Positions 1-64,000 of a stretch of DNA of 64,000 nt are shown here, piece after piece. The stretch is from Reichenbachiella ulvae (GTDB lineage: Bacteria; Bacteroidota; Bacteroidia; Cytophagales; Cyclobacteriaceae). Below the pieces are notes generated by a model. That model did no database searches. It saw only the letters and a program-made list of their open reading frames with translations, and had not been told where the DNA came from. The stretch is from the NCBI RefSeq assembly GCF_025833875.1, contig NZ_JAOYOD010000001.1, positions 3,968,001 to 4,032,000 on the forward strand, written 5' to 3'. A program made the position numbers and the translations under genes. The number at the start of each line of letters is the position of its first letter. Position 1 is the stretch's first letter.

Positions 1-79
1 AATGATAGGTCTCATTCATCTCAGGCAATAGCAAAGAATGCGATCCGTCTCTGGTTTCGAATATTTCTACCTTAGGCAT
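1..79 (-). CDS. mnmD: N-terminal fragment of MnmD-like tRNA methyltransferase (runs off the window)
   Basis: The reverse strand from the ATG at 79 encodes 26 residues beginning MPKVEIFETRDGSHSLLLPE and continuing MNETYH before the window edge. The pattern (V-E-I, then T-x-DGSHSL-x-x-PE-x-x-E-x-YH) is the usual opening of the stand-alone MnmD family, which methylates the aminomethyl group of the wobble uridine (mnm5s2U34) of tRNAs in organisms lacking the fused MnmC. Its ATG overlaps the end of ispF by 8 bp, so the two are probably co-transcribed. Only the N-terminus is visible, so the SAM-binding domain cannot be checked; the identification rests on this short motif. Confidence 0.6.
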   Translation of the reverse strand, partial: MPKVEIFETRDGSHSLLLPEMNETYH

Positions 80-560
80 TTTTGAAAATCAAAACTGTAG
101 CATGCGCAGATACTCCTTCTTCTTTCCCCACAAACCCAAGCTTTTCAGTGGTAGTGGCCTTGATTGAAATGTCATGTTCATCCATGTTCATCACTTGCGC
201 CAAAACCGTCTTCATCTTATCGATGTGCGGGTTGACTTTCGGCCTCTGGAGACAAACAGTGGTGTCGATATTACCAACCTCATACCCTGCATCTCGAAGC
301 AACTTCATCACATCCTTCAGTAAAATCTTGCTATCAATCCCTTTGTACTGAGGGTCGGTATCGGCAAAATGATAACCTATATCTCTCATATTGGCCGCTC
401 CAAGCAATGCATCGCAAATCACATGAATCAGAACATCCGCATCCGAATGTCCCACTGCGCCATGAGTATGCTCCAGCTTAATACCTCCAAGCCAAAATTC
501 TTCTCCCTCTGCTAGTTGATGGACATCATACCCATATCCTACTCTGATGTTTGGTTTCAT
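72..560 (-). CDS. ispF: 2-C-methyl-D-erythritol 2,4-cyclodiphosphate synthase
   Basis: 162 residues, the normal length for IspF. The enzyme makes MEcPP from CDP-ME 2-phosphate in the cytosolic MEP route to isoprenoids. The zinc ligands are visible as D12, H14 (YDVHQL) and H46, the HSDADV motif is at 38-43, and the late ATTTEKLGFVGKEEG segment is the family's nucleotide-binding loop. The ATG at 560 follows mazG by 11 bp and the end overlaps mnmD by 8 bp, giving a mazG-ispF-mnmD transcription unit. Nothing unusual. Confidence 0.96.
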   Translation of the reverse strand: MKPNIRVGYGYDVHQLAEGEEFWLGGIKLEHTHGAVGHSDADVLIHVICDALLGAANMRDIGYHFADTDPQYKGIDSKILLKDVMKLLRDAGYEVGNIDTTVCLQRPKVNPHIDKMKTVLAQVMNMDEHDISIKATTTEKLGFVGKEEGVSAHATVLIFKNA

Positions 561-571
561 TACTTCAATTC

Positions 572-1372
572 TTATAGTTCTTTAGCTTTCTCCCAATACT
601 GATCCATTTCCTCCAGCGTCATTTCACCCATGGTCTTGCCGTCTTTTTTACTTTCGGATTCTAAATATTGAAAGCGCTTGATAAATTTCTTATTCGTGCG
701 CTCTAGTGCTTCCTCAGGATCAATCCCCACGAATCGCGCATAATTGACCATAGAAAAGAGTACATCTCCGAACTCATCCATGGCCTTTTCCTTTTCGTTC
801 TGTTCTATTTCTTCTTTGAACTCAGCTAGCTCTTCCTGCACCTTGTCCCAGACCTGTGCCTGATCATCCCAGTCAAAACCTACTCCGCGGGCCTTCTCCT
901 GGATACGCATGGCTTTGACCATAGCAGGTAGAGATTTCGGTACTCCGCCCAATACAGACTTGTTCCCTTTCTCTTTCAGTTTCAACTTTTCCCAGTTGGC
1001 TTTGACTTGCGCTTCATCTTCGGCTTTTACATCCCCATATATATGAGGATGGCGATAAATCAACTTTTCACAGATCCCATTCAACACATCTGCCACATCA
1101 AATTCACCTTTCTCCTGTGCGATCCGAGCATAGAAGACCATGTGCAGCATGATGTCACCCAATTCCTTTTTTACCTCTGGTAGGTCATTTTCTAATATCG
1201 CATCTGATAGCTCATAAGTCTCCTCTATGGTCAGGTGTCTGAGGGTCTCCAGCGTCTGTTTCTTATCCCAGGGGCAATTTTCCCTCAGCTCATCCATCAC
1301 GGTTAGCAATCGATCAAAAGCTTTGAGTTTTTCGGGTCTGTTTAGGTCTGGTTTACTCTTCGCTTCACTCAT
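572..1372 (-). CDS. mazG: Nucleoside triphosphate pyrophosphohydrolase MazG
   Basis: 266 residues, matching full-length two-domain MazG. It hydrolyses NTPs and dNTPs to monophosphates plus pyrophosphate, cleaning non-canonical nucleotides or tuning (p)ppGpp. The N-terminal domain carries the family opening ENCPWDKKQT (about 33-42), then the metal-binding EExxE/ExxD pattern (EETYELSDAI and KKELGDIMLHMVFY); a second pattern (EELAEFKEEI, then MDEFGDVLFSMVNYARF) marks the C-terminal domain. It leads the mazG-ispF-mnmD unit. No toxin partner is adjacent, so this is the housekeeping MazG and not a MazEF component. Confidence 0.95.
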   Translation of the reverse strand: MSEAKSKPDLNRPEKLKAFDRLLTVMDELRENCPWDKKQTLETLRHLTIEETYELSDAILENDLPEVKKELGDIMLHMVFYARIAQEKGEFDVADVLNGICEKLIYRHPHIYGDVKAEDEAQVKANWEKLKLKEKGNKSVLGGVPKSLPAMVKAMRIQEKARGVGFDWDDQAQVWDKVQEELAEFKEEIEQNEKEKAMDEFGDVLFSMVNYARFVGIDPEEALERTNKKFIKRFQYLESESKKDGKTMGEMTLEEMDQYWEKAKEL

Positions 1373-1466
1373 AATAATATGATTTGCAAGGGACTTTAGT
1401 TGACAAAATGATAAGGATCACTAATTCTTTCGTGAAAGAAGCAACAAAGCTATTGGCTTTAATGTA

Positions 1467-1474
1467 TAAATTTG
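1467..1474 (+). promoter_or_regulatory. Bacteroidota -7 element (TAAATTTG) for the small NqrM-like gene
   Basis: TAAATTTG fits the TAnnTTTG -7 consensus and lies 20 bp before the ATG at 1494. No well-spaced -33 TTG is present, so this is a partial promoter call. Confidence 0.4.
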
Positions 1475-1493
1475 CAGCAAGTATTCGGAAATT

Positions 1494-1724
1494 ATGACAA
1501 CAGTACTTTTAGGAATAGGATTAGTCGGTATATTTTTCATTTTTATGAGCGTAAGACTCATCTTTTTGAAAAATGGAGAGTTTAAAGGCACATGTGCGTC
1601 GCAAAACCCCTATCTCAACAAAACGGGTGAACCATGTGGCTACTGTGGTAAAACAGTTACTCCTGGAGCCTCATGTGGCAATCCAGATAATGAAGTAGAC
1701 AAAGTATTGGGCAAATTCAACTAG
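1494..1724 (+). CDS. Small membrane protein with four-cysteine motif, NqrM/DUF539-like
   Basis: 76 residues: one N-terminal membrane helix (about residues 3-25), then a short polar tail with four cysteines in the order C-x13-C-x2-C-x8-C (CASQNPYL, GEPCGYCGK, ASCGNP). This is the layout of NqrM, the small membrane protein that delivers the Fe centre to the Na+-translocating NADH:quinone reductase, and of the short 'membrane or secreted protein' family common in Bacteroidota. The nqr operon is not in this window. The assignment to NqrM is by architecture and cysteine pattern only. A TAAATTTG -7 box sits 20 bp upstream, so it is probably monocistronic. Confidence 0.6.
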   Translation: MTTVLLGIGLVGIFFIFMSVRLIFLKNGEFKGTCASQNPYLNKTGEPCGYCGKTVTPGASCGNPDNEVDKVLGKFN

Positions 1725-1789
1725 CACATATTTAGCAACCTTTTTTAACTAACCTTGGAGCTGGGAATTGTTTTCAAACAGCCAATAGC

Positions 1790-1819
1790 TTTGTGCTTTG
1801 AAAGCTTTGAATACCTTTG
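1790..1819 (+). promoter_or_regulatory. Bacteroidota sigma-70-type promoter of glmM
   Basis: TTTG at 1790-1793, an 18-bp spacer, and TACCTTTG at 1812-1819 match the -33/-7 consensus (TTG...TAnnTTTG). The -7 box ends 25 bp before the glmM ATG at 1845. Confidence 0.7.
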
Positions 1820-1844
1820 CGCTCCCAAAAAACTACTAGCGTAG

Positions 1845-3242
1845 ATGACATTGATTAAATCTATCTCCGGAATCCGGGGAACCATTGGAGGCAAGAAGGG
1901 AGAATCTCTCACTCCCAATGATGTAGTAAAATATGCAGCTGCTTTTGGTCAATGGGCCAAAGAAAACAGTGAATTCAGAAAGATTGTAATCGGAAGAGAC
2001 GCACGTCCTTCTGGTGAGCTGATTGCCAAAATGGTATCAGGCACCTTGCAAAGCCTCGGAATAGATGTGGTGGATTTGGGTCTGTCGACCACCCCTACTG
2101 TAGAAATGGCTGTACCGGCAGAACAAGCAGCAGGCGGTATTATCATCACGGCTAGCCACAATCCAAATGGATGGAATGCGTTGAAACTACTCAATGCAGA
2201 TGGCGAATTCATCAATGATGAGCAAGGCAAGAAAGTATTGGAATTGGCAGATTCTGGTGAAATCAAATTTGCTTACTCCAAAGACTTGGGTGAATACAAA
2301 GTAGATAATAGCTACTTTGATTTCCACATCGACAAGATTTTAGAACTACCCCTGGTAGACGTTGAAACGATCAAGAACGCCAATTTGAAGATTGCTGTAG
2401 ATGCAGTCAACTCTACGGGAGCTCTGGCCATTCCAAAATTGCTAGACAAACTAGGTGTTCGTGATTATAAAATATTCTACGATGAGCCTAACGGCTTATT
2501 TCCTCACAATCCTGAACCACTTCCAGAAAACATTACCCACATCTGTAACGAAGTAGAAAGTGGGAGATACAATCTGGGCATTGTAGTGGATCCGGATGTG
2601 GATAGATTGGCCTTTGTAGCTGACAATGGCGAGCCATTCGGTGAAGAGTACACGTTGGTGATGATTGCAGATTATGTGTTGAAAAACACACCGGGTAACA
2701 CCGTCTCTAACATGTCATCTACCCGCGCCCTGAAAGATGTAACGCTGAAAAACGGTGGACAATATGAGGCCTCCGCAGTAGGAGAAGTCAATGTGGTCAC
2801 TAAAATGAAGGCTACCAATGCTGTCATCGGCGGTGAAGGAAACGGCGGTGTGATCTATCCTGAACTACACTATGGACGTGATGCTCTGGTTGGGATTGCT
2901 TTATTCCTGACGGCTCTGGCTAAGTTTGGTAAATCTTCTTCTTTTATGAGAGCAACTTACCCGAACTACCACATCTCCAAAAACAAGATTGACTTGACCA
3001 AGGACATAGATGTGGATCATGTGTTGGCAGAAGTGAAGAAAAAGTACGAAAAACATCCAATCAATACTGAGGATGGGGTTAAAATCGACTTTGAGAGCGA
3101 GTGGGTACATCTGCGCAAATCGAATACTGAGCCGATCATTAGAATCTACTCAGAATCTGAATCGCAAAACACTGCAGAAGTACTGGCCAAGAAAATCATG
3201 ATGGACATCAAGGAAATCGTAAGCGAGAAGGTAGAGGATTAA
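1845..3242 (+). CDS. glmM: Phosphoglucosamine mutase
   Basis: 465 residues, an alpha-D-phosphohexomutase of GlmM length. It isomerises glucosamine-6-phosphate to glucosamine-1-phosphate for UDP-GlcNAc, peptidoglycan and LPS. The phosphoserine loop TASHNPNGWNALK has the catalytic serine at 104; the metal loop DPDVDRLAFV starts at 249; the sugar-specificity loop is GEGNGGVIYPELHYGRD; the C-terminal phosphate-binding loop is RKSNTEPIIRIYSES. A clear promoter lies upstream and the gene stands alone. Other phosphohexomutases cannot be excluded by motif alone, but the sequence is that of the protein annotated as GlmM in this phylum. Confidence 0.9.
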   Translation: MTLIKSISGIRGTIGGKKGESLTPNDVVKYAAAFGQWAKENSEFRKIVIGRDARPSGELIAKMVSGTLQSLGIDVVDLGLSTTPTVEMAVPAEQAAGGIIITASHNPNGWNALKLLNADGEFINDEQGKKVLELADSGEIKFAYSKDLGEYKVDNSYFDFHIDKILELPLVDVETIKNANLKIAVDAVNSTGALAIPKLLDKLGVRDYKIFYDEPNGLFPHNPEPLPENITHICNEVESGRYNLGIVVDPDVDRLAFVADNGEPFGEEYTLVMIADYVLKNTPGNTVSNMSSTRALKDVTLKNGGQYEASAVGEVNVVTKMKATNAVIGGEGNGGVIYPELHYGRDALVGIALFLTALAKFGKSSSFMRATYPNYHISKNKIDLTKDIDVDHVLAEVKKKYEKHPINTEDGVKIDFESEWVHLRKSNTEPIIRIYSESESQNTAEVLAKKIMMDIKEIVSEKVED

Positions 3243-3289
3243 ATCTGCTTTTTTGATTCCATTTATCTCGCATTAGAGAGCAAAGGCGC

Positions 3290-4744
3290 TTAGTCTTCTA
3301 GCTTAAATCGAATTCTAAGCGTCACCTCATCTTCTACTAACTGCCCCTCTTCTCTTGAGGGGTTCCAGCTTGGTCCTTCTTGGATGAGTCGGATGGCCTC
3401 TTCATCACAGCCATGCCCCAACCCTTTTTTGATTTCGAAATCAGAAAGGCTTCCCGTATCGCTAACTTTAAACTTAACCACTACTTTTCCCTCCAATTGA
3501 AGGAAATGTGCCTCTTTTGGATACTCCAAATTCTCCTTGACATATCTACGAAAAGCTATAAAACCTCCATCAGGATAGGCTTCATTGTCAGGTTTTGGAG
3601 TAGTGCTGGTTCCATAACCCACTACGACCACTTCCTCTAAAGAAGCTACATCCTCGCTCATTTCTATTGTGACAGGTGCAAAGCTATCTGGCTTGATTTC
3701 TTTCTTGTTATAACCAATGAAACTAGCGACCAGGAGATCATCTTCATTTTCCAACCCAATCTCAAAATTGCCATCGATATCGGTAATCGTTCCGGTCGTA
3801 CTGCCTTTAACAATTACTGTGGCTCCAGGTATGCCTTCTCCAGATGCATCTACCACTTTTCCTTTGACCAATCGCGGACCGGCATATGCACTTCTCTCAA
3901 CAACAGCTACGGAACCTGTCACTGATTGCTTTTTTTGTACGCCGTAGCTTACGACTTCCACAGTCTCCAATTCCATTCCTTCTACAACAACATCCTCATC
4001 TGCTGCGAAAGCACTTTCTTCTTCAACCTTAACTCCTGAAACCACCCCTTGTAACTCTTGTACAATTTGGGCTTCTTCCTCCTCTGTAATCACCCTTTCA
4101 TCGCTAACTTCCCTTTGTCTGGCAACAGGTTTTGGAGCCAGCGCCAATTCTTCAACCACGGGTTGGGGAGCGATCTTTTGTTCAGACTCCATTCTAGCCT
4201 TCTCCATTCTGATCGATTCAGCGGCCTTTTGTCTTTCGATATTCTCAGGGGCATTTGACATTTCTTCTTTGGACTCATCTGTCACTTCCTGTTTCTCTGA
4301 TTCCTCTACAGTCACCTCATCTTGGACAGGCTCGGGCTGAGACAGTTCTTTCTGCTCTTGTTCCTCTTCCTCCAAAGGTGCCTCCTTGATCACTACTTCA
4401 TCACTTGGTAACAGCTGATCCACTACCAGCCACATCGTGATGGAGCTCACAAAAAGCAAAGCAATCGTTGCAGCTATACCTAGTGGTCGTTTCCACAGCG
4501 GTAGTACTTTGGTCTCCTCCTTGTCCTCTTTCGGCAATCTGTCTCTAAGTCCACGAAGTGATGAACCAAGATCGAATTCATGAGCCTCTAGACCTTGCAT
4601 GGCCTCTGCCTCGAAGGGGTGGTCCAGCAAGAAGCGCTCCACTGCATGACGCTCCCGTGGACTCAACTTACCCTTGAGATAAGCATCCATCATTTCAGGA
4701 CTCAGCTCCTTCAGTGGGTCAATATGTTTGCGATCTTTACTCAC
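3290..4744 (-). CDS. Anti-sigma-like membrane protein with carboxypeptidase-regulatory-like and TonB C-terminal domains
   Basis: 484 residues. A cytoplasmic N-terminus of about 85 residues (ELSPEMMDAYLKGKLSPRERHAVERFLLDHP, an anti-sigma-like helical segment) precedes one membrane helix (about 89-110, IAATIALLFVSSITMWLVV). Then come a charged E/Q-rich periplasmic spacer, a carboxypeptidase-regulatory-like domain (GKVVDASGEGIPGATVIVKG), and a C-terminal TonB-like domain (YPKEAHFLQLEGKVVVKFKV). The motifs VSYGVQKKQSVTGSVAVV and LEEVVVVGYGTS resemble the start of a SusC-type plug. It overlaps the upstream sigma gene by 8 bp, so the pair is co-translated. The likely role is sequestering that sigma factor and sensing an envelope signal; the signal is unknown. 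Confidence 0.8.
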   Translation of the reverse strand: MSKDRKHIDPLKELSPEMMDAYLKGKLSPRERHAVERFLLDHPFEAEAMQGLEAHEFDLGSSLRGLRDRLPKEDKEETKVLPLWKRPLGIAATIALLFVSSITMWLVVDQLLPSDEVVIKEAPLEEEEQEQKELSQPEPVQDEVTVEESEKQEVTDESKEEMSNAPENIERQKAAESIRMEKARMESEQKIAPQPVVEELALAPKPVARQREVSDERVITEEEEAQIVQELQGVVSGVKVEEESAFAADEDVVVEGMELETVEVVSYGVQKKQSVTGSVAVVERSAYAGPRLVKGKVVDASGEGIPGATVIVKGSTTGTITDIDGNFEIGLENEDDLLVASFIGYNKKEIKPDSFAPVTIEMSEDVASLEEVVVVGYGTSTTPKPDNEAYPDGGFIAFRRYVKENLEYPKEAHFLQLEGKVVVKFKVSDTGSLSDFEIKKGLGHGCDEEAIRLIQEGPSWNPSREEGQLVEDEVTLRIRFKLED

Positions 4745-5294
4745 TTTGCTCCATGCATATTTTTAGATTTCGCTTTCCGTTTTGGATGTAGCTCTTTACT
4801 TTCTTCAGATCAAAATTGGTACTATCTGCTATCTCCTGATAGCATTTTTCCTGAAGAAAGAACAAATCGACACAGCGCTTTTGTTCCTCCTTCAGCTTTG
4901 CGATACAAGACTTTAGTTTTTCCAGATTGTCTTCCAGCCGAGTCTCATCCTCATGATGCTGGAATGGCTCGGATTCCATAAAAGCCTCGCCAATTTCTTC
5001 TTCATGCCCTCTTGACTTTTGCTTACGCAATTTCATCAGGCAGTGATTTCGAGTGAGCACATAGAGCCAACTTTTGAAATGATCCACTTCGTGATTTTGT
5101 AGCTTGACCACCAGCTCTTCGAAGATCTCAATGACTGCATCCTGAGCCTCTGCTTTGCTCTTCAGATATTTGAGACAAACGCCAAGTACCAGGTGCATGT
5201 ACTGCTCGTACAGCTCTCCGAGCAATTCCATATCACCCGAGCGCTTATAGGCCTGGATGATCTCCTTATCTGTATTTGGCTTGTTTACTGTCAA
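4737..5294 (-). CDS. ECF-type RNA polymerase sigma factor
   Basis: 185 residues with region 2 (about 20-85, including YLKSKAEAQDAVIEIFEELV and HFKSWLYVLTRNHCLMKLRKQK) and region 4 (about 120-180, LKEEQKRCVDLFFLQEKCYQEIADSTNFDLKKVKSYIQNGKRNLK). The gene ends inside the anti-sigma-like gene (8-bp overlap), the usual sigma/anti-sigma layout. It is divergent from the vWA gene at 5436, which shares domain motifs with the anti-sigma-like protein and may be a regulon member. No promoter resembling that of the second ECF sigma gene (62915-63442) was found upstream. Confidence 0.9.
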   Translation of the reverse strand: MTVNKPNTDKEIIQAYKRSGDMELLGELYEQYMHLVLGVCLKYLKSKAEAQDAVIEIFEELVVKLQNHEVDHFKSWLYVLTRNHCLMKLRKQKSRGHEEEIGEAFMESEPFQHHEDETRLEDNLEKLKSCIAKLKEEQKRCVDLFFLQEKCYQEIADSTNFDLKKVKSYIQNGKRNLKICMEQSE

Positions 5295-5435
5295 TCTCGG
5301 GAAGATATCACACTTTAGGCAATCATCCGATTAACTGCCCATCGATCAATCTAAAAATTTTTTCAAAAACTTTTATGGAATCCTGATTGGCCCTGCATCC
5401 TAGTAGCAAAATGTTTCACTAAAAACCGAAGAACC

Positions 5436-7292
5436 ATGAGACGGATTACAATATTTCTACTCACATTCATCATCGCTACTGCAGCACAGAGCCCACAAGT
5501 AGCCAGACAAATCACCGGACAAGTCATCAGCGCAGATGATGGAAACCCAATAGCGGGCGTTAATGTCATTATTAAAGGTAGCCCTCAGGGCACTATCACC
5601 GATCTGGATGGCCGATACAGCATTTCTGTCATGGAAGGGAAAACGCTGAGCTTTTCTTTCATCGGCTATGTCACCAAGGAAATAAAAGTCGAGAAGCAAA
5701 GCGTAATCAACTTGGCACTCGAACCCGACATGGCTCAGCTGGAGGAAGTAGTCGTAGTAGGCTATGGAGCACAAGAAAGAAGTTTTGTCACCGGTAGTAT
5801 TGCGAAGGTGGTAAACAGAAAAGCCAAAGCCTCTGCTCCATCTATGATGATGTACGATGAATCCGCAATTCAGTATAATACTGAAGAATATGAAGCGATA
5901 GAAGAAAACATCTTTCATCAGCCCAAAAACAAGCCACTTTCTACTTTCTCCATCGATGTAGATGCGGCTTCTTACAGCAACATGCGACGTTTCATCAACA
6001 ATGGCCAGAAGCCTCCTAAAGATGCAGTCCGCATTGAGGAAATGATCAATTATTTCAGCTATAACTATAAAGAACCCACTGGAGACGATCCTTTTTCAAT
6101 CAATACAGAAATAGCGCAGGCTCCCTGGAACGAACAACATCAGCTTGTACATATTGGTCTTCAGGGCAAAAACATTCCAACGGAGAATTTGCCGCCTTCT
6201 AATCTGGTTTTTCTACTCGATGTATCTGGCTCCATGAGTAGCCCAAATAAATTGCCGCTGTTGAAATCAGGGTTCAAACTACTGGTGCAGCAGTTGAGAC
6301 CGCAGGACCGAGTAGCCATCGTAGTTTATGCTGGGGCGGCTGGTATGGTCTTGCCCTCCACCTCTGGCAAGGAAAAGGATAAAATCCTTGAAGCATTGGA
6401 CAAATTGCAAGCCGGAGGCAGCACAGCCGGTGGCGCAGGTATCAACCTGGCCTACCAAATCGCCAAGGAGAACTTCCAGCCAGAAGGTAACAACCGAATC
6501 ATTCTCGCCACTGACGGGGATTTCAATGTGGGAGAATCCAGCAACGCATCCATGGAGCGGTTGATCGAGAAAAAGAGAGAAGAAGGGGTTTTCCTCACCG
6601 TATTGGGATTCGGCATGGGCAACTACAAGGATTCAAAAATGGAAACGTTGGCTGATAAAGGCAATGGCAACTATGCCTATATCGATAACATATTGGAAGC
6701 CAAAAAGGTACTGGTCAACGAATTTGGCGGAACGCTGTTCACCATAGCCAAAGACGTAAAAATCCAGGTAGAATTCAATCCTACTAAGGTGCAAGCCTAC
6801 CGATTGATCGGCTATGAAAACCGTGCTTTGAAAGATGAGGATTTCAACGATGACAAAAAGGATGCAGGTGAACTAGGTGCAGGACACACAGTGACTGCCC
6901 TTTACGAAATCATTCCAGTAGGGGTCATAAGCAAATTCAGTCCTGTGGACGACCTCAAATATCAGGAAACCAAAATAACAGAAAGCGCCAGCGCCTCCAA
7001 TGAACTCATGAACGTAAAACTCAGATACAAAAGTCCAAAGGGCAGCGAAAGTCAATTGATCGAGCAGCCTCTGATGGACCGCAGCGTTGATTTGAGCGAA
7101 AGTTCGGAAAACTTCAGATGGTCGGCCAGTGTGGCAGCATTTGGGATGATCCTGAGAGACTCAGAATTCAAAGGGGATTTTGAAACGAAAGACGCGCTTG
7201 CAATGGCAAAGGCAGCTAAAGGAACGGATGTGAATGGTTACAGATCAGAATTCATACAACTGGTCAAAAGCTATCAGCTGATGGCGATGTGA
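5436..7292 (+). CDS. Secreted von Willebrand factor A protein with carboxypeptidase-regulatory-like domain
   Basis: 618 residues. Signal peptide at 1-17 (ITIFLLTFIIATAAQ), carboxypeptidase-regulatory-like domain at about 25-105 (ITGQVISADDGNPIAGVNVI), a SusC-like LEEVVVVGYGAQERSFVTGS stretch, then a vWF-A N-terminal segment (STFSIDVDAASYSNMRRFI) and a vWA domain with a complete MIDAS (DVSGSMSS near 265, later ATDGDFNVG). The C-terminal region matches the DUF3520-type tail of the YfbK family. It probably acts on the outside of the cell as a metal-dependent adhesion or scaffold protein. It is divergent from the sigma/anti-sigma pair, and a strong terminator follows at 7299-7331. Confidence 0.88.
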   Translation: MRRITIFLLTFIIATAAQSPQVARQITGQVISADDGNPIAGVNVIIKGSPQGTITDLDGRYSISVMEGKTLSFSFIGYVTKEIKVEKQSVINLALEPDMAQLEEVVVVGYGAQERSFVTGSIAKVVNRKAKASAPSMMMYDESAIQYNTEEYEAIEENIFHQPKNKPLSTFSIDVDAASYSNMRRFINNGQKPPKDAVRIEEMINYFSYNYKEPTGDDPFSINTEIAQAPWNEQHQLVHIGLQGKNIPTENLPPSNLVFLLDVSGSMSSPNKLPLLKSGFKLLVQQLRPQDRVAIVVYAGAAGMVLPSTSGKEKDKILEALDKLQAGGSTAGGAGINLAYQIAKENFQPEGNNRIILATDGDFNVGESSNASMERLIEKKREEGVFLTVLGFGMGNYKDSKMETLADKGNGNYAYIDNILEAKKVLVNEFGGTLFTIAKDVKIQVEFNPTKVQAYRLIGYENRALKDEDFNDDKKDAGELGAGHTVTALYEIIPVGVISKFSPVDDLKYQETKITESASASNELMNVKLRYKSPKGSESQLIEQPLMDRSVDLSESSENFRWSASVAAFGMILRDSEFKGDFETKDALAMAKAAKGTDVNGYRSEFIQLVKSYQLMAM

Positions 7293-7298
7293 TGAATT

Positions 7299-7331
7299 AA
7301 CGTCAAAGAGGTTTTGAACCTCTTTGACGTT
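7299..7331 (+). terminator. Long perfect hairpin after the vWA gene
   Basis: A 15-bp perfect stem (AACGTCAAAGAGGTT / AACCTCTTTGACGTT) with a 3-base loop begins 7 bp after the vWA stop and is followed by a T-containing stretch. It probably ends transcription. Its core GAGGTT-N3-AACCTC recurs at 21540-21554 and, slightly altered, at 62460-62486. Confidence 0.75.
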
Positions 7332-7400
7332 TCCTTGTATTCCCGAAATCTCCATTTAGATTCATTATATTTGATATACTAAAGACATAGACATCCGGAT

Positions 7401-7619
7401 ATGAAGGTAATTTTAGACATAGATGATAGCAACACTACCGCTTTTCTAAAGCTGGTAGAAGGACTAGATTACGTGAACATCTTAAAAACCATAAGTAACG
7501 AAAAGACAGAACAGTCTATTCAAGACTTAGTAGAAGCCTTCGAAGATGTGCGCTTACACGAGGATGGGAAAAAACAACTCAAATCAGCCTCTGATTTATT
7601 GAATGGACTTTTGGCTTGA
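7401..7619 (+). CDS. Small hypothetical protein, antitoxin-like
   Basis: 72 residues starting MKVILDIDDSNTTAFLKLVEGLDYV and ending in an amphipathic helical tail (FEDVRLHEDGKKQLKSASDLL). The opening beta-strand (KVILDIDDS) and the length resemble the antitoxin-like proteins often found ahead of RelE/ParE toxins in Bacteroidota, but no toxin gene follows: the next feature is a terminator and a convergent gene. It may be an orphan antitoxin or an unrelated small protein. The function is not known. Confidence 0.6.
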   Translation: MKVILDIDDSNTTAFLKLVEGLDYVNILKTISNEKTEQSIQDLVEAFEDVRLHEDGKKQLKSASDLLNGLLA

Positions 7620-7629
7620 GCGCAAAAAA

Positions 7630-7664
7630 AGTCTCATTTGGCAAGGCATACCGAATGAGACTTC
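7630..7664 (-). terminator. Bidirectional terminator between the small ORF and yceI
   Basis: A 10-bp stem (AAGTCTCATT / AATGAGACTT) with a 15-base loop; on the minus strand it is followed directly by seven T residues. It ends the YceI transcript and may also serve the convergent small ORF. Confidence 0.75.
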
Positions 7665-7696
7665 TCCTTACGTCGTAGTGACGTTCATTTAATTTA

Positions 7697-8302
7697 TTAC
7701 TTCTTAGCAGGGATAGTCACCTGAACTACCACGTCTGGCCAAAGCTTAGAGACACCATCGGCGCCTTTGTGCAACAGCTCACATACGCTGTTGAGCGAAT
7801 CTATCGCGGCTCCACCATTCCAGTTAGTCACGTCTACAGTAGTGGTCATCACCACAGTAGAGTCAGTCGCTGCATAGGTGAAAGGAACTGTATTAGTCGT
7901 GTCATTCATCATCAAAGAAACTTCGCCTTTACCATCCTTGGCAGACAAGATGCTTCCTTTTATCTCTGGAGTGTTGAATACACCGAAAAATGATTCTCTG
8001 ATTTTAGGATCACGAGTTGCCTCATTTGAGTTGACGCTTTCGGTGGTAATCACGAAACTACCGTCAGTCAAAAGGCTATCGATAGTAGATCCAGTTCCTG
8101 GAGTAACTGCTACTTGATCAAAAGTACCTGATACACCTACTCGATCAGTCAATTTAAAAGCTGTCCACTTGATTTTAGCGGCTGATGGATCGTAAGTCAC
8201 CACTTCTTTTTCCTCACTTGCAGTCTCTCCACCTTTCTTAGTAGAACATGCAAAAGTCACCACGAGGGCTGCTAATATTAATATGTTGTTTTTCAATTTC
8301 AT
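7697..8302 (-). CDS. YceI-family lipoprotein
   Basis: 201 residues from the ATG at 8302, which gives a clean lipoprotein signal (MKLKNNILILAALVVTFAC, with Cys as the lipobox residue) and lies just downstream of a good promoter; a longer reading from 8446 would pass through that promoter and is rejected. The mature part is a YceI-type lipocalin-like fold (AAKIKWTAFKLTDRVGVSGTF, then SVNSNEATRDPKIRESFFGVF). YceI proteins bind polyprenoid or amphiphilic ligands in the periplasm. Here it is presumably membrane-anchored. No functional partner is adjacent. Confidence 0.88.
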   Translation of the reverse strand: MKLKNNILILAALVVTFACSTKKGGETASEEKEVVTYDPSAAKIKWTAFKLTDRVGVSGTFDQVAVTPGTGSTIDSLLTDGSFVITTESVNSNEATRDPKIRESFFGVFNTPEIKGSILSAKDGKGEVSLMMNDTTNTVPFTYAATDSTVVMTTTVDVTNWNGGAAIDSLNSVCELLHKGADGVSKLWPDVVVQVTIPAKK

Positions 8303-8328
8303 GTGTTTGTGTTTTTTAACGGTGAACT

Positions 8329-8358
8329 CAAATTTAACACAATGAAATAGGGATACAA
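8329..8358 (-). promoter_or_regulatory. Promoter of the YceI lipoprotein gene
   Basis: On the minus strand, TTG (8358-8356), a 19-bp spacer and TAAATTTG (8336-8329) match the Bacteroidota consensus. The -7 box ends 26 bp before the ATG at 8302, which supports that start. Confidence 0.7.
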
Positions 8359-8474
8359 TAGAAGTAGCCATGATTAAAGGCTTTGTCAAGCTGTTCTCCC
8401 ATTCAGGCCTAATAGAGATCAGTCCTTGACAAAGCCGGAACCACATGGTGTTTCCTCCTACTGGTCCAAAAGAA

Positions 8475-9086
8475 TTACATCACAGGATGACGAATGATGG
8501 TTTTGAGCTTTGACTCTGCCGTTTTTCTTGGATCGCTCAGGTAGATTTCCTTGTGATAGCCACGGTGTTTCAAGCCCTCTTCCTTCATTAAATTGAGAAT
8601 CTTATCTACCGTTGGCCCCTCCTCTTCATAGGATCCCAAGTGAAGACATTGCACGCATTTGCCCTGCTCTATAATTTCATATTGGACATCAGCCACCTGT
8701 TTCCCCTTCTCTTTGGCAACAGCCATTCCCTGTTTGTATACCTCATCACTCACAGATATCGGCATTCGGATCATGATTCTCCAGCACCATTCTTCTCTTG
8801 CGACCGATATAAAATCAGATTGCCTCTCAGGGCCACCTTTCACCCACCATTCGCACTCCATCTTGGGCACTTTAAAATCGAGATCATCCGCCTTCTGCAA
8901 AAATTTAATCGCATATGCCAGCTGATAGATCTTCTCAATTGCACCTAAAAAGATCTCATCCTCTGGAGCGCACTGACCCGCAATCGTCAAGTAAGGATAA
9001 GTCCCAAAATCCTCTACAGCCGCCTCAGTTTTTGCCCTATAATATGACTTATCTGTAATGGCCAAATCTAGTTTTTCTGCAATCAT
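8475..9086 (-). CDS. GyrI-like small-molecule-binding domain protein
   Basis: 203 residues spanning a GyrI/AraC effector-binding-like fold. Recognisable stretches are YRAKTEAAVEDFG near the start, the WWVKGGPER and WCWRIMIRMP strands, and the C-terminal GSYEEEGPTVDKILNLMKEEGL followed by HKEIYLSDPRKT, typical of the stand-alone GyrI-like proteins. These bind hydrophobic cations or drugs and some hydrolyse them. It starts 5 bp after the ABM-domain gene, so the two form a unit, next to a WYL regulator that may respond to the same compounds. The ligand is unknown. Confidence 0.82.
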   Translation of the reverse strand: MIAEKLDLAITDKSYYRAKTEAAVEDFGTYPYLTIAGQCAPEDEIFLGAIEKIYQLAYAIKFLQKADDLDFKVPKMECEWWVKGGPERQSDFISVAREEWCWRIMIRMPISVSDEVYKQGMAVAKEKGKQVADVQYEIIEQGKCVQCLHLGSYEEEGPTVDKILNLMKEEGLKHRGYHKEIYLSDPRKTAESKLKTIIRHPVM

Positions 9087-9091
9087 GACGC

Positions 9092-9382
9092 TTAGTTTTT
9101 AAAGTGATCAGAAAATTTCATCTCCTCCAGATAGTTCATCAGCAATCCAAACTGTGGATGTTTTTCGAACTCCTTTTCAGCCTCCTTGGCGTTTTCATAG
9201 TTGTCCCACACTACCCAATCCATGAGTTGATTGGCCTTGCTGCACGAGCGAAAGCTATGTACTCCCTTGAACCCTGCCATTCCCTCCAAACAGCTTTTCA
9301 CTATGTGCTGGACTTTGCCGTACTCCTTCTCAAATTCATTTTTGATCGTATAGACAATCACTTCTTTGATTTCCGTATTCAT
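9092..9382 (-). CDS. ABM-domain (antibiotic biosynthesis monooxygenase-like) small protein
   Basis: 96 residues with a dimeric ferredoxin-like fold pattern: opening strand EVIVYTIKNEFEKEYGKVQHIV, middle FKGVHSFRSCSKANQLMDWVVWDN, and the typical ENAKEAEKEFEKHPQF helix. ABM-like proteins include quinone-modifying monooxygenases and haem-degrading enzymes, but many have no known substrate. It lies immediately upstream of the GyrI-like gene in the same direction and downstream of the WYL regulator gene. Confidence 0.75.
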   Translation of the reverse strand: MNTEIKEVIVYTIKNEFEKEYGKVQHIVKSCLEGMAGFKGVHSFRSCSKANQLMDWVVWDNYENAKEAEKEFEKHPQFGLLMNYLEEMKFSDHFKN

Positions 9383-9466
9383 TTGTTCTATGGTTTTGAT
9401 TTGAACACAAAGAAATCAGGCAGAGTGACAGCCCTATGTCACTCTATTTTAGGGATGGAAAAAAAA

Positions 9467-10417
9467 TTATAGATAGTGCTCGAAAATCTCCCGACTCAGC
9501 TCTTTTGCCCTTTTGATCAAAGAGGGAGGAGAAAGAATCCTGCCATACTTGCCATGCATCATCATCCAGTGCACAAAGAAGTGATGATCCGGAATCACAA
9601 ATTTCATCTCTGTCCATTCCTGTCCCTTCTTCTCACTGACAAAGCCATAATTGTATTTGGCATCAGATATAAAACGAGTGATATCATTTCGGATTTCTAC
9701 TGTCACTTCTTCCACATCAAAGCGACTGAGTTGCTCTTTCAGAAAATCATCGTAGTTTGGATAGTCGCAGGGATCAAAAGTCTCCTCCAGCAACATCAGC
9801 TCTCGAACCCTCGTCGTTCTAAAATCTCGAATCTGTTTGCGCAGAAAGCAAAAGCCAATAATGTGCCAGTTGTCGTTGTAATAGACCAAACCCAACGGAG
9901 CTACCTTTCTTTGATTGATCGATTCGCTGTAGTTGGAGTAATACAACATATCTACCAAAAGATGACCTGCGACGGCTTTCTGAATATCTGGAAAAAAACG
10001 ATCCTGATCTTCCGTATCGCTGGAATGTCGAAATTGCAAAACCTGCACTTTATCCTCCAGTGTTTGAAGATAGTCCTTATCAGAATAGCGCAATACCGCC
10101 TTTATTTTCAGCAACGCTTCCTCAAACGCTCGATAGGTCTTTTTATCCGCCTTAGGCGCCAGCAGTTTTCCTCCCAGCAAAAGAGCAGCCGCCTCCTCCT
10201 TGTTCAACATCACCGGAGGCAAATGGTAACCCTCGACGATAAAGTAGCCCTCCGCTGCATCACCTCCGATGGGAACACCCGCTTCCGTCAGTGCTCGGAT
10301 ATCTCTAAAGACTGTACGCCGACCAATCTCAAAGCGCTCCTCGATCTCTACTAGAGGCACACGTTTCTTGCTTTGGAGCTGGATCAAAATGGCAGTAAGG
10401 CGGTCGATACGGTTCAT
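9467..10417 (-). CDS. YafY-type HTH/WYL-domain transcriptional regulator
   Basis: 316 residues: an N-terminal HTH_11 DNA-binding domain (about 1-55, RLTAILIQLQSKKRVPLVEIEERFEIGRRTVFRDIRAL), a middle linker, and a WYL domain at about 140-230 (LVYYNDNWHIIGFCFLRKQIRDFRTTRVRELMLLEETFD) with a C-terminal WCX-like extension. WYL proteins sense nucleotides, nucleic acids or small ligands. It ends 85 bp before the ABM gene and begins 6 bp after the DUF350 gene, so it may be part of a longer minus-strand unit. A regulatory link to the ABM/GyrI-like pair is an inference from position. Confidence 0.88.
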   Translation of the reverse strand: MNRIDRLTAILIQLQSKKRVPLVEIEERFEIGRRTVFRDIRALTEAGVPIGGDAAEGYFIVEGYHLPPVMLNKEEAAALLLGGKLLAPKADKKTYRAFEEALLKIKAVLRYSDKDYLQTLEDKVQVLQFRHSSDTEDQDRFFPDIQKAVAGHLLVDMLYYSNYSESINQRKVAPLGLVYYNDNWHIIGFCFLRKQIRDFRTTRVRELMLLEETFDPCDYPNYDDFLKEQLSRFDVEEVTVEIRNDITRFISDAKYNYGFVSEKKGQEWTEMKFVIPDHHFFVHWMMMHGKYGRILSPPSLIKRAKELSREIFEHYL

Positions 10418-10423
10418 GATTTA

Positions 10424-10939
10424 TCAATTAGGCGGTAGCTCCGGATATGGGATGATGGATTCTATCAATAAGGCCACTCCACTCTTGCACATCATGGTCA
10501 ATGTGATGATGATCACGCTGACCACTATCGCCACTCCGATATTGTTGTTTCGGATTTCCTCAAATTCCTTGATAGGCGTGATTCTGGCATAAAGCAGCGT
10601 ACTGAGTAGACCTATGATCATAGCAAAAAAGTAGGCGATACCAATGTAGATGGCTCCTTGACCCAGGTATTTAAAAACAAGCAACCATTGACTTTCACTC
10701 TGACTGAGCAAGCGAAAAGAAGACAACAAAGGCTGAATCACCGAGCTGACCAAATACCCTACAGAAAATAAAATACTCGCTGTATAGATGCTATAGGCAA
10801 GGTTTTCCTGCTCGCGAATCCCGTGATACCTCTGTCCAATCCATTTGACCAATTTGTAAGTCAGTGCCAAAATAAACACTCCAATACTGAGGGCAGAAAA
10901 AATCTCAAGCAGACCTAAAACAGCTATTCTATAATTCAT
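10424..10939 (-). CDS. DUF350-type integral membrane protein
   Basis: 171 residues from the ATG at 10939, whose ATGA overlaps the upstream gene's stop; a longer reading from 11002 would sit inside that gene and is rejected. Four hydrophobic segments are seen (about 5-25, 48-68, 85-110, 135-160), and the late motif NNNIGVAIVVSVIIITLTMMCKSGVALLI resembles the DUF350 family. The function of DUF350 is unknown; members often sit next to glutathionylspermidine-synthase or transglutaminase-like genes. It is coupled here to a transglutaminase-like protein. Confidence 0.7.
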   Translation of the reverse strand: MNYRIAVLGLLEIFSALSIGVFILALTYKLVKWIGQRYHGIREQENLAYSIYTASILFSVGYLVSSVIQPLLSSFRLLSQSESQWLLVFKYLGQGAIYIGIAYFFAMIIGLLSTLLYARITPIKEFEEIRNNNIGVAIVVSVIIITLTMMCKSGVALLIESIIPYPELPPN

Positions 10940-11721
10940 GATAACGCAATTTTCCAGTAGTTGATATTTTGCATATCCGGTGGCAACATACCTATTTGCC
11001 AACCTTTACCGGTCGTTTCCCAAAAGTAATATTTCTTGTGCTGGTACATGTAATAATCACCCGTTGCAGTAGTGTTCACCGCCAGCATGGCATGTCGATA
11101 TTGCTTGCTGATCATGATCATGGCATCATAGCCCAATGCCTCCAAAACGGCATACAATAGTAAGCATCTGGTATCGCAATCACCCTTAAGTGAATAGATG
11201 AACTCTGGTCCAGACAAGACGCCAAATTTATGCCCCCCTTCACAAGAACCCGAATTAGTACCTTCATCACAAGAGCCCGTTTTGATGAGTACGTATGGAA
11301 TATCCTGAACTAAGGAAACTATCGTGGATAGTTGCTGAGATGGTGTCATTGCCCCCAGTGCTAAATGATTCCGCAAAGAGTCCACAAAATATTCTAGCCG
11401 CTCTCTGTTTTGTTCAACCAACTGAGCGTAGATCGTGCCCCAGTGCTGGTTGTATTTCATATTTTCCATAGGGTGATTCAACCTTTCACGATCAGCTTTA
11501 GAAGCTTCACTCGTCAGCATACTACTTTCATAAGTTAGGCAATGCTGATCATGGTTGCTCATCCAATTTCTGGTATGCAGATAGTTTCCCGTTCGCGTAT
11601 CTTTTAGGCTTTCTTCAAAACACTCTATGGAAGTATCCTCATCCAAGCCCACTGACGATATTATTCTGAAGATCACAAAAACGATAAAACCGAATACCCA
11701 CCAAAAAATCTTGTTCTTCAA
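10936..11721 (-). CDS. Membrane-anchored transglutaminase-like protein
   Basis: 261 residues with one N-terminal hydrophobic helix (about 4-22, IFWWVFGFIVFVIFRIISSV). The C-terminal half carries a transglutaminase-like triad: the cysteine in KGDCDTRCLLLYAVLEALGYDA, the histidine in KQYRHAMLAVN, and the acidic residue in KKYYFWETTGKGWQIG. A CDEGTNSGSCEGG segment before the core could form a disulfide. It probably acts in the periplasm as a protease or cross-linking enzyme. Its stop overlaps the DUF350-type gene (ATGA), so the two products likely work together; the target is unknown. Confidence 0.78.
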   Translation of the reverse strand: MKNKIFWWVFGFIVFVIFRIISSVGLDEDTSIECFEESLKDTRTGNYLHTRNWMSNHDQHCLTYESSMLTSEASKADRERLNHPMENMKYNQHWGTIYAQLVEQNRERLEYFVDSLRNHLALGAMTPSQQLSTIVSLVQDIPYVLIKTGSCDEGTNSGSCEGGHKFGVLSGPEFIYSLKGDCDTRCLLLYAVLEALGYDAMIMISKQYRHAMLAVNTTATGDYYMYQHKKYYFWETTGKGWQIGMLPPDMQNINYWKIALS

Positions 11722-12138
11722 TGTCCATTAGTTAAAAATGAATTCGAATATCATTTAAAATGTGACAAAATAAAATGGCTCTTAAATATTTTGGTTGAGA
11801 GAACATAGTATTGTTTGGTTAATGGAGCCGCTTAAATATAGATGACGAAATTTTATTCTTACATTCTGGCATAATCCTTATATTATTTTGCCTTATCAGT
11901 ATAATCCCGGGCATTATATAACAAAACGCAGTTTTTCTTCAAATAATCCTATTCCAAATCGCTGCTTCCGATCATGAGCAATCATCAGAATCTATCAAGA
12001 TAGATTAAAAAAAAATTGCGGAGAATGGTCTCACATCAAATCATACCTATCTCTTCTATTTCGGCGATTTTTTCAAAAAACCGCCGCATTGTGCATCAAA
12101 AGCATTTCTTAGCCGTTGAATATTTCAATAGTAAAAGG
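11722..12138. other. AT-rich intergenic region ahead of the ectoine locus
   Basis: About 420 bp without a convincing gene. It contains a perfect palindrome, AATCTATC-AA-GATAGATT (11989-12006), followed by nine A residues. The A-run is on the wrong side for a plus-strand terminator, so it may be a protein-binding site or a terminator relic. The stretch probably holds distal control elements of the ectoine genes. Confidence 0.5.
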
Positions 12139-12168
12139 TTTTTAATTGAAGTAGATTATTTAGTTTTG
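12139..12168 (+). promoter_or_regulatory. Putative promoter of ectR-ectABC
   Basis: TAGTTTTG at 12161-12168 matches the TAnnTTTG -7 box. An imperfect TTTT at 12139-12142 lies 18 bp upstream where TTTG is expected. The predicted start, near 12175, falls inside the inverted repeat at 12173-12207. Confidence 0.55.
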
Positions 12169-12172
12169 CAAA

Positions 12173-12207
12173 TGTTTCAGCACTGAACTATTTTGCTGAC
12201 TGAAACA
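12173..12207 (+). promoter_or_regulatory. Inverted repeat, candidate operator of the MarR-type ectoine regulator
   Basis: Half-sites TGTTTCAG (12173-12180) and CTGAAACA (12200-12207) form a perfect 8-bp inverted repeat with a 19-bp spacer, placed over the predicted transcription start and just before the GTG of the regulator. The position suits repression by the MarR-family product; no binding evidence exists here. Confidence 0.5.
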
Positions 12208-12224
12208 AATACTTTATAAAATCA

Positions 12225-12746
12225 GTGAAAATAGAACAAGAAATTATCGCGAGTATTAGAAAAATCATACGAGCCGTAGACATCTACTCGAATCGATTGA
12301 AAGAGCAAATTGGTCTCAACTCTTCGCAGCTTACTTGTCTCAATTATCTGAGTCAGTATGGACCAAGATCGATTTCAGAATTGGGTAAGATGCTTAATCT
12401 GTCTCCCAGTATGTTGACCAATATCATTGATCAATTGGAGTCTAGATTATTAGTAGAGCGTGTGAGATCTGATAAGGATCGCAGGATCATCAAAATAGAG
12501 ATGACCAACATGGGTGAAGAGATATTGAATAACTCTCCTATGTTCTTGCACAAGAAGTTGGAAAACAATTTGTCTGATCTTTCGGAAGACAAGAGAAAAC
12601 AAATTTTGGATTCGCTGAGCCTACTCATCACTGCCATAGAAGCAGAAGATGTTGACTCAAGTCCAATCTTGGCAACTGGAGAAAATATAGTTGGAGAACC
12701 AGAAATAACAATAAACAAAGAGGGTGAATTCAAGCCCAAGCATTAA
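12225..12746 (+). CDS. ectR: MarR-family regulator of the ectoine cluster (EctR-like)
   Basis: 173 residues from a GTG start; an in-frame stop lies just upstream and no earlier ATG fits. A winged-helix MarR core at about 25-125 includes LTCLNYLSQYGPRSISELGKMLNLSPSMLTNIIDQLESRLLVERVRSDKDRRIIKIEMT. The C-terminal tail of about 40 residues (EDVDSSPILATGENIVGEPE) is extra to the minimal fold. It lies 53 bp ahead of ectA in the same direction. EctR-type MarR proteins repress ect genes in methylotrophs and other halotolerant bacteria; the same role is inferred here from position and family. Confidence 0.82.
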   Translation: MKIEQEIIASIRKIIRAVDIYSNRLKEQIGLNSSQLTCLNYLSQYGPRSISELGKMLNLSPSMLTNIIDQLESRLLVERVRSDKDRRIIKIEMTNMGEEILNNSPMFLHKKLENNLSDLSEDKRKQILDSLSLLITAIEAEDVDSSPILATGENIVGEPEITINKEGEFKPKH

Positions 12747-12799
12747 CAAATGAGTACAGTGTTTTTAGAGCCTGTTCTCATTCAATTTAAACCTTATAT

Positions 12800-13285
12800 A
12801 TGAATCTAAATATTCAAAAGCCGCAGTTAACTGACGGGAAAGAAATTTGGAAGCTAATTAAACGTACTGGAAATCTAGACCTTAATTCTGAGTACTGCTA
12901 CTTCATGCTCTCAGATCTGTTCAAAGATTACTGTGCCATTGTCACCTCGCCGGACCAGACCGATATCCTCGGATATGTGTCCTGCATCCCGAGGCAAGAC
13001 GACAGTCAGACCTTATTTGTCTGGCAAGTATGCACGGATCCACGAATTCAGAAAAGAGGGATGGCTAAGAAGCTCATCAATTTTGTGATCGAGCAGCAAT
13101 CAGAAAAAGTAGAATTCATTGAAGCCACGATATCAGATGATAATCAAGGCTCCATTGCACTCTTTACCTCTCTGGCCAAAAGTTATGGCGCAGAGATGAA
13201 AAAAGAGAACTACATCGAGGCATCGGATTTCAACGACAGTCACGAGTCAGAATACATTTATAAAATCGGAAAATTGAACTATTAA
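12800..13285 (+). CDS. ectA: L-2,4-diaminobutyrate N-gamma-acetyltransferase
   Basis: 161 residues, GNAT fold, normal EctA length. It acetylates diaminobutyrate with acetyl-CoA, the second step of ectoine synthesis. The sequence has the family's opening (ADG-like LTDGKEIWKLIKRTGNLDLNSEYCYFML), the acetyl-CoA loop DPRIQKRGMAKKLINF, and the EATISDDNQGSIALFTSLAK region. It is followed by ectB after 4 bp. The assignment is strongly supported by the ectABCD order. Confidence 0.95.
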   Translation: MNLNIQKPQLTDGKEIWKLIKRTGNLDLNSEYCYFMLSDLFKDYCAIVTSPDQTDILGYVSCIPRQDDSQTLFVWQVCTDPRIQKRGMAKKLINFVIEQQSEKVEFIEATISDDNQGSIALFTSLAKSYGAEMKKENYIEASDFNDSHESEYIYKIGKLNY

Positions 13286-13289
13286 TATA

Positions 13290-14555
13290 ATGGAACAGGT
13301 TAGAAAACACGAATCGAATGTAAGAGGGTATAGTAGAAGTTTCCCCGTAACATTCACAAGCGCAAACGGAGCAGTGATCCACGATACGGACCACAAACAA
13401 TACATCGACTTTCTGGCGGGAGCCGGAGCATTGAACTATGGGCACAACAACCCATTCTTCAAAATGAAGTTGATGGACTACATCGATAAAAATGGAGTAA
13501 CGCACGGATTGGACTTATCAACAGAGGCCAAAGAGCATTTCATCCAGATTTTTAATAAATACATCCTGGAGCCACGTGAATTGAAATACAAGATGCAATT
13601 CACAGGACCTACAGGTACCAATACAGTAGAAGCAGCCATCAAACTGGCACAGATCGTAACCGGTCGTACCAACATCATCACTTTTACCAATGGCTACCAT
13701 GGTCACAGTAAAGGTGCCTTGAGATTGACTGCCAACGCTCACTATAGAAAAGGACTAGAGAATGAATTGAATCAGTTTACGACTTTCATTCCTTATTTCG
13801 GTTTCTTGGATGGCGATTTTGATTCAGCAGATTATCTGGACAAAATCTTGAGTGACTCTGGTAGTGGTACCGACATACCAGCAGCGATCATTCTGGAAAC
13901 GATCCAGGGTGAAGGCGGTGTGAACGTAGCACCTAAAGAGTGGCTTCAGAAATTGAGAAAAATTACTGAAAAGCACGACATCTTGATGATCGTAGACGAT
14001 ATCCAGGTAGGATGTGGACGTACGGGTAATTTCTTCAGTTTCGAAGATGCTGGTATATACCCAGACATGGTTACCCTATCTAAATCACTTAGTGGATATG
14101 GACTGCCTATGTCGTTGCTATTGATCAAACCAGAAATCGATGACTGGAAGCCAGGTCAGCACACAGGTACTTTTAGAGGTAACAACCTTGCCTTTGTGAC
14201 GGCTGCAGAAGCCATCATCAAATACTGGAAAGACGATGAATTCACACAGGAGATCAAAGGCAAATCAGCCAAACTTCTTAGAATTTTGAATCAAATCGGC
14301 GAGGATCACAAAGACATCATCAAAGATGTACGAGGAAAAGGATTGATCGCAGCTGTAGAATGTACAGATGCAGAAACCGCCAGCAGCATTACAGCCGAAG
14401 CATTCAGCAATGGACTGATCATCGAAACATGTGGATCTGATGGTAATATCATCAAGTTCCTCCCTCCATTGAACATTCATGAGAATTACCTCAATGAAGG
14501 AATCAAAATATTCGAAAAAGCAATTGAAACAATAAAACAAGCAGAATTAGCATGA
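13290..14555 (+). CDS. ectB: Diaminobutyrate-2-oxoglutarate transaminase
   Basis: 421 residues, class III PLP aminotransferase. It converts aspartate semialdehyde plus glutamate to L-2,4-diaminobutyrate, the entry step of ectoine synthesis. The substrate-side motif FLAGAGALNYGHNNP, the cofactor motif GYHGHSKGA, the aspartate of DDIQVGCGRTG, and the PLP lysine K265 in TLSKSLSGYGLPMS are all present. The stop overlaps ectC by 4 bp (ATGA). The substrate can be supplied by the Asd encoded at 26547-27542; no cluster-borne aspartokinase was seen. Confidence 0.96.
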   Translation: MEQVRKHESNVRGYSRSFPVTFTSANGAVIHDTDHKQYIDFLAGAGALNYGHNNPFFKMKLMDYIDKNGVTHGLDLSTEAKEHFIQIFNKYILEPRELKYKMQFTGPTGTNTVEAAIKLAQIVTGRTNIITFTNGYHGHSKGALRLTANAHYRKGLENELNQFTTFIPYFGFLDGDFDSADYLDKILSDSGSGTDIPAAIILETIQGEGGVNVAPKEWLQKLRKITEKHDILMIVDDIQVGCGRTGNFFSFEDAGIYPDMVTLSKSLSGYGLPMSLLLIKPEIDDWKPGQHTGTFRGNNLAFVTAAEAIIKYWKDDEFTQEIKGKSAKLLRILNQIGEDHKDIIKDVRGKGLIAAVECTDAETASSITAEAFSNGLIIETCGSDGNIIKFLPPLNIHENYLNEGIKIFEKAIETIKQAELA

Positions 14556-14941
14556 TAGTACGCACGCTAGAAGAAGTCCAGGCGGCAGGCAATGAAGTGA
14601 AATCTGACGGTTGGATCAGCAGAAGATACCTGCTGAAAAAAGATGGAATGGGATTTTCGTTTCATGAGACGATCATTGAAGAAGGAGCCAAACTAGAGAT
14701 GCACTATAAAAACCACCTTGAATCAGTCTACTGTGCCAAGGGAGAAGGTAAAATCACCTCTCTAGCGACGGGTGAGTCCTGGGAAATCAAGCCAGGCACC
14801 ATGTACGCGCTCAACGAAAACGATCATCACATTCTGGAAGGATATACTGAAATGACCATGCTTTGTGTGTTTAACCCACCCGTAACAGGTCAGGAAAAAC
14901 ACCAGGCAGATGGTAGTTATGCTCTGGTAGAAGACGAATAG
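14552..14941 (+). CDS. ectC: L-ectoine synthase
   Basis: 129 residues, cupin fold, full EctC length. It cyclises N-gamma-acetyl-diaminobutyrate to ectoine. The opening MIVRTLEEVQAAGNEV, the SRRYLLKKDGMGFSFHETI segment, the metal-site stretch EMHYKNHLESVYCAKGEGK and the late NENDHHILEGYTEMTMLCVFNPPVTGQE are characteristic. It is translationally coupled to ectB. A structured 171-bp gap separates it from ectD. Confidence 0.97.
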   Translation: MIVRTLEEVQAAGNEVKSDGWISRRYLLKKDGMGFSFHETIIEEGAKLEMHYKNHLESVYCAKGEGKITSLATGESWEIKPGTMYALNENDHHILEGYTEMTMLCVFNPPVTGQEKHQADGSYALVEDE

Positions 14942-14953
14942 TTCTTTTTTTGA

Positions 14954-14968
14954 TCACCTAAAAGGTGA
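14954..14968 (+). terminator. Short hairpin just after ectC
   Basis: TCACCT-AAA-AGGTGA forms a perfect 6-bp stem with a 3-base loop 13 bp after the ectC stop. The T-run precedes it and does not follow it, so termination would be weak; it may instead stabilise the ectABC transcript. Confidence 0.4.
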
Positions 14969-14981
14969 ATTACATATTTAG

Positions 14982-15032
14982 GAATGAGAAGGAATTAACT
15001 AGCCTGGTAGGCCGGTTAAAATCTTCTCATTC
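14982..15032 (+). promoter_or_regulatory. Long imperfect hairpin between ectC and ectD
   Basis: Outer arms GAATGAGAAG (14982-14991) and CTTCTCATTC (15023-15032) pair perfectly over 10 bp. After a 3 x 3 internal loop, TTAACT pairs with GGTTAA (one G-T wobble), and GCC with GGC close the tip. A 51-nt structured element in the ectC-ectD gap could set the ratio of ectD to ectABC expression or act as a processing or termination site. Confidence 0.55.
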
Positions 15033-15112
15033 TGCTTTATAAAGCATTCATCAAATTATTAATTAAACAAATAGATAACATCAACTGAATTTTACATCAA
15101 ACCGATACACAT

Positions 15113-15985
15113 ATGGTAATTGAAGACTTGTATCCATCAAGAACGGACTCGACAGCCCGATGGATCGATCGACATGATCCTGTGGTCTATGCAAAAAAGG
15201 GGGCGCCGACAACCGCCCTGACCCAACAGCAAATCGAGAGCTTCGAGAAAAAAGGATTTTTAATCATCAAGAATGTTTTCTCAGCAGAGGAAATAGAAGA
15301 TTACAACGAGGAATTTCAACGCTTAGCTGATGATCCTATTCTGGGAGTCAAAGAGGAATTCATTCAGGAGCCCGAAAGCAGAATCGTAAGATCCATTTTT
15401 GCAGCCCATACATTTAGCCGCAAATATCAAGCCCTCACTGAAGATCCTAGAATCCGAAAAAAGGTAGAATATCTTTTGGATGAGGAGGTGTACATTCATC
15501 AGGCCCGGATCAATGCTAAGCCTGGCTTTAGTGGAAAGGAATTCTATTGGCACTCGGATTTTGAAACCTGGCATGTGGAGGATGGTATGCCGCGAATGAG
15601 AGCCATAAGCTGCCTGATCACCATGACAGAAAACAAAAGTTACAATGGTTCGCTGATGCTGATGCCGGGTTCGCACAAAAAATATGTGTCCTGCATCGGA
15701 AAGACGCCTGAGAACCACTACAAAAACTCCTTGCGCAGACAGAAGTACGGTGTTCCGGATGAAGAAAGCCTGGAAGCCCTCTACGAGGAATGTGGAATCG
15801 AAGTAGCGGAATGTCCACCGGGATCAGTCATCCTTTTCGATTGCAACACCATGCATGGATCAAGCAGTAATATTTCACCCATGCCGAGAAGAAATATCTT
15901 CTTTGTTTTCAATGCGAAATCCAATAGACTGGAAGCCCCTTTTGGTGGAACAAGTCCACGACCGGATTTTATTGCGCATCGGTAA
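15113..15985 (+). CDS. ectD: Ectoine 5-hydroxylase
   Basis: 290 residues, Fe(II)/2-oxoglutarate dioxygenase of the PhyH superfamily. It converts ectoine to 5-hydroxyectoine. The N-terminal signature DLYPSRTDSTARWIDRHDPVVY is typical of EctD. The iron site is H147-x-D149 (FYWHSDFETWH) with the distal H248 (CNTMHGSSSN), and the EctD consensus FHSDFETWHVEDGMPRMR-like stretch is intact. It lies 171 bp after ectC in the same direction with no strong promoter seen, so expression may be by read-through past the hairpin. Confidence 0.96.
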   Translation: MVIEDLYPSRTDSTARWIDRHDPVVYAKKGAPTTALTQQQIESFEKKGFLIIKNVFSAEEIEDYNEEFQRLADDPILGVKEEFIQEPESRIVRSIFAAHTFSRKYQALTEDPRIRKKVEYLLDEEVYIHQARINAKPGFSGKEFYWHSDFETWHVEDGMPRMRAISCLITMTENKSYNGSLMLMPGSHKKYVSCIGKTPENHYKNSLRRQKYGVPDEESLEALYEECGIEVAECPPGSVILFDCNTMHGSSSNISPMPRRNIFFVFNAKSNRLEAPFGGTSPRPDFIAHR

Positions 15986-16080
15986 CTGAACTAAAAATTA
16001 ACATTTTCTAAAAAGGGTTATGGTAAGTCCGAAATGGCATATCTTAACCTTTTTTTATCATCAAAACCCCAATACAATAA

Positions 16081-16698
16081 ATGTTCAACGACGTTTTTTA
16101 CGACTCGTTAGGGCTGATGCTCTTCATGCTGAATCCCTTTTTACTCATCGTCTATCTTATAGACTTGATTGAAGAATTAGACGCCAAGACCTTCGCCAAA
16201 ATGTTGATCCGTGCAGGATTGATCAGCGGAGCTTGTTACATCACATTTGCCATACTAGGCAATGAAATTTTCGACACGGTATTCAAGGCAGATTTTGCTT
16301 CTTTTCAGATCTTCGGTGGTATTATTTTCCTGATCACAGGTATCAAATATGTCTTTGATGGAAACAAAGCGATCAAAAAATTGAGAGGAGAACCAGAATA
16401 CGTACAGGGTGGGATCGTCATGCCCATCATGGTAGGACCTGGTACGATCAGTGCCAGTATCGTGGTAGGACAACGTCTGGATTACATTCCAGCTGTTATC
16501 ATCATATTGATCTCGCTGGTCATCTGCATCACTACAGTGATTATTCTGAAAAACATTTACACCCGAGCGAAAACCCGAAACGAATCTTTGGTGCTGAAAT
16601 ACATCGATATACTCGGTCGTGTGGCAGCTCTATTGATCGGAACATTCTCGATCGAAATGATCATGAATGGGGTCAAAACCTGGGTAGGAAAATTCTAA
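16081..16698 (+). CDS. MarC-family integral membrane protein
   Basis: 205 residues with six predicted membrane helices (about 6-26, 42-62, 68-88, 112-132, 138-158, 178-198). The motif FDTVFKADFASFQIFGGIIFLITGIKYV and the GGIVMPIMVGPGTISASIVV stretch are hallmarks of the MarC (UPF0056) family. The function of MarC is not established; it was once wrongly linked to multiple antibiotic resistance. It follows ectD by 95 bp in the same direction and is closed by a strong terminator, so it may be part of the osmoadaptation unit, perhaps as an efflux or transport protein. That role is inference. Confidence 0.88.
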   Translation: MFNDVFYDSLGLMLFMLNPFLLIVYLIDLIEELDAKTFAKMLIRAGLISGACYITFAILGNEIFDTVFKADFASFQIFGGIIFLITGIKYVFDGNKAIKKLRGEPEYVQGGIVMPIMVGPGTISASIVVGQRLDYIPAVIIILISLVICITTVIILKNIYTRAKTRNESLVLKYIDILGRVAALLIGTFSIEMIMNGVKTWVGKF

Positions 16699-16719
16699 CT
16701 GTTGCATTATTGCACATCT

Positions 16720-16748
16720 AGGCCGACGAAATTCTACTTCGTCGGCCT
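16720..16748 (+). terminator. Strong terminator after the MarC gene
   Basis: An 11-bp perfect stem, AGGCCGACGAA / TTCGTCGGCCT, with a 7-base loop, followed by TATTTTCTG, starts 21 bp after the stop. Confidence 0.85.
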
Positions 16749-16808
16749 TATTTTCTGTAATTCAGGCCAATAAAGCCTTGATATAGAGAAAAGTATTTTT
16801 ATTAAAGG

Positions 16809-16839
16809 TTTGTTTTCATCAAGTCTGTGCATAATTTTG
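16809..16839 (+). promoter_or_regulatory. Promoter of rpmE2
   Basis: TTTG (16809-16812), a 19-bp spacer and TAATTTTG (16832-16839) match the Bacteroidota consensus closely. The predicted leader is about 75 nt long and includes TCCTTTT-CTA-AAAAGGA (from about 16843) and CATGG-CAAAAA-CCATG (16884-16899). Confidence 0.75.
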
Positions 16840-16884
16840 CAATCCTTTTCTAAAAAGGACTGGAAACGAAAAAATAATTAGTTC

Positions 16885-16926
16885 ATGGCAAAAACCATGG
16901 GCGCCATTAAAACCATAATAAAATGA
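16885..16926 (+). CDS. Candidate 13-codon leader ORF coupled to rpmE2
   Basis: An ATG at 16885 opens a 13-codon frame ([13 protein letters not shown]) whose TGA overlaps the rpmE2 ATG as ATGA. The start codon lies in a small hairpin (16884-16899). Such an arrangement could give translational coupling or autoregulation by the ribosomal protein, but a chance ORF of this length is easily possible. Confidence 0.25.
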
Positions 16927-17168
16927 AAAAAGATATTCACCCAGAGTACAGAGATGTAGTGTTCTTCGATACATCTAGCGACTTCAAATTTTTGACTAAG
17001 TCTACTATGGGCTCTAGCGAAACGATCAAGTGGGAAGACGGTAACGAATACCCAGTGATCAAAATAGAAGTAAGTTCTGCTTCTCACCCATTCTACACAG
17101 GTAAGAAACTATTTGTGGATACTGCTGGTAGAGTTGAGAAGTTCAACAAAAGATACAAAAAGAAGTAA
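16923..17168 (+). CDS. rpmE2: 50S ribosomal protein L31 type B
   Basis: 81 residues. The sequence [28 protein letters not shown] and ending [12 protein letters not shown] is the cysteine-free (C-) type B L31, which lacks the zinc-binding CxxC of type A. It replaces or parallels zinc-containing L31 in the large subunit and lets cells save zinc. It has its own promoter and terminator. No Zur-type operator was recognised. Confidence 0.95.
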
Positions 17169-17194
17169 TCCACTAATTTGGATTCAAAATATGG

Positions 17195-17227
17195 AGTCTT
17201 CAAGATTTAGTTCTTGGAGACTTTTTT
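17195..17227 (+). terminator. Terminator of rpmE2
   Basis: AGTCTTCAAGA / TCTTGGAGACT pair over 11 positions (one G-T wobble) with a short loop and are followed by TTTTT. It ends 13 bp before the next ATG (17240), so the alternative glmU transcript may start within or after this stretch or read through. Confidence 0.8.
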
Positions 17228-17239
17228 ATTTTTACCCCT

Positions 17240-18415
17240 ATGAACATAGCATTGGTCGACCTGCCGGATCAGCGGTCCAGATTATTCCCTCTTACGCTTA
17301 CCAGACCTATATCCGACCTCAAAATCGGCATTCTCAGCATTCGTGAAAAATGGGAGAAGCGATTGGGTCAAAGTTTGTCCTTCGTGACTGACGACAGCCT
17401 CAAAGCACTTTTCCCTCCTATTGCGGAAAGCTATGACCTGATCATCAATGCAGCCCTATGCCCCGACGAAAGCCTGATACACGCCATTCAAAACTTAAGA
17501 ATGGACCAGTCGCTTTATCAAAACGACCTATTCATAGCAGCGAAAGGAGGCTTCAGCTATAGTCAAACGCCTGATATATCCGAGGAGAAAGTGAGCTATG
17601 AAGACCCCTTGACCCACATCAACCGAGCCTGGGATATGTTCCTCAACAATTCGGAGGAAATCAAAAAGGACTTTGATCTACTGACTGAGGGGAAGACCAG
17701 CGCCAAAATAGAGGACCCACACACGATCGTCTATGGAGCAGAAAATGTCTTTTTGGAAGAAGGGGTGAAAATCAAGGCAGCCATCCTCAATGCAGAGAAA
17801 GGTCCGATCTATCTGGCCAAAGACGCAGAGATCCAGGAAGGTGCTACCATCCGGGGACCCTTTTACCTCGGTGAGGGCTCTCGCATCAACATGAACGCCA
17901 AGATCAGAGAAGGAAGTACCATCGGACCAGGTTGTAAAATCGGAGGTGAAATTTCTAACTCCATCCTCTACGGCAACTCAAATAAGGCACATGATGGCTT
18001 CCTGGGCAACTCTGTACTCGGAGAATGGTGCAACCTCGGCGCTGATACCAATAACTCCAACCTGAAAAACAACTACTCCAATGTGGAGATGTGGGACGAA
18101 CTGAGCCAGGACTACCTAGATACAGGACTGCAATTCTGTGGACTAGTGATGGGAGATCATTCCAAAGCAGCCATCAACACCATGTTTAATACGGGGACCA
18201 CCGTAGGCGTATGCGCCAATGTATATGGAGCGGGTTTTCCAAAGAAGCGCATCCCCTCTTTCACCTGGGGTGGTGTGCGATCCATGTTGGTCTATGACTT
18301 TGACAAAGCCATGGAGACAGTAGAGATCGTGATGGATCGTAAGAACAGAAGTTTTACCGACGAGGATCGAAAATTATTGAAACACATTTACGAAACGAAT
18401 AGCAAGGCCTCATGA
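17240..18415 (+). CDS. GlmU-family sugar nucleotidyltransferase/acetyltransferase (alternative Bacteroidota type)
   Basis: 391 residues. The N-terminal portion starts MNIALVDLPDQRSRLFPLTLTRPISDLKIGILSIREKWEKRLG, typical of the alternative GlmU family that lacks the canonical pyrophosphorylase signature. The C-terminal half is a left-handed parallel beta-helix of hexapeptide repeats (about 180-350, including GPIYLAKDAEIQEGATIRGPFYLGEGSRINMNAKIREGSTIGPG). It probably catalyses UDP-GlcNAc formation from GlcN-1-P, completing the route begun by GlmM (1845-3242). It leads an operon: its stop overlaps holB by 4 bp. Confidence 0.85.
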   Translation: MNIALVDLPDQRSRLFPLTLTRPISDLKIGILSIREKWEKRLGQSLSFVTDDSLKALFPPIAESYDLIINAALCPDESLIHAIQNLRMDQSLYQNDLFIAAKGGFSYSQTPDISEEKVSYEDPLTHINRAWDMFLNNSEEIKKDFDLLTEGKTSAKIEDPHTIVYGAENVFLEEGVKIKAAILNAEKGPIYLAKDAEIQEGATIRGPFYLGEGSRINMNAKIREGSTIGPGCKIGGEISNSILYGNSNKAHDGFLGNSVLGEWCNLGADTNNSNLKNNYSNVEMWDELSQDYLDTGLQFCGLVMGDHSKAAINTMFNTGTTVGVCANVYGAGFPKKRIPSFTWGGVRSMLVYDFDKAMETVEIVMDRKNRSFTDEDRKLLKHIYETNSKAS

Positions 18416-19539
18416 GATTTGCGGACATACCAGGACTCGACAGTGCCAAAAAACAGCTGATCCAAGCCATCAGAAACAATCATGTGGCGCATGCCCAGCT
18501 ATTCTATGGTCAGCATGGATCAGCCAACCTTGCCCTGGCATTGGCCTATTCGGCCTACATCAACTGCAAGAACCCCTCTGAAACGGATTCTTGTGGCGAA
18601 TGCAGCAACTGTAGCAAGATCGACAAGTTGGTGCATCCTGATTTGCAATTTGTCTATCCCGTAAGCCCAACCAAAAACATCACAGGAAAAAATGCCGTCA
18701 GCTCCAGCTACCTTAGAGACTGGCGCACTTACCTCGAAAACAACAAATACGGCTCTCTCGAAAACTGGAGCACCCACTACGGAGCAGAAAACAAAAATGC
18801 CAACATCTCCAAAGAGGAAAGCCGAAATATCATCAAATCACTCTCTCTCAAAGCATTCGAGGCAGAGTACAAAGTCCTGATCATTTGGCTACCAGAGTAC
18901 ATGCACGTCTCTGCGGCCAACGGTATCCTCAAAATCCTCGAGGAACCACCAGAAAAAACGCTTTTCCTGCTGGTGACCTGCGATTATGAGAAACTATTGA
19001 CCACCATCCTATCCAGATGTCAGCTATTCAAAGTACCCGGTTTTAGCGACGATGAAATCACGCGCTATCTGGTAGAGAGCAAAGGATTAGAAGAAGGAAA
19101 CGCTCGTAAAATCGCCATGCTGGCAGAAGGTAGCATCAAGCGAGCCATCGAAAACATAGACAGTGCAGAGGACGATTCGCATGCGCTGTTTCGGGATTGG
19201 ATGAGACAATGCTGGACCAAAGACTATACGGCCATCACCAGCTCGACCGATCAATTTTTCAAAATGAATAAAACGGCTCAGAAGCTATTTCTGCAGTATG
19301 CCATCAACATGATCCGACATGCGCTGTTGACGGCCTACATGCCAGAAGAAACCAAAAAACTGAATCCCGACGAACAGGGCTTTGTGACTAATTTTGGGAA
19401 GGCGCTGAGTCAAGACAAGCTCGAAAGAATCAGTAAAGAGCTCAATCAGGCATCCTATCATCTCGATAGAAATGCCAATGTAAAAATATTGTTCATGGAC
19501 CTATCGCTAACGATAGGTAGAATCATGACAGCAAAATAA
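18412..19539 (+). CDS. holB: DNA polymerase III subunit delta'
   Basis: 375 residues. The clamp-loader AAA+ fold is recognisable: FADIPGLDSAKKQLIQAIRNNHVAHAQLFYG, a zinc-ribbon-like cysteine set (INCKNP, then CGECSNC), and ILKILEEPPEKTLFLLVT-type sensor sequence followed by SRCQLF. The P-loop region (GQHGSANLALALA) lacks a normal GKT/GKS, as expected for delta', which does not hydrolyse ATP. It is translationally coupled to the preceding GlmU-family gene (ATGA) and 8 bp ahead of hemC. Some genomes label the protein simply 'DNA polymerase III subunit delta'. Confidence 0.9.
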   Translation: MRFADIPGLDSAKKQLIQAIRNNHVAHAQLFYGQHGSANLALALAYSAYINCKNPSETDSCGECSNCSKIDKLVHPDLQFVYPVSPTKNITGKNAVSSSYLRDWRTYLENNKYGSLENWSTHYGAENKNANISKEESRNIIKSLSLKAFEAEYKVLIIWLPEYMHVSAANGILKILEEPPEKTLFLLVTCDYEKLLTTILSRCQLFKVPGFSDDEITRYLVESKGLEEGNARKIAMLAEGSIKRAIENIDSAEDDSHALFRDWMRQCWTKDYTAITSSTDQFFKMNKTAQKLFLQYAINMIRHALLTAYMPEETKKLNPDEQGFVTNFGKALSQDKLERISKELNQASYHLDRNANVKILFMDLSLTIGRIMTAK

Positions 19540-19547
19540 GATAGACG

Positions 19548-20471
19548 ATGAAAATCAGAATAGGGACAAGAGGAAGCAAACTGGCACTTTGGCAAGCCTA
19601 CTTCGTGCAGGACAGGCTCAAAGAACTGGGCGTAGATAGTGAAATCGTAAAGATCGAAACAAAAGGAGACAAGATTCTGAATGTCACCATTTCAAAAATC
19701 GGTAGCAAAGGGGTCTTCACTGAAGAAATCGAAGAAAAGCTGAAAAACGGAGAAATCGACATAGCCGTTCACAGCGCCAAAGACATGCCCTCCACTCTGC
19801 CAGAAGGGTTCGAGCTGATCGCATTTTCTGAAAGGGAAAAAGAGCACGACGTACTGGTCAGTCACAAGTCCATCGACCTCAATCAAAAAGACCTGGTCTT
19901 AGGGACATCCTCAACGCGCAGAATCGCCTGCCTGCACAAGCATTTCCCTCATGTAAAGACCGTACCTGTACGTGGCAACCTACAGACGCGCATTCAGAAA
20001 ATGAAAGATGGAGCTTGCGATGCGCTTTGGCTCGCCTATGCAGGTGTGCATCGCATGGAGTTTGATCATATGGTGGTGCATGAGTTTGATCTCGAAGAAT
20101 TCGTGCCAGCCGTGGGACAAGGGTCGGTAGCCATAGAAGTGTATACGGGCATCTCCGAAGAAAAGAAAGAGCTGATCCGCAAGGCAGTGAATGACGACAC
20201 CACCGAAACGATACTACTGGCCGAACGTGCCTTCCTCAAAGTCATGAATGGAGGCTGTAGCATACCCGTCTACGGCCGAGCAACCATAGAGGGCAACACC
20301 CTGAGCCTGACTGGCGGTATCATCAGCCTGGATGGAAAAAGAGAAGTAGCCAAAACCTGCAATACCACCCTGGATGGAGGACTGAAGGCAGGCGAAACAC
20401 TGGCTCATTACATCCTGGAAAATGGTGGAAAGGAAATTTTAGAAGAAATCAGAAAAGAACAAGCAGAATGA
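19548..20471 (+). CDS. hemC: Hydroxymethylbilane synthase (porphobilinogen deaminase)
   Basis: 307 residues, normal length. It polymerises four porphobilinogens to hydroxymethylbilane for haem and siroheme. Motifs: RIGTRGSKLALWQA at the start, DIAVHSAKDMPS, GTSSTRRIACL, RGNLQTRIQKM, and the dipyrromethane-cofactor cysteine in MNGGCSIPVYG. The stop overlaps the cyclophilin gene by 4 bp. The product feeds the siroheme genes at 57196-58551, which serve the sulfite reductase at 54767. Confidence 0.96.
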   Translation: MKIRIGTRGSKLALWQAYFVQDRLKELGVDSEIVKIETKGDKILNVTISKIGSKGVFTEEIEEKLKNGEIDIAVHSAKDMPSTLPEGFELIAFSEREKEHDVLVSHKSIDLNQKDLVLGTSSTRRIACLHKHFPHVKTVPVRGNLQTRIQKMKDGACDALWLAYAGVHRMEFDHMVVHEFDLEEFVPAVGQGSVAIEVYTGISEEKKELIRKAVNDDTTETILLAERAFLKVMNGGCSIPVYGRATIEGNTLSLTGGIISLDGKREVAKTCNTTLDGGLKAGETLAHYILENGGKEILEEIRKEQAE

Positions 20472-21298
20472 AAAAACAGATCTCACTAGCTATGGCCTTT
20501 TTGGCTGTTTTAGTCATGGTATCCTGTGCCAACGACAGAAAAGACTACATCGTCACCATTCACACCAGCTTTGGCGACATGAAGGTCCTGCTATATGACG
20601 AAACGCCCTTACACAAAGCCAACTTCATCGAACTAGCCGAATCTGGCGACTATGACAGTACGATTTTTCATCGCGTGATCAAAGACTTTATGATCCAGGG
20701 AGGCGGTATCGACATGAAGACTGGCGAAAACAAAAGCGAACGCATTCCTGCAGAGCTTGACAAGGGATACTTGCACGTAAAAGGCGCCCTGGCTGCCGCC
20801 CGTCAGGGAGACCGGGTCAATCCTAAGAAAGCATCGAGCTGGTGCCAATTCTACATCGTGGATGGCAAAAAATATACGCCTGAAGAAATAGAGGCGTACG
20901 AGAACCAATTGAACATGGGCAAGGTGATCCAGAGACCTGAAAACCAGGAATACCTAAAGGCAGCTCAAAGCTTCCAGAAAGAAGGCAATCAGGTCGCGGT
21001 AGATTCTATCATCGCTGTAGTGATGGAGCAAATCGCTGCTGAGTTTGAGCCGATCCAGCTGACGGATAAGCAAAAAGAAGCTTACACCACTAAGGGAGGA
21101 GCCCCACATTTGGATTTTGAATACACCGTGTTTGGTCAAGTAGTAGAAGGTCTGGATGTGATCGACAAAATCGCCGCAGTAAAAACCGGTCGTGCCGACA
21201 AACCAGTAGAAGACTACTTTCTGACCATGGAAGTGGAAAAACTACCCAAAAGAAAAATCACCAAGCTCTACGGGTACGAGTATCCAGAGAAGAAGTAA
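20468..21298 (+). CDS. Cyclophilin-type peptidylprolyl isomerase lipoprotein
   Basis: 276 residues with a lipoprotein signal (MKKQISLAMAFLAVLVMVSC, Cys20). The cyclophilin domain includes GDMKVLLYDETPLHKANFIELAESGDYDSTIFHRVIKDFMIQGG and the late EYTVFGQVVEGLDVIDKIA; an insert of about 70 residues (TPEEIEAYENQLNMGK to KQKEAYTTKGG) separates the two halves. It probably helps fold exported proteins at the envelope. It is the last gene of the operon. Directly after its TAA, in the same reading frame, runs the 42-bp repeat array, which stays open for a further 73 codons. Confidence 0.92.
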   Translation: MKKQISLAMAFLAVLVMVSCANDRKDYIVTIHTSFGDMKVLLYDETPLHKANFIELAESGDYDSTIFHRVIKDFMIQGGGIDMKTGENKSERIPAELDKGYLHVKGALAAARQGDRVNPKKASSWCQFYIVDGKKYTPEEIEAYENQLNMGKVIQRPENQEYLKAAQSFQKEGNQVAVDSIIAVVMEQIAAEFEPIQLTDKQKEAYTTKGGAPHLDFEYTVFGQVVEGLDVIDKIAAVKTGRADKPVEDYFLTMEVEKLPKRKITKLYGYEYPEKK

Positions 21299-21304
21299 TT
21301 GGCC

Positions 21305-21500
21305 GAAACATGCGTGCGCCAGCCTTTCGGAGACCTCCGAAAGATCGAAACATACGTGCGTCAGCGTTTCCCGGATGTCGGAAAGGTCGAAACATGCGTG
21401 CGTCAGCGTTTCCGGGATGTCGGAAAGGTCGAAACATGGGTGTTTCAGTATTTCGGGAACGTCGGGAGGGTCGAAACATGGATGTTTCAGGTTTTTAGAC
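21305..21500 (+). repeat. 42-bp tandem repeat array (about 4.7 copies)
   Basis: Copies starting GAAACATG occur at 21305, 21347, 21389, 21431 and 21473, exactly 42 bp apart. Most copies hold an internal palindrome: TTTCGGAG-AC-CTCCGAAA in the first, TTTCCG-GGATGT-CGGAAA in the third; the differing sequences keep pairing. The fourth and fifth copies have diverged. The period is 14 codons, and the array is open in frame with the preceding gene, encoding units like ETCVRQRFRDVGKV. In the ACAT phase it splits into two 21-mers, comparable to the array at 59206-59478. Confidence 0.9.
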
Positions 21501-21519
21501 CCAAATTATCAGGGTACTA

Positions 21520-21554
21520 GACTCTTTCGAAGAGTCGCCGAGGTTCGAAACCTC
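21520..21554 (+). terminator. Two adjacent perfect hairpins after the repeat array
   Basis: GACTCTT-TCG-AAGAGTC (21520-21536) and GAGGTT-CGA-AACCTC (21540-21554) lie between convergent genes. They have no long T-run but would block or process transcripts from both sides. The second shares its core with the hairpin at 7299-7331. Confidence 0.6.
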
Positions 21555-21583
21555 TACGACCTAGATGACAAACTTTTCACTTT

Positions 21584-22129
21584 CTAACTTTCCCCTTTTA
21601 ACTCCAATGCCTGCTTGACATGGGCTGTATGGTGATTGCAGTGCCAGGCGTAGATACCGATGTTTTCGGCCAAAGAAAATTGCTGACCATGCTCCGGGTG
21701 TACGAACTCTCGCTTCAAATCATCAGCAGTCAGGCTCTTGAGTAATTTGACCCAGCGGTAGTGTAGGCCTTCCAGCAGCATCTGAGTATAACTCAAATCA
21801 TCGTCCAGAGAATCCTCCAACTCAGCCCACCGATCTTCGAAGTAGGGTCGAATGGCCGGTAATTCTTCCGTCAAAGCCAATTTGAAACGCATGAGGCTAT
21901 TCATATGACTGTCCGCGCAGTGATGCACCACTTGCTTGATGGTCCAACCCCTAGGTCGATAGGGCCATTTGAGCTGCTCAGTGGACAGATCATGAGTCAG
22001 TTCCTTGATTCTGATCGGAAATCGCTCGATATCTTCTATCCATTGCGATATATGTTCAGCTGTGATTTGGGCCGGTTTTTCGAATTCCCCTATCGGGTAT
22101 TTGAGTGAGTACATTGTGCTTTCGCTCAT
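21584..22129 (-). CDS. YfiT-type DinB-superfamily protein (putative bacillithiol transferase)
   Basis: 181 residues. Features of the YfiT/DinB four-helix bundle: YPIGEFEKPAQITAEHISQWIEDIERFP at the start, the first metal histidine pair in WTIKQVVHHCADSHMNS, and the C-terminal histidines of YAWHCNHHTAHVKQAL. The family uses a His triad to bind a divalent metal; homologues are annotated as putative metal-dependent hydrolases or bacillithiol transferases. It is convergent with the cyclophilin operon and stands alone. Confidence 0.85.
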   Translation of the reverse strand: MSESTMYSLKYPIGEFEKPAQITAEHISQWIEDIERFPIRIKELTHDLSTEQLKWPYRPRGWTIKQVVHHCADSHMNSLMRFKLALTEELPAIRPYFEDRWAELEDSLDDDLSYTQMLLEGLHYRWVKLLKSLTADDLKREFVHPEHGQQFSLAENIGIYAWHCNHHTAHVKQALELKGES

Positions 22130-22206
22130 ATCAATTTGATGTTAGGTGTATAATTTAGACTGCTAGAATCAAATCTAAAAGTCTAGGATCTAATGTCTAA
22201 CATCTA

Positions 22207-22911
22207 TCATAATACAATTTTACCCAATCGCTCCAAAACATCCACTTTATAGTTTCGGCCTATGGGCACACTATGATCCAGCATCTCGATCTCCGATGCA
22301 GAGTAGCATTCGATCTTAGGAATATTGACAATGAAAGAGCGGTGTACGCGTATAAAATCGCTTTCTGGTAACTTCAGCTCTAGCTCGCTGATTTTCTGAT
22401 GGGTCACCACTTCCTTCTCAGGGGTTAGGATCTTCACATAATCCTTGATGCTCTCGATGTAGAGTATATCTTTCAGGCGGATCTTGATGTTCTTTTTGTC
22501 TGACTTGAAGAAGATGAAAGTGTCCTCCTCGGTTGCCAGTTGTACTTCCTCTGGCATAATAGCCTTGTACTTGGACACCCCCTTCATAAAGCGGTCGAAA
22601 GAGATGGGTTTCAGCAGATAGTCCAGTACTTCCAGTTCGAATCCCTCCAGCGCATAGTCGCGGTAGGCGGTGGTCAATATCACTTTGGGTTTGTGATGCA
22701 GGGACTTCAGAAACTCGATCCCGGTGAGCTGTGGCATCTGGATATCCAGAAAAATCAGGTCCACTTCCGCACCAGATTGCAGAAAGTCAAAGGCCTTCAC
22801 CGCGTTTCTAAATTGACCGACGAGCTCCAGACATTCCATCTTTTCTACATAAGATTCAATTATTTCGAGCGCCAGTGGCTCATCATCTACGGCTATGCAT
22901 TTGATCTTCAT
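22207..22911 (-). CDS. LytTR-family response regulator
   Basis: 234 residues: a receiver domain (about 3-115; acidic pair DDEP near 9-12, phospho-acceptor aspartate in DLIFLDIQMP, and lysine in LDYLLKPI) and a LytTR DNA-binding domain (about 135-232; IKIRLKDILYIESIKDYVKI, FIRVHRSFIVN). The start overlaps the histidine kinase gene by 4 bp. Targets unknown. Confidence 0.93.
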   Translation of the reverse strand: MKIKCIAVDDEPLALEIIESYVEKMECLELVGQFRNAVKAFDFLQSGAEVDLIFLDIQMPQLTGIEFLKSLHHKPKVILTTAYRDYALEGFELEVLDYLLKPISFDRFMKGVSKYKAIMPEEVQLATEEDTFIFFKSDKKNIKIRLKDILYIESIKDYVKILTPEKEVVTHQKISELELKLPESDFIRVHRSFIVNIPKIECYSASEIEMLDHSVPIGRNYKVDVLERLGKIVL

Positions 22912-23990
22912 TGTACTTTCTTTAAGGCTATTCTTAATACGACAGTATAGGACCCGGGTTGGTCATCGATATGGAGATGATAGTCGTTTTTGTAGAGCAG
23001 CTCGAGTCGGCGTTTTACATTCTTCAGACCGATGCCCTGTGTTCCCTGTCTCAACTGCTGCGTTTGGCTTTTGCTATTGGCCAGCTTCAGTATCATTTCG
23101 TGATCCGTCACCGTCAGGTCAAAATCAATCCACGACTTATTCAACTCCTCATTGATACCATGCTTGAAGCTATTCTCCACGAATGGCAACAAGATCATCG
23201 GTGCGATGTATACATTGGTGCTATCGCCATTTATCATGGCTTTGATGTCCAGGTCATCGCCATGGCGCATCTGCTCGATCTCTATGTAGTTTTTGATGAA
23301 ATTCAGCTCATTGTCCAGCAGTACTTTAGGGGCATTGCATTCATAGAGCATGTAGTTGATCAGGTCTGATAGCTTTAGTACCACCTCAGGAGCATAGTCC
23401 GACTTCTTTAGCGTCAGGGCATAGAGGTTGTTCAAGGTATTGAAGAGAAAATGAGGGTGGATCTGGGTCTTCAAAAACTTCAGCTCTGCATCCAGTTTTT
23501 CGTGTGCCAGTATCTGACGATCCTGCTGGCTTTGATACCAATATTTGAGCAACTTGATCACCAGCGCCAGGAAAACCACCGTGTATATGCCCAGTATTCC
23601 TTTGATGATTTTATAAAAATTGAGCGGATTGCCATCGATATACTCTGGATAGTACAGCGGATACTCGATGTAGTAGGCAATCAGTCGGTAGATCGTCCCT
23701 CCCGTAAACGAAGAGGCGATGAACAAAAAGATGAACGGCAACCAACGACCTCTCAGGATATATTTAGGGAGTAGGATGTACAGCGTATAATAAGTCACCA
23801 GAATCTTCACCGGCAGAAACATCAGCTGCACATTGAAACTCATCAGGTACTGCTCGTCGTAGCTGCCCCACAGTACAGCATAAAAGCACACATAGGATAG
23901 CCAAAAGAATATGTGGCTCGCCCATCTATGCTGAAACAAAAAGCGAATAATCGACTCGAGTTTTCCCATCCTAACAAATATACGTGCCAA
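22908..23990 (-). CDS. LytS-type sensor histidine kinase
   Basis: 360 residues. Four membrane helices (about 22-140) precede the His_kinase domain with the phospho-acceptor histidine in LKTQIHPHFLFNTLNNLYAL, and an ATP-binding domain (LPFVENSFKHGI, GTQGIGLKNVKRRLELLY). The start could also be the ATG at 23969 (MGKLESIIRF). It is paired by a 4-bp overlap with the LytTR regulator. No sensor domain beyond the membrane part is visible, so the stimulus is unknown. Confidence 0.93.
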   Translation of the reverse strand: MARIFVRMGKLESIIRFLFQHRWASHIFFWLSYVCFYAVLWGSYDEQYLMSFNVQLMFLPVKILVTYYTLYILLPKYILRGRWLPFIFLFIASSFTGGTIYRLIAYYIEYPLYYPEYIDGNPLNFYKIIKGILGIYTVVFLALVIKLLKYWYQSQQDRQILAHEKLDAELKFLKTQIHPHFLFNTLNNLYALTLKKSDYAPEVVLKLSDLINYMLYECNAPKVLLDNELNFIKNYIEIEQMRHGDDLDIKAMINGDSTNVYIAPMILLPFVENSFKHGINEELNKSWIDFDLTVTDHEMILKLANSKSQTQQLRQGTQGIGLKNVKRRLELLYKNDYHLHIDDQPGSYTVVLRIALKKVQ

Positions 23991-24166
23991 AGCATATTAT
24001 TTTGATTTCGTTCCGACCAAAAGCCAATTGAAGAGGACAAAGAACCATTACTGCAGAATGGAGAAGCAAGCCTAAATGGGTCTGATTTCGATCTGCCAGT
24101 CAGAAAGCAAAGGACATTACCTCATTTTTAAAATATTTTTTTTAAGCTTGACAAAAATTTCAGACT

Positions 24167-24928
24167 ATGCGCATCATTGCTATTATCATACTTTCTCTTA
24201 GTTTTTCATTTCACATATCTGCACAAAAGAAATCTTATCTGGTAACTACCCAGTTGGACACCCTGCAGGGTAAATTATCGATCCAGCTCGGGGGTCAGTA
24301 TCAGGTAGACCGTGTCAGAATCAAAATGGGAAAGGAAAAGAAATACTTTGATGCATTTGAAATCAGAGTGATCCAGGACAAAAATCAAAAATACTACCCC
24401 ATCAAATTCAATGGCCGTTATCAATTTGTACAGGTAGAAAAAGAAGGGAGTTTCCTCAGCCTCTATCGATATATTGACCAGTCGACCAACAACAGCCAAT
24501 ACGCAGGCAAACTACTGGTGAGCAAAGACGGCCAACAGCATATCGTTAGCAACATTGGTTTTAAGAAGAAGCTTGCTGAATTTTTGGTTGAATGCGAAGA
24601 GGTCCAAAACGAAGTAGAAAATGGTGATTATGGCCGCAACGATCTCTACAAAATCATGGATGAATACAACGCCTGCATCGAAAGTAAATCAAGCAGAGAG
24701 CTGGAGAAATTAGCAAATGTACAAGAGGCTAGCCAAATCGAAGCACTGATCGAAACAGTAGAAGGCATGGATCGTGAGGACAAAGACGAACTGATAGAAA
24801 TGCTGACTGATGTAAAAGGCAAACTGAAAGACGGAGAAAAAATCCCAGGCTACCTACAATCCGCAATCAAAGAAAAACTGGCGGGTGAAGAAGCACTATT
24901 GAAGCTTTTCGAAGAAATAGTGGAATAA
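24167..24928 (+). CDS. Secreted hypothetical protein
   Basis: 253 residues. A signal peptide (about 1-19, MRIIAIIILSLSFSFHISAQ) is followed by a beta-rich portion (KSYLVTTQLDTLQGKLSIQLGGQYQVDRVRIK) and, from about residue 125, a helical charged region (KKKLAEFLVECEEVQNEVENG, EALIETVEGMDREDKDELIEML). I do not recognise the family. A terminator hairpin for this gene lies inside the 3' end of the convergent methyltransferase gene (24998-25025). The 176 bp upstream hold no recognised element. Confidence 0.75.
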   Translation: MRIIAIIILSLSFSFHISAQKKSYLVTTQLDTLQGKLSIQLGGQYQVDRVRIKMGKEKKYFDAFEIRVIQDKNQKYYPIKFNGRYQFVQVEKEGSFLSLYRYIDQSTNNSQYAGKLLVSKDGQQHIVSNIGFKKKLAEFLVECEEVQNEVENGDYGRNDLYKIMDEYNACIESKSSRELEKLANVQEASQIEALIETVEGMDREDKDELIEMLTDVKGKLKDGEKIPGYLQSAIKEKLAGEEALLKLFEEIVE

Positions 24929-24929
24929 T

Positions 24930-26111
24930 TCAACACTTTTTACAAACCAGCACACTGGCACTGCCGTCCATCAGTGTGGTAGCAAAAAGATAAACTGAAC
25001 CTCCGTCCTTGATGGAGGTTTTTTTACGGATTTCCTGCACGGTATTGGGGTAGTTTCTCACGGTGATGTTGGCTTTGTTGTTGGGGAGAAAGGGTTTGAG
25101 CTTCTTCTTATTCAGTACCGTTACAGCTTCTATTTCGAACACTCTACCGGGAAAGCCCGCTACTACTTTTTCGCTGGTGTACAGATGTGAATTGCGATGC
25201 AGCTTGCTCAGGCCAAATTGTTTCCCCACGGAAGTAAAGGCACCCGCCTTCATGATAGAGGCATTCGGTTCATAGATATACTTCATCGGTTGGCTAAATG
25301 AGGCGATCTCCCTTTCGTCAGAATACTGAAATTCCAGGCGATCCCAGCTTTCTTGTACCCAATTACTAGCTACCACCTTTGGCTCTCCCTCAAATTCAAA
25401 ATCAATCTGGAAGAGCAGTTCCTTGCATTCATTGTCTACAGACACGACATGCACTTCTTTAACATTCGGTAGTCGATCCAGGGCCTGCTGGATATCCAGC
25501 AGAGGTGCCAGTTTAATCAGGACTTTGGCACTGCGCTGCTTCAGTAGGGGAAGAATCTCTAGCAAATTAGGCTGACAATCTTCGATCAGATGCACCTTTT
25601 GATTGGCACCATCGCGGCGAGCTGGATCCAAAAAGTAAAAGTCGGAGGGTTCCTTTTCTTCCTTCAGATAGTCCATTGCATTCCCTCGAACGTATCGGAT
25701 GTTTCCAGCCTGCAATAGTTCCAGGTTGTGCTCGACAACTGGAATCAAATCAGGATTTTGCTCTATGGCGATCACTTGCTCAAAACGCTGGGAGAGATAA
25801 TAGGCATCGATACCAAACCCGGCTGTCAGGTCTGTCAGGCTTTGGCCTGAAATCAAGCGTGCCTTGTACTGGGCCGTGGCTTCTGACGAACTCTGCTCGA
25901 GCGAAACGCCGGGTGGATAGATCAGATCAGCATGGGCCACCAGAGTGGGCAGTTTGTGCCGCGCCTTTTGCCAGCATTTGATTTGATGAGCGATCTCCCG
26001 GATCGGCAACTCAGTGTTTTTTCCGGCCTTCAGTACCAGCTGCGCAGGATCATCGAGGCGATGCTCCTGGATAAATTTCCTGACTTCCGGTTTACTGAGA
26101 CTATTGATCAT
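24930..26111 (-). CDS. Class I SAM-dependent methyltransferase with C-terminal THUMP-like domain
   Basis: 393 residues. The Rossmann methyltransferase core lies at about 90-230: LTDLTAGFGIDAYYLSQRFEQVIAIEQNPDLIPVVEHNLELLQAGNIRYVRGNA, then DFYFLDPARRDG. The C-terminal part (about 300-393, KAGAFTSVGKQFGLSKLHRNSHLYTS, then PNNKANITVRNYPNTVQEIRKK) matches the THUMP-like tail seen in this Bacteroidota/Firmicutes family. An rRNA or tRNA target is likely, but it is not defined from sequence. It is convergent with the gene at 24167. Confidence 0.85.
   Translation of the reverse strand: MINSLSKPEVRKFIQEHRLDDPAQLVLKAGKNTELPIREIAHQIKCWQKARHKLPTLVAHADLIYPPGVSLEQSSSEATAQYKARLISGQSLTDLTAGFGIDAYYLSQRFEQVIAIEQNPDLIPVVEHNLELLQAGNIRYVRGNAMDYLKEEKEPSDFYFLDPARRDGANQKVHLIEDCQPNLLEILPLLKQRSAKVLIKLAPLLDIQQALDRLPNVKEVHVVSVDNECKELLFQIDFEFEGEPKVVASNWVQESWDRLEFQYSDEREIASFSQPMKYIYEPNASIMKAGAFTSVGKQFGLSKLHRNSHLYTSEKVVAGFPGRVFEIEAVTVLNKKKLKPFLPNNKANITVRNYPNTVQEIRKKTSIKDGGSVYLFATTLMDGSASVLVCKKC
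24998..25025 (+). terminator. Plus-strand terminator inside the convergent methyltransferase gene
   Basis: AACCTCC / GGAGGTT (7 bp, 9-base loop) followed by TTTTT lies about 70 bp after the stop of the 24167-24928 gene, within the coding 3' end of the opposite gene. It can end the plus-strand transcript after a short antisense overlap. Confidence 0.6.
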
Positions 26112-26546
26112 ATAATCCTGAATTTTTCCATTCAGCAGTTATTAGTTTGTGTATCAAATAAATATCTTGGAGTCTTCTATTCGAACAGACTAACCAAATG
26201 GGCTATTGAGTTTACGTCAAATTTGAAACGAAAATCAACCCCCTATTTACTCAATAACTAATTAACCATTAACTCTGGTTTTGCTTTTGCAAAAACCAGG
26301 ATAACAGAAAAGGCTGGCCCAAATTTATATAAATCCGAACCAGCCTTAGCTAAAATAGGAATGTCTTGGCCTGCATTTTTCAATGCAGGAGTTAATAGGG
26401 AAATGAGTTATTAGTTAATTGGTCAAGCGAATCTGCAATATCTAACCACTTTGTCAGCGCTATTAGAAATGTCAGTGTCTAATGAACCTAATAACTTTTT
26501 ATCTATTAACTCTTAACCCCCTGAATTGACATTTCAGGGATAGTGC
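26112..26546. other. 435-bp intergenic stretch with several hairpins
   Basis: No gene is supported. Palindromes: AAGGCTGG / CCAGCCTT (26310-26347, 22-base loop), CCTGCATT-TTTC-AATGCAGG (26370-26389) and CCCTGAA-TTGACAT-TTCAGGG (26519-26539). The last lies just after the asd stop and may help end that transcript, though it lacks a T-run. Repeated AT-rich TTAACTAATTAACC-like words occur between them. No terminal repeats or transposase remnants were seen. Confidence 0.5.
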
Positions 26547-27542
26547 TTAATTCAATACCAAATTGTTTTCAGTCACATACTGTGCGATCTGAACGGCGTT
26601 AGTCGCAGCACCTTTTCTTAGGTTGTCCGCTACGATCCACAGGTTCAACGCATTCTCTTTAGACTCATCTTTTCTGATACGACCTACGAATACCTCGTCT
26701 TTCTTGTGAGCGGTCAATGGCATTGGATACACATTGTTAGCTACATCGTCCTGAATCACAAGGCCTGGCACTTTAGATAAGATAGTCTTTACCTCCTCCA
26801 GATCATATGGATTGTCAAACTCGATATTGACTGCCTCAGAGTGACCTCCCATAGTTGGGATTCTCACACATGTAGCCGATACTTTTACCTTCTCGTCTCT
26901 TAGGATTTTGACCGTTTCGTTGGTCATTTTCATTTCCTCTTTGGTGTATCCATTGTCCTGGAATACATCGATGTGAGGCAATACGTTCATGTCGATCTTG
27001 TGAGGATAAACCATCTCTGGCTCTTCGCCTGCACGCTCAGCCATCATTTGGTCTACTGCTCCTTTACCTGATCCTGTTACGGACTGGTAGGTAGATACAA
27101 TCACACGGTTGATGCCGTATTTTTTGTGAAGAGGTCCTAAAACCAATACCATCTGAATGGTAGAACAGTTAGGGTTGGCAATGATACGATCATCGATAGT
27201 GATCGCGTCACCATTGATCTCTGGTACGATCAATTTTTTGGTTGGGTCCATTCTCCATGCAGAAGAGTTATCGATGACGATAGTGCCTACTTCAGCAAAC
27301 TTAGGAGCCCACTCTGTAGAAGTGCCTCCACCTGCTGAGAAGATCGCGATGTCTGGCTTAGCAGCCACTGCATCCTCCAGACCAATCACCGTGTGTGTCT
27401 TGCCCTGATACTCTACCTCCTTACCTACTGATCGCGCAGACGCTACCAATAGCAATTCATCATATTGAAAATTTCTTTCTTTCAACACCTCTAGTATTTC
27501 GTTCCCTACTAGTCCTGTTGCTCCTACTACTGCAAGTTTCAT
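26547..27542 (-). CDS. asd: Aspartate-semialdehyde dehydrogenase
   Basis: 331 residues. It reduces aspartyl phosphate to aspartate semialdehyde for lysine, threonine, methionine, diaminopimelate and, in this organism, ectoine. Motifs: GATGLVGNEILEVL (NADP binding), IFSAGGGTS, the catalytic cysteine in NPNCSTIQMV, STYQSVTGSGKGA, and the histidine in PTMGGHSEAVNIEF. It has its own promoter (27580-27609). The product is the EctB substrate. Confidence 0.96.
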   Translation of the reverse strand: MKLAVVGATGLVGNEILEVLKERNFQYDELLLVASARSVGKEVEYQGKTHTVIGLEDAVAAKPDIAIFSAGGGTSTEWAPKFAEVGTIVIDNSSAWRMDPTKKLIVPEINGDAITIDDRIIANPNCSTIQMVLVLGPLHKKYGINRVIVSTYQSVTGSGKGAVDQMMAERAGEEPEMVYPHKIDMNVLPHIDVFQDNGYTKEEMKMTNETVKILRDEKVKVSATCVRIPTMGGHSEAVNIEFDNPYDLEEVKTILSKVPGLVIQDDVANNVYPMPLTAHKKDEVFVGRIRKDESKENALNLWIVADNLRKGAATNAVQIAQYVTENNLVLN

Positions 27543-27579
27543 TATATGTTCCTTTTAGTTCGTGTCTAATTTAGGTTGG

Positions 27580-27609
27580 CAAAATTACTGGAAATCAAGC
27601 AAGAAGCAA
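27580..27609 (-). promoter_or_regulatory. Promoter of asd
   Basis: On the minus strand, TTG (27609-27607), a 19-bp spacer and TAATTTTG (27587-27580), 37 bp ahead of the ATG at 27542. Confidence 0.7.
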
Positions 27610-27716
27610 CGCTCATCTGCCCAGTTCATTAAGAATCGTCAAGAATCCAACGGTTCTGTTAATATTTTAACTCATTACCTTGACACTATCAATATTATAA
27701 CAGATTAGATTTCGAA

Positions 27717-28373
27717 TCACTTCCAGGTGACCACATCATTCATCGGTCTTCGGGTTTTTTCGCGCGGTTCTACCACGCGATAGCCAAAGGCGATCATGTA
27801 GGAGATTCCGAATTTTTCTGTGTCGATATCAAGCTTTTCTCTCAGGATATTTTCTGTCGTTTCTTGCTTGAAACCTTCTATCGGGCAACTATCGATACCG
27901 ATCATCGCTGCGGCCGTCATCATATTGCCCATGGCGATATAGCTCTGCTTGGAGGCCCAGTCGAAGAGCTTGCGGTCGTCGCTCAGATCAAAATCCGACT
28001 TCTGAAACTGCTCGATGAACTTACTTCTGCCTTTTCTCACCTCTTCAGGATGGTGCTGCACATTGATCATAAAATCCTGAATGTAGTCGGAATCCCATTT
28101 CATCAGAGGCGTTTTCATCGTCAGTCCCAAAACATAATGGCTGGCCGTATCCAATTTCTTTGGTGCGCCCCAGGCATTTTCTTTCAAGTCCTCTCTCAAC
28201 TCAGGATCCTGAACCACCACAAAGTGCCAGGGCTCCAGACCAAAAGAACTCGGAGACAAACGAGCCGTCTCTAGGATGAATTCAAAATCTTCCTTTGAAA
28301 TCTTCTTGTTGGGATCAAATTCCTTGCAGGCATGGCGGTACTGGAATGCGGCGAGTATTTCTTCTTTGGTCAT
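27717..28373 (-). CDS. Nitroreductase-family NAD(P)H-dependent oxidoreductase
   Basis: 218 residues from the ATG at 28373 (MTKEEILAAFQYRHACKEFD); a reading from 28406 adds 11 residues atypical of the family. FMN-binding motifs: RHACKEFDPNKKIS, ARLSPSSFGLEPWHFVVV, and the late AMIGIDSCPIEGFKQE and GYRVVEPREKTRRP. It is likely an NfsB-type reductase of nitro compounds or quinones with FMN. It is divergent from the DUF1801 gene. Confidence 0.9.
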   Translation of the reverse strand: MTKEEILAAFQYRHACKEFDPNKKISKEDFEFILETARLSPSSFGLEPWHFVVVQDPELREDLKENAWGAPKKLDTASHYVLGLTMKTPLMKWDSDYIQDFMINVQHHPEEVRKGRSKFIEQFQKSDFDLSDDRKLFDWASKQSYIAMGNMMTAAAMIGIDSCPIEGFKQETTENILREKLDIDTEKFGISYMIAFGYRVVEPREKTRRPMNDVVTWK

Positions 28374-28439
28374 AGATGTTTTATTAATGGAACTTAACTT
28401 AGGCAAATATCGTGAACTACATCAATTCACAGAACCATA

Positions 28440-28811
28440 ATGAACGCAGTCCTAAGTTACATCCACGAAAAGCCCGCACATCAGGCAGACATACTCCAAG
28501 TCCTGCATCGCATGATCACGAATCATCCAAAAGTAACAGGTAAGATCAGCTACAGCGTACCATACTACAAAATGAAAAGCCCGCTTTGTCACCTGAATCC
28601 ATTGAAAAATGGCGGTGTAGAAATCGTATTCTGGCGAGCCAGAGAATTGTCGAACGAAGATGGATCACTGGATTTCAAAGACCGCAAACGCATGGCCGGA
28701 ATCACCTACCACAGTGCAGAAGAAATCAACGAAGAGCAACTCAATGCCATTCTACAGGAGGCCTATCTTCTGGATGAGATGGTGGAACATAAGCCGATGA
28801 GGTTGGGGTAG
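28440..28811 (+). CDS. DUF1801-domain protein
   Basis: 123 residues with the DUF1801 pattern: VLSYIHEKPAHQADILQVLHRMITNHPKVTGKISYSVPYYKMKSPLCHL, a strand pair VEIVFWRARELSNEDG, and the closing helix INEEQLNAILQEAYLLDEM. Members are small cytosolic proteins of unknown role, related to YdhG of Bacillus. No functional neighbour is apparent. Confidence 0.8.
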   Translation: MNAVLSYIHEKPAHQADILQVLHRMITNHPKVTGKISYSVPYYKMKSPLCHLNPLKNGGVEIVFWRARELSNEDGSLDFKDRKRMAGITYHSAEEINEEQLNAILQEAYLLDEMVEHKPMRLG

Positions 28812-28882
28812 ATAGAGATGAAACGAATTGGCACTGAATGGGAATTTTATTAATCTCTGATGGATTTAGGTATATTTACTAT

Positions 28883-29185
28883 ATGAAAAAGGTTCTTCAA
28901 GGTAAGTTGGAAGCACTTAATAGCATTTGTAAAAGACATCATGTCCAGTCTTTGCATATTTTTGGTTCGGCTACCAGAGATGAACTAAACTCCAATAGCG
29001 ATATTGATCTTCTAGTGAAGTTCGAGGATTTTGATCTCTCCGACTACTTTGATAATTACATTCAACTCAAATCTGAACTTAAAGATCTATTTGGCAGAGA
29101 GGTAGATTTGGTTGAAGAACAAAGTCTTCGAAACCCTATTCTTATTCAATCCATTAATAAAAACAAGTCTCTTGTTTATGGATGA
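28883..29185 (+). CDS. mntA: MNT-type nucleotidyltransferase antitoxin (MntA)
   Basis: 100 residues from the ATG at 28883 (MKKVLQGKLEALNSICKRHHV). The minimal nucleotidyltransferase signature is complete: HIFGSATRDELNSNSDIDLLVKF (GS-x10-D-x-D), with a third acidic residue in REVDLVEE. MntA AMPylates the HEPN toxin to silence it. The stop overlaps the HepT start by 8 bp, the usual coupling. Confidence 0.88.
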   Translation: MKKVLQGKLEALNSICKRHHVQSLHIFGSATRDELNSNSDIDLLVKFEDFDLSDYFDNYIQLKSELKDLFGREVDLVEEQSLRNPILIQSINKNKSLVYG

Positions 29186-29525
29186 AAGAATTTTGAAATG
29201 GCTCTATGACATTCATCAAGCCATCGAAGAAATAGATCAATATTTCGAATATCATCCAAAAGACTTTCTTGCCTACAAAGGGAATACAATGCTCAAAAGA
29301 GCGGTGGAAAGAGATCTCGAAATAATAGGTGAGGCGATGAACCGAATTCTGAAAAGAAATTACGATATCTCTAATCGAATAACTGCTTCTAGAGCCATTA
29401 TTAGTTCAAGAAATCAAGTTATTCACGCCTATGACAATGTATCCGATGAAAATATTTGGTCCATTTTAATCAATCACTTACCCATTCTTAAAAAGGAAAT
29501 CAGTCAATTAATTGAAGAAAACTAA
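29178..29525 (+). CDS. hepT: HepT-like HEPN ribonuclease toxin
   Basis: 115 residues from the ATG at 29178 (MDERILKWLYDIHQAIEEID), chosen because it gives the usual coupling with mntA; a longer reading from 29112 lies within mntA. The active-site motif R-x4-H-x-Y is present in SSRNQVIHAYDNV. It would cleave RNA or tRNA unless AMPylated on the motif tyrosine by MntA. Together they form an intact type VII (MNT-HEPN) toxin-antitoxin pair. A terminator follows. Confidence 0.88.
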   Translation: MDERILKWLYDIHQAIEEIDQYFEYHPKDFLAYKGNTMLKRAVERDLEIIGEAMNRILKRNYDISNRITASRAIISSRNQVIHAYDNVSDENIWSILINHLPILKKEISQLIEEN

Positions 29526-29527
29526 AA

Positions 29528-29553
29528 AAAGCCAGCTCTCTCGAACTGGCTTT
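29528..29553 (+). terminator. Terminator between hepT and the RIC gene
   Basis: AAAGCCAG / CTGGCTTT with a 10-base loop, preceded by an A-run, so on the minus strand it is followed by a T-run. It can work in both directions. Confidence 0.75.
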
Positions 29554-29611
29554 GGATGCTTGGTGATGTTTTTCCCATACCTTTTCACGAAAGCATCCCT
29601 TCAGATAAATA

Positions 29612-30334
29612 CTAGCTCTTTGTTAGTCTTTGATAAAGCTCTTTAGCAGCCGGAAACAGGATGTTGTTTTCCAAATGAATGTGTTTGTGCAAGTCCTGTT
29701 CGAATTCCTCCAGCATGGCATAAGTCACCTTGTAGGTCTGACATCCATCAGGAGGGCAAGAGTAATTTTTCGATATCTCAGCGATCTCTTTTAGTCTTTT
29801 TCCTTCTGTATCATGTTCGTGCTCCATCATCGTGATCGGATTGTCTATGTGACCAAACACGGCTTCTGGTAATTCTCCCCCTTCCTTCGAAACGGCCAAC
29901 ATCTTTTTCACAAATGGAAACAAAATGAGCTCCTCCTTTTTCATGTGCTGTGTCAGTGCGCCAGCTGTCTCAGTAAATAATTCATAAATACTGTTCAGCT
30001 CTGGATGCCTTTCGCCATGTACTCGACAGAGCTTATTGAGATAGGTCAGCAAGGGAATGGTTGTCCTTTCTACATAAGCATGATGTACGTCGATGATTTC
30101 GTCTATGAGTTGATCCAGAGGCAGCTGCGCATATTCTTTCTGATCCCGAATAGCGAATGAAGCTTCCAGTTCCTCTATCACCTGCTGCAGATCCTGATTT
30201 TTATCCTTACAAGCTTCTTCCAAAGTAATACCCCCACCACAACAGAAGTCTATCTGATGTGCGGTAAACACTGTAGATGTGCGAAAGTTGCTCGCTACGA
30301 TCTTTCCTACTTTTGTTTTTGCCAGATTTTCCAT
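29612..30334 (-). CDS. ric: Di-iron iron-sulfur cluster repair protein RIC (ScdA/YtfE)
   Basis: 240 residues. The N-terminal ScdA domain has the motif FTAHQIDFCCGGG (about 20-33). The hemerythrin-like domain supplies di-iron ligands in DVHHAYVERTTIP, CRVHGERHPEL, LTQHMKKEELILFPFV, TMMEHEHDTEG and LHKHIHLENNILFP. It repairs Fe-S clusters damaged by nitric oxide or peroxide. It is the gene downstream of an Rrf2 regulator on the same strand, and both have a similar palindromic site upstream. Confidence 0.93.
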   Translation of the reverse strand: MENLAKTKVGKIVASNFRTSTVFTAHQIDFCCGGGITLEEACKDKNQDLQQVIEELEASFAIRDQKEYAQLPLDQLIDEIIDVHHAYVERTTIPLLTYLNKLCRVHGERHPELNSIYELFTETAGALTQHMKKEELILFPFVKKMLAVSKEGGELPEAVFGHIDNPITMMEHEHDTEGKRLKEIAEISKNYSCPPDGCQTYKVTYAMLEEFEQDLHKHIHLENNILFPAAKELYQRLTKS

Positions 30335-30346
30335 ATTTATAGATTT

Positions 30347-30364
30347 AAAGACCTTTTTATCCTT
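30347..30364 (-). promoter_or_regulatory. Candidate Rrf2 operator upstream of RIC
   Basis: AAAGAC-CTTTTTA-TCCTT lies 13-30 bp upstream of the RIC start. The same pair of half-sites with the same 7-bp gap occurs upstream of the Rrf2 gene at 30852-30869. Confidence 0.55.
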
Positions 30365-30381
30365 TATTTAATTAAATTTTT

Positions 30382-30807
30382 TTACACCTTCAAATAACTC
30401 ATTCCCTGCAAAACATCTTCATTCAGCTCGTCCAAAACGGTATTCTTTAGCTCATCAGTCAGGCTCTTCCTGATATCCACAAATTTGTGATGTAGCGGGC
30501 ATGGTTTGGTTTCAGAGCATTCTGATAATCCTACCACGCAATTTTTGAACAAAGAAGGCCCGTCGATGGCCACTACGATCTCGTGCAAGCTGATCTTGCG
30601 ATCTACCACTACAAATCCCCCATGTGGCCCACGAACTGACAGCAAAAGCTGTGCTCGGACCAATTGCTGGAGAATCTTTGCGGTAAACGAAACAGGTGAA
30701 TCAATGGCCGCAGCTATATCGTTGAGGCCAACCCTTTGGTTGTCAGCCTTCATTGAATTGAGGTAAATCATCGTCCTCAGCGCATATTCACAAGCCTTTG
30801 AAAACAT
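30382..30807 (-). CDS. Rrf2-family transcriptional regulator (NsrR-like)
   Basis: 141 residues. Winged helix at about 1-80 (MFSKACEYALRTMIYLNS, INDIAAAIDSPVSFTAKILQQLVRAQLL-type recognition helix, VRGPHGGFVV) followed by three cysteines, C-x7-C-x5-C (NCVVGLSECSETKPC), that could hold a [2Fe-2S] or [4Fe-4S] cluster. Together with the adjacent RIC gene this suggests a nitric-oxide or Fe-S stress sensor. It likely controls itself and RIC through the shared site. Confidence 0.9.
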   Translation of the reverse strand: MFSKACEYALRTMIYLNSMKADNQRVGLNDIAAAIDSPVSFTAKILQQLVRAQLLLSVRGPHGGFVVVDRKISLHEIVVAIDGPSLFKNCVVGLSECSETKPCPLHHKFVDIRKSLTDELKNTVLDELNEDVLQGMSYLKV

Positions 30808-30845
30808 CCTTTATCTGTTATTGCATAGCAAAGTAAATCAAAATT

Positions 30846-30875
30846 TTAATTAAAGACTAATTTGTCCTTAATTAA
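30846..30875 (-). promoter_or_regulatory. Palindromic operator upstream of the Rrf2 gene
   Basis: TTAATTAAAGAC (30846-30857) and GTCCTTAATTAA (30864-30875) are inverted repeats matching at 11 of 12 positions with a 6-bp gap. The core AAAGAC-N7-TCCTT is repeated ahead of RIC. Confidence 0.65.
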
Positions 30876-30886
30876 GAAACAAAAAA

Positions 30887-30910
30887 GCCTGCTGTTAATT
30901 ACCAGCAGGC
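30887..30910 (-). terminator. Terminator after the M1 peptidase locus
   Basis: GCCTGCTG / CAGCAGGC, 8-bp stem and 8-base loop, followed on the minus strand by TTTTTTG. It lies 11 bp beyond the peptidase stop. Confidence 0.8.
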
Positions 30911-30921
30911 CGTTTCAGTTT

Positions 30922-33113
30922 TTATTTACTGTCTTTTTTAAACTCATCAAATTCCGATTTTTCCTCCGCTCGGGGAAAGGAATTGTTGGAGAGGTTCACA
31001 TCTGCCAATTCATTGTTAGGATCGATTTTGATACTGGAGACTTCTTTGTCCTTGAGGAAAGTACGTTTCACCTTGTACTCATTGAGCTGCCAGATTTCGG
31101 CAGGAAGTCGTTCGACCTCCTTGCTGCCATCGGTATATGTCCACTCAATAATGACCGGCATGACCAGGCCTCCTTCATTTGTAAAAGTCAACTCATAGAT
31201 ATTCTTACCTGACAGCTGATCGCGCATTTTCGCTTCATCAATTCTGCTCAAGAACCCACCATAGTGGCTATCAGGAGTGGCTCTCACAGCAAAAGGCTCA
31301 GGACCATTCGAAAAGTCATTGGATTCCGAACTCTCATCAGAGGAGCCACTGATTTTAGACTTTACTTTCTTGCCTTTGTTTTCCACGCTCACTTCTTCTT
31401 CCTTCAATTGGTACCATTTCACCTTGTCCAGATTGATATCCACATTGTCTGTAGTGAAGAACCAGCCGCGAATAAACCAATCCATGTTCGTACCAGTCGC
31501 ATCAGAGAGCGTTCTGAAAAGATCTCCCGGATTCGGGTGCTTGTACATCCAGCGAGTCGAATACTCTTTGAAAGCCTGATCGAATAACTCTCTTCCAACT
31601 ATGGTCTCCCTCAACATCTGAAGACCCACAGCCGGTTTGTTGTAGTAATTGGCACCTAATCGGCTCAAAGATTCCACATCAGAAGTAGTCATGATGGGGC
31701 GCATCACGTCCTGATTCCCTTTCATATAGGGCACGATATCCTGCGGCACCAAACTGTGGTATTGAGGATAACGTTCAGCCATGGTCACCTGCTCCACAAA
31801 GGAATTCAACCCTTCGTCCATCCACATCCATTTTCTCTCATCCGAACTCACAATCATCGGGAACCAGTTGTGGCCTACTTCATGTACGATCACGCTGATC
31901 ATACCGATCATAGCTGCCTCACTCATCTTCCCATTTTTGGGTCGGCCTCCGTTGAAGCTGATCATGGGGAACTCCATCCCGATATTGGAAGTGTTGACAA
32001 AGTCATTTCGGAGTAAACCTCCACCGCATGAACGACCGCTTTGGTAGATTCCTCACTCCATACAGGCAATCCTTCCTTCGGATAAAAAGACATGGCCAGC
32101 GTAGTATTGGTTGGGAGTTTTACGGCCTGTGCATCCCAAATGAATTTTCTTGAACTAGCAAATGCAAAGTCACGTACATTTTCAGCATTGAACTTCCACG
32201 TCTTTTTGCCACTCGCTTTTTCCGCTTCGTTGGCCTCCGCTTCTTCTGGAGTCACAATCATCACCGGCTTGTCAAAGGATTTTCTCGCCTCTGCCAATCT
32301 TTGACGCTGAGTACTACTTAATACGTCTTTTTCGTTTTGCAACTCACCAGTAGAGGCAACCAAATGATCGGCCGGTACGGTAATCTCCACTTCATAGTCA
32401 CCAAACTCCAGAGCAAACTCTCCCAACTTCTGGAACTGCTTGTTTTGCCACCCCTCCGTATCGTTGTATACAGCCATGCGAGGAAACCAATGGGCAATCA
32501 AATAAACAGCATTGTTATCTCCTGGGAAATATTCATATCCTTCTCGAGAGAGCAAATAGTTAGATCGATCCGTGATAGGGTAAGACCATTCGATAGAAAA
32601 AGAAATCGATGTTCCCGGCTCCAACGGTTCTGGTAGCATTACCTTCATCATGGTATTATTCACAAGTGATTTCAAGGTCTTGCCGTCACTATCTTTTACG
32701 GATTTGATGGTATATCCCGCTGGGAACTCGATCGGACGCAGCAAATACTGCATTTGCTGAGAAGTCATCGAATCTCTGACGCTATAGTACTCACCAAAAT
32801 CCTCATTCTCTTCTCTATTGACATTCTGATCCAACTGCAGCCATAGGTAGCTCAACTCATCAGGAGAATTGTTATAGTAAGTAATCGTTTCCGATCCGGT
32901 CAATACATGAGTAGACTCATCGATCTCTGCTTTGATTTTGTAGTCGGCACGTTGCTGCCAGTATTCTTTGCCCGGAGCACCCGAGGCGGTACGATAAACA
33001 CTCGGGGGAGCAATCAGTCGATCGATGGGTTCGAACTTACCCTGGTATCCTTTGTCTTGCGCCCAGGCCACTGTGCAAAGCATGGACAGCATCATCATGT
33101 AGATCTTTCTCAT
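30922..33113 (-). pseudogene. M1-family metallopeptidase interrupted by a frameshift
   Basis: Two overlapping minus-strand frames encode the two halves of one protein. The first (33113 to 31962, 383 residues) has a signal peptide and the N-terminal M1 beta domain and ends abnormally after VEVYSEMT with [11 protein letters not shown]. The second (from about 31977 to 30922) starts within the conserved [14 protein letters not shown] segment and holds the zinc site HEVGHNWFP with the downstream glutamate of MDEGLNSF. In intact homologues an aromatic YPYPVAIS-like stretch joins EMT to [11 protein letters not shown]; its absence suggests a deletion of about 28 bp near 32000. The product is probably inactive, or the shift is an assembly error. 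Confidence 0.82.
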
Positions 33114-33215
33114 AAAACTGAAATCATATTGTTCGATTAAAAATAGAACATATGATCAGAATAAAACCCTATTTTTTTATGAGTGGCCGCCACCGTATGG
33201 CAGAGGTCTGAGTGA

Positions 33216-34190
33216 TCAATAATTGAATTTAAAGAACTGATCCAAATCGAGCTTCCAGTGCTGGTCAGAAGCGACCCGATCATCCTTTTCAGGATTGAAT
33301 CCCCCAAAAACGTGCAATTCATTATTGAGAACAGCAGCAGCTGCATGTCGCCCTTTAAAGTTCATTTTGAAAGTCTTGGCAGTGAGTGTTTTCGTATCAA
33401 AAACCACCATTCGATCCAGCTCTTTGTAGTCTCCGACCAAAATCAAATAATGCTGATATTTGACCATAGCATAAGCGGATATCGGTTTATCCAGTTCGGC
33501 CACCTTATCCCATTTGTCTTCGGCCAGGTCATAGCGATGCACCCGGTTACTCGCTTTTTGGTAATAGCCCCCTACGATATACAGCATCCCATCTATGATT
33601 TCACCTCTTACTTCTTTGGCCACTGGCAATGCCGCCAATTGGTCCATCACACCGGTCTGTAAACTATATGCATAGAGCTCTGGGTTATAAAGTATGGTCT
33701 TCCCATCAGAGTTTTTAGATCCTCCGAAGATATATACTTTGCCCTTCCAGTACGCCGCGCCCTGAAGCTTGGCGGCAATGGGATTTTGTCCCAAACTTCT
33801 GGTTTGAAGGGTGCTCAAATCGTAGTAGGTCAGGTTGTCTTCCAGATAGATATACTTTTTATCTTGTTTCGTTCCTCCCAAAAACAAAGCACTTTTATAA
33901 TCATCCAGATAGACCGCCGTACCGAAAAAAACAGGATCCATATCACTCGATGGAGACAGGTCAAGCCAATCGCCTAAAGCAGCATCATACATCAAGATAT
34001 CAGAGGAATTGACCCCAGCATAACCACGTCCTCCAGCAATTATGGCCTTGGTGCCATCAGAACAATAGGCAGCCCCAAAAACCGGCTTGGGCATTTTCTT
34101 GGCCTTTTTAAATACCACATAGGCGTTTTTTTGAGCTGAAGAGGTAAAACTCAAAAGCACAATAACAAAAAGAATAACAGGTCTGATCAT
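33216..34190 (-). CDS. Secreted kelch-repeat protein
   Basis: 324 residues with a signal peptide (about 1-19, ILFVIVLLSFTSSAQ). About five to six kelch-type blades follow, each with the G-G doublet pattern: AIIAGGRGYAGVNSSDILMYD, ALFLGGTKQDKKYIY, VYIFGGSKNSDG, LYIVGGYYQKASNRVHRYD, and LHVFGGFNPEKDDR. It forms a beta-propeller; the partner is unknown. It is separated from the M1 locus by about 100 bp. Confidence 0.85.
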   Translation of the reverse strand: MIRPVILFVIVLLSFTSSAQKNAYVVFKKAKKMPKPVFGAAYCSDGTKAIIAGGRGYAGVNSSDILMYDAALGDWLDLSPSSDMDPVFFGTAVYLDDYKSALFLGGTKQDKKYIYLEDNLTYYDLSTLQTRSLGQNPIAAKLQGAAYWKGKVYIFGGSKNSDGKTILYNPELYAYSLQTGVMDQLAALPVAKEVRGEIIDGMLYIVGGYYQKASNRVHRYDLAEDKWDKVAELDKPISAYAMVKYQHYLILVGDYKELDRMVVFDTKTLTAKTFKMNFKGRHAAAAVLNNELHVFGGFNPEKDDRVASDQHWKLDLDQFFKFNY

Positions 34191-34261
34191 TGTTGGTTTT
34201 ATTTCAAATATAGCTAGGAATAGTCTGGGTTGACTCCTTTAAAGGTTAAGCGTATTTTAAA

Positions 34262-34591
34262 TTATTTGGTTTTACTTTCTGCATGGGCAATGCCCAAATT
34301 GATATAATAGGCCAGATCACTTTCAGACTGAAATCCGGCTGGGGACACAAAAATCATTTCTTTCATCGGCTTGCCTGTAAAATCCATAGGACGTACAGCA
34401 GGCTTTTTTAATTCCTCCTGATCTCCTGGTGATAATACACGCACACAAAGATCCTCTTTGACAATCCCGACACTCATTTTTCCTTTGTAGAGAAAACTCA
34501 ATCCCCCGAACATTTTTTTCTCTGTAATGATGTCTCCGTAGGGTTGCAGATGCTGCCGGATTCGAGCAGCGGTTTCTTCATTGTAGGCCAT
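34262..34591 (-). CDS. TfoX/Sxy N-terminal-domain protein
   Basis: 109 residues matching the TfoX_N family: IRQHLQPYGDIITEKKMFGGLSFLYKGKMSVGIVKEDLCVRVLS, then RPMDFTGKPMKEMIFVSPAGFQSESDLAYYINLGI. In gammaproteobacteria full-length TfoX controls competence; the short single-domain proteins have no set role. It follows the GNAT gene after 2 bp. Confidence 0.85.
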   Translation of the reverse strand: MAYNEETAARIRQHLQPYGDIITEKKMFGGLSFLYKGKMSVGIVKEDLCVRVLSPGDQEELKKPAVRPMDFTGKPMKEMIFVSPAGFQSESDLAYYINLGIAHAESKTK

Positions 34592-34593
34592 AT

Positions 34594-35031
34594 TTATAAG
34601 TTTAGATCCAAATCAGTATGAGGGATGTCGTCTTCCAGGTACTCTTCAGAGCAGACCGAAAAGCCAAATCCACTGTAGTAGTCTACCAGATGAGATTGAG
34701 CCTGAACCACGATTCTCTTAGCCCCAGGTAGGGATTTGATGTACCCCATGGCTAGACGGATCAGCTCAGCTGCCAGTCCTTTGCCTCGGTGGTTCATCTG
34801 TGTGACGATGCGACCTATGCCATATTCGCCCGGGGTCCTTTCGTAGGTACGCAGGTAGGCCGCCAGTTGCTCCCCTTCATAGCCCAGAAAGTGCATCGCT
34901 ACCTCATCGGTATCTCCCAGCTCTGGATAGGGACAGTTTTGCTCCACCACAAATACGTCTACCCGCAACTTCAGCAGCGCATAGAGCTCGCGCGTACTCA
35001 ACTCGTCAAAAGTCTTTTTTTCTATTCTCAT
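34594..35031 (-). CDS. GNAT-family N-acetyltransferase, ElaA-like
   Basis: 145 residues. ElaA-type sequence: FDELSTRELYALLKLRVDVFVVEQNCPYPELGDTD, the acetyl-CoA loop IVTQMNHRGKGLAAELIRLAM, and VVQAQSHLVDYYSGFGFSV. The substrate is unknown. It starts within the last 4 bp of the preceding membrane protein gene (ATGA). Confidence 0.9.
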   Translation of the reverse strand: MRIEKKTFDELSTRELYALLKLRVDVFVVEQNCPYPELGDTDEVAMHFLGYEGEQLAAYLRTYERTPGEYGIGRIVTQMNHRGKGLAAELIRLAMGYIKSLPGAKRIVVQAQSHLVDYYSGFGFSVCSEEYLEDDIPHTDLDLNL

Positions 35032-36170
35032 GATTCGAACAATGATCTACTCTGATGCCACAGGATATCGTTGGACAGCACTCTGACAAAGGAATAAAGC
35101 AACCAGGCAAAGAGTAATACGAAACTCAGGTTTCTCCATTTCAGTTCCCGAATGAATGCATCCGTTTTCATCCCAATATCCAAAAAGCGGATCAAAGACC
35201 AAAGAAAAATCGGATAGACGGTACTGAGATAGCGCTCACTCTCGTGGTAGTCGGGGTGCGAAAAGTAAGAGTGCAGCAAGAAGAAGCTCCAAAACACGCC
35301 CATGGCGATGACCCAATCTTGATTTTGGTAAACACGATGACGAACAAAAAGGTAGAGCAACCCCAATCCCACGACCACAAACAAAGTAATGCGCAGCGCA
35401 AAAGGGATATGGAGCGGAACAAACCAGCCCGTGAGTACATCGATGTAATTGGCTTGAAGATTCAAAGTTGTAGTCTTAGCCAGTACCTCATGGGTATCCA
35501 TGCCCACAAACTGACTGCTGACAAATCTGTGGCTCAGATACATACACAAGCCATATAGGCCAGATTGAATGAGCCCCACCCACGAGCGCTGTTTGTAGAG
35601 CCAGGCCAGTGCGATACCCGGCACCATCAGCATGTATCCATTTTTGGTCTCCACAGCCACTATACCTACCAGCAGCAACCAGAGGAAGTACATCCAGGGT
35701 TTTCGTTTGCCCTCCAAAATCAGAAAAAACTGTATCAGGACCCAAAACATGACCAGCGACTCGGTCCAGACGAAGGCGTGCACCAGGTGTATGGGTATAC
35801 TGAAGGAAAACAGTGCAAAGGCAAAGAGCTGCAGTGCAGGCTGAAAGATATAACGCTTGATCAAAAGGTAATAGAGGCAGGAGATCAGGGTAAATAGTAG
35901 TAGGATCAATGCCTTGGCCCCAAAGACACCCATGCTGGATAGGGGCGCTAACAATATAGGAAAAACCGGAGGTCGATTAATGACCTTGCCCTCGATAGGG
36001 GTCTTTTGAAAATAATCGCCCAGATGAGTCGCAGCGGCCCAGTAGTCCTCGGATTCTAAATCCAGACCTAAACCATACCAATTGGCATAGAGCAAGAGGC
36101 CGAGATTGAGCACGAAGAGGGCAAATATGCCCTGATCGATCCAGTTGAGTTGTGCGCGCTGTACATACAT
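35028..36170 (-). CDS. Multi-spanning membrane protein, probable GT39/ArnT-like glycosyltransferase
   Basis: 380 residues with about nine to ten membrane helices. Early on, the segment LGLDLESEDYWAAATHLGDYFQKTPIEGKVINRPPVFPILLAPL has the acidic pair and the R-PP-x-P motif typical of the first periplasmic loop of lipid-linked sugar transferases. It begins 3 bp after the giant surface-protein gene and so may glycosylate that protein or a cell-surface glycan; this is inference from position. A generic 'hypothetical membrane protein' label would also be fair. Confidence 0.65.
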   Translation of the reverse strand: MYVQRAQLNWIDQGIFALFVLNLGLLLYANWYGLGLDLESEDYWAAATHLGDYFQKTPIEGKVINRPPVFPILLAPLSSMGVFGAKALILLLFTLISCLYYLLIKRYIFQPALQLFAFALFSFSIPIHLVHAFVWTESLVMFWVLIQFFLILEGKRKPWMYFLWLLLVGIVAVETKNGYMLMVPGIALAWLYKQRSWVGLIQSGLYGLCMYLSHRFVSSQFVGMDTHEVLAKTTTLNLQANYIDVLTGWFVPLHIPFALRITLFVVVGLGLLYLFVRHRVYQNQDWVIAMGVFWSFFLLHSYFSHPDYHESERYLSTVYPIFLWSLIRFLDIGMKTDAFIRELKWRNLSFVLLFAWLLYSFVRVLSNDILWHQSRSLFES

Positions 36171-36173
36171 AGG

Positions 36174-39100
36174 CTAGAGTCGCCCTCCCAAAACGACGGT
36201 TTGTTTGAAGCTATTTTGATTGCCCTTGTGATCGTAAATCTCCACAAAAATGATGTAGTATCCAATCGCAGCGCGCTGACCTGCATCGGTGCTGCCGTCC
36301 CAGTGCAAGGCACCCTCTGTCGATAGCAATTGATTCTCGGCTAGTGTACGCACCTGTCGACCCTGACTGTCATAGATCCTAACATTAGCAAAAGCCCCTG
36401 GCTGCTCCATTCGGTAACTGATAGTGGTAAAATCAGCCTGACCCGTACCATCAGGAAGGAACACCTTAGGTTCTACACTGAGTCGTGCCGTGCTACCCGA
36501 ATCCTCACGGCTCTGTGAATTGGGCAAGCCAGGCGTAGCATAATGCGCCAGACTCCCCGCCGATTGCCAGTTGTTCCGGTCCATTGTCTCAACTTTTAAG
36601 GAAACTCGTTCCAAGCTGACTCCCTCTACCTCATCCAGGAGAGGATTATGCATATCTTCGTCGTAGTACAAGGAATCGATGATTCTGCCATCGGGTAATG
36701 CCAAAACAACTTGCCCTTCATCGTCATTAAAGGAAGGAAAAGAAGCCAATTCCAAAAAACGGCTGGCATCACCTTTAGGGTGAGCAGCAGACAGCAATTG
36801 GGCATCAGATGTTAAAACCAAGAAACTGCCAGGATGAAACAGAAGGTGGTCTTGAGTGATTTTCTTTGCACCACTGCCCCCGACCAAAAGCATATTTTTT
36901 AAATTTATGTACTTGTCCGACTGGTTGTAGAGCTCAACAAAATCTACTCCGCCGGGTTTTGGATTGAATAGGAACTCATTGATCAGGATATCCAAACTAT
37001 CGGCTGATTCTGGGACATAAAAAGTCCATGTCTCATCATTTGGATATGCATTTCCTACACAATCTTCTATCCCTGACAATTTAAGTTCGTAGGCCGTTTT
37101 GGGTTCCAGCGCCTTGATGACTTCTGCAGCAATTCGTTTCCCTTCGGGCAAATCAAGCTCTGCACTCACCAAATCAACATCTGGGGTAATAGTGATATGA
37201 TCAACAATCTCAGAATTCGGCTTCAATTTTTCATTCAGTTCAATAAGCAAATGTTGATCTTCTACCACGACTTGTTCGATCATAGGGCCAGCTTGATCGG
37301 GATTACTGGCACTTCGAGAATTGGGCAGTCCGGGAGTTCCATTCAGGGACAAAGAGGCGGTCCAGTTACCGTCCTCCCCGCAAAAACTTTCTACATCCAC
37401 CATTTCTAGAGAATAGCCCTTGTGATCCTCTTGATCATACCAGTCCTCCGAATAGGTCACCGAGAAAACCAGCCCTTCCTCCGACCAAAGGGATAGCGTT
37501 TCACTCGCATTGTTCAAATTGAGCCAGGAAGAAAGCAAATCCGAATCAGAGCTAATGGCCAGATAGCCTTGAGGTTTTATTTCACCCGATTCGAAATAAG
37601 TCTCACCGTTTCCATCATGCCAAACCAGACCTTTCAGCTCAATATTGATATCACTGGCATTGTAGAGTTCAAAATACTCCTGCTCTCCTTCTTCAGGTTC
37701 CGCCATGATTTCGGTAATTCTTAATTCGCCAAAGGCTGGCGCATAAGGCTTTTCATAATGGAATTGCAAGGTGGTATCAGTCATCGCATTTCCTGAGAGA
37801 TCTCTCATAGACTGTAGCTTGATTTCATAGACTTGGTCCGGAATCATCGCAGATTCAAAATCAATTTCCACAATTGAATCTTCAGGGTGGTAGTTGAGGT
37901 CATCGATTTCCAATCCCGAAATCTGATAATAGCTCTCAAATTCGACAGATCCTGATTCCATTTGCTCACTAAACTGTAGTGCGATCATTTGATCATGTAT
38001 CACTTCTAGGTTTAGAATTTTGGGAGCAGTCCGATCGATCAGAAGCGTAATCGAATGACCCGGTACGAGATTGCCAAATGCATTAATCAAAGGTCTCCAG
38101 GAAAGAAGATAGCTATGATTGGCCTTCAAACTCTCATTGAAAATCAACCGAATCAAATTTGCACTCTCAGTTGAAACCGTTGCAGCCAGTGGACTTCCCA
38201 AATCCTCTAAATGAAAGGACTCTGAACTCAAAAATGATGGGTCAAAAAAAGTGTCGAATTGCAATTCTATGGTTTGGTCATTGACCGTTTTTGCACCTGC
38301 AAACATGGGTTGATATTGAAAAATCAACTTTTTAGTAGACAATCGCCGTTCACTTCTACTTATCTGATTAGAAAAAGAAAGGGTGTCATACTGCGTCGAG
38401 CCCATGGGCTCATCCAATTCAATGGTTAACCTTTTATCCTCCAGGGACAATGAAGAGATGGCGTTGGACTGCAAACTATATTTCTCCTGATCCAGAAAGG
38501 ATTCACCGAGGGGGAAATTAAAATCAAGAACCAGTTGATTAGCTGTATTCATCTGCCAATTGACGAGGTGAAAATCCTCAAAATCTACGTCGATTTTCAA
38601 AGCATCAATCTCGTTCCCACTTAAGTCCTGAAGCTTTTCCAACTCTAAAGTTTGGACACCCGTAATTGCCTCTGCAAAATGAAGAATGATCCTCTTTTGA
38701 GATTCTCTGTCCAGAAGCACTTCTTTGGGATGAATGCCAGTGAGTAAAAAATGGGTCGAATCTAAGACGGAAATAGAGTCCATCTCTTCATGAAAAATCA
38801 GCACCACATCAGTAGATGATAGGGTAAAAACCGAATCCAATCGTGGAGCTGTTTGATCGAACACAAAAGGTACCTTCTTCCTGGTACCGATCGCATTGCC
38901 AAATAGATCCTCCACATCATCGATGAGTAAGTTATATGCTAGCTCCTCCTCAAACACTTTTTCGAACTCCAACAGAACGGAACTTCGATCCTCCTGCAAC
39001 AATCCTTGCAATGGATACCTTTCATCAGACTCATAATTTTCGATAGTCTCGGCAGACTGTCGATCGACTTTTTCACTAAATACAACTTCTAATTCATGGG

Positions 39101-42100
39101 CAGATAAGGCAACTACAGATTCAACTCGGGGAGCAGAAGTGTCAAATTCAAAAGGAACTAAAGGGCATGCCAAATAATTACCCTGGTGATCGTATAGTCC
39201 TGAAATCCGTAGAGATAACTCCTTGTTATCATCAAAATCCTCCTGAAAGATCAATTGAACCCTGTGAGCTTCGTCTGGATTCATTAGCACAGATATGGGT
39301 TTAGCACCAGATTCTACCCATTCGTATAATTCAGGGTTGCTAGCCATCGAAATGTCCAAATCGACCGAAAAATGCAAATCCAAATGATGACCACTAAGTA
39401 CATGCAGCGTATCTATTGGATTAATGTATTGCCATCTAAGAGTAGTTAATTGCTTCTGCACATTGCCCAAAGTGTCGCTGAAATCTGAAAAGCTCAGCTC
39501 ATAGGTCTGACCAGAAATCAAAGCAGAATCGAAACTAAGGATTATAGTATTTGGATCGACCAATTCTAGTTCAATCGTGGCAGTAGGATTTATGATCAAT
39601 GATTGATCTTGAAGGCTATCTAAAACAATCGGCTCATCAAAAGTTAATTGCAACTGGCGATCGGACAAGAGCAAATGGCTGTTCAACTCTGGACCTTTTA
39701 CATCATAGTGGAAATCCAAAGTTTGGTTTAGGATGGAGTTGCCTGCACAATCCGATAGCTCTTCTACTGACAATTTATAAGAAGTTCCACTAATCAAAGC
39801 AGTTTTGAGTTCCAGTATGACTAAAAAGACATCCCCTGTCACTGATAATATTTCATTTTCGGGACTCAAAGAAAAATAGCTGGTTTTCAAAGAATCAATA
39901 TTGAGCGGCTCATCAAATGCCAAACTAAGATGTACCGAGTCCAGCACTTCCATTGATAATATGCTGGGTGGAAGTAGATCAGGCGAATTGTCATAAACTG
40001 AATTTACTTGCCCCGGAGTTCCACCCCTTTCATCAGATGAGGCCAGCCAGTTTCCAAAATAATTGCACTCACGATCTGGATTGATCTGTTCTAGCGCAAA
40101 ACCTCCATCGCTTTTACTTTCCTCCCCATACCAGGAATCAGCATAGGTAACCGAATCAACCAAATTCCCAAGATTGTCCTTTAGCAAAAGCTGCATGCCT
40201 CCATTGAGCAAAGAAGGAAAACTGGTGATGGTCACAACATCCCCAAAACTTTCAAACTCTGAGAAATTAGAGTCATCAGTAACGATTACATACGCGCTAG
40301 AGGCGAGAACAAAATCATCCAGGGCTTCCTCATTCAAAGTGAAATCACCCAGCTTGATTGGGTAATCCGAAAGATTGTACAACTCTACAAATTCCTCATC
40401 TGGTAAACCGACAGAAGTTGGATTGTAATCCGCATAGATTTCATTGATCACTATCTCGCGAAATGAGGTGGGTACTTCGATTGAAATGCCTAATGATATT
40501 TCAACCAAGGATTCATCCAAATCCGCATTTTGGATATTGCTTAAGGTGAGTTGGTAGTCATTGTTATTGAATCTTGCACCGAAAGTTAAAATGACCTCAT
40601 TTCCATTTTGAAGAGTCGCTTCTGAGGGTTGACCATAGCCATGATTTAAAAAATAATTGGACAATTGACTTGTAGAACTTGGATCAAGACTTTGATTGAA
40701 GCGGAGAAGTAAGGACGAGGATGACTCCTGAATCAAGGTATCAACTGCAAAAGGTGCTTCATAGGTAAAGGCTTGCTCTACATTTGAAGACATTGTATTC
40801 CCATGCAAATCTTCCAGATTACCGATGGAAAGTATGCTCTCCACACCATCGCTAAAAGTTTCTTCAAAAGTCAATAGGACCTGAGTAGAATCATCGACAT
40901 TGAGTGTAGCTGAGGTTGCAATACTTTCCCCAATGGCATAGTTATTCTCATCTTCGGCAACTGTTTCCAACAGACCCTCATCAAAAGCCAATTGCAATTC
41001 TGTGTCTGACAAAACCAACAAATCTTCCAAAACCGGAGCATTCACATCATAATAAAAAGATGGAATCTCCTCAGTCAATGCATTACCGGCACAGTCTGTT
41101 GCACCATTGATTGTTAAAGAATAATGTGTACCACTGACCAAAGAATTTGCCAATTCCAATTGAACTTTCATGCCAGAGGCAGCCTGAAAAGCAACTTCCA
41201 AATCAGGACTCAAAGTATAAATTGCTGACTGTAAAGAGCCAACATCCATCGGCTCATCAAAAGCCAATTGGAGGTGAGTGGCATCCACTACTTCTAGAAG
41301 CAAAACATCAGGCGATTCTATATCCGGACTGTTATCGTAAACGGAATTTTCCTGTCCAGGCGTCCCACCCTTTTCATCAGATGAGGCCAGCCAGTTTCCG
41401 GCATAATTGCACTCGCGTTCTGGATTGATCTGTTCTAGCGAAAAACCGCCATCGCTTTTGCTTTCTTCTCCATACCATGTATCCGAGTAGGTGACAGAAT
41501 CAACCAGACTCCCCAAATTATCTTTCAACAAAAGCTGCATGCCTCCATTGAGCAAAGAGGGAAAACTGGAAAGGGTCACCACATCCCCAAAACTTTCAAA
41601 CTCCGAGAAGTTAGAATCATCGGTGACAATCACATAGGACTTGGAGGCGAGAACAAAATCATCCAGGGCTTCCTCATTCAAAGTGAAATCACCCAGCTTG
41701 ATTGGGTAATCAGAAAGATTATACAGTTCGATATACTCTTCATCTGGTAAACCGACAGAAGTTGGATTGTAATCTGCATAGATCTCGTTGATGACTATAT
41801 CGCGAAAAGCAGTAGCAGATTCTATAGTTATTTCGATTTCAGCATTTGCCAGAGCTTCATCCAAATCTGCATTCTGGATGTCATTTAGTGTGAGCTGATA
41901 GTCATTGTTATTGAATGCATCACCAAAGACCAAGACCACTTCATTTCCATTTTGAATAATAGCTTCAGAAGGATGACCATAGCCACTGTCTAGAGAAAAA
42001 TTCTCTATTTGTGTTGCTGAAGTAGCATCCAGATCTTGATTAAAACGGAGAATTAAAGACGAAGAAGTCTCCTGAATCAAGGTGTCAACTCCAAAAGGTG

Positions 42101-45100
42101 CTTCATAGGTAAAGGCTTGCTGAATTTCGGAACTCATTGTGTTCCCATACAAATCTTCCAGGTTACCGATGGAAAGTATATTCTCCACTCCATCGATAAA
42201 GACCTCATCGAAAGTCAATAGGACCTGAGTAGAATCATCGGCATTGAGTGTAGCTGAGGTTGCAATACTTTCCCCAATGGCATAGTTATTCTCATCTTCA
42301 GCCGCTGTTTCCAATAGACCCTCATCAAAAACCAATTGTACTTCGGTATCAGATAAAACAACCAAATCCTCCAAAACCGGAGCATTCACATCATAATAAA
42401 AAGATGGAATCTCATCAGTCAAAGCATTACCGGCACAGTCTGTCGCACCATTGATTGTCAAAGAATAATGTGTACCACTGACTAAAGAGTTTGCCAATTC
42501 CAATTGAGCTCGAATGTTGGTGACTGATTGAATTGAACCTTCTAAATAAGGACTCAAGCTATAGGTAGCTGACTGTAGAGAAGCAACATCCATCGGCTCA
42601 TCAAAAGTCAATCGGAGGTGAGTGGCATCCACTACTTCAAGAAGCATAACATCAGGCGACTCTATATCGGGACTGTTATCGTAGACGGAATTTACCTGTC
42701 CCGGCGTTCCACCCTTTTCATCAGAAGATGCCATCCAATTACTAGCATAATTACAAGCACGTTCTGGGCTGATCTGCTCTAATGAAAAGCCTCCATCGCT
42801 CTTGCTTGCTTCTGTATACCACGAATCCGAATAGGTAATCGAATCTACTAGGTTTCCGAGGTTGTCTTTCAGCAGCAATTCCATGCCTCCATTCAGCAGA
42901 GAGGGAAAACTGGAAATAGTCACTACATCCCCGAAGATTTCAAATTCTGAAAGGTTGGAATCATCTGTGACAATTACATAGGCATTAGAGGCAAGAACAA
43001 ATTCATCTAGGGTCTCTTCATTCAAAGTGAAGTCTCTTAGTTTGATTGGGTAATCCGAAAGATTGTACAATTCGACATATTCCTCATCCGGTAAACCGAC
43101 AGAAGTTGGATTGTAATCTGCATAAATCTCATTAATAACTATCTCGCGAAAAGAAGTGGATACTTCTATTGAAATCCCCATGGAAGGGTTCATCAAAGTT
43201 TCATCAAAATCTGCATTTTGGATATTATTTAGAGTGAGCTGATAATGGTTGTTATTGAATGCATCGCTAAAAGTTAATATGATCTCATTTCCATTTTGTA
43301 GAGTTGCTTCTAAGGGCTGACCATAGCCATGATCTATAGCATAATTGGCCAATTGAGTTGAAGAAGTTGGATCAAGACTTTGATTGAAGCGGAGCAGTAG
43401 AGAAGAAGTAGATTCTTGAATTAAAGAGTCTAAACCAAAAGGCGATTCATAGGTAAAAGCTTGTTGAATTTCAGAGGCCAAGGCATTTCCATACACATCT
43501 TCCAGGTTCAGAATGGAAAGTATATTTTCAACTCCATCGATAAAGACCTCTTCGAAAGTCAATAGGACTTGAGTTGAATCCTCATCATTGAGCGTTGCTG
43601 ATGTTGCAGTACTCTCACCAATAGTGTAGTTACTCTCATCTTCAGCGGCTGATTCCAACAGACCTTCATCAAAAGTCAATTGCAATTCCGTATCTGATAG
43701 AATCGCCAGTTCTTGTAAAACTGGAGCGGTAACATCGTAGTAAAAAGACAAGCCCTCGTCTGTATCCAGCGCATTGCCAGCACAATCGGTCACAGCATCT
43801 ATCAACAGGGCATAAGTTGTACCACTGACCAATGGATTGGCCAATTCCAGTTGAACGTTAAACTTGGTCGATGCTTGAAGAGACACTTCCAGATCTGGGT
43901 TCAAATCGTAAGTAGCCGACTGCAACGAGAGAAGATCCATCGGCTCATCAAAAGTCAATTGGAGGTGAGTGGAATCTACTACTTCAAAAAGCATAACATC
44001 AGGCGATTCTATATCTGGACTGTTATCGTAGACGGAATTTTCCTGTCCAGGCGTCCCACCCTTTTCATCTGATGAAGCCAACCAATTGCCGGCATAATTG
44101 CACTCGCGTTCCGGATTGATCTGCTCTAGCGAAAAACCTCCATCGCTTTTACTTTCCTCTGCATACCATGAATCCGAATAGGTGACGGAATCAACCAAAT
44201 TCCCCAAATTATCTTTCAGCAAAAGCTCCATGCCTCCATTGAGCAAAGAAGGAAAGCTGGAAATAGTCACCACATCCCCAAAACTTTCAAACTCCGAGAA
44301 GTTAGAATCATCGGTGACAATCACATAGGACTTGGAGGCCAGTACAAAATCATCCAGAGCCTCCTCATTCAATCTAAAGCCTTCGAGTTTGATTGGGTAA
44401 TCCGAAAGATTGTACAACTCGACATATTCCTCATCTGGTAAACCTACAGAAGTTGGATTGTAATCCGCATAGATCTCGTTAATGACTATCTCGCGATAAG
44501 CAGTAGCAGATTCTATAGTTATTTCGATTTCAGCATTTACCAGAGCTTCATCCAAATCTGCATTCTGGATGTCATTTAGTGTGAGCTGATAATCATTGGT
44601 ATTGAATCTTGCACCGAAAGTTAAAATGACCTCATTTTCATTTTGAAGAGTCGCTTCGATGGGTTGACCATAACCATTATCTAGAGAAAAGTTCCCTATT
44701 TGCGTTGCTGAATTAGCTTCCAGATCTTGATTAAAACGGAGAAGTAAGGACAAGGAAGACTCCTGAATCAAGGTATCAACAGCAAATGGCTCATTATAAG
44801 TAAAAGCCTGCTGAATTTCGGAACTCATTGTGTTCCCATACAAATCTTCCAGGTTACCAATGGAAAGTATACTCTCCACATCATCGATAAATGCCTCCTC
44901 AAAAGTCAATAGTAACTCAGTAGAATCATCAGCATTGAGTGTAGCTGAGGTTGCAATGTTTTCCCCAATGGCATAGTTATTCACTTCTTCGGCAACTGTT
45001 TCCAACAGTCCCTCATCAAAGGTCAATTGCAATTCCGTATCTGACAAAACCACCAACCCCACCAAAACCGGAGCATTCACATCATAATAAAAAGATGGTA

Positions 45101-46781
45101 TCTCCTCTGTCAAAGCATTACCAGCACAATCAGTTGCACCATTAATTGTCAAAGAATAATGAGTATCACTGACTAAAGAGTTTGCCAATTCCAATTGAAC
45201 TTTCATGCCAGAGGCAGCCTGAACCGAAACTTCCAAACCAGGACTCAGGTTGTAGGTAGCTGACTGTAAAGAGCCAACATCCATCGGCTCATCAAAAGTC
45301 AATTGGAGGTGAGTGGCATCCACTACTTCTAGAAGCAAAACAGCAGGCGATTCTATATCCGGACTGCTATCGTAGACGGAGTTTTCTTCTCCTGGAGTTC
45401 CACCCCTTTCATCAGATGAAGCCAACCAGTTTCCAGCATAGTTACAATCCCGTTCAGGATTAATCTGTTCTAGGGCAAAACCACCATCGCTTTTGCTTTC
45501 TTCTCCATACCATGAATCCGAGTAGGTGACGGAATCAACCAAATTCCCCAAATTATCTTTCAGCAGCAATTCCATGCCTCCATTGAGCAAAGAAGGAAAA
45601 CTGGAAAGGGTCACCATATCCCCAAAACCTTCAAACTCCGAGATGTTAGAATCATCGGTGACAATCACATAGGACTTGGAAGCCAGTACAAAATCATCCA
45701 GGGCCTCCTCATTCAAACTAAAGTCTCCGAGCTTGATTGGGTAATCCGAAAGGTTGTACAACTCAACATATTCCTCATCTGGTAAACCGAGAGAAGTTGG
45801 ATTGTAATCCGCATAAATCTCGTTGATCACTATCTCGCGAAATGCAGTAGCTCCATTAATTTCAAAATCCCATTGAATGTCAGTAAGTGATTCGTCCAGA
45901 TTTGAATTTTGTATGTTGTTTAATCCCAACATGTAATCATTGCGGGTGAAGTCATCAGCAAACGTCAAAAGTACCTGATTTGCATGCTCTGGATCAATCT
46001 CAGCTGAACTGGGCATTCCGAAACCATTGGACAAATCATAATTAGACGAAGTTTCAGCGCTTGCTAGATCCAGTTCAGATGTAAAGGAAAGCCTCAGAGT
46101 ATTATTGCTCTCAACCTTCACCAGAGACAATGCGAAAGGAGGGTCATAAGCCTCTACGCTGAAATCATCGAAATAGTAATTGTATTTCTGTGTCTTGGTA
46201 TGCTCTACCACCACTCCCAAATATTCCCCCGCTGAATAGGTATCATCCAAAAATGGTTCTCCTTCCGAATTGAAATTCGAACCACCAGCTGGGTCCGCAA
46301 AAACTTGCCAGGCACCCACCACATCCCTCTTCACTCGAATTCGAACCAATACATCCCCAGTGAACAAGGTACTCCCGGAAAACAAAAGAGAGGTAGAACC
46401 TCCATCTTGCCTATAAAAATCAATTTCATCGTCCCCAGACTGTCCAATCTGGATAAAATAGCCATTCAAACTCTCTTCTAGACTGGCTTGATCTGACATG
46501 AGATAGACGCGTGCCCGATTGCTGCCAGAAGGAGACAATCGCAGGTCCACCAAAAACTCCCATTGAGTATAATCATAAACTTCTATTGGAGTGGATAGAT
46601 ATAGGGATGAAGTCTCGTCTGGTCCATTAGAATTGAGTTGTCCCGATTCTACTTCAAAATAGGCTTCATCACCAGACCATGCAGGATTTTGGGTGAAATC
46701 ACCGTCCGAAAAATCGTCTTGAAATTGTGAATAAGAAGGAAGAGAAATGGAAAGGAGCAGAGCTAGGCATAGATATTTCAT
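36174..46781 (-). CDS. Giant secreted repeat protein with lamin-tail and Ig-like domains
   Basis: 3535 residues. Signal peptide 1-18, then a LamG-like lectin domain (about 20-210), an Ig-like domain, and five tandem units of 448-449 residues (starting near 315, 763, 1212, 1660 and 2108). Each unit has a lamin-tail domain (REIVINEIYADYNPTS), a GGTPGQ linker and Ig-like domains (LTFDEPMD, DCAGNAL). Diverged Ig-like domains follow, then two further lamin-tail domains (about 3015 and 3267) and a C-terminal FlgD-like Ig domain (about 3440-3535; VRIYDSQGRQVRTL). It is probably a surface adhesin. The close DNA identity of the repeats suggests recent duplication. No cysteine-rich anchor or clear type A secretion tail is visible. 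Confidence 0.9.
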   Translation of the reverse strand: MKYLCLALLLSISLPSYSQFQDDFSDGDFTQNPAWSGDEAYFEVESGQLNSNGPDETSSLYLSTPIEVYDYTQWEFLVDLRLSPSGSNRARVYLMSDQASLEESLNGYFIQIGQSGDDEIDFYRQDGGSTSLLFSGSTLFTGDVLVRIRVKRDVVGAWQVFADPAGGSNFNSEGEPFLDDTYSAGEYLGVVVEHTKTQKYNYYFDDFSVEAYDPPFALSLVKVESNNTLRLSFTSELDLASAETSSNYDLSNGFGMPSSAEIDPEHANQVLLTFADDFTRNDYMLGLNNIQNSNLDESLTDIQWDFEINGATAFREIVINEIYADYNPTSLGLPDEEYVELYNLSDYPIKLGDFSLNEEALDDFVLASKSYVIVTDDSNISEFEGFGDMVTLSSFPSLLNGGMELLLKDNLGNLVDSVTYSDSWYGEESKSDGGFALEQINPERDCNYAGNWLASSDERGGTPGEENSVYDSSPDIESPAVLLLEVVDATHLQLTFDEPMDVGSLQSATYNLSPGLEVSVQAASGMKVQLELANSLVSDTHYSLTINGATDCAGNALTEEIPSFYYDVNAPVLVGLVVLSDTELQLTFDEGLLETVAEEVNNYAIGENIATSATLNADDSTELLLTFEEAFIDDVESILSIGNLEDLYGNTMSSEIQQAFTYNEPFAVDTLIQESSLSLLLRFNQDLEANSATQIGNFSLDNGYGQPIEATLQNENEVILTFGARFNTNDYQLTLNDIQNADLDEALVNAEIEITIESATAYREIVINEIYADYNPTSVGLPDEEYVELYNLSDYPIKLEGFRLNEEALDDFVLASKSYVIVTDDSNFSEFESFGDVVTISSFPSLLNGGMELLLKDNLGNLVDSVTYSDSWYAEESKSDGGFSLEQINPERECNYAGNWLASSDEKGGTPGQENSVYDNSPDIESPDVMLFEVVDSTHLQLTFDEPMDLLSLQSATYDLNPDLEVSLQASTKFNVQLELANPLVSGTTYALLIDAVTDCAGNALDTDEGLSFYYDVTAPVLQELAILSDTELQLTFDEGLLESAAEDESNYTIGESTATSATLNDEDSTQVLLTFEEVFIDGVENILSILNLEDVYGNALASEIQQAFTYESPFGLDSLIQESTSSLLLRFNQSLDPTSSTQLANYAIDHGYGQPLEATLQNGNEIILTFSDAFNNNHYQLTLNNIQNADFDETLMNPSMGISIEVSTSFREIVINEIYADYNPTSVGLPDEEYVELYNLSDYPIKLRDFTLNEETLDEFVLASNAYVIVTDDSNLSEFEIFGDVVTISSFPSLLNGGMELLLKDNLGNLVDSITYSDSWYTEASKSDGGFSLEQISPERACNYASNWMASSDEKGGTPGQVNSVYDNSPDIESPDVMLLEVVDATHLRLTFDEPMDVASLQSATYSLSPYLEGSIQSVTNIRAQLELANSLVSGTHYSLTINGATDCAGNALTDEIPSFYYDVNAPVLEDLVVLSDTEVQLVFDEGLLETAAEDENNYAIGESIATSATLNADDSTQVLLTFDEVFIDGVENILSIGNLEDLYGNTMSSEIQQAFTYEAPFGVDTLIQETSSSLILRFNQDLDATSATQIENFSLDSGYGHPSEAIIQNGNEVVLVFGDAFNNNDYQLTLNDIQNADLDEALANAEIEITIESATAFRDIVINEIYADYNPTSVGLPDEEYIELYNLSDYPIKLGDFTLNEEALDDFVLASKSYVIVTDDSNFSEFESFGDVVTLSSFPSLLNGGMQLLLKDNLGSLVDSVTYSDTWYGEESKSDGGFSLEQINPERECNYAGNWLASSDEKGGTPGQENSVYDNSPDIESPDVLLLEVVDATHLQLAFDEPMDVGSLQSAIYTLSPDLEVAFQAASGMKVQLELANSLVSGTHYSLTINGATDCAGNALTEEIPSFYYDVNAPVLEDLLVLSDTELQLAFDEGLLETVAEDENNYAIGESIATSATLNVDDSTQVLLTFEETFSDGVESILSIGNLEDLHGNTMSSNVEQAFTYEAPFAVDTLIQESSSSLLLRFNQSLDPSSTSQLSNYFLNHGYGQPSEATLQNGNEVILTFGARFNNNDYQLTLSNIQNADLDESLVEISLGISIEVPTSFREIVINEIYADYNPTSVGLPDEEFVELYNLSDYPIKLGDFTLNEEALDDFVLASSAYVIVTDDSNFSEFESFGDVVTITSFPSLLNGGMQLLLKDNLGNLVDSVTYADSWYGEESKSDGGFALEQINPDRECNYFGNWLASSDERGGTPGQVNSVYDNSPDLLPPSILSMEVLDSVHLSLAFDEPLNIDSLKTSYFSLSPENEILSVTGDVFLVILELKTALISGTSYKLSVEELSDCAGNSILNQTLDFHYDVKGPELNSHLLLSDRQLQLTFDEPIVLDSLQDQSLIINPTATIELELVDPNTIILSFDSALISGQTYELSFSDFSDTLGNVQKQLTTLRWQYINPIDTLHVLSGHHLDLHFSVDLDISMASNPELYEWVESGAKPISVLMNPDEAHRVQLIFQEDFDDNKELSLRISGLYDHQGNYLACPLVPFEFDTSAPRVESVVALSAHELEVVFSEKVDRQSAETIENYESDERYPLQGLLQEDRSSVLLEFEKVFEEELAYNLLIDDVEDLFGNAIGTRKKVPFVFDQTAPRLDSVFTLSSTDVVLIFHEEMDSISVLDSTHFLLTGIHPKEVLLDRESQKRIILHFAEAITGVQTLELEKLQDLSGNEIDALKIDVDFEDFHLVNWQMNTANQLVLDFNFPLGESFLDQEKYSLQSNAISSLSLEDKRLTIELDEPMGSTQYDTLSFSNQISRSERRLSTKKLIFQYQPMFAGAKTVNDQTIELQFDTFFDPSFLSSESFHLEDLGSPLAATVSTESANLIRLIFNESLKANHSYLLSWRPLINAFGNLVPGHSITLLIDRTAPKILNLEVIHDQMIALQFSEQMESGSVEFESYYQISGLEIDDLNYHPEDSIVEIDFESAMIPDQVYEIKLQSMRDLSGNAMTDTTLQFHYEKPYAPAFGELRITEIMAEPEEGEQEYFELYNASDINIELKGLVWHDGNGETYFESGEIKPQGYLAISSDSDLLSSWLNLNNASETLSLWSEEGLVFSVTYSEDWYDQEDHKGYSLEMVDVESFCGEDGNWTASLSLNGTPGLPNSRSASNPDQAGPMIEQVVVEDQHLLIELNEKLKPNSEIVDHITITPDVDLVSAELDLPEGKRIAAEVIKALEPKTAYELKLSGIEDCVGNAYPNDETWTFYVPESADSLDILINEFLFNPKPGGVDFVELYNQSDKYINLKNMLLVGGSGAKKITQDHLLFHPGSFLVLTSDAQLLSAAHPKGDASRFLELASFPSFNDDEGQVVLALPDGRIIDSLYYDEDMHNPLLDEVEGVSLERVSLKVETMDRNNWQSAGSLAHYATPGLPNSQSREDSGSTARLSVEPKVFLPDGTGQADFTTISYRMEQPGAFANVRIYDSQGRQVRTLAENQLLSTEGALHWDGSTDAGQRAAIGYYIIFVEIYDHKGNQNSFKQTVVLGGRL
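39112..45840 (-). repeat. Five tandem ~1344-bp repeats within the giant gene
   Basis: The shared word TCGCGA ahead of each lamin-tail domain recurs at 45835, 44491, 43144, 41800 and 40456: spacings of 1344, 1347, 1344 and 1344 bp. The first four units agree closely at DNA level; the fifth decays after its lamin-tail domain. Such repeats are liable to recombination and to collapse in short-read assemblies. Confidence 0.9.
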
Positions 46782-46859
46782 GGCTGGTCATCATTTGCGC
46801 TGCTTTCCTAAATATAGAAAAAGATACGATAGTAGCCAAAAAAACCTTCTAGAGAGGGA

Positions 46860-47501
46860 TTAAAACAACCCCAACTGCAGGTTCTCTGTTTTACCCACCA
46901 GCTCTACTTCTGTATCTATGTATTTGTCTTTGTCATCGCCTGCCAGCCAGGCCTTTTCCTGCTCGGGTTGCAGGATCACAGGCATGCGCAGTTTGGAATT
47001 GTGAATCTCGCGCATCACCCGCTGCGCCTCGGTAGTCACTATCGAGTAGCTATGGAGCACCTGCCCACTGGCCGGATCGGTCCAGGCAGACCACAGCCCC
47101 GCAAAGGCAAACAAGCCGCCTTCCTTTAGCCCCACCTCATATTTTTGTTTTTTCTTTCCCTTGGCATCCAGCCACTGCCATTCGTAAAACCCATCGGCCA
47201 GCACCAGGCATCGGTGCGTCTCGTGTGTCTGAAAAGAAGGTTTATCGTCCAGCGTCTCAATTTTGGCATTGAGGGTGGACTGGCGGATGCTCTCGTCATT
47301 GGCCCAGGTGGGTATCAGGCCCCAGTGATAAAACTGAATTTGAGAAGGTGCCTCATTGGTAATGACCGGAGTACGTGGAAAATCATAGCCATTCCAGTGC
47401 GAAGAGGTCAGCAGCCCCGCCTGTTCGGGGTACATCATGGTCGCGGCAAAGCGGCGCTTGACCTTGTTTTCTTCCTGCGTCTGTTTGGTATGATAGCACA
47501 T
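46860..47501 (-). CDS. yedK: SOS response-associated peptidase (YedK/HMCES)
   Basis: 213 residues. Catalytic Cys2 directly after Met (MCYHTKQ), the conserved asparagine in TLNAKIETLDDKPSF, HRCLVLADGFYEWQWLDAKGK, and the histidine region VLHSYSIVTTEAQRVMREIHNSKLRMPVIL. It forms a covalent link with abasic sites in single-stranded DNA to protect replication forks. It follows the DUF-like gene at 47509 after 7 bp. Confidence 0.95.
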   Translation of the reverse strand: MCYHTKQTQEENKVKRRFAATMMYPEQAGLLTSSHWNGYDFPRTPVITNEAPSQIQFYHWGLIPTWANDESIRQSTLNAKIETLDDKPSFQTHETHRCLVLADGFYEWQWLDAKGKKKQKYEVGLKEGGLFAFAGLWSAWTDPASGQVLHSYSIVTTEAQRVMREIHNSKLRMPVILQPEQEKAWLAGDDKDKYIDTEVELVGKTENLQLGLF

Positions 47502-47508
47502 GGGCCGA

Positions 47509-47847
47509 CTATTTTTGTTTGTAGCTCACCACCTCCGGAGTAGGGTACTTTACTAGTGGAGTAAAATTGGACTTCCAAAAGTCCAGATCCAGCAGCTTGC
47601 CTTCGGCATCTTTGGTCAGTGATAGCACCACATTTTCACCATCTTCGTCGCTGTACTCACACTGCACCAAGTCACCGTCATACAGATCCGGGCGATCATT
47701 ATCAAAATTGATACTACCCATATGTGGATCGCCGTACTCACTCACCTGACTACTGATCGGATATTGCGCCTCATCGGCTCCAATATGCTGCAGCATCGCC
47801 CTCACCATGTTTTTTTCTTCCTCTCGTATCGCTCGCAGTGCAGCCAT
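47509..47847 (-). CDS. Small hypothetical protein upstream of yedK
   Basis: 112 residues: a helical opening (ALRAIREEEKNMVRAMLQHIG) then a beta-rich, acidic body (VSEYGDPHMGSINFDNDRPDLYDGDLVQCEYSDEDGENVVLSLTKDAEGKLLDLDFWKSNF). It resembles a DUF6984-type family found in Bacteroidota, but I cannot confirm this. It is 7 bp ahead of yedK on the same strand, so it may be co-expressed with the abasic-site shield. Confidence 0.65.
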   Translation of the reverse strand: MAALRAIREEEKNMVRAMLQHIGADEAQYPISSQVSEYGDPHMGSINFDNDRPDLYDGDLVQCEYSDEDGENVVLSLTKDAEGKLLDLDFWKSNFTPLVKYPTPEVVSYKQK

Positions 47848-48001
47848 AAATCGTCTTTTTCTTTGATCAAAAAATAAATCTTTGGTCTGCTTCGTTAAGC
47901 TTCAGCCATCAAAGTTGAAACCCAGACCAAGAAAACAGGCTCAAAGCTATTTATTCTTAGTCATTATTACATATTTTGCATTTTTTAACATTCTTTAATT
48001 C

Positions 48002-48652
48002 ATGACCAAAATATCATTTGAGCTGTGGGGAATGCAGCTGTTGGAACCGATGGGTTTTTTGCTCAATATGGTAATGTGCCTCTTTTCATTTGCTTTGTTT
48101 TTTCGATTGAAAGATGAAGAGGTAAGTGAATTCAAAAAACATTGGATCAATTTTTACTGGCTTTTCGCCCTTTCTACCCTTTTCGGAGGTTTCTCTCATT
48201 TGCTATACAACTATTTGGGCATGATGGGCAAAGTTCCAGGATGGCTAGCTGCAGTATTTGCCATCGCCAGCATCGAGATGGCAGTGGCCACCCAGCACCC
48301 TGACAAAGAAGGTCTGCTGAAAAGAATCATTCGCTTCAAAGCAATCGTGGTTTTAGTACTCATGGCCATCGATTTGCATTTCACCTGGGTCATGATCCAA
48401 ACCGCCTCAGGACTGCTGATCATCTTAGGCATTTCATCGATTCATCATGTCAAAAGAGGTCAGGGGCATTACCTGCTTTTCCTTTATGGAATCGGCCTGA
48501 TGATCTTGACGCTACCGTTCAGACTGGGCCAGATCGACTTGCACCTTTGGTTCAACAGAGACGATATCAGTCATGTTTTTATGATCTGCACTTTGGCACT
48601 CATGTACAAAGGCGTGAAGCATTCAGAGCTCAAGCTGCAGGCTACTACTTAA
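48002..48652 (+). CDS. Multi-spanning membrane protein of unknown function
   Basis: 216 residues with seven likely membrane helices (about 14-34, 46-66, 76-94, 110-126, 130-146, 155-175, 188-204). The pattern GMQLLEPMGFLLNMVMCLFSFALFF, GGFSHLLYNYLG, and the late DISHVFMICTLALMYKGV recalls the DUF6962 group of Bacteroidota membrane proteins. It is convergent with, and overlaps by 8 bp, the SDR gene. Function unknown. Confidence 0.75.
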   Translation: MTKISFELWGMQLLEPMGFLLNMVMCLFSFALFFRLKDEEVSEFKKHWINFYWLFALSTLFGGFSHLLYNYLGMMGKVPGWLAAVFAIASIEMAVATQHPDKEGLLKRIIRFKAIVVLVLMAIDLHFTWVMIQTASGLLIILGISSIHHVKRGQGHYLLFLYGIGLMILTLPFRLGQIDLHLWFNRDDISHVFMICTLALMYKGVKHSELKLQATT

Positions 48653-49376
48653 AACGCATCATCCGCTCTGCTCCACTCGGATACAGCCGGTGGAGCCATC
48701 GCAGCACCTTTACCTTTCCAACGTTGATCTCGAATTGGTCCTGCTGAAAAGCGTAAACAAAAGCTGAAACCAGTTCTTTGGGAGATATTTTTCCGCTACC
48801 CCGACCATTCGTCATGCCAGTATCGACCAAAGGAGGTATCAGTTCGAAAACCTTGATTCGACCCTCCAGCTGATAGCGCAACACCTGAGTGAAGTTATGC
48901 AGGCCCGCTTTGCTGGCCGAATAGATCGGAGCAGATTGTTTGGGAACAAAGGCCAAAGCAGAGGATACATTGACAATGGCCGAATTCTCATTCTTCTCCA
49001 ATACTTCAATCAAGCCAGTTGCCAGATTGATCGGCGCGATCAGGTTGGTAGACATCTCCTCATACACCCAGTGCATCACCTTGTTCTTTTCGGATAGATC
49101 ATAGTTGAACTGCACTCCGGCATTGTTGATCAGTATGTTCAGGTCTGGATGGTCGGCCTTTACGAAATCCAGAAGACCATTGATTTCCTCACTTTTGTTC
49201 AGATCACACTGATAGATGATGAGTTGAGGGTAAGCCTCCTGTAAGGAGCGTAGCGCATAAGTGTTTCTTCCGGTGATGATCACTTGATTGCCAAGGGCAA
49301 GGAAACGCAAGGCCATCTCCTTGCCGATTCCCTTACTACCTCCAGTAATCAATATTTTGTTTCTCTTTAGTTTCAT
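48645..49376 (-). CDS. Short-chain dehydrogenase/reductase (DltE-like)
   Basis: 243 residues. NAD(P) motif ITGGSKGIGKEMALRF, NNAG (INNAGVQFNYDL), catalytic Ser/Tyr/Lys in NVSSALAFVPKQSAPIYSASKAGL. The C-terminal PPLVDTGMTNGRGSGKISPKELVSAFVYAF is typical of the DltE-like subgroup. It ends the unit begun by the TonB receptor gene (18-bp gap). Substrate unknown. Confidence 0.9.
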   Translation of the reverse strand: MKLKRNKILITGGSKGIGKEMALRFLALGNQVIITGRNTYALRSLQEAYPQLIIYQCDLNKSEEINGLLDFVKADHPDLNILINNAGVQFNYDLSEKNKVMHWVYEEMSTNLIAPINLATGLIEVLEKNENSAIVNVSSALAFVPKQSAPIYSASKAGLHNFTQVLRYQLEGRIKVFELIPPLVDTGMTNGRGSGKISPKELVSAFVYAFQQDQFEINVGKVKVLRWLHRLYPSGAERMMRFK

Positions 49377-49394
49377 GATTGTAGTTACTGAATT

Positions 49395-51803
49395 CTAAAA
49401 ATTGATCCTGTACATCACGTCTGGAAAGAAGCCTGTTTGCTCTACCAGATTGATATCATCCGTCACCTCATTGTATCGCTTCACAAATTCATTTTTGCGA
49501 TTGGTGACATTCAGCAAATCGATGAAGAACTGATGCGAAATATCACGCTTAGCACTGTTGAGGCGGACGCCAAATTTCACATCCCAGCGAAAATAGTTGC
49601 CCAGCTGCTCTTCGAATGCCTGATTGTCAAAGCGCACTTCTTCCCCATTGTTTTGTCTGGTGGCATCCAGATCGATGGCCGTGTAGCGCTGGCCTCCAGC
49701 AGTGGTCAACTTAGTGTCAAAGGTCCAGGCATGCTGACTCTGGCTCCCAAATTTCCACTCCTTCCCAAATAAAGTATTGAAGACAAAGTGATTGTTGAAA
49801 GCGGTGCTGCGAGTAACATCATCACTGCCTTTGTACTCAGAATCATAGATCGAAGTAGTCAGGAGCAAATAATAACCATGACTGAAAAATTTCTCCAAAG
49901 TCAATTCCAGTCCATAGTTGCTACCTGTGCCTTCATTGACCAGCGAGCCTTTGTTTTCGAATACGAAATCCGCTCCTTCGTTCAGCACGGAATAACTGCT
50001 AGGGGTAGACTCGACAGGTACGTCGTAGAGGTACTGATAGTAGAGTTCCGTTTTCAGTCTCCAGTCGGTACCGAGCTGCCGGTCATAGCCAAGGACAAAA
50101 TGATGACTCTTCATGAAATCCAGTTGATCGTTGGTGCGTCGATAGCTGCCATCTGCCTGCTCCTCCTCCAAAAACAGTACTGGACTAGGAATTGCCTGAG
50201 CATGCAGTCCATAGGCAAAGCTGATGCGCTGCTGATTGAGCAACTCATAGCTGATCGCCGCTCTCGGTTCTAATACTGTGGACTCGGTATAGTCGTGATA
50301 TTGGCTGTGGAGACCAAAAGTAGTACTCAATCGATCGCTCACTTTGTACTCAGCCTGCGCAAAGACCTGACTGACTGAATAGCTTTCTTCAAAATCACGA
50401 TAGAGCAAGAAATAATCAGGAATACCGTCTCCATCATTGTCTGGGACCTCTGGCTGGTTGTCTCTACTCTCGGTAAAGAAGTTAGGCAAATACAACTCAG
50501 TCAAAAATCCTGCTCGCAATGACCAACGTGCATTGAATTTCTTGTTGAGCTGAGAAGTAAGGGATACCCTACTTTCCCGGTTTTCATTGTTGACAGATCG
50601 GTAGGCATCGATCTGCTGTCCTGCAGCATTGCGAATCAGATTGTCCTGAAAGTATTGATTGCTATAGGTAGACACCCCAATGGCCGATTTGATATAAGCC
50701 GTCTTGCTCAATCGTCCCGTATGTGTCACACCTAACATACCCAGATCATTATCAATAAAGGCGTCCTCATTAGGATTGGCAAACAGATCATCCTCGTCGA
50801 TCTCATCCCCATGAAAATCGATACTGCTCAAGCCACCCATTCCAAAAATCTCGAATCGCCCCAAAGGGCTATCTCCGAGATTTAATTTGAAAGAAAGATC
50901 TTGATAGACGGGTATGGCACTAGTACCAGTAGCAGCAAACTGAGCCAAACCATAGCGATAAGAAATCAGAAAGGAAGAACCATTCTTACGACTGATCGGT
51001 CCTTCGGCCATGGCTTCCACTCCTGAAAACACACTCATCTGCGCAGTGAATTCATAATTGTCCGCATTTCCATTTCTAAAATTGACATCAAAAACCGCTG
51101 CATTCGCATTGCCATACTCAGCAGGGAATGCACCCGTAAGGAAATCTGACGTTCGTAGCATGTTGGTGTTGAGGGCATTGACAGGACCGCCAGTTGTGCC
51201 CAGTGTGGCAAAGTGATTGGTAGTGGCTATGGGCAGGCCATTCAACCTCCAAAGCAGTCCTGTCGGTGAATTGCCCCGTACGACGATATCATTTCTGGAA
51301 TCATTCGGCGCACTGACCCCTGCAAAAGAGGTAGCCAGTCGTGCCACGTCATTTCTACCGCCCGAAAAGCGGGTGACTTCTTCCAGACTGAAAGTTCTCG
51401 CACTCACCTTAGCCAGTTCATTGATGGGAAGGTCCTTGTCCGCTCCGGCAGTGACTACTACTTCATCGAGCTTTTCGACTGACTCTTCTAGTTTGATCTG
51501 GAGTACGACTTCCTTTCCCATCGTTACCAGCACATTGGGCAGTGTGATGCTTTTATATCCCACATAGGTGACAGCAAAGCTCTGTCGGCCTATGGGGATA
51601 TTATTCAGCTTAAAGTTTCCTTCGATGTCTGTAATGGTACCGATCAATGGATCAGAGCCTATCAACTGAATAGATGCCCCGATCAGTGGGTATTCGGATT
51701 GTACATCTATGATTTGCCCTTTTACAGTTTGGGTTTGGGCCTGTACATGCAGGCTAAGCATTGCGGCGATGATACCGAGCAGCAGCGTAACTACCTTTTT
51801 CAT
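49395..51803 (-). CDS. TonB-dependent receptor
   Basis: 802 residues from the ATG at 51803, which gives a proper signal peptide (KKVVTLLLGIIAAMLSLHVQA); a reading from 51833 adds ten residues. A carboxypeptidase-regulatory-like domain (KGQIIDVQSEYPLIGASIQLIG) is followed by a plug (LDEVVVTAGADKDLPINELAKVSARTF, VRGNSPTGLLWRLNGLPI) and an outer-membrane barrel ending VMYRINF with terminal phenylalanine. It imports an unknown substrate across the outer membrane. It is next to an SDR and divergent from a LytS/LytTR pair that could regulate it. Confidence 0.92.
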   Translation of the reverse strand: MKKVVTLLLGIIAAMLSLHVQAQTQTVKGQIIDVQSEYPLIGASIQLIGSDPLIGTITDIEGNFKLNNIPIGRQSFAVTYVGYKSITLPNVLVTMGKEVVLQIKLEESVEKLDEVVVTAGADKDLPINELAKVSARTFSLEEVTRFSGGRNDVARLATSFAGVSAPNDSRNDIVVRGNSPTGLLWRLNGLPIATTNHFATLGTTGGPVNALNTNMLRTSDFLTGAFPAEYGNANAAVFDVNFRNGNADNYEFTAQMSVFSGVEAMAEGPISRKNGSSFLISYRYGLAQFAATGTSAIPVYQDLSFKLNLGDSPLGRFEIFGMGGLSSIDFHGDEIDEDDLFANPNEDAFIDNDLGMLGVTHTGRLSKTAYIKSAIGVSTYSNQYFQDNLIRNAAGQQIDAYRSVNNENRESRVSLTSQLNKKFNARWSLRAGFLTELYLPNFFTESRDNQPEVPDNDGDGIPDYFLLYRDFEESYSVSQVFAQAEYKVSDRLSTTFGLHSQYHDYTESTVLEPRAAISYELLNQQRISFAYGLHAQAIPSPVLFLEEEQADGSYRRTNDQLDFMKSHHFVLGYDRQLGTDWRLKTELYYQYLYDVPVESTPSSYSVLNEGADFVFENKGSLVNEGTGSNYGLELTLEKFFSHGYYLLLTTSIYDSEYKGSDDVTRSTAFNNHFVFNTLFGKEWKFGSQSQHAWTFDTKLTTAGGQRYTAIDLDATRQNNGEEVRFDNQAFEEQLGNYFRWDVKFGVRLNSAKRDISHQFFIDLLNVTNRKNEFVKRYNEVTDDINLVEQTGFFPDVMYRINF

Positions 51804-52079
51804 TTGATTAGCATTTGGTTTCGTGAATCTCATTTGTTTTGGTGCAATAAGTTCTGAGTTTCAACTAAGTCTGGCTCAAAGAAGATAAGAATCAAAAGGC
51901 TTAATAAATAGAAATGGATGAAACGAAAAAATTTTGACCTGAACCGCAGAATTATTGAGGTGAGCTGGAATGCGAAAATTCCAGTGAATTCATCTCCCAT
52001 ATCGACTGCTTCACTTTTGATTTTTCCGGCTTCAGTTTGGATTCTTTACTTTTGATAGGGATTCGTCGTATTCTTGTAC
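51804..52079. other. Divergent intergenic region between the TonB receptor and LytS genes
   Basis: 276 bp that must contain the two divergent promoters. No clear TTG-N19-TAnnTTTG pair or palindrome was recognised in it. Confidence 0.4.
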
Positions 52080-53126
52080 ATGTTGAAAATCAAAGAAATA
52101 TATCTGCGCTGGTTTGGCATATTGGTGGTGGCCTTGATTGTGAATTTCTTCATCAAGCAACATGAGCATGCGCAAATGCCCATTTGGCAGCAGGTTTTGA
52201 TTTCTTTCACCTTCACCGCTATCCTTTGGAATGGTGTCCTTTTCATCATGCTGAGGATGAGAAAAAGGTACACCTCTATTCAGAAAACCCCCCGAAGGCT
52301 CATAGTCACATCTGTATTAGCCTCCTTGCTTTTGGTGTTTGGATCCAATCTGATTGGTATGGTATTGGGGCTTTGTTCTTTGGATGACCTCAAGAATCCA
52401 GCTTACTTTTTCCGGTACGCTCATGTCAATTTTATCGTGGCTATTATAGTCACCTCGATCTACGAGGGAGCTTATTTCTTTGGGAAGTGGAAGGACTCAC
52501 TGATCCAAAACGAAGAATTGAAGAGCCAGCAGATTCGCACACAATACGGTGTGCTTCAAAATCAAATGAGCCCACATTTTCTCTTCAACAGTCTAAACAC
52601 ACTGACCACCTTGATCACGGAAGACCAAAATACTGCGATCGATTTTACCCAGACGCTTTCGGATGTTTATCGCTACATCCTTCACAACAAGGAGCGAGAA
52701 TTGGTTCCACTCTGTGAGGAAATGGAATTTTGCCAATCCTACGTCTTCCTGCTGAAGAAGCGCTTTCCTGAAAACTTTGAAGTCAGCTTTAATATTCCCA
52801 AGACCAAAAGACATCTCTACATTGCCCCTCTGACACTTCAGATGCTATTAGAAAATGCCATTAAACACAATGCCATCACGAAAGGTTCTCCGCTGAGGGT
52901 GGAGGTGAAAGTGGACGAAAACAACCTGCTCGAAATTAGAAACAACCTCCAGACCAAACACTCGCTGGAGATATCCACCAAGACAGGGCTGGAAAACATC
53001 AAAAAGCGCTACCAACTCCTCGGGCAGCGAGCCATCAATGTGGTCAAAACAGAAAAAGACTTCATCGTACAAGTACCTTTGATCGAATTGATATCTGAAG
53101 TGGAACATCTAAAATCTGCCGTATAG
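52080..53126 (+). CDS. LytS-type sensor histidine kinase (second pair)
   Basis: 348 residues from the ATG at 52080 (a TTG two codons earlier is less likely). Four membrane helices (about 10-145), then the His_kinase domain with the phospho-acceptor in VLQNQMSPHFLFNSLNTLTTLI, and an ATP-binding region (LQMLLENAIKHNAI, ISTKTGLENIKKRYQLLG). Its stop TAG overlaps the GTG of the regulator (TAGTG). Stimulus unknown. Confidence 0.92.
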   Translation: MLKIKEIYLRWFGILVVALIVNFFIKQHEHAQMPIWQQVLISFTFTAILWNGVLFIMLRMRKRYTSIQKTPRRLIVTSVLASLLLVFGSNLIGMVLGLCSLDDLKNPAYFFRYAHVNFIVAIIVTSIYEGAYFFGKWKDSLIQNEELKSQQIRTQYGVLQNQMSPHFLFNSLNTLTTLITEDQNTAIDFTQTLSDVYRYILHNKERELVPLCEEMEFCQSYVFLLKKRFPENFEVSFNIPKTKRHLYIAPLTLQMLLENAIKHNAITKGSPLRVEVKVDENNLLEIRNNLQTKHSLEISTKTGLENIKKRYQLLGQRAINVVKTEKDFIVQVPLIELISEVEHLKSAV

Positions 53127-53890
53127 TGAAAGTACTGATAGTAGAAGACGAGGCGCCAGCATTTAGACGCCTACAGAAAATGCTGGAAGAAGTAGACGAA
53201 ACCATCGAAATCGTAGAAGTGATCGATGGTGTGGAAGAAAGCGTCAACTGGATGAAAGGCATCAGCAACTGGCCTGACCTGATCTTCATGGATATCCAAT
53301 TGAGCGATGGGATCAGTTTCGATATCTTCGAAAAAGTAAAGGTGCAATCCCCAGTGATCTTTACCACAGCCTTTGACGAATACATGCTCAAGGCCTTTCG
53401 TGTCAACAGTATCGACTACCTCCTCAAGCCGATTAATCAGAAAGAATTGGTCCGCAGTCTGGACAAATATCAGAACCTTCGCTCCTCACTGGCCCCTGTA
53501 TCTGAGCCCAATATCCAGGAGCTGATGAAATGCATTCAAATTGGCAGTGCCAAATACAAATCCCGTTTTTTGGTGAAAATGGGTGAAAAAATGATGTCGG
53601 TAGAGACGGAGAATATTGCCGCCTTTCAGGCACTCAATGGTTTGGTGTATTTGATCAGCCAATCTGGGAAGCGCTATGTGATCGACCTGACGCTAGAAGA
53701 CATCATGAAAGAGCTCGATCCCGAAAAGTTCTACCGGGTCAATCGCCAGTTCATCCTTTGCTATCACTGCATCGATTCGATCCACAAATACGGCAAGAGC
53801 AAACTGCTCATCGAACCCAAGCTCGAATTAGAAGAGCCCATCATCGTCAGTAGCGAAAGGGCCAGTGCTTTCAAGCAGTGGTTGGGGTAA
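53126..53890 (+). CDS. LytTR-family response regulator (second pair)
   Basis: 254 residues from a GTG that overlaps the kinase stop. Receiver domain with IVEDEAPA, the phospho-acceptor in DLIFMDIQLSDG and the lysine in IDYLLKPI; LytTR domain from about 150 (RFLVKMGEKMMSVETENIAAFQALNGLVYLI, FYRVNRQFILC). The gene ends just before an inverted-repeat element. Confidence 0.92.
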   Translation: MKVLIVEDEAPAFRRLQKMLEEVDETIEIVEVIDGVEESVNWMKGISNWPDLIFMDIQLSDGISFDIFEKVKVQSPVIFTTAFDEYMLKAFRVNSIDYLLKPINQKELVRSLDKYQNLRSSLAPVSEPNIQELMKCIQIGSAKYKSRFLVKMGEKMMSVETENIAAFQALNGLVYLISQSGKRYVIDLTLEDIMKELDPEKFYRVNRQFILCYHCIDSIHKYGKSKLLIEPKLELEEPIIVSSERASAFKQWLG

Positions 53891-53895
53891 ATGCC

Positions 53896-54390
53896 CTCGC
53901 AAAGACGCCAAGACGCATTGCGTACAATTGTTTATTTTTAGGTTTCCTAAACCTAAGAACCTACCATGACCGAAAACCAAATTGCCTCTTTAATTGTAGA
54001 TACCTGCTATCAAATACACACGCAACTAGGGGCAGGATTATTCGAATCAGTTTATGAAGAAATACTGACTTACGAACTGAGAGAAAAAGGATTAAAAACG
54101 GAAAGGCAAAAAGGAATCCCCGTTTTCTGGAAAGACATCAAAATGGATGTCGGGTTTAGAGCAGATCTTATCATTGAGAACAAAGTGATTATTGAAATCA
54201 AGTCGGTGGAACTCATAGCTCCTGTGCATAAAAAGCAGCTATTGACCTACTTGAAAGTAACAGATTTAAAGCTGGGCCTATTGATCAACTTTAATGAAGC
54301 CTTAATCAAGAATGGGATAACAAGAATCGTCAACAAACTATAAATCGGTGAATATTTATTATCAGCTTGGCGACTTTGCGTCTCAGCGAG
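53896..54390. mobile_element. Possible GxxExxY cassette bounded by inverted repeats
   Basis: CTCGCAAAGACGCCAAGACGC-like sequence (53896-53916) left of the gene and CTTGGCGACTTTGCGTCTCAGCGAG-like sequence (54366-54390) right of it are imperfect inverted copies of one another. They enclose only the GxxExxY gene. The words CGCAAAGACGC and CTTTGCGTCT belong to a repeat type often seen dispersed in Bacteroidota genomes. No transposase is present, so mobility is an inference. Confidence 0.45.
53966..54343 (+). CDS. GxxExxY protein
   Basis: 125 residues. The name-giving motif is GAGLFESVYEEILTYELREKG (G-x-x-E-x-x-Y), followed by TERQKGIPVFWKDIKMDVGFRADLIIENKVIIEIKSVELIAPVHKKQLLTYLKVTDLKLGLLINF. The late part (D-x-n-E-I-K pattern: FRADLIIENKVIIEIKS) resembles a PD-(D/E)xK nuclease core. 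The biological role is not known. It lies between inverted repeats. Confidence 0.9.
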   Translation: MTENQIASLIVDTCYQIHTQLGAGLFESVYEEILTYELREKGLKTERQKGIPVFWKDIKMDVGFRADLIIENKVIIEIKSVELIAPVHKKQLLTYLKVTDLKLGLLINFNEALIKNGITRIVNKL

Positions 54391-54515
54391 AAAAACCAAG
54401 TTTCATTAGTTTTGAATTTCATTAATATTTTAACACTTCATTGAGAATTTGATAAAAAACAGGTAATTGTCCACTAATAGTTCCAATAATGGAGACATTT
54501 ATATAAAAAGCAATC

Positions 54516-54523
54516 TATCTTTG
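54516..54523 (+). promoter_or_regulatory. -7 promoter element of the sulfite reductase leader transcript
   Basis: TATCTTTG matches TAnnTTTG and is 50 bp before the leader-peptide ATG at 54573. No good -33 TTG is found at the right spacing. Confidence 0.5.
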
Positions 54524-54572
54524 AACCCCTTTTAGGATATATGCGTTATGCATGTACTCAAAAGTTAAGACA

Positions 54573-54668
54573 ATGAAAATTAACACATTATATATTTCAA
54601 AAATGATCGGTTGTTGTCAGCCGTGTTGTTGCTGTACTGACTGCAGTACCAGTGGGGATATATATTAA
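54573..54668 (+). CDS. Cysteine-rich leader peptide of the sulfite reductase gene
   Basis: A 31-codon ORF with ATG at 54573 and TAA at 54666-54668. It contains seven cysteine codons in eleven positions (residues 14, 15, 18, 19, 20, 21 and 24: CCQPCCCCTDC). It lies between a -7 promoter box and an intrinsic terminator that immediately precedes the sulfite reductase gene. The composition and layout are those of an amino-acid attenuator: when cysteinyl-tRNA is scarce, ribosomes would stall on the cysteine run. Hairpin GTACTG-ACTG-CAGTAC (54634-54649) lies in the coding part. Confidence 0.8.
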   Translation: MKINTLYISKMIGCCQPCCCCTDCSTSGDIY

Positions 54669-54744
54669 TGTTTGGAACAAGACCATTTATTCAATACCAA
54701 AATAAAACATTAAAAGCCTCTCCACGCCAGGAGAGGCTTTTTTT
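54652..54744 (+). promoter_or_regulatory. Candidate cysteine attenuator (antiterminator/terminator switch)
   Basis: The terminator at 54712-54744 has its 5' arm GCCTCTCC paired with GGAGAGGC. The sequence GTGGGGA at 54652-54658, just after the cysteine codons, can pair with TCTCCAC at 54719-54725 (7 bp, one G-U), which would break the terminator. A ribosome stalled on the cysteine codons leaves 54652-54658 free; one reaching the stop covers it. This is the classical attenuator geometry, shown here by sequence only. Confidence 0.6.
54712..54744 (+). terminator. Intrinsic terminator directly upstream of sulfite reductase
   Basis: GCCTCTCC-ACGCCA-GGAGAGGC (8 GC-rich pairs; further A-T pairs below) followed by seven T residues. 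It ends 22 bp before the sulfite reductase ATG, so it must be bypassed for expression. Confidence 0.9.
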
Positions 54745-54766
54745 AGATTAAAACACGAAGCACGCC

Positions 54767-56887
54767 ATGCAAAGTTTTAGAACAGAATTAGAAAATCTGG
54801 ACAATCCAGTAGTAGAGAAGGACATCATCGATCTGGCCGCTCGGATCGAGAAGTTCAACAATGGAGACATTGACCCTGACAAGTTTAGAAGCTTACGACT
54901 TGCCAGAGGAGTTTACGGTCAGCGCCAGCCGGGCAACCAAATGGTCAGAATCAAGATACCATATGGTAAAATGAGCGTAAAGCAGCTGAGAAGAATCGCT
55001 GACATCTCTACCGAATACGGTGGGGGCAACCTACACGCTACCACTAGACAGGATATCCAAATCCACTATGTGAGTCTGGATCGCACGCCAGAATTGTGGG
55101 CTAAGCTAGAGCAAGACGACATCACGCTAAGAGAAGCCTGTGGTAATACGGTAAGAAACGTGACCGCCTCTCCTGTAGCAGGTATCGATCCTAACGAACC
55201 ATTTGATGTATCTCCATACGCTCATGCAGTGTTTGAGTACTTCTTGAGAAACCCTGTGTGTCAGGAAATGGGACGTAAATTCAAGATCTCCTTCTCGTCA
55301 AGTGACAAAGACACAGGTATCTCTTTCATTCACGACATTGGGTTCATTCCTAAAGTGAAAACTGAAGGTGGAAAAGAAATCAGAGGATTCAAGGTAATGA
55401 TCGGAGGGGGTCTGGGTGCACAACCTGCTCCTGCAGTCAAAGCATATGACTTCCTCGAAGAAGATCAGATCATCCCATTCACTGAAGCCCTTTTGAGAGT
55501 TTTCGATCGCTATGGCGAAAGAAAAAGAAGAGTAAAAGCGCGTTTCAAATTCTTGCTAGCCGATATCGGTCTGGAAGAAGTAATGCGACTGGTAAAAGAA
55601 GAGTGGAATGCCCTAAGCACTAAAAGCTATAAAATCGATACCAGTGCAGTTGCTGGTCCTGTTCTGCCAACAACCATTGGTTTTTCTGACAAGGCCTTGA
55701 TCAATCCTGAGCAATTTGAATTGTGGAAAGAAACCAACGTTCACCCACAGAAGCAGGAAGGATACTACTATGTAGAGGTGAAGGTTCCTAATGGTGACAT
55801 CAGCTCACAAAAGGCGCATAAGTTTGCCGACATCATCAGCAAGTATGCTGCAGATGACGTTCGTGTGACGGTCAATCAGGGATATGTCTTGAGATATGTG
55901 AAAGAAGACAGCTTGAAGTCGCTCTTCACTGAACTGGATGACCTGAATCTGGCGAACCCAGGATTCGACAGCACGGCAGACATCATCGCTTGTGCGGGTA
56001 CCGATACTTGTAACCTCGGGATCTCTAACAGTACGCGCGTAGCATTAGAGCTCGAAGGAGTGATCGAGCGCGAGTACCCAGAGCTGATCAAAAACAATGA
56101 CATCAAAATCAAAATCAGTGGATGTCCTAACTCTTGTGGTCACCATGCGATTGCTTCTATTGGATTCCACGGGTCGTCTTTGAGAAACAAAGCCACTAAA
56201 AAAGTATTGCCAGCTGTGCAGGTGCTACTCGGAGGTGGATTGGACAAAGATGGTGACGGTTTCATCGCTGAGAAAGTGATCAAAGTGCCTAGCAAAAAAG
56301 CGCCTGACGTATTGAGAGTTTTGTTCAACGACTATGACGAAAATGCGGAAGAAGGCGAGTACTATGCTACTTACTTCAAAAGACAGGGCAAGGATTATTT
56401 TTACCAACTGTTGAAATTCTTAGCGGATACTGAAAATGTAACCGATTCGGACTACATCGACTGGGGTAAAGACGAGCAATTCAAAGTAGAAACAGAAGTG
56501 GGTGAATGTGCTGGCGTGATCATCGACTTGTTCTCTACGCTGATGTTCGAAGCAGAGGAGAAAGCACAGTGGGCCAAACAAGCACATGAGCTAGGCAACT
56601 ATGCAGATTCTATCTACCACGCTTACAGTGTTTTCATCAACGGAGCTAAGGCCCTGTTGGTAGACAAAGGCGTGACTGTAAATACGCAAGCAGGCATCAT
56701 GAAGAGCTTCGACGAGGAGTTCGAGGGTGATTTCGAAAGCGTAGTAGGATCATCTTTCACCGATTTTGTGTTGAGAATCAAGCAAAACGAGCCAAGCAAA
56801 GAGTGGGCTGAGAAGTTCATCGAGGACGCAGACCAGTTCCTTGGCAAAGTGAAAGAAGTACAGGAGCAAGAAACTGAAACTGTATAA
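54767..56887 (+). CDS. Assimilatory sulfite (nitrite/sulfite) reductase with C-terminal extension
   Basis: 706 residues. Ferredoxin-type siroheme reductase: two half-domains (RGVYGQRQPGNQMVRIKIPYGKMSVKQLRRIADIS, then GYYYVEVKVPNGDISSQKAHKFADI) and the [4Fe-4S]-siroheme ligands C409 and C415 (CAGTDTC), C453 and C457 (SGCPNSC). It reduces sulfite to sulfide for cysteine synthesis. The last 140 residues (from about 570) form a helical HEPN-like domain absent from classical CysI. Siroheme is supplied by the genes at 57196-58551. It is preceded by a cysteine leader and terminator and followed by its own terminator. Confidence 0.9.
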   Translation: MQSFRTELENLDNPVVEKDIIDLAARIEKFNNGDIDPDKFRSLRLARGVYGQRQPGNQMVRIKIPYGKMSVKQLRRIADISTEYGGGNLHATTRQDIQIHYVSLDRTPELWAKLEQDDITLREACGNTVRNVTASPVAGIDPNEPFDVSPYAHAVFEYFLRNPVCQEMGRKFKISFSSSDKDTGISFIHDIGFIPKVKTEGGKEIRGFKVMIGGGLGAQPAPAVKAYDFLEEDQIIPFTEALLRVFDRYGERKRRVKARFKFLLADIGLEEVMRLVKEEWNALSTKSYKIDTSAVAGPVLPTTIGFSDKALINPEQFELWKETNVHPQKQEGYYYVEVKVPNGDISSQKAHKFADIISKYAADDVRVTVNQGYVLRYVKEDSLKSLFTELDDLNLANPGFDSTADIIACAGTDTCNLGISNSTRVALELEGVIEREYPELIKNNDIKIKISGCPNSCGHHAIASIGFHGSSLRNKATKKVLPAVQVLLGGGLDKDGDGFIAEKVIKVPSKKAPDVLRVLFNDYDENAEEGEYYATYFKRQGKDYFYQLLKFLADTENVTDSDYIDWGKDEQFKVETEVGECAGVIIDLFSTLMFEAEEKAQWAKQAHELGNYADSIYHAYSVFINGAKALLVDKGVTVNTQAGIMKSFDEEFEGDFESVVGSSFTDFVLRIKQNEPSKEWAEKFIEDADQFLGKVKEVQEQETETV

Positions 56888-56912
56888 GTATTGTAAAATT
56901 TAAGGTTGGAAT

Positions 56913-56962
56913 ACGCCCTTCTGTGACCCTTTTTCAGGAAATTGCAGAAGGGCGTTTCTTTT
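56913..56962 (+). terminator. Terminator of sulfite reductase
   Basis: ACGCCCTTCTG (56913-56923) pairs with CAGAAGGGCGT (56945-56955), 11 bp, followed by TTCTTTTTT. Confidence 0.85.
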
Positions 56963-56988
56963 TTATTTGGGATGGAAACCCACCCCTG

Positions 56989-57004
56989 CCCCTCCCAGGA
57001 GGGG
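56989..57004. repeat. GC-rich REP-like palindrome
   Basis: CCCCTCC-CA-GGAGGGG within a CCACCCCTGCC context; this is a common interspersed palindrome type in Bacteroidota. It lies between sulfite reductase and the siroheme genes. Confidence 0.5.
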
Positions 57005-57150
57005 ATTATTCTTTCGTATATTAATATTCTGCTTAAGGGTTAAGGGGCCGGGCCTTATTCATTTTAGATTTCTGTGTTGCAAAATTAGAATAGAAACAAA
57101 ATAGGAATAACATCCGACCAAAGAAGTTACGCACCAGCTAAAAAGTGATT

Positions 57151-57169
57151 CCCCCTTTCATAAAGGGGG
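57151..57169. repeat. GC-rich palindrome upstream of cobA
   Basis: CCCCCTTT-CAT-AAAGGGGG, followed by TCAGGGGGATT, ends 27 bp before the cobA start. It resembles dispersed palindromic repeats; it could also influence expression of the siroheme genes. Confidence 0.55.
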
Positions 57170-57195
57170 TCAGGGGGATTTAAGAAATCAAATCA

Positions 57196-57963
57196 ATGAC
57201 CAAAAAAGCAAAACTGACACTAGTGGGAGCCGGACCGGGAGATCCAGAGCTTATCACACTCAAGGGCATCAGGGCACTGGAGGAGGCAGATGTCGTGCTC
57301 TACGATGCACTGGCCAACGAAGAGCTACTCGACTACTGCAAACCAGAAGCCATCAAAACCTTCGTGGGCAAAAGAGCAGGCTGCCATGTCTACCAACAAG
57401 ATAAAATCAACGAGACCATCGTATCAGAAGCCAAAAAACACGGCCATGTCGTCCGACTCAAAGGGGGTGACCCTTATGTCTTTGGCAGGGGGCATGAGGA
57501 ACTGCAGTTTGCAGAGGCCCATGGCGTAGATGTGGAGATCGTACCCGGCGTGACCAGTGCCATATCCGTTCCGGCCCTGAATCAGATTCCCCTGACGCGA
57601 CGTGGCATAAACGAGAGCTTTTGGGTGATGACTGCTGTCAAAAGCGACGGTAGTCTGGCGGCTGATATCGAACTGGCCACACAATCTACCGCCACTGTCG
57701 TGATCCTGATGGGAATGAAAAAACTCGGGAAGATTCTCGACGTATTCAAGAAACATGGTCAGGAAGATACCCCGGCAGCTGTGATACAAAATGGCTCACG
57801 TGAGGACGAAAAGATCGTGATCGGCAAGGTCAGCAACCTGTCCCAGCTGGTGCTGGATCATCAACTGACCTCCCCGGCCATTATCGTAATCGGAAAGACC
57901 GTGGCACTGGGAGAAGAAAAACTGAAAAAGAACATCCAACAAATGGATCCAAAACCGGAATAA
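57196..57963 (+). CDS. cobA: Uroporphyrinogen-III C-methyltransferase
   Basis: 255 residues. It methylates uroporphyrinogen III twice to precorrin-2 using SAM. Motifs: LTLVGAGPGDPELITLKGIRALEEADVVLYDAL, VRLKGGDPYVFGRGHEE, VEIVPGVTSAISVPALNQIPLTRRG, and the SAM-pocket stretch VVILMGMKKL. It is followed after 3 bp by the precorrin-2 dehydrogenase gene. It makes siroheme for the upstream sulfite reductase. Confidence 0.95.
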   Translation: MTKKAKLTLVGAGPGDPELITLKGIRALEEADVVLYDALANEELLDYCKPEAIKTFVGKRAGCHVYQQDKINETIVSEAKKHGHVVRLKGGDPYVFGRGHEELQFAEAHGVDVEIVPGVTSAISVPALNQIPLTRRGINESFWVMTAVKSDGSLAADIELATQSTATVVILMGMKKLGKILDVFKKHGQEDTPAAVIQNGSREDEKIVIGKVSNLSQLVLDHQLTSPAIIVIGKTVALGEEKLKKNIQQMDPKPE

Positions 57964-57966
57964 ACC

Positions 57967-58551
57967 ATGAGCGAAGATCGAGGCAACACCCTATTTCCCG
58001 TATTTTTCAAACTAGAAGAAATGAAGCTGCTGATCGTAGGCGGTGGCTATGTGGGCGAAGAAAAACTCGGTGCGGTGCTCAAGAACAGTCCCAGAACCCA
58101 AATCAAAATGGTGGCCACCTGGTTTAGCGAGGCAGTGCAGGACATCGTGAAGGACTATCCGAATATCACCCTGGTCGAAAAAGCCTTCGAACCCAGCGAC
58201 CTGGAGGGCATGAACCTGGTGATCATAGGGATAGACGATCCAGAGGCCAGCAGCCAGATACAGGCAGCCTGTCGCGCCCAAAACGTATTGGTCAACGTGG
58301 CGGACAAACCCGCCCTCTGCGACTTCTACCTGGGCTCAGTAGTCAAAAAAGGCGACCTCAAAATCGCCATCTCCACCAACGGAAAATCCCCCACATTGTC
58401 CAAACGCATGCGTGAAATGCTGACCGATGTGATTCCCGAAAAAATCGACGACATCCTCGACCAGATGGCCAAGGTCCGCGACAAACTCAAAGGCGACTTT
58501 GACTACAAAATCAAAAAGCTCGACGAGATCACCAAGGATTGGAAGGGGTGA
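57967..58551 (+). CDS. Precorrin-2 dehydrogenase (siroheme synthase N-terminal, CysG-N/SirC type)
   Basis: 194 residues. Rossmann opening LFPVFFKLEEMKLLIVGGGYVGEEKLGAVLKNSPRTQIKMVA, then NVADKPALCDFYLGSVVKKGDLKIAISTNGKSPTLSKRMREML, the siroheme synthase N-domain signature. It oxidises precorrin-2 to sirohydrochlorin and may also insert iron. The complete CysG function is split here between this protein and CobA. Confidence 0.92.
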   Translation: MSEDRGNTLFPVFFKLEEMKLLIVGGGYVGEEKLGAVLKNSPRTQIKMVATWFSEAVQDIVKDYPNITLVEKAFEPSDLEGMNLVIIGIDDPEASSQIQAACRAQNVLVNVADKPALCDFYLGSVVKKGDLKIAISTNGKSPTLSKRMREMLTDVIPEKIDDILDQMAKVRDKLKGDFDYKIKKLDEITKDWKG

Positions 58552-58588
58552 GAATTTTCAATCGCCTTACTACTTACCTACTATTTAA

Positions 58589-59122
58589 ATGACCACTAAG
58601 AAAAATATACTGGCAATATGCGGAAGTGCCAGCCGAGAATCAGCTAACCTCAGTATCCTCCGAAGGGTTGCCCAACTGGGAGAATTCCATTTTGAAATGG
58701 AAATCATGGATGATCTAAGCCTATTACCACATTTCCAAACTGAACTGACAGAAAAAGATGTACCTGAGCAAATCCTACAACTACGAGAATCCATTCAAAC
58801 CAGCGATGCGGTGGTCATCTGTTCGCCGGAATATGTATTCAGCATTCCGAGCGGACTGAAGAACCTGATCGAGTGGTGCGTATCCACCACGGTCTTTACG
58901 GACAAGCCTGTCGGCCTTATCACCGCTTCTGCCCATGGTGCCAAAGGACATGCGGAGTTACAATTGCTGATGAAAACCCTGCAAGCCCAATTCACAGAGG
59001 ACAGCACACTCCTGATACCAGGCGTGAAAGGAAAAGTAAATAAGCAAGATGGCATCATTGCCAGCCAAACAGAATCCGAGCTTAAGCACTTCGTAGAGTC
59101 ACTCAAGAAGATGGTTTTGTGA
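58589..59122 (+). CDS. NAD(P)H-dependent FMN reductase family protein
   Basis: 177 residues, flavodoxin-like. FMN-phosphate motif ICGSASRESANLSILRRV, then AVVICSPEYVFSIPSGLKNLIEWCVSTTVFTDKPVGLITASAHGAKG. It reduces FMN or quinones. It follows the siroheme genes by 37 bp and could feed electrons to sulfur metabolism, but this is speculative. Its stop codon lies at the edge of a dispersed repeat (59121-59183). Confidence 0.9.
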   Translation: MTTKKNILAICGSASRESANLSILRRVAQLGEFHFEMEIMDDLSLLPHFQTELTEKDVPEQILQLRESIQTSDAVVICSPEYVFSIPSGLKNLIEWCVSTTVFTDKPVGLITASAHGAKGHAELQLLMKTLQAQFTEDSTLLIPGVKGKVNKQDGIIASQTESELKHFVESLKKMVL

Positions 59123-59183
59123 TCTGTGGATCGCTTTAGATCCCAGCCTGTCCGGATGGCAGGTCTCCTTCGTCGAGATGACA
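59121..59183. repeat. Dispersed intergenic repeat, copy 1
   Basis: Begins GATCTGTGGATCGCTTTAG and contains CCAGCCTGTCCGGATGG, ending CGAGATGACA. Two other copies of the type occur at 62727-62791 and 62815-62856. The preceding gene's TGA overlaps its first bases. Confidence 0.8.
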
Positions 59184-59205
59184 ACTTAATTTGGACACCC
59201 CAGAA

Positions 59206-59478
59206 CCACCCACACATCTCAATTTTACATCCGTAGAATTAAGTTTTTCATTCGTACATGATAATCTTACATCCAAGCAAAAGAATAAACCATCTTTGCC
59301 AATCAAAAGTACCTACAAGCAATTCAATTGTTCATATGTTCAAAGTAATTGAACATTCGAACCTATCAATCGGAAGTCTGTGCAAATCAATAGTCCTATC
59401 GAGCATTTGAAACAGACATCTATGCAATTGAATTGTCAGGCCGATCATTTGACATTTACATCTGTACTTAGTAATATG
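59206..59478. repeat. Array of 13 degenerate 21-bp tandem repeats
   Basis: Thirteen consecutive 21-mers (starts at 59206, 59227, 59248 and so on every 21 bp to 59458) share the consensus ACATCYRWRC followed by AATYNAATTGT. Position 6 is a pyrimidine in 13 of 13 units, position 16 is A in 13 of 13 and position 10 is C in 12 of 13. The best-preserved units are at 59227, 59311, 59374, 59416 and 59458. The period equals two helical turns. The array ends 22 bp before the HTH gene at 59501. One frame reads as heptads such as TSVELSF and TSMQLNC but is broken by a TGA at 59350. An inverted repeat (59330-59362) lies inside. Confidence 0.75.
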
Positions 59479-59500
59479 CAATAGAACTAACCTCACCGGC

Positions 59501-59836
59501 ATGTTAAAACTAAAGATTGACCATGTAGCCCAACTGCGGGGCATACGACGTACCTACAGCTACCTGACAAAACTAGGCATGAGCCACGGAATCGCCCAGC
59601 GGCTCTCCAGCGGAAATGTGAAAAACATCCATCTCAAGCATCTGGAAAACCTTTGCAAAACACTGCGCTGTACTCCGAATGACATACTAGACTGGCAAGG
59701 AGAAGACCTGGATAGAGAACATCCCTTACTCGAACTTCGAAAGGACCCCAAAGCCCTGAAAAGCCTGGAAAAACTCCGTCAAATGCCTTTGGACAAACTC
59801 GAAAAACTGGGACAGTTCTTAGATGAGATGGATTGA
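59501..59836 (+). CDS. Small XRE/Cro-C1-type helix-turn-helix protein
   Basis: 111 residues. The HTH lies at about 8-66: KIDHVAQLRGIRRTYSYLTKLGMSHGIAQRLSSGNVKNIHLKHLENLCKTLRCTPNDILDWQ. The remaining 45 residues are charged and helical (LELRKDPKALKSLEKLRQMPLDKLEKLGQFLDEMD) and could dimerise. The 21-bp array ends 22 bp upstream, so the protein may bind it and regulate its own gene; this is inference. No phage genes are nearby. Confidence 0.88.
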   Translation: MLKLKIDHVAQLRGIRRTYSYLTKLGMSHGIAQRLSSGNVKNIHLKHLENLCKTLRCTPNDILDWQGEDLDREHPLLELRKDPKALKSLEKLRQMPLDKLEKLGQFLDEMD

Positions 59837-59917
59837 TAAATTACGTCACCTTTAATATCCTTAGGACTTGCCCAAGGTATTCCCGTAGCTTTACTATAAA
59901 CTAAACTAACTAACCAA

Positions 59918-61336
59918 ATGAAACGCATCCACCTAATAGTTCCCGCTGCTCTTCTTGTTCTTTCCTTGCTGAGCCACTGCAGCAGTGACGTTGGCGGTAC
60001 TACGCCTGAACCGGAAATCGAGCGACCTCCTGTGAGCGATGTGGCTTGTAGCGATTGTGACTTTGTGATCGAGCCGGGTGTCGGCATGATCGATGGAGAA
60101 AAGCTGGGCATTCAGCCCGGTCAGGTGATCGGTCTTTCCGGATCGGGAGAAAACTATCAAAACATCACCTTTACCAACATCGTGGGCACCGAGGCGGATC
60201 CTATTATCATTCGGAATTGTGACGGTAAAGCCATCATTGAGTCCTACTATGCTTTTGGAGTCAAATTCACCCATAGCGAGCACTTTCGTTTGCTGGGAGA
60301 TGGCGATGTAGCCTCCGACTATGGCATCCAGATTTCTACCTCCAAAGGTTTCTTTCTGACACTCGAGCAGTTTACCACGGACTTTGACATATCGCTGGTG
60401 GAGATCGCAGGATACGAACCCCGTGGAATAGGAGAAAACAATGGGTTCGCAGGTATCGGTATCAAAACCAGCCCCTATCAGGCCTGTGATGTATTTACCG
60501 ATCCTACCCGCAGCGCCTGGATCATGAAAAATGTATCTGTAAGCCACTGCTACATCCACGATACGGGAGGCGAAGGACTCTACATCGGACATGGCTTCTA
60601 TGAAGGCAGAGTGGAAAGCGCCTGCAGCGAGACTACCTATTCGCATTCGATCCAGCATATCCGAATCCATGACAATCGCATAGAGGATGTGGGCTTTGAT
60701 GGAATTCAAATCAAAAACTGCGACAAGGACTGCAAGGTCTTCAACAATGTGATTCGCAACTACGGTCAGCTGGATGAAGGAGCCCACAACGAAGGGCTGT
60801 TCATCGGTGATGGAACCACCGGCGAGTTTTATGGCAATTACATCATCAACGGGACAGGTCATGGCATCCAGTTTTATGGTATCGGCAACAACGATATCTA
60901 CAACAATCTGATCGTGAATGCTGGCAATGGCCCTGATAAGAAAGGAGATGGATTCTATGCCGCAAATGCTGTGCGTTGGGAGGATGGCTATTTCAACGTG
61001 ATGAACAATACCTTTATCAACTCGGGTCGCAATGGTTTGGCCTTCTTTGGAGTCGATGGAGGTGTCAAGCGCTTCTACAACAACATCTTTGCCGTGACAG
61101 GAGCCGAGCTATCCAGAAAAGGTGTAGCCATGGATAGCGCCAACAACATATTTACGCAGAATCTGGAATCCCTCCACTTTAGCAACCCAGACAAAGAAGA
61201 TTACTCCTTGCAGGACGGTTCAAGAGCACTCGATGCAGGAGCGGATGTATCCATGTATGGAATCGATGTAGATATTTTGGGTCAATCACGTCCTGTTGGC
61301 ACTGCCTATGATGTAGGAGCCTATGAGAAGAGGTAA
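59918..61336 (+). CDS. Right-handed beta-helix repeat lipoprotein
   Basis: 472 residues. Lipoprotein-like signal (IVPAALLVLSLLSHCSS, Cys at about 22). The body has parallel beta-helix repeats (ENYQNITFTNIVGTEADPIIIRNCDGKAIIESYY, HIRIHDNRIEDVGFDGIQIKNCDKDCKVFNNVIRNYG, EFYGNYIINGTGHGIQFYGIGNNDIYNNLIVNAG), as in polysaccharide lyases and related surface enzymes. The C-terminus YSLQDGSRALDAGADVSMYGIDVDILGQSRPVGTAYDVGAYEKR is typical of the family. The substrate is unknown. It is followed after 2 bp by an Ntn hydrolase gene. Confidence 0.85.
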   Translation: MKRIHLIVPAALLVLSLLSHCSSDVGGTTPEPEIERPPVSDVACSDCDFVIEPGVGMIDGEKLGIQPGQVIGLSGSGENYQNITFTNIVGTEADPIIIRNCDGKAIIESYYAFGVKFTHSEHFRLLGDGDVASDYGIQISTSKGFFLTLEQFTTDFDISLVEIAGYEPRGIGENNGFAGIGIKTSPYQACDVFTDPTRSAWIMKNVSVSHCYIHDTGGEGLYIGHGFYEGRVESACSETTYSHSIQHIRIHDNRIEDVGFDGIQIKNCDKDCKVFNNVIRNYGQLDEGAHNEGLFIGDGTTGEFYGNYIINGTGHGIQFYGIGNNDIYNNLIVNAGNGPDKKGDGFYAANAVRWEDGYFNVMNNTFINSGRNGLAFFGVDGGVKRFYNNIFAVTGAELSRKGVAMDSANNIFTQNLESLHFSNPDKEDYSLQDGSRALDAGADVSMYGIDVDILGQSRPVGTAYDVGAYEKR

Positions 61337-61338
61337 AG

Positions 61339-62436
61339 ATGAGTTTTATGGCGAAGAAAAATAAATACTATCTGTGGATGGGGCTGAGTGCCTGCCTGGC
61401 CGTCGGTCTTGGGATCACTTACTCGCTGAGCCCTCAACCCTACGATCCAGTACCGGGATCCTGTACGATCTTTTCCGCGGCAATCGGAGATCGGGTTTTA
61501 TTTGGCAACAACGAGGACTACTACAAGCCAAAGACCTATCTATGGACTGATCAAGGCGCCAAGGGAGACTATGGCAGCATTTACCTCGGGTTCAAGGATT
61601 ATTCGCATCAGGGAGGGATCAACGAAAAAGGCCTCTGCTTTGATGCCAACGCGCTACCTAAAAGCCCTATCAATCTGCATCCGGAATTGAAAGCACCGCT
61701 GCACTATCAGGCGCCCTACGAAGAGCACATGATGTGGCTACCGGTGATGATCCTGAGAAAAGCTGCTACAGTCAAAGAAGCCATAGAAATAGCGAAAGAG
61801 TATAAGAAAGACAACTGGTACCCCATCGACGGCTCGGTCAAATATCAATTGCACTTTGCCGATGCAAGCGGGGATGCGGTCGTAATCAGCGTAGATGAAT
61901 CCGGAGAACTGGCCTTCACACAAAAAGAAAAGGATGAGCACTTCTTGATCTCCACCAACTACAACAAAGTCAACCCTGACAATGCGCTGGAGTACCCCTG
62001 TCACAGATACAGCATCGCAGAGCAGCGATTGGCGGCTGTCGATAGCGAGGAGGAGTTGACCGTAGACCTGTTCAGATCCATATTGGACGAGGTGCACGAA
62101 GAGGGCATATTCAACACCACGCTCTATTCCAATATTTTTGATTTGAAGGAGGGTAAGATCTATCTCTATCACTGGCATCAATACGACGAGGTGGTGATCT
62201 TAGATGTTAAGGAAGAGCTGGTCAAAGCGCCCTACCTCATCCGCATCAAGGAGCTGTTTTCCAATGAAACAGCAGGAAAAGCTTCGTTCGAATATGGAGG
62301 GTGGATCATTGGACTCAGTGGAAGCATACTACTGGCCACCGGCCTGGGAGTAGCTGGGGTATATTATTTAAAAAATAAGTCCTGGAGCAAAAAACCCCTT
62401 CCGCCTGTCGGCACCTTCCCCAGGGAAGGATTATAG
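61339..62436 (+). CDS. Membrane-associated Ntn hydrolase (choloylglycine hydrolase/linear amide hydrolase-like)
   Basis: 365 residues. Membrane helix at 10-30; a short linker leads to the catalytic cysteine C42 (GSCTIFSAAIGDRVLFGNNEDYY), which would become N-terminal after cleavage. GGINEKGLCFDANALP and the late INEY-type RCSI (HRYSIAEQRL) match the linear-amide C-N hydrolase group. A second helix lies near the C-terminus (about 320-345, WIIGLSGSILLATGLGVAGVYYL), unusual for the family and suggesting membrane anchoring at both ends. It probably cleaves an amide (bile-salt, acyl-homoserine-lactone or peptide type); the substrate is not known. Confidence 0.82.
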   Translation: MSFMAKKNKYYLWMGLSACLAVGLGITYSLSPQPYDPVPGSCTIFSAAIGDRVLFGNNEDYYKPKTYLWTDQGAKGDYGSIYLGFKDYSHQGGINEKGLCFDANALPKSPINLHPELKAPLHYQAPYEEHMMWLPVMILRKAATVKEAIEIAKEYKKDNWYPIDGSVKYQLHFADASGDAVVISVDESGELAFTQKEKDEHFLISTNYNKVNPDNALEYPCHRYSIAEQRLAAVDSEEELTVDLFRSILDEVHEEGIFNTTLYSNIFDLKEGKIYLYHWHQYDEVVILDVKEELVKAPYLIRIKELFSNETAGKASFEYGGWIIGLSGSILLATGLGVAGVYYLKNKSWSKKPLPPVGTFPREGL

Positions 62437-62459
62437 CCGAATCCCTCTTTGCAATCAAC

Positions 62460-62486
62460 CCTCCAAAGGTTCAGAACCTCTGGAGG
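62460..62486 (+). terminator. Hairpin after the Ntn hydrolase gene
   Basis: CCTCCAAAGGTT / AACCTCTGGAGG with a 3-base loop, one mismatched pair. The core AGGTT-N3-AACCT recurs at 7299-7331 and 21540-21554. Confidence 0.6.
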
Positions 62487-62541
62487 ATTAGGTGAATATT
62501 CACCTTCTCTTTACTAGAGCATAACTCCTGCCTAAGCAGGC

Positions 62542-62607
62542 CTAACAATTGCAGCTGCAGGTACAGTTGCAAGAGTTGTCTTCGCAGCATTTGCTTTCGT
62601 CTGACAT
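62542..62607 (-). CDS. 21-residue cysteine-rich peptide
   Basis: Minus-strand ATG at 62607, TAG at 62542-62544. The peptide starts MSDESKCCEDNS and ends CNCTCSCNC: eight cysteines among 21 residues, seven of them in the C-terminal two-thirds in C-x-C spacing. The promoter at 62647-62676 is identical in both boxes to that of the sigZ-like gene. It could be a metallothionein-like metal or thiol buffer, or a redox peptide working with the cysteine-tailed sigma factor. It has no in-frame extension. No homologue can be named from memory. Confidence 0.65.
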   Translation of the reverse strand: MSDESKCCEDNSCNCTCSCNC

Positions 62608-62646
62608 GGTTCTGTGATTTTAAGTGAAACATCTATTTTCAACCCT

Positions 62647-62676
62647 ATAGACGGAGGGATTGAAAAAAGACGCAAG
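62647..62676 (-). promoter_or_regulatory. ECF-type promoter of the cysteine-rich peptide gene
   Basis: On the minus strand, CTTGCGTCTTTTTTC, 8 bases, CGTCTAT; the -10 box ends 39 bp before the ATG at 62607. The two boxes and their spacing are identical to those upstream of the sigZ-like gene (63456-63485), while the spacer differs. Confidence 0.8.
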
Positions 62677-62726
62677 GGGTATGGATGGACTGAATAGAAT
62701 AACGTTGAGTTAATCCTGAGTTTCTT

Positions 62727-62791
62727 GATCTGTGAATCGCTTTAGATCCCAGCCTGTCCGGATGGTAGGTCTCCCTTTGGTACCAATGACA
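62727..62791. repeat. Dispersed intergenic repeat, copy 2
   Basis: GATCTGTGAATCGCTTTAG, then CCAGCCTGTCCGGATGG and CCAATGACA at the end. Nearly the same as the copy at 59121-59183. Confidence 0.8.
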
Positions 62792-62814
62792 TATTTGTTT
62801 TACTTGTGTTTTTT

Positions 62815-62856
62815 GATCTGTGAATCGCTTTAGATTTCTCCAGAGTCGAAATGACA
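62815..62856. repeat. Dispersed intergenic repeat, copy 3 (shortened)
   Basis: Starts GATCTGTGAATCGCTTTAG like the other two but lacks the middle CCTGTCCGGATGG part, ending CGAAATGACA. Confidence 0.75.
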
Positions 62857-62914
62857 CAACTGTTTTAGCTTTTCAGTTGCTTCTGCCTTTAGAACCCATC
62901 AGGTTCGTTAGGTC

Positions 62915-63442
62915 TCAACAAGAACCACAATCCCTCGCGCCGACGATATTGCCGTAGGCATCGGACTGGTAGGCACAGCAGTCCATAAAGAGCTTTTTGA
63001 GTTGCTGTCTGGCGCGCTGGATGCGCGACTTGGCAGCTGAGTAGCTTAGATCATTTGCCTGAGCATAGGCCTTTTGTGAAGCTGTGCCATAGGCGGTCTG
63101 CTGCAATGCATCGCGATAGATGGGGTCGAGCCGTTCCACAAAGGGTTCCAGACAATTGAAAAAACGCTCGTTCTGATTGGGCTCGATCAATTCCTCTGCC
63201 TGATCGCTGAGCGCCACCTGCTGGGGTTGTTGCTTACGATAGTAGTCGGTGATGCTGTTTCTGGTGATTTGATACAGCCAACTGCTCAACTTGCTGCTAT
63301 CTGTCAGCTGATCCCGGTGCTTATGGATTTTGATGAACACCTCCTGCATCATATCCCTGGCCAGCTCATCGTCCGACACCTTCGACCGGATAAAGGCCAA
63401 AAGCCGGCTGCTGAATTCCTCCCATATTTGCTCTGTTTGCAT
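62915..63442 (-). CDS. sigZ: SigZ-like ECF sigma factor with cysteine-bearing C-terminus
   Basis: 175 residues. Region 2 (about 5-75; IWEEFSSRLLAFIRSKVSDDELARDMMQEVFIKIHKH, SSWLYQITRNSITDYYRK) and region 4 (about 95-150; LDPIYRDALQQTAYGTASQKAYAQANDLSYSAAKSRIQRARQQLKKLF). The tail MDCCAYQSDAYGNIVGARDCGSC carries four cysteines, a feature of SigZ-type proteins that could bind metal or form disulfides; no anti-sigma gene is adjacent. An ECF promoter at 63456-63485, 13 bp from the ATG, predicts autoregulation. It is divergent from msrB. Confidence 0.9.
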   Translation of the reverse strand: MQTEQIWEEFSSRLLAFIRSKVSDDELARDMMQEVFIKIHKHRDQLTDSSKLSSWLYQITRNSITDYYRKQQPQQVALSDQAEELIEPNQNERFFNCLEPFVERLDPIYRDALQQTAYGTASQKAYAQANDLSYSAAKSRIQRARQQLKKLFMDCCAYQSDAYGNIVGARDCGSC

Positions 63443-63455
63443 AGGCTTTTATTGA

Positions 63456-63485
63456 ATAGACGAGAAAAGCGAAAAAAGACGCAAG
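63456..63485 (-). promoter_or_regulatory. ECF-type promoter of the sigZ-like gene
   Basis: On the minus strand, CTTGCGTCTTTTTTC, 8 bases, CGTCTAT. The -10 box ends only 13 bp before the ATG, so the transcript would be nearly leaderless. It is the twin of the promoter at 62647-62676. Confidence 0.8.
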
Positions 63486-63616
63486 TCGCTACAGACAATT
63501 TAGGACATTTCTGATAGGAGAGCACATTGCTTAGGAACTATTGTCAACCCATTGTCGTTCGATACTTAGTTTTAATATCCTGATATCCCATTCAGGTCAA
63601 ACGAGAAGAAGAAACC

Positions 63617-64000
63617 ATGAAGTACCTCAATATATTGGCGATCCTATTGATCACCGCCTGCAGCACGCAGGGTCAGAATAGCAAAGTCCAGACGATTGAC
63701 AAAAGCGAAGAAGAATGGAAAGCCGAGCTCACAGAGCTGGAATACTACATCCTCCGCGAAAAAGGCACTGAGCGACCCTGGACAGGAGAATACAACGAGC
63801 ACAAAGAAAAGGGCGTGTATACCTGTGCCGCCTGTGGCAATATCCTCTTCTACTCCAATGCCAAATTTGATTCGCACTGCGGATGGCCGAGCTATTTCGA
63901 ATATGCGACGGACAGCAGTGTAGTCGAATCGAAGGATTATTCACACGGGATGGTGCGTACGGAGATCACTTGTGCCAAATGCGGGGGTCATCTGGGCCAT
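63617..64000 (+). CDS. msrB: Peptide-methionine (R)-S-oxide reductase MsrB, lipoprotein (3' end outside window)
   Basis: 128 codons are visible. A lipoprotein signal (YLNILAILLITAC) precedes the SelR domain: WKAELTELEYYILREKGTERPWTGEYNEHKEKGVYTCAACGNILF, then FDSHCGWPSYF, and ITCAKCGGHLGH at the edge. The zinc cysteines CAAC and CAKC are present; the catalytic C-terminal cysteine lies beyond the window. It reduces methionine-R-sulfoxide in envelope proteins. It is divergent from the sigZ-like gene; no twin ECF promoter was found on its strand. Confidence 0.93.
   Translation, partial: MKYLNILAILLITACSTQGQNSKVQTIDKSEEEWKAELTELEYYILREKGTERPWTGEYNEHKEKGVYTCAACGNILFYSNAKFDSHCGWPSYFEYATDSSVVESKDYSHGMVRTEITCAKCGGHLGH

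Follow-up and report, generated by a model that had tools for sequence, protein, structure and literature searches.

The window (the whole 64,000-nt stretch of the Reichenbachiella ulvae genome analysed here) contains a gene for a siroheme-type sulfite reductase (SiR), two siroheme genes downstream of it, and a short leader locus between SiR and a GxxExxY gene that ends at 54343 (Table 1). No NCBIfam model matches the SiR protein at cut-off, the best being the NirA family (253.6 of 523); it is 88% identical to the SiR of Reichenbachiella agariperforans. Its substrate is presumably sulfite rather than nitrite, given the siroheme genes downstream and the cysH, cysD, and cysN neighbours in relatives. 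The uroporphyrinogen-III C-methyltransferase gene, 308 nt away, is probably co-transcribed with SiR. Towards its C-terminus, at 56540-56731 (residues 592-655), SiR also shows a weak match to a HEPN domain (24.2 bits against a cut-off of 22).

Table 1. Elements of the leader locus and the genes that follow it, in window coordinates
Feature	Position	Strand	Basis
Bacteroidota-type -7 promoter box TATCTTTG (TAnnTTTG)	54516..54523	+	Sequence; box matched in relatives
Leader ORF, 31 codons, 7 Cys codons (MKINTLYISKMIGCCQPCCCCTDCSTSGDIY)	54573..54668	+	Sequence; ATG 54573, stop TAA 54666-54668
Putative regulatory codons TGT TGT CAG CCG TGT TGT TGC TGT	54612..54635	+	Sequence; Cys clusters similarly placed in relatives
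Region 2, candidate antiterminator strand GTGGGGA	54652..54658	+	Pairs with region 3; strand in relatives fits own terminator arm
Intrinsic terminator, stem-loop 54712-54741, T run 54738-54744	54712..54744	+	12 pairs, 6 G-C; similar hairpin in relatives
Siroheme-type sulfite reductase (SiR), presumed regulated gene	54767..56887	+	Pfam NIR_SIR, NIR_SIR_ferr
Uroporphyrinogen-III C-methyltransferase (siroheme)	57196..57963	+	NCBIfam PRK06136 over cut-off; Pfam TP_methylase
Precorrin-2 dehydrogenase domain protein (siroheme)	57967..58551	+	NCBIfam TIGR01470 over cut-off; Pfam NAD_binding_7, Sirohm_synth_M

A preliminary description of this DNA had pointed to a 31-codon ORF with seven cysteine codons, a strong terminator 22 bp before the SiR start codon, and a possible pairing between GTGGGGA and TCTCCAC, and all three are present where it placed them. 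The seventh Cys codon, a TGC, lies at 54642-54644, apart from the putative sensor codons. The stop codon is separated from the terminator by 43 nt, and the T run ends 22 nt short of the SiR ATG. With its 12 pairs, the terminator beats every other site listed for 48000-62000. TCTCCAC (54719-54725, here region 3) lies within its 5' arm and can form a 7-pair duplex of -11.2 kcal/mol with GTGGGGA. The promoter box is about 50 nt 5' of the leader ATG; transcription probably starts downstream of it near 54530, which would put the ATG about 40 nt past the start.

Occurrence among relatives and chance expectation

Leader loci were compared in three sets of genomes. Among 59 nearby genomes searched (own included), this SiR is found in 35, and 24 of these, again with the own genome, have a leader and terminator before it (23 of 34 loci, plus L189). 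One of the others has only the ORF (L021) and ten have neither ORF nor terminator. The named set consisted of the best 80 of 577 relatives, minus three judged to be duplicates of relatives (L061, L065, L134). Of these 77 distinct loci, 15 have a unit directly upstream of SiR, including loci from Pedobacter, Mucilaginibacter, and Cyclobacteriaceae. Nine more have a distant upstream unit, of which five were counted: these precede cysH (L070), an aldo/keto reductase (L091, L110), a peroxiredoxin (L118), or a second Cys ORF (L129). The peroxiredoxin is of the 1-Cys type and lies upstream of SiR. The distant units at the other four loci (L066, L074, L114, L130) were taken as chance occurrences.

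The third set was a draw of 296 genomes from the class, 71 of them with SiR (own included). Leaving out the own genome, one already seen (G046), two in which the match was partial or weak (G124, G312), and three loci that exactly repeat earlier ones gives 64 new SiR loci. A unit is directly upstream in 23, further up in five, and absent in 36. The 28 loci with a unit span 12 families; in all of these counts, leaders within one lineage are non-independent. In relatives with the unit, the ORF and terminator hold their place and the rest of the peptide has diverged, so the worry in the preliminary description that relatives might conserve neither does not hold. At four loci (L072, L074, L076, L133) there are short ORFs upstream of SiR with five to six consecutive Cys codons near the end and no called terminator.

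The leader ATG is kept in an alignment of eight genomes of the genus, and TAnnTTTG is found at the matching place in all eight. More widely, this motif, quoted as a promoter consensus in a passage of PMC9723704, occurs upstream of 47 of 85 leaders, compared with 8.1 (sd 2.6) in Markov shuffles. Transcription therefore most likely begins before the leader. A start downstream of the terminator, named in the preliminary description as evidence that would count against an attenuator, is argued against by the box 5' of the ORF throughout the genus, the start itself being predicted from that box.

Short ORFs with at least three Cys in eight codons followed by a terminator were found in 38 of 110 SiR-upstream windows and in none of 1129 random windows from the same loci. 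For the cysteine synthase considered below, Cys-rich short ORFs with a terminator were found in 19 of 27 windows, and in 3 of 198 control windows. The Cys and terminator thresholds behind these counts were fixed after the first relatives had been inspected, and the class-wide set serves as a check. Leucine is also raised in the SiR count (33/110 versus 15/1129), as expected because a TGY run one frame off always reads Leu. All 35 TGYTGYTGYTGY sites in the own genome were inspected. Only two of them belong to a short ORF that has a terminator after it: the SiR leader and one ahead of a cysteine synthase. In the same genome no leader was found at two loci of the PAPS reductase family (2 of 3 inspected) or at cysS. 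Its PALP-family matches number seven: the leader-bearing cysteine synthase, four genes without a leader (the best CysK among them), and two weak matches outside the comparison.

Reading frame, alternative pairing, and spacing

Changes between T and C in a TGY run are silent in the Cys and Leu frames alike, so a poly-Leu reading was also considered. The frames were compared for 42 runs of at least three TGY codons followed by a terminator. An in-frame ATG with no intervening stop is present for 39 of the 42 in the Cys frame, compared with nine in the Leu frame and five in the Val/Ala frame; if a stop ahead of the terminator is also required, the numbers are 39, seven, and two. In all 98 units the Cys-frame stop is at least 16 nt before the terminator, while in the other two frames a stop at least 15 nt before it was found in 103 of 196 cases. 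On this placement of starts and stops, poly-Leu and poly-Val readings were ruled out.

The leader peptides have little in common beyond the Cys cluster, and their lengths range from some of about 20 residues to some of 40-50. The many Cys residues and the longer peptides would suit a small protein with a role of its own, such as metal or thiol binding, with the terminator simply ending its gene; the shorter peptides and the divergence outside the cluster would not. Such a gene arrangement would also require a SiR promoter to fit into the 22 nt after the T run, and a protein would have no need of a strand that fits the terminator arm at a fixed spacing, as described next. A small protein of this kind is considered highly improbable.

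In the window, the GTGGGGA/TCTCCAC pairing taken alone is not significant compared with shuffles (p 0.076), and when the whole terminator is included the minimum-energy fold is the terminator rather than the antiterminator. The weight for a switch thus comes from the relatives. Compared one by one with shuffles, 18 of the 34 SiR leaders give p below 0.05 and 16 do not. A swap test compared how well the sequence 3' of the Cys codons pairs with the terminator arm of its own locus and with arms from other loci: for the 34 SiR leaders, -12.4 with the own arm and -9.4 permuted; for 57 SiR and cysteine synthase leaders together, -13.0 and -9.8; and for 40 units from the new class loci, -15.1 and -11.5 (0/20000 permutations in each case). 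The covariation that the preliminary description had suggested looking for is thus seen, with the strand changing along with the terminator arm. In the window fold the Cys codons are spanned by a protector hairpin, for which the signal across the set is weak (0.37 versus 0.30, 60/20000).

Region 2 starts a median of 11 nt past the last Cys codon in the 98 units, and in 84% of them the distance is 5-20 nt, compared with 28% in shuffles. If a ribosome at the stop codon is assumed to cover from -18 to +12 relative to the end of the stop, region 2 falls under it in 79 of the 98. Of the exceptions, 17 have an ORF that continues for over 18 nt beyond region 2, and the other two fit neither pattern. 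This spacing matches what would be needed for the strand to be free when a ribosome is stalled at the Cys codons and, in the 79 units, covered when one is at the stop.

These results also bear on two readings in which the hairpin or the ORF would be of secondary importance. Actinobacteria have similar runs of Cys codons in short ORFs before cysteine genes, where, as far as excerpts of PMC1262725 go, no terminator hairpin was found. Excerpts of PMC13236596 and PMC9031893 cite a translational mechanism for the mycobacterial (M. smegmatis) poly-Cys leaders, which are leaderless ORFs. By analogy, control here could be by translational attenuation, or by Rho-dependent ending, with the hairpin secondary. 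Set against this, the R. ulvae ATG is some 40 nt inside the predicted transcript, and in most loci the ORF is succeeded by a terminator with a T run, 20-60 nt short of the gene. The strand that a stalled ribosome would expose pairs with the terminator arm, the partner it was compared with, and several units stand at the head of an operon, at a distance from SiR. Control of this type is thus regarded as unlikely.

The presence of a structured leader ahead of a gene for sulfur amino acid metabolism might likewise suggest a metabolite-binding riboswitch or a T-box, with the terminator as its expression platform and the ORF incidental. SAM riboswitches and T-boxes resemble this locus in acting by early termination at the RNA level before such genes, as described in part of PMC3766115. 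In scans of the window and of 12 leader loci, neither they nor any other Rfam family, including the attenuator families, reached the gathering score; five sub-threshold matches were taken as chance. What is conserved here is a switchable pair and the codons of one frame, with an ORF, presumably translated, in the place of the sensor. A riboswitch or T-box is accordingly given very little probability.

A second leader, tandem units, and methionine codons

The second poly-Cys leader with a terminator in the own genome (L038 / L144) lies at G000:C1 ~1916090-1917200 on the minus strand. Its peptide ends in AGCCCCEL, and it is directly 5' of a cysteine synthase-like gene (Pfam PALP), which is followed by a JAB-domain gene. 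The best NCBIfam match of the former is cysteine synthase B, at 264.6 bits and so under the cut-off of 394.2. A leader precedes 14 of the 16 close copies of this gene in the nearby set (own included; L148 and L159 are without) and none of four distant copies. In the class draw, the cysteine synthase is found in 12 of 296 genomes, and five of the 11 besides the own have the leader. In five of the six without it, another ORF on the same strand ends 17-72 nt upstream, and these leaderless copies may therefore be internal to operons.

Two leader-terminator units are found in tandem at 12 of the 64 new class SiR loci (L205, L207, L208, L211, L214, L215, L225, L231, L232, L237, L244, and L259, all with complete units). 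Elsewhere, complete tandem units occur at L015 and L070 and at the cysteine synthase loci L154, L158, L168, and L171. The tie between leader and SiR proposed in the preliminary description stands, and the arrangement extends more widely than it envisaged: to cysteine synthase and, in some operons, to cysH, peroxiredoxin, and aldo/keto reductase genes further up, often as tandem units. At several of the tandem SiR loci, the peptide of the first unit has a motif resembling MCCMMCI at its end.

Methionine is enriched near the Cys clusters of the SiR leaders. In the stretch that opens with the first Cys and closes four residues past the last, Met accounts for 95 of 429 non-Cys residues in SiR leaders and 5 of 99 in cysteine synthase leaders (Fisher 2.6e-5). 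By leader, 53 of 79 SiR and 3 of 20 cysteine synthase leaders have Met in this region (Fisher 3e-5), with the reservation that the enrichment was noticed and tested on one and the same set of leaders. An earlier count with another window rule gave 50/78 and 1/16. The proportion of Met in antisense Cys-rich sORFs is 1.7%. In a table of 13 genomes with both leaders, Met is confined to the SiR leader in six, of which three belong to one genus, and none shows the reverse; G254, outside this table, does have the reverse, with Met confined to its cysteine synthase leader. The SiR leader in the window has no Met in its Cys-cluster region. Trp is also enriched by the Cys cluster of SiR leaders, to a lesser extent than Met (20/429, 4.7% versus 0.7%).

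The sulfide produced by SiR feeds both cysteine and methionine, which makes dual sensing of the two plausible, bearing in mind that leaders of the same lineage are non-independent. As a tentative proposal, with the odds slightly against it, leaders of a sulfur regulon present across much of the class Bacteroidia may have codon mixes that match the use of the product (Cys and Met for SiR, Cys alone for cysteine synthase), and tandem units may steepen the response or combine signals.

Predicted attenuation and its relation to known systems

At the level of sequence, the comparisons establish the ORF, its frame, the terminator, the covarying alternative pairing, the spacing, and the link to cysteine genes. 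With high confidence, SiR is predicted to be controlled by a ribosome-mediated transcription attenuator that senses the supply of cysteinyl-tRNA. A transcript starting near 54530 would be translated from the leader ATG. With enough cysteine, the ribosome would reach the stop at 54666 and cover GTGGGGA; the terminator would then fold and the transcript end at about 54744. When cysteine is low, the ribosome would be expected to stall at the Cys codons, leaving GTGGGGA free to pair with TCTCCAC of the terminator 5' arm before its 3' partner has been transcribed. The antiterminator would allow read-through into SiR and probably the siroheme genes, so that cysteine shortage would relieve the early termination. 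The preliminary description had interpreted the locus in this way, and conservation, the Cys frame, own-arm pairing, spacing, and the second leader, all from comparison of sequences, lend support. The locus is very likely a genuine cysteine attenuator that belongs to a wider sulfur regulon, and such leaders most likely serve to restrict sulfur-assimilation enzymes to times of cysteine shortage in many Bacteroidota.

Cysteine-responsive attenuation has reportedly been described in mycobacteria (Canestrari 2020). The classical attenuators (trp, his, thr, ilv, and phe of proteobacteria, trp of actinobacteria) share with the present loci a short ORF with codons for the end product, an intrinsic terminator, an alternative antiterminator pairing, and a ribosome-sized spacing. 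The differences are the specificity for Cys (with Met also in SiR leaders), the SiR and cysteine synthase targets, the phylum, the frequent tandem units, and the lack of a clear conserved protector hairpin. In the sections available of a 2010 attenuator survey (PMC2965389), cysteine appears only in a reference title, and it is stated that before the survey's own Firmicutes case no leader-peptide system had been shown outside Proteobacteria and Actinobacteria except ermC. The amino acid attenuators in the excerpted part of an RNA regulon survey (PMC3766115) are for other amino acids only. Within the Bacteroidota, excerpts on the Flavobacterium psychrophilum transcriptome report strong clues for leader-peptide attenuation at amino acid operons (PMC9723704), and part of a study of B. 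thetaiotaomicron mentions sORFs reminiscent of leaders (PMC7366714). No Cys leader, with a terminator or otherwise, was found for this phylum in the open-licence papers searched, which take in neither most subscription papers nor any preprints. The predicted mechanism is of a classical type, and the Cys specificity, the phylum, the tandem layout, and the Cys/Met mix appear to be new.

If this is correct, the Bacteroidota would have a cysteine sensor with no need for a protein regulator, and a Cys-codon attenuator with an intrinsic terminator would join a family whose actinobacterial Cys leaders lack one. Ribosome-based attenuation would also imply close coupling of transcription and translation in the Bacteroidota. 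It would become possible to annotate cysteine regulons from sequence, and the tandem units and the Cys/Met mix could be tested in culturable Pedobacter, Mucilaginibacter, and Reichenbachiella.

It was also considered whether the leader and a nearby gene for an Rrf2-type regulator (a name assigned by eye from sequence) might be alternatives to each other. Two leaderless genomes (G025, G028) have such a gene by the cysH operon, and a third (G008) shows none within the segment inspected. Leader and gene occur together at several loci of Pedobacter and Mucilaginibacter, so no rule was adopted. At L185 and L187, and at several loci of these two genera, a gene of Rrf2-type appearance is close to the cysH or SiR operon, whether or not a Cys leader is present.
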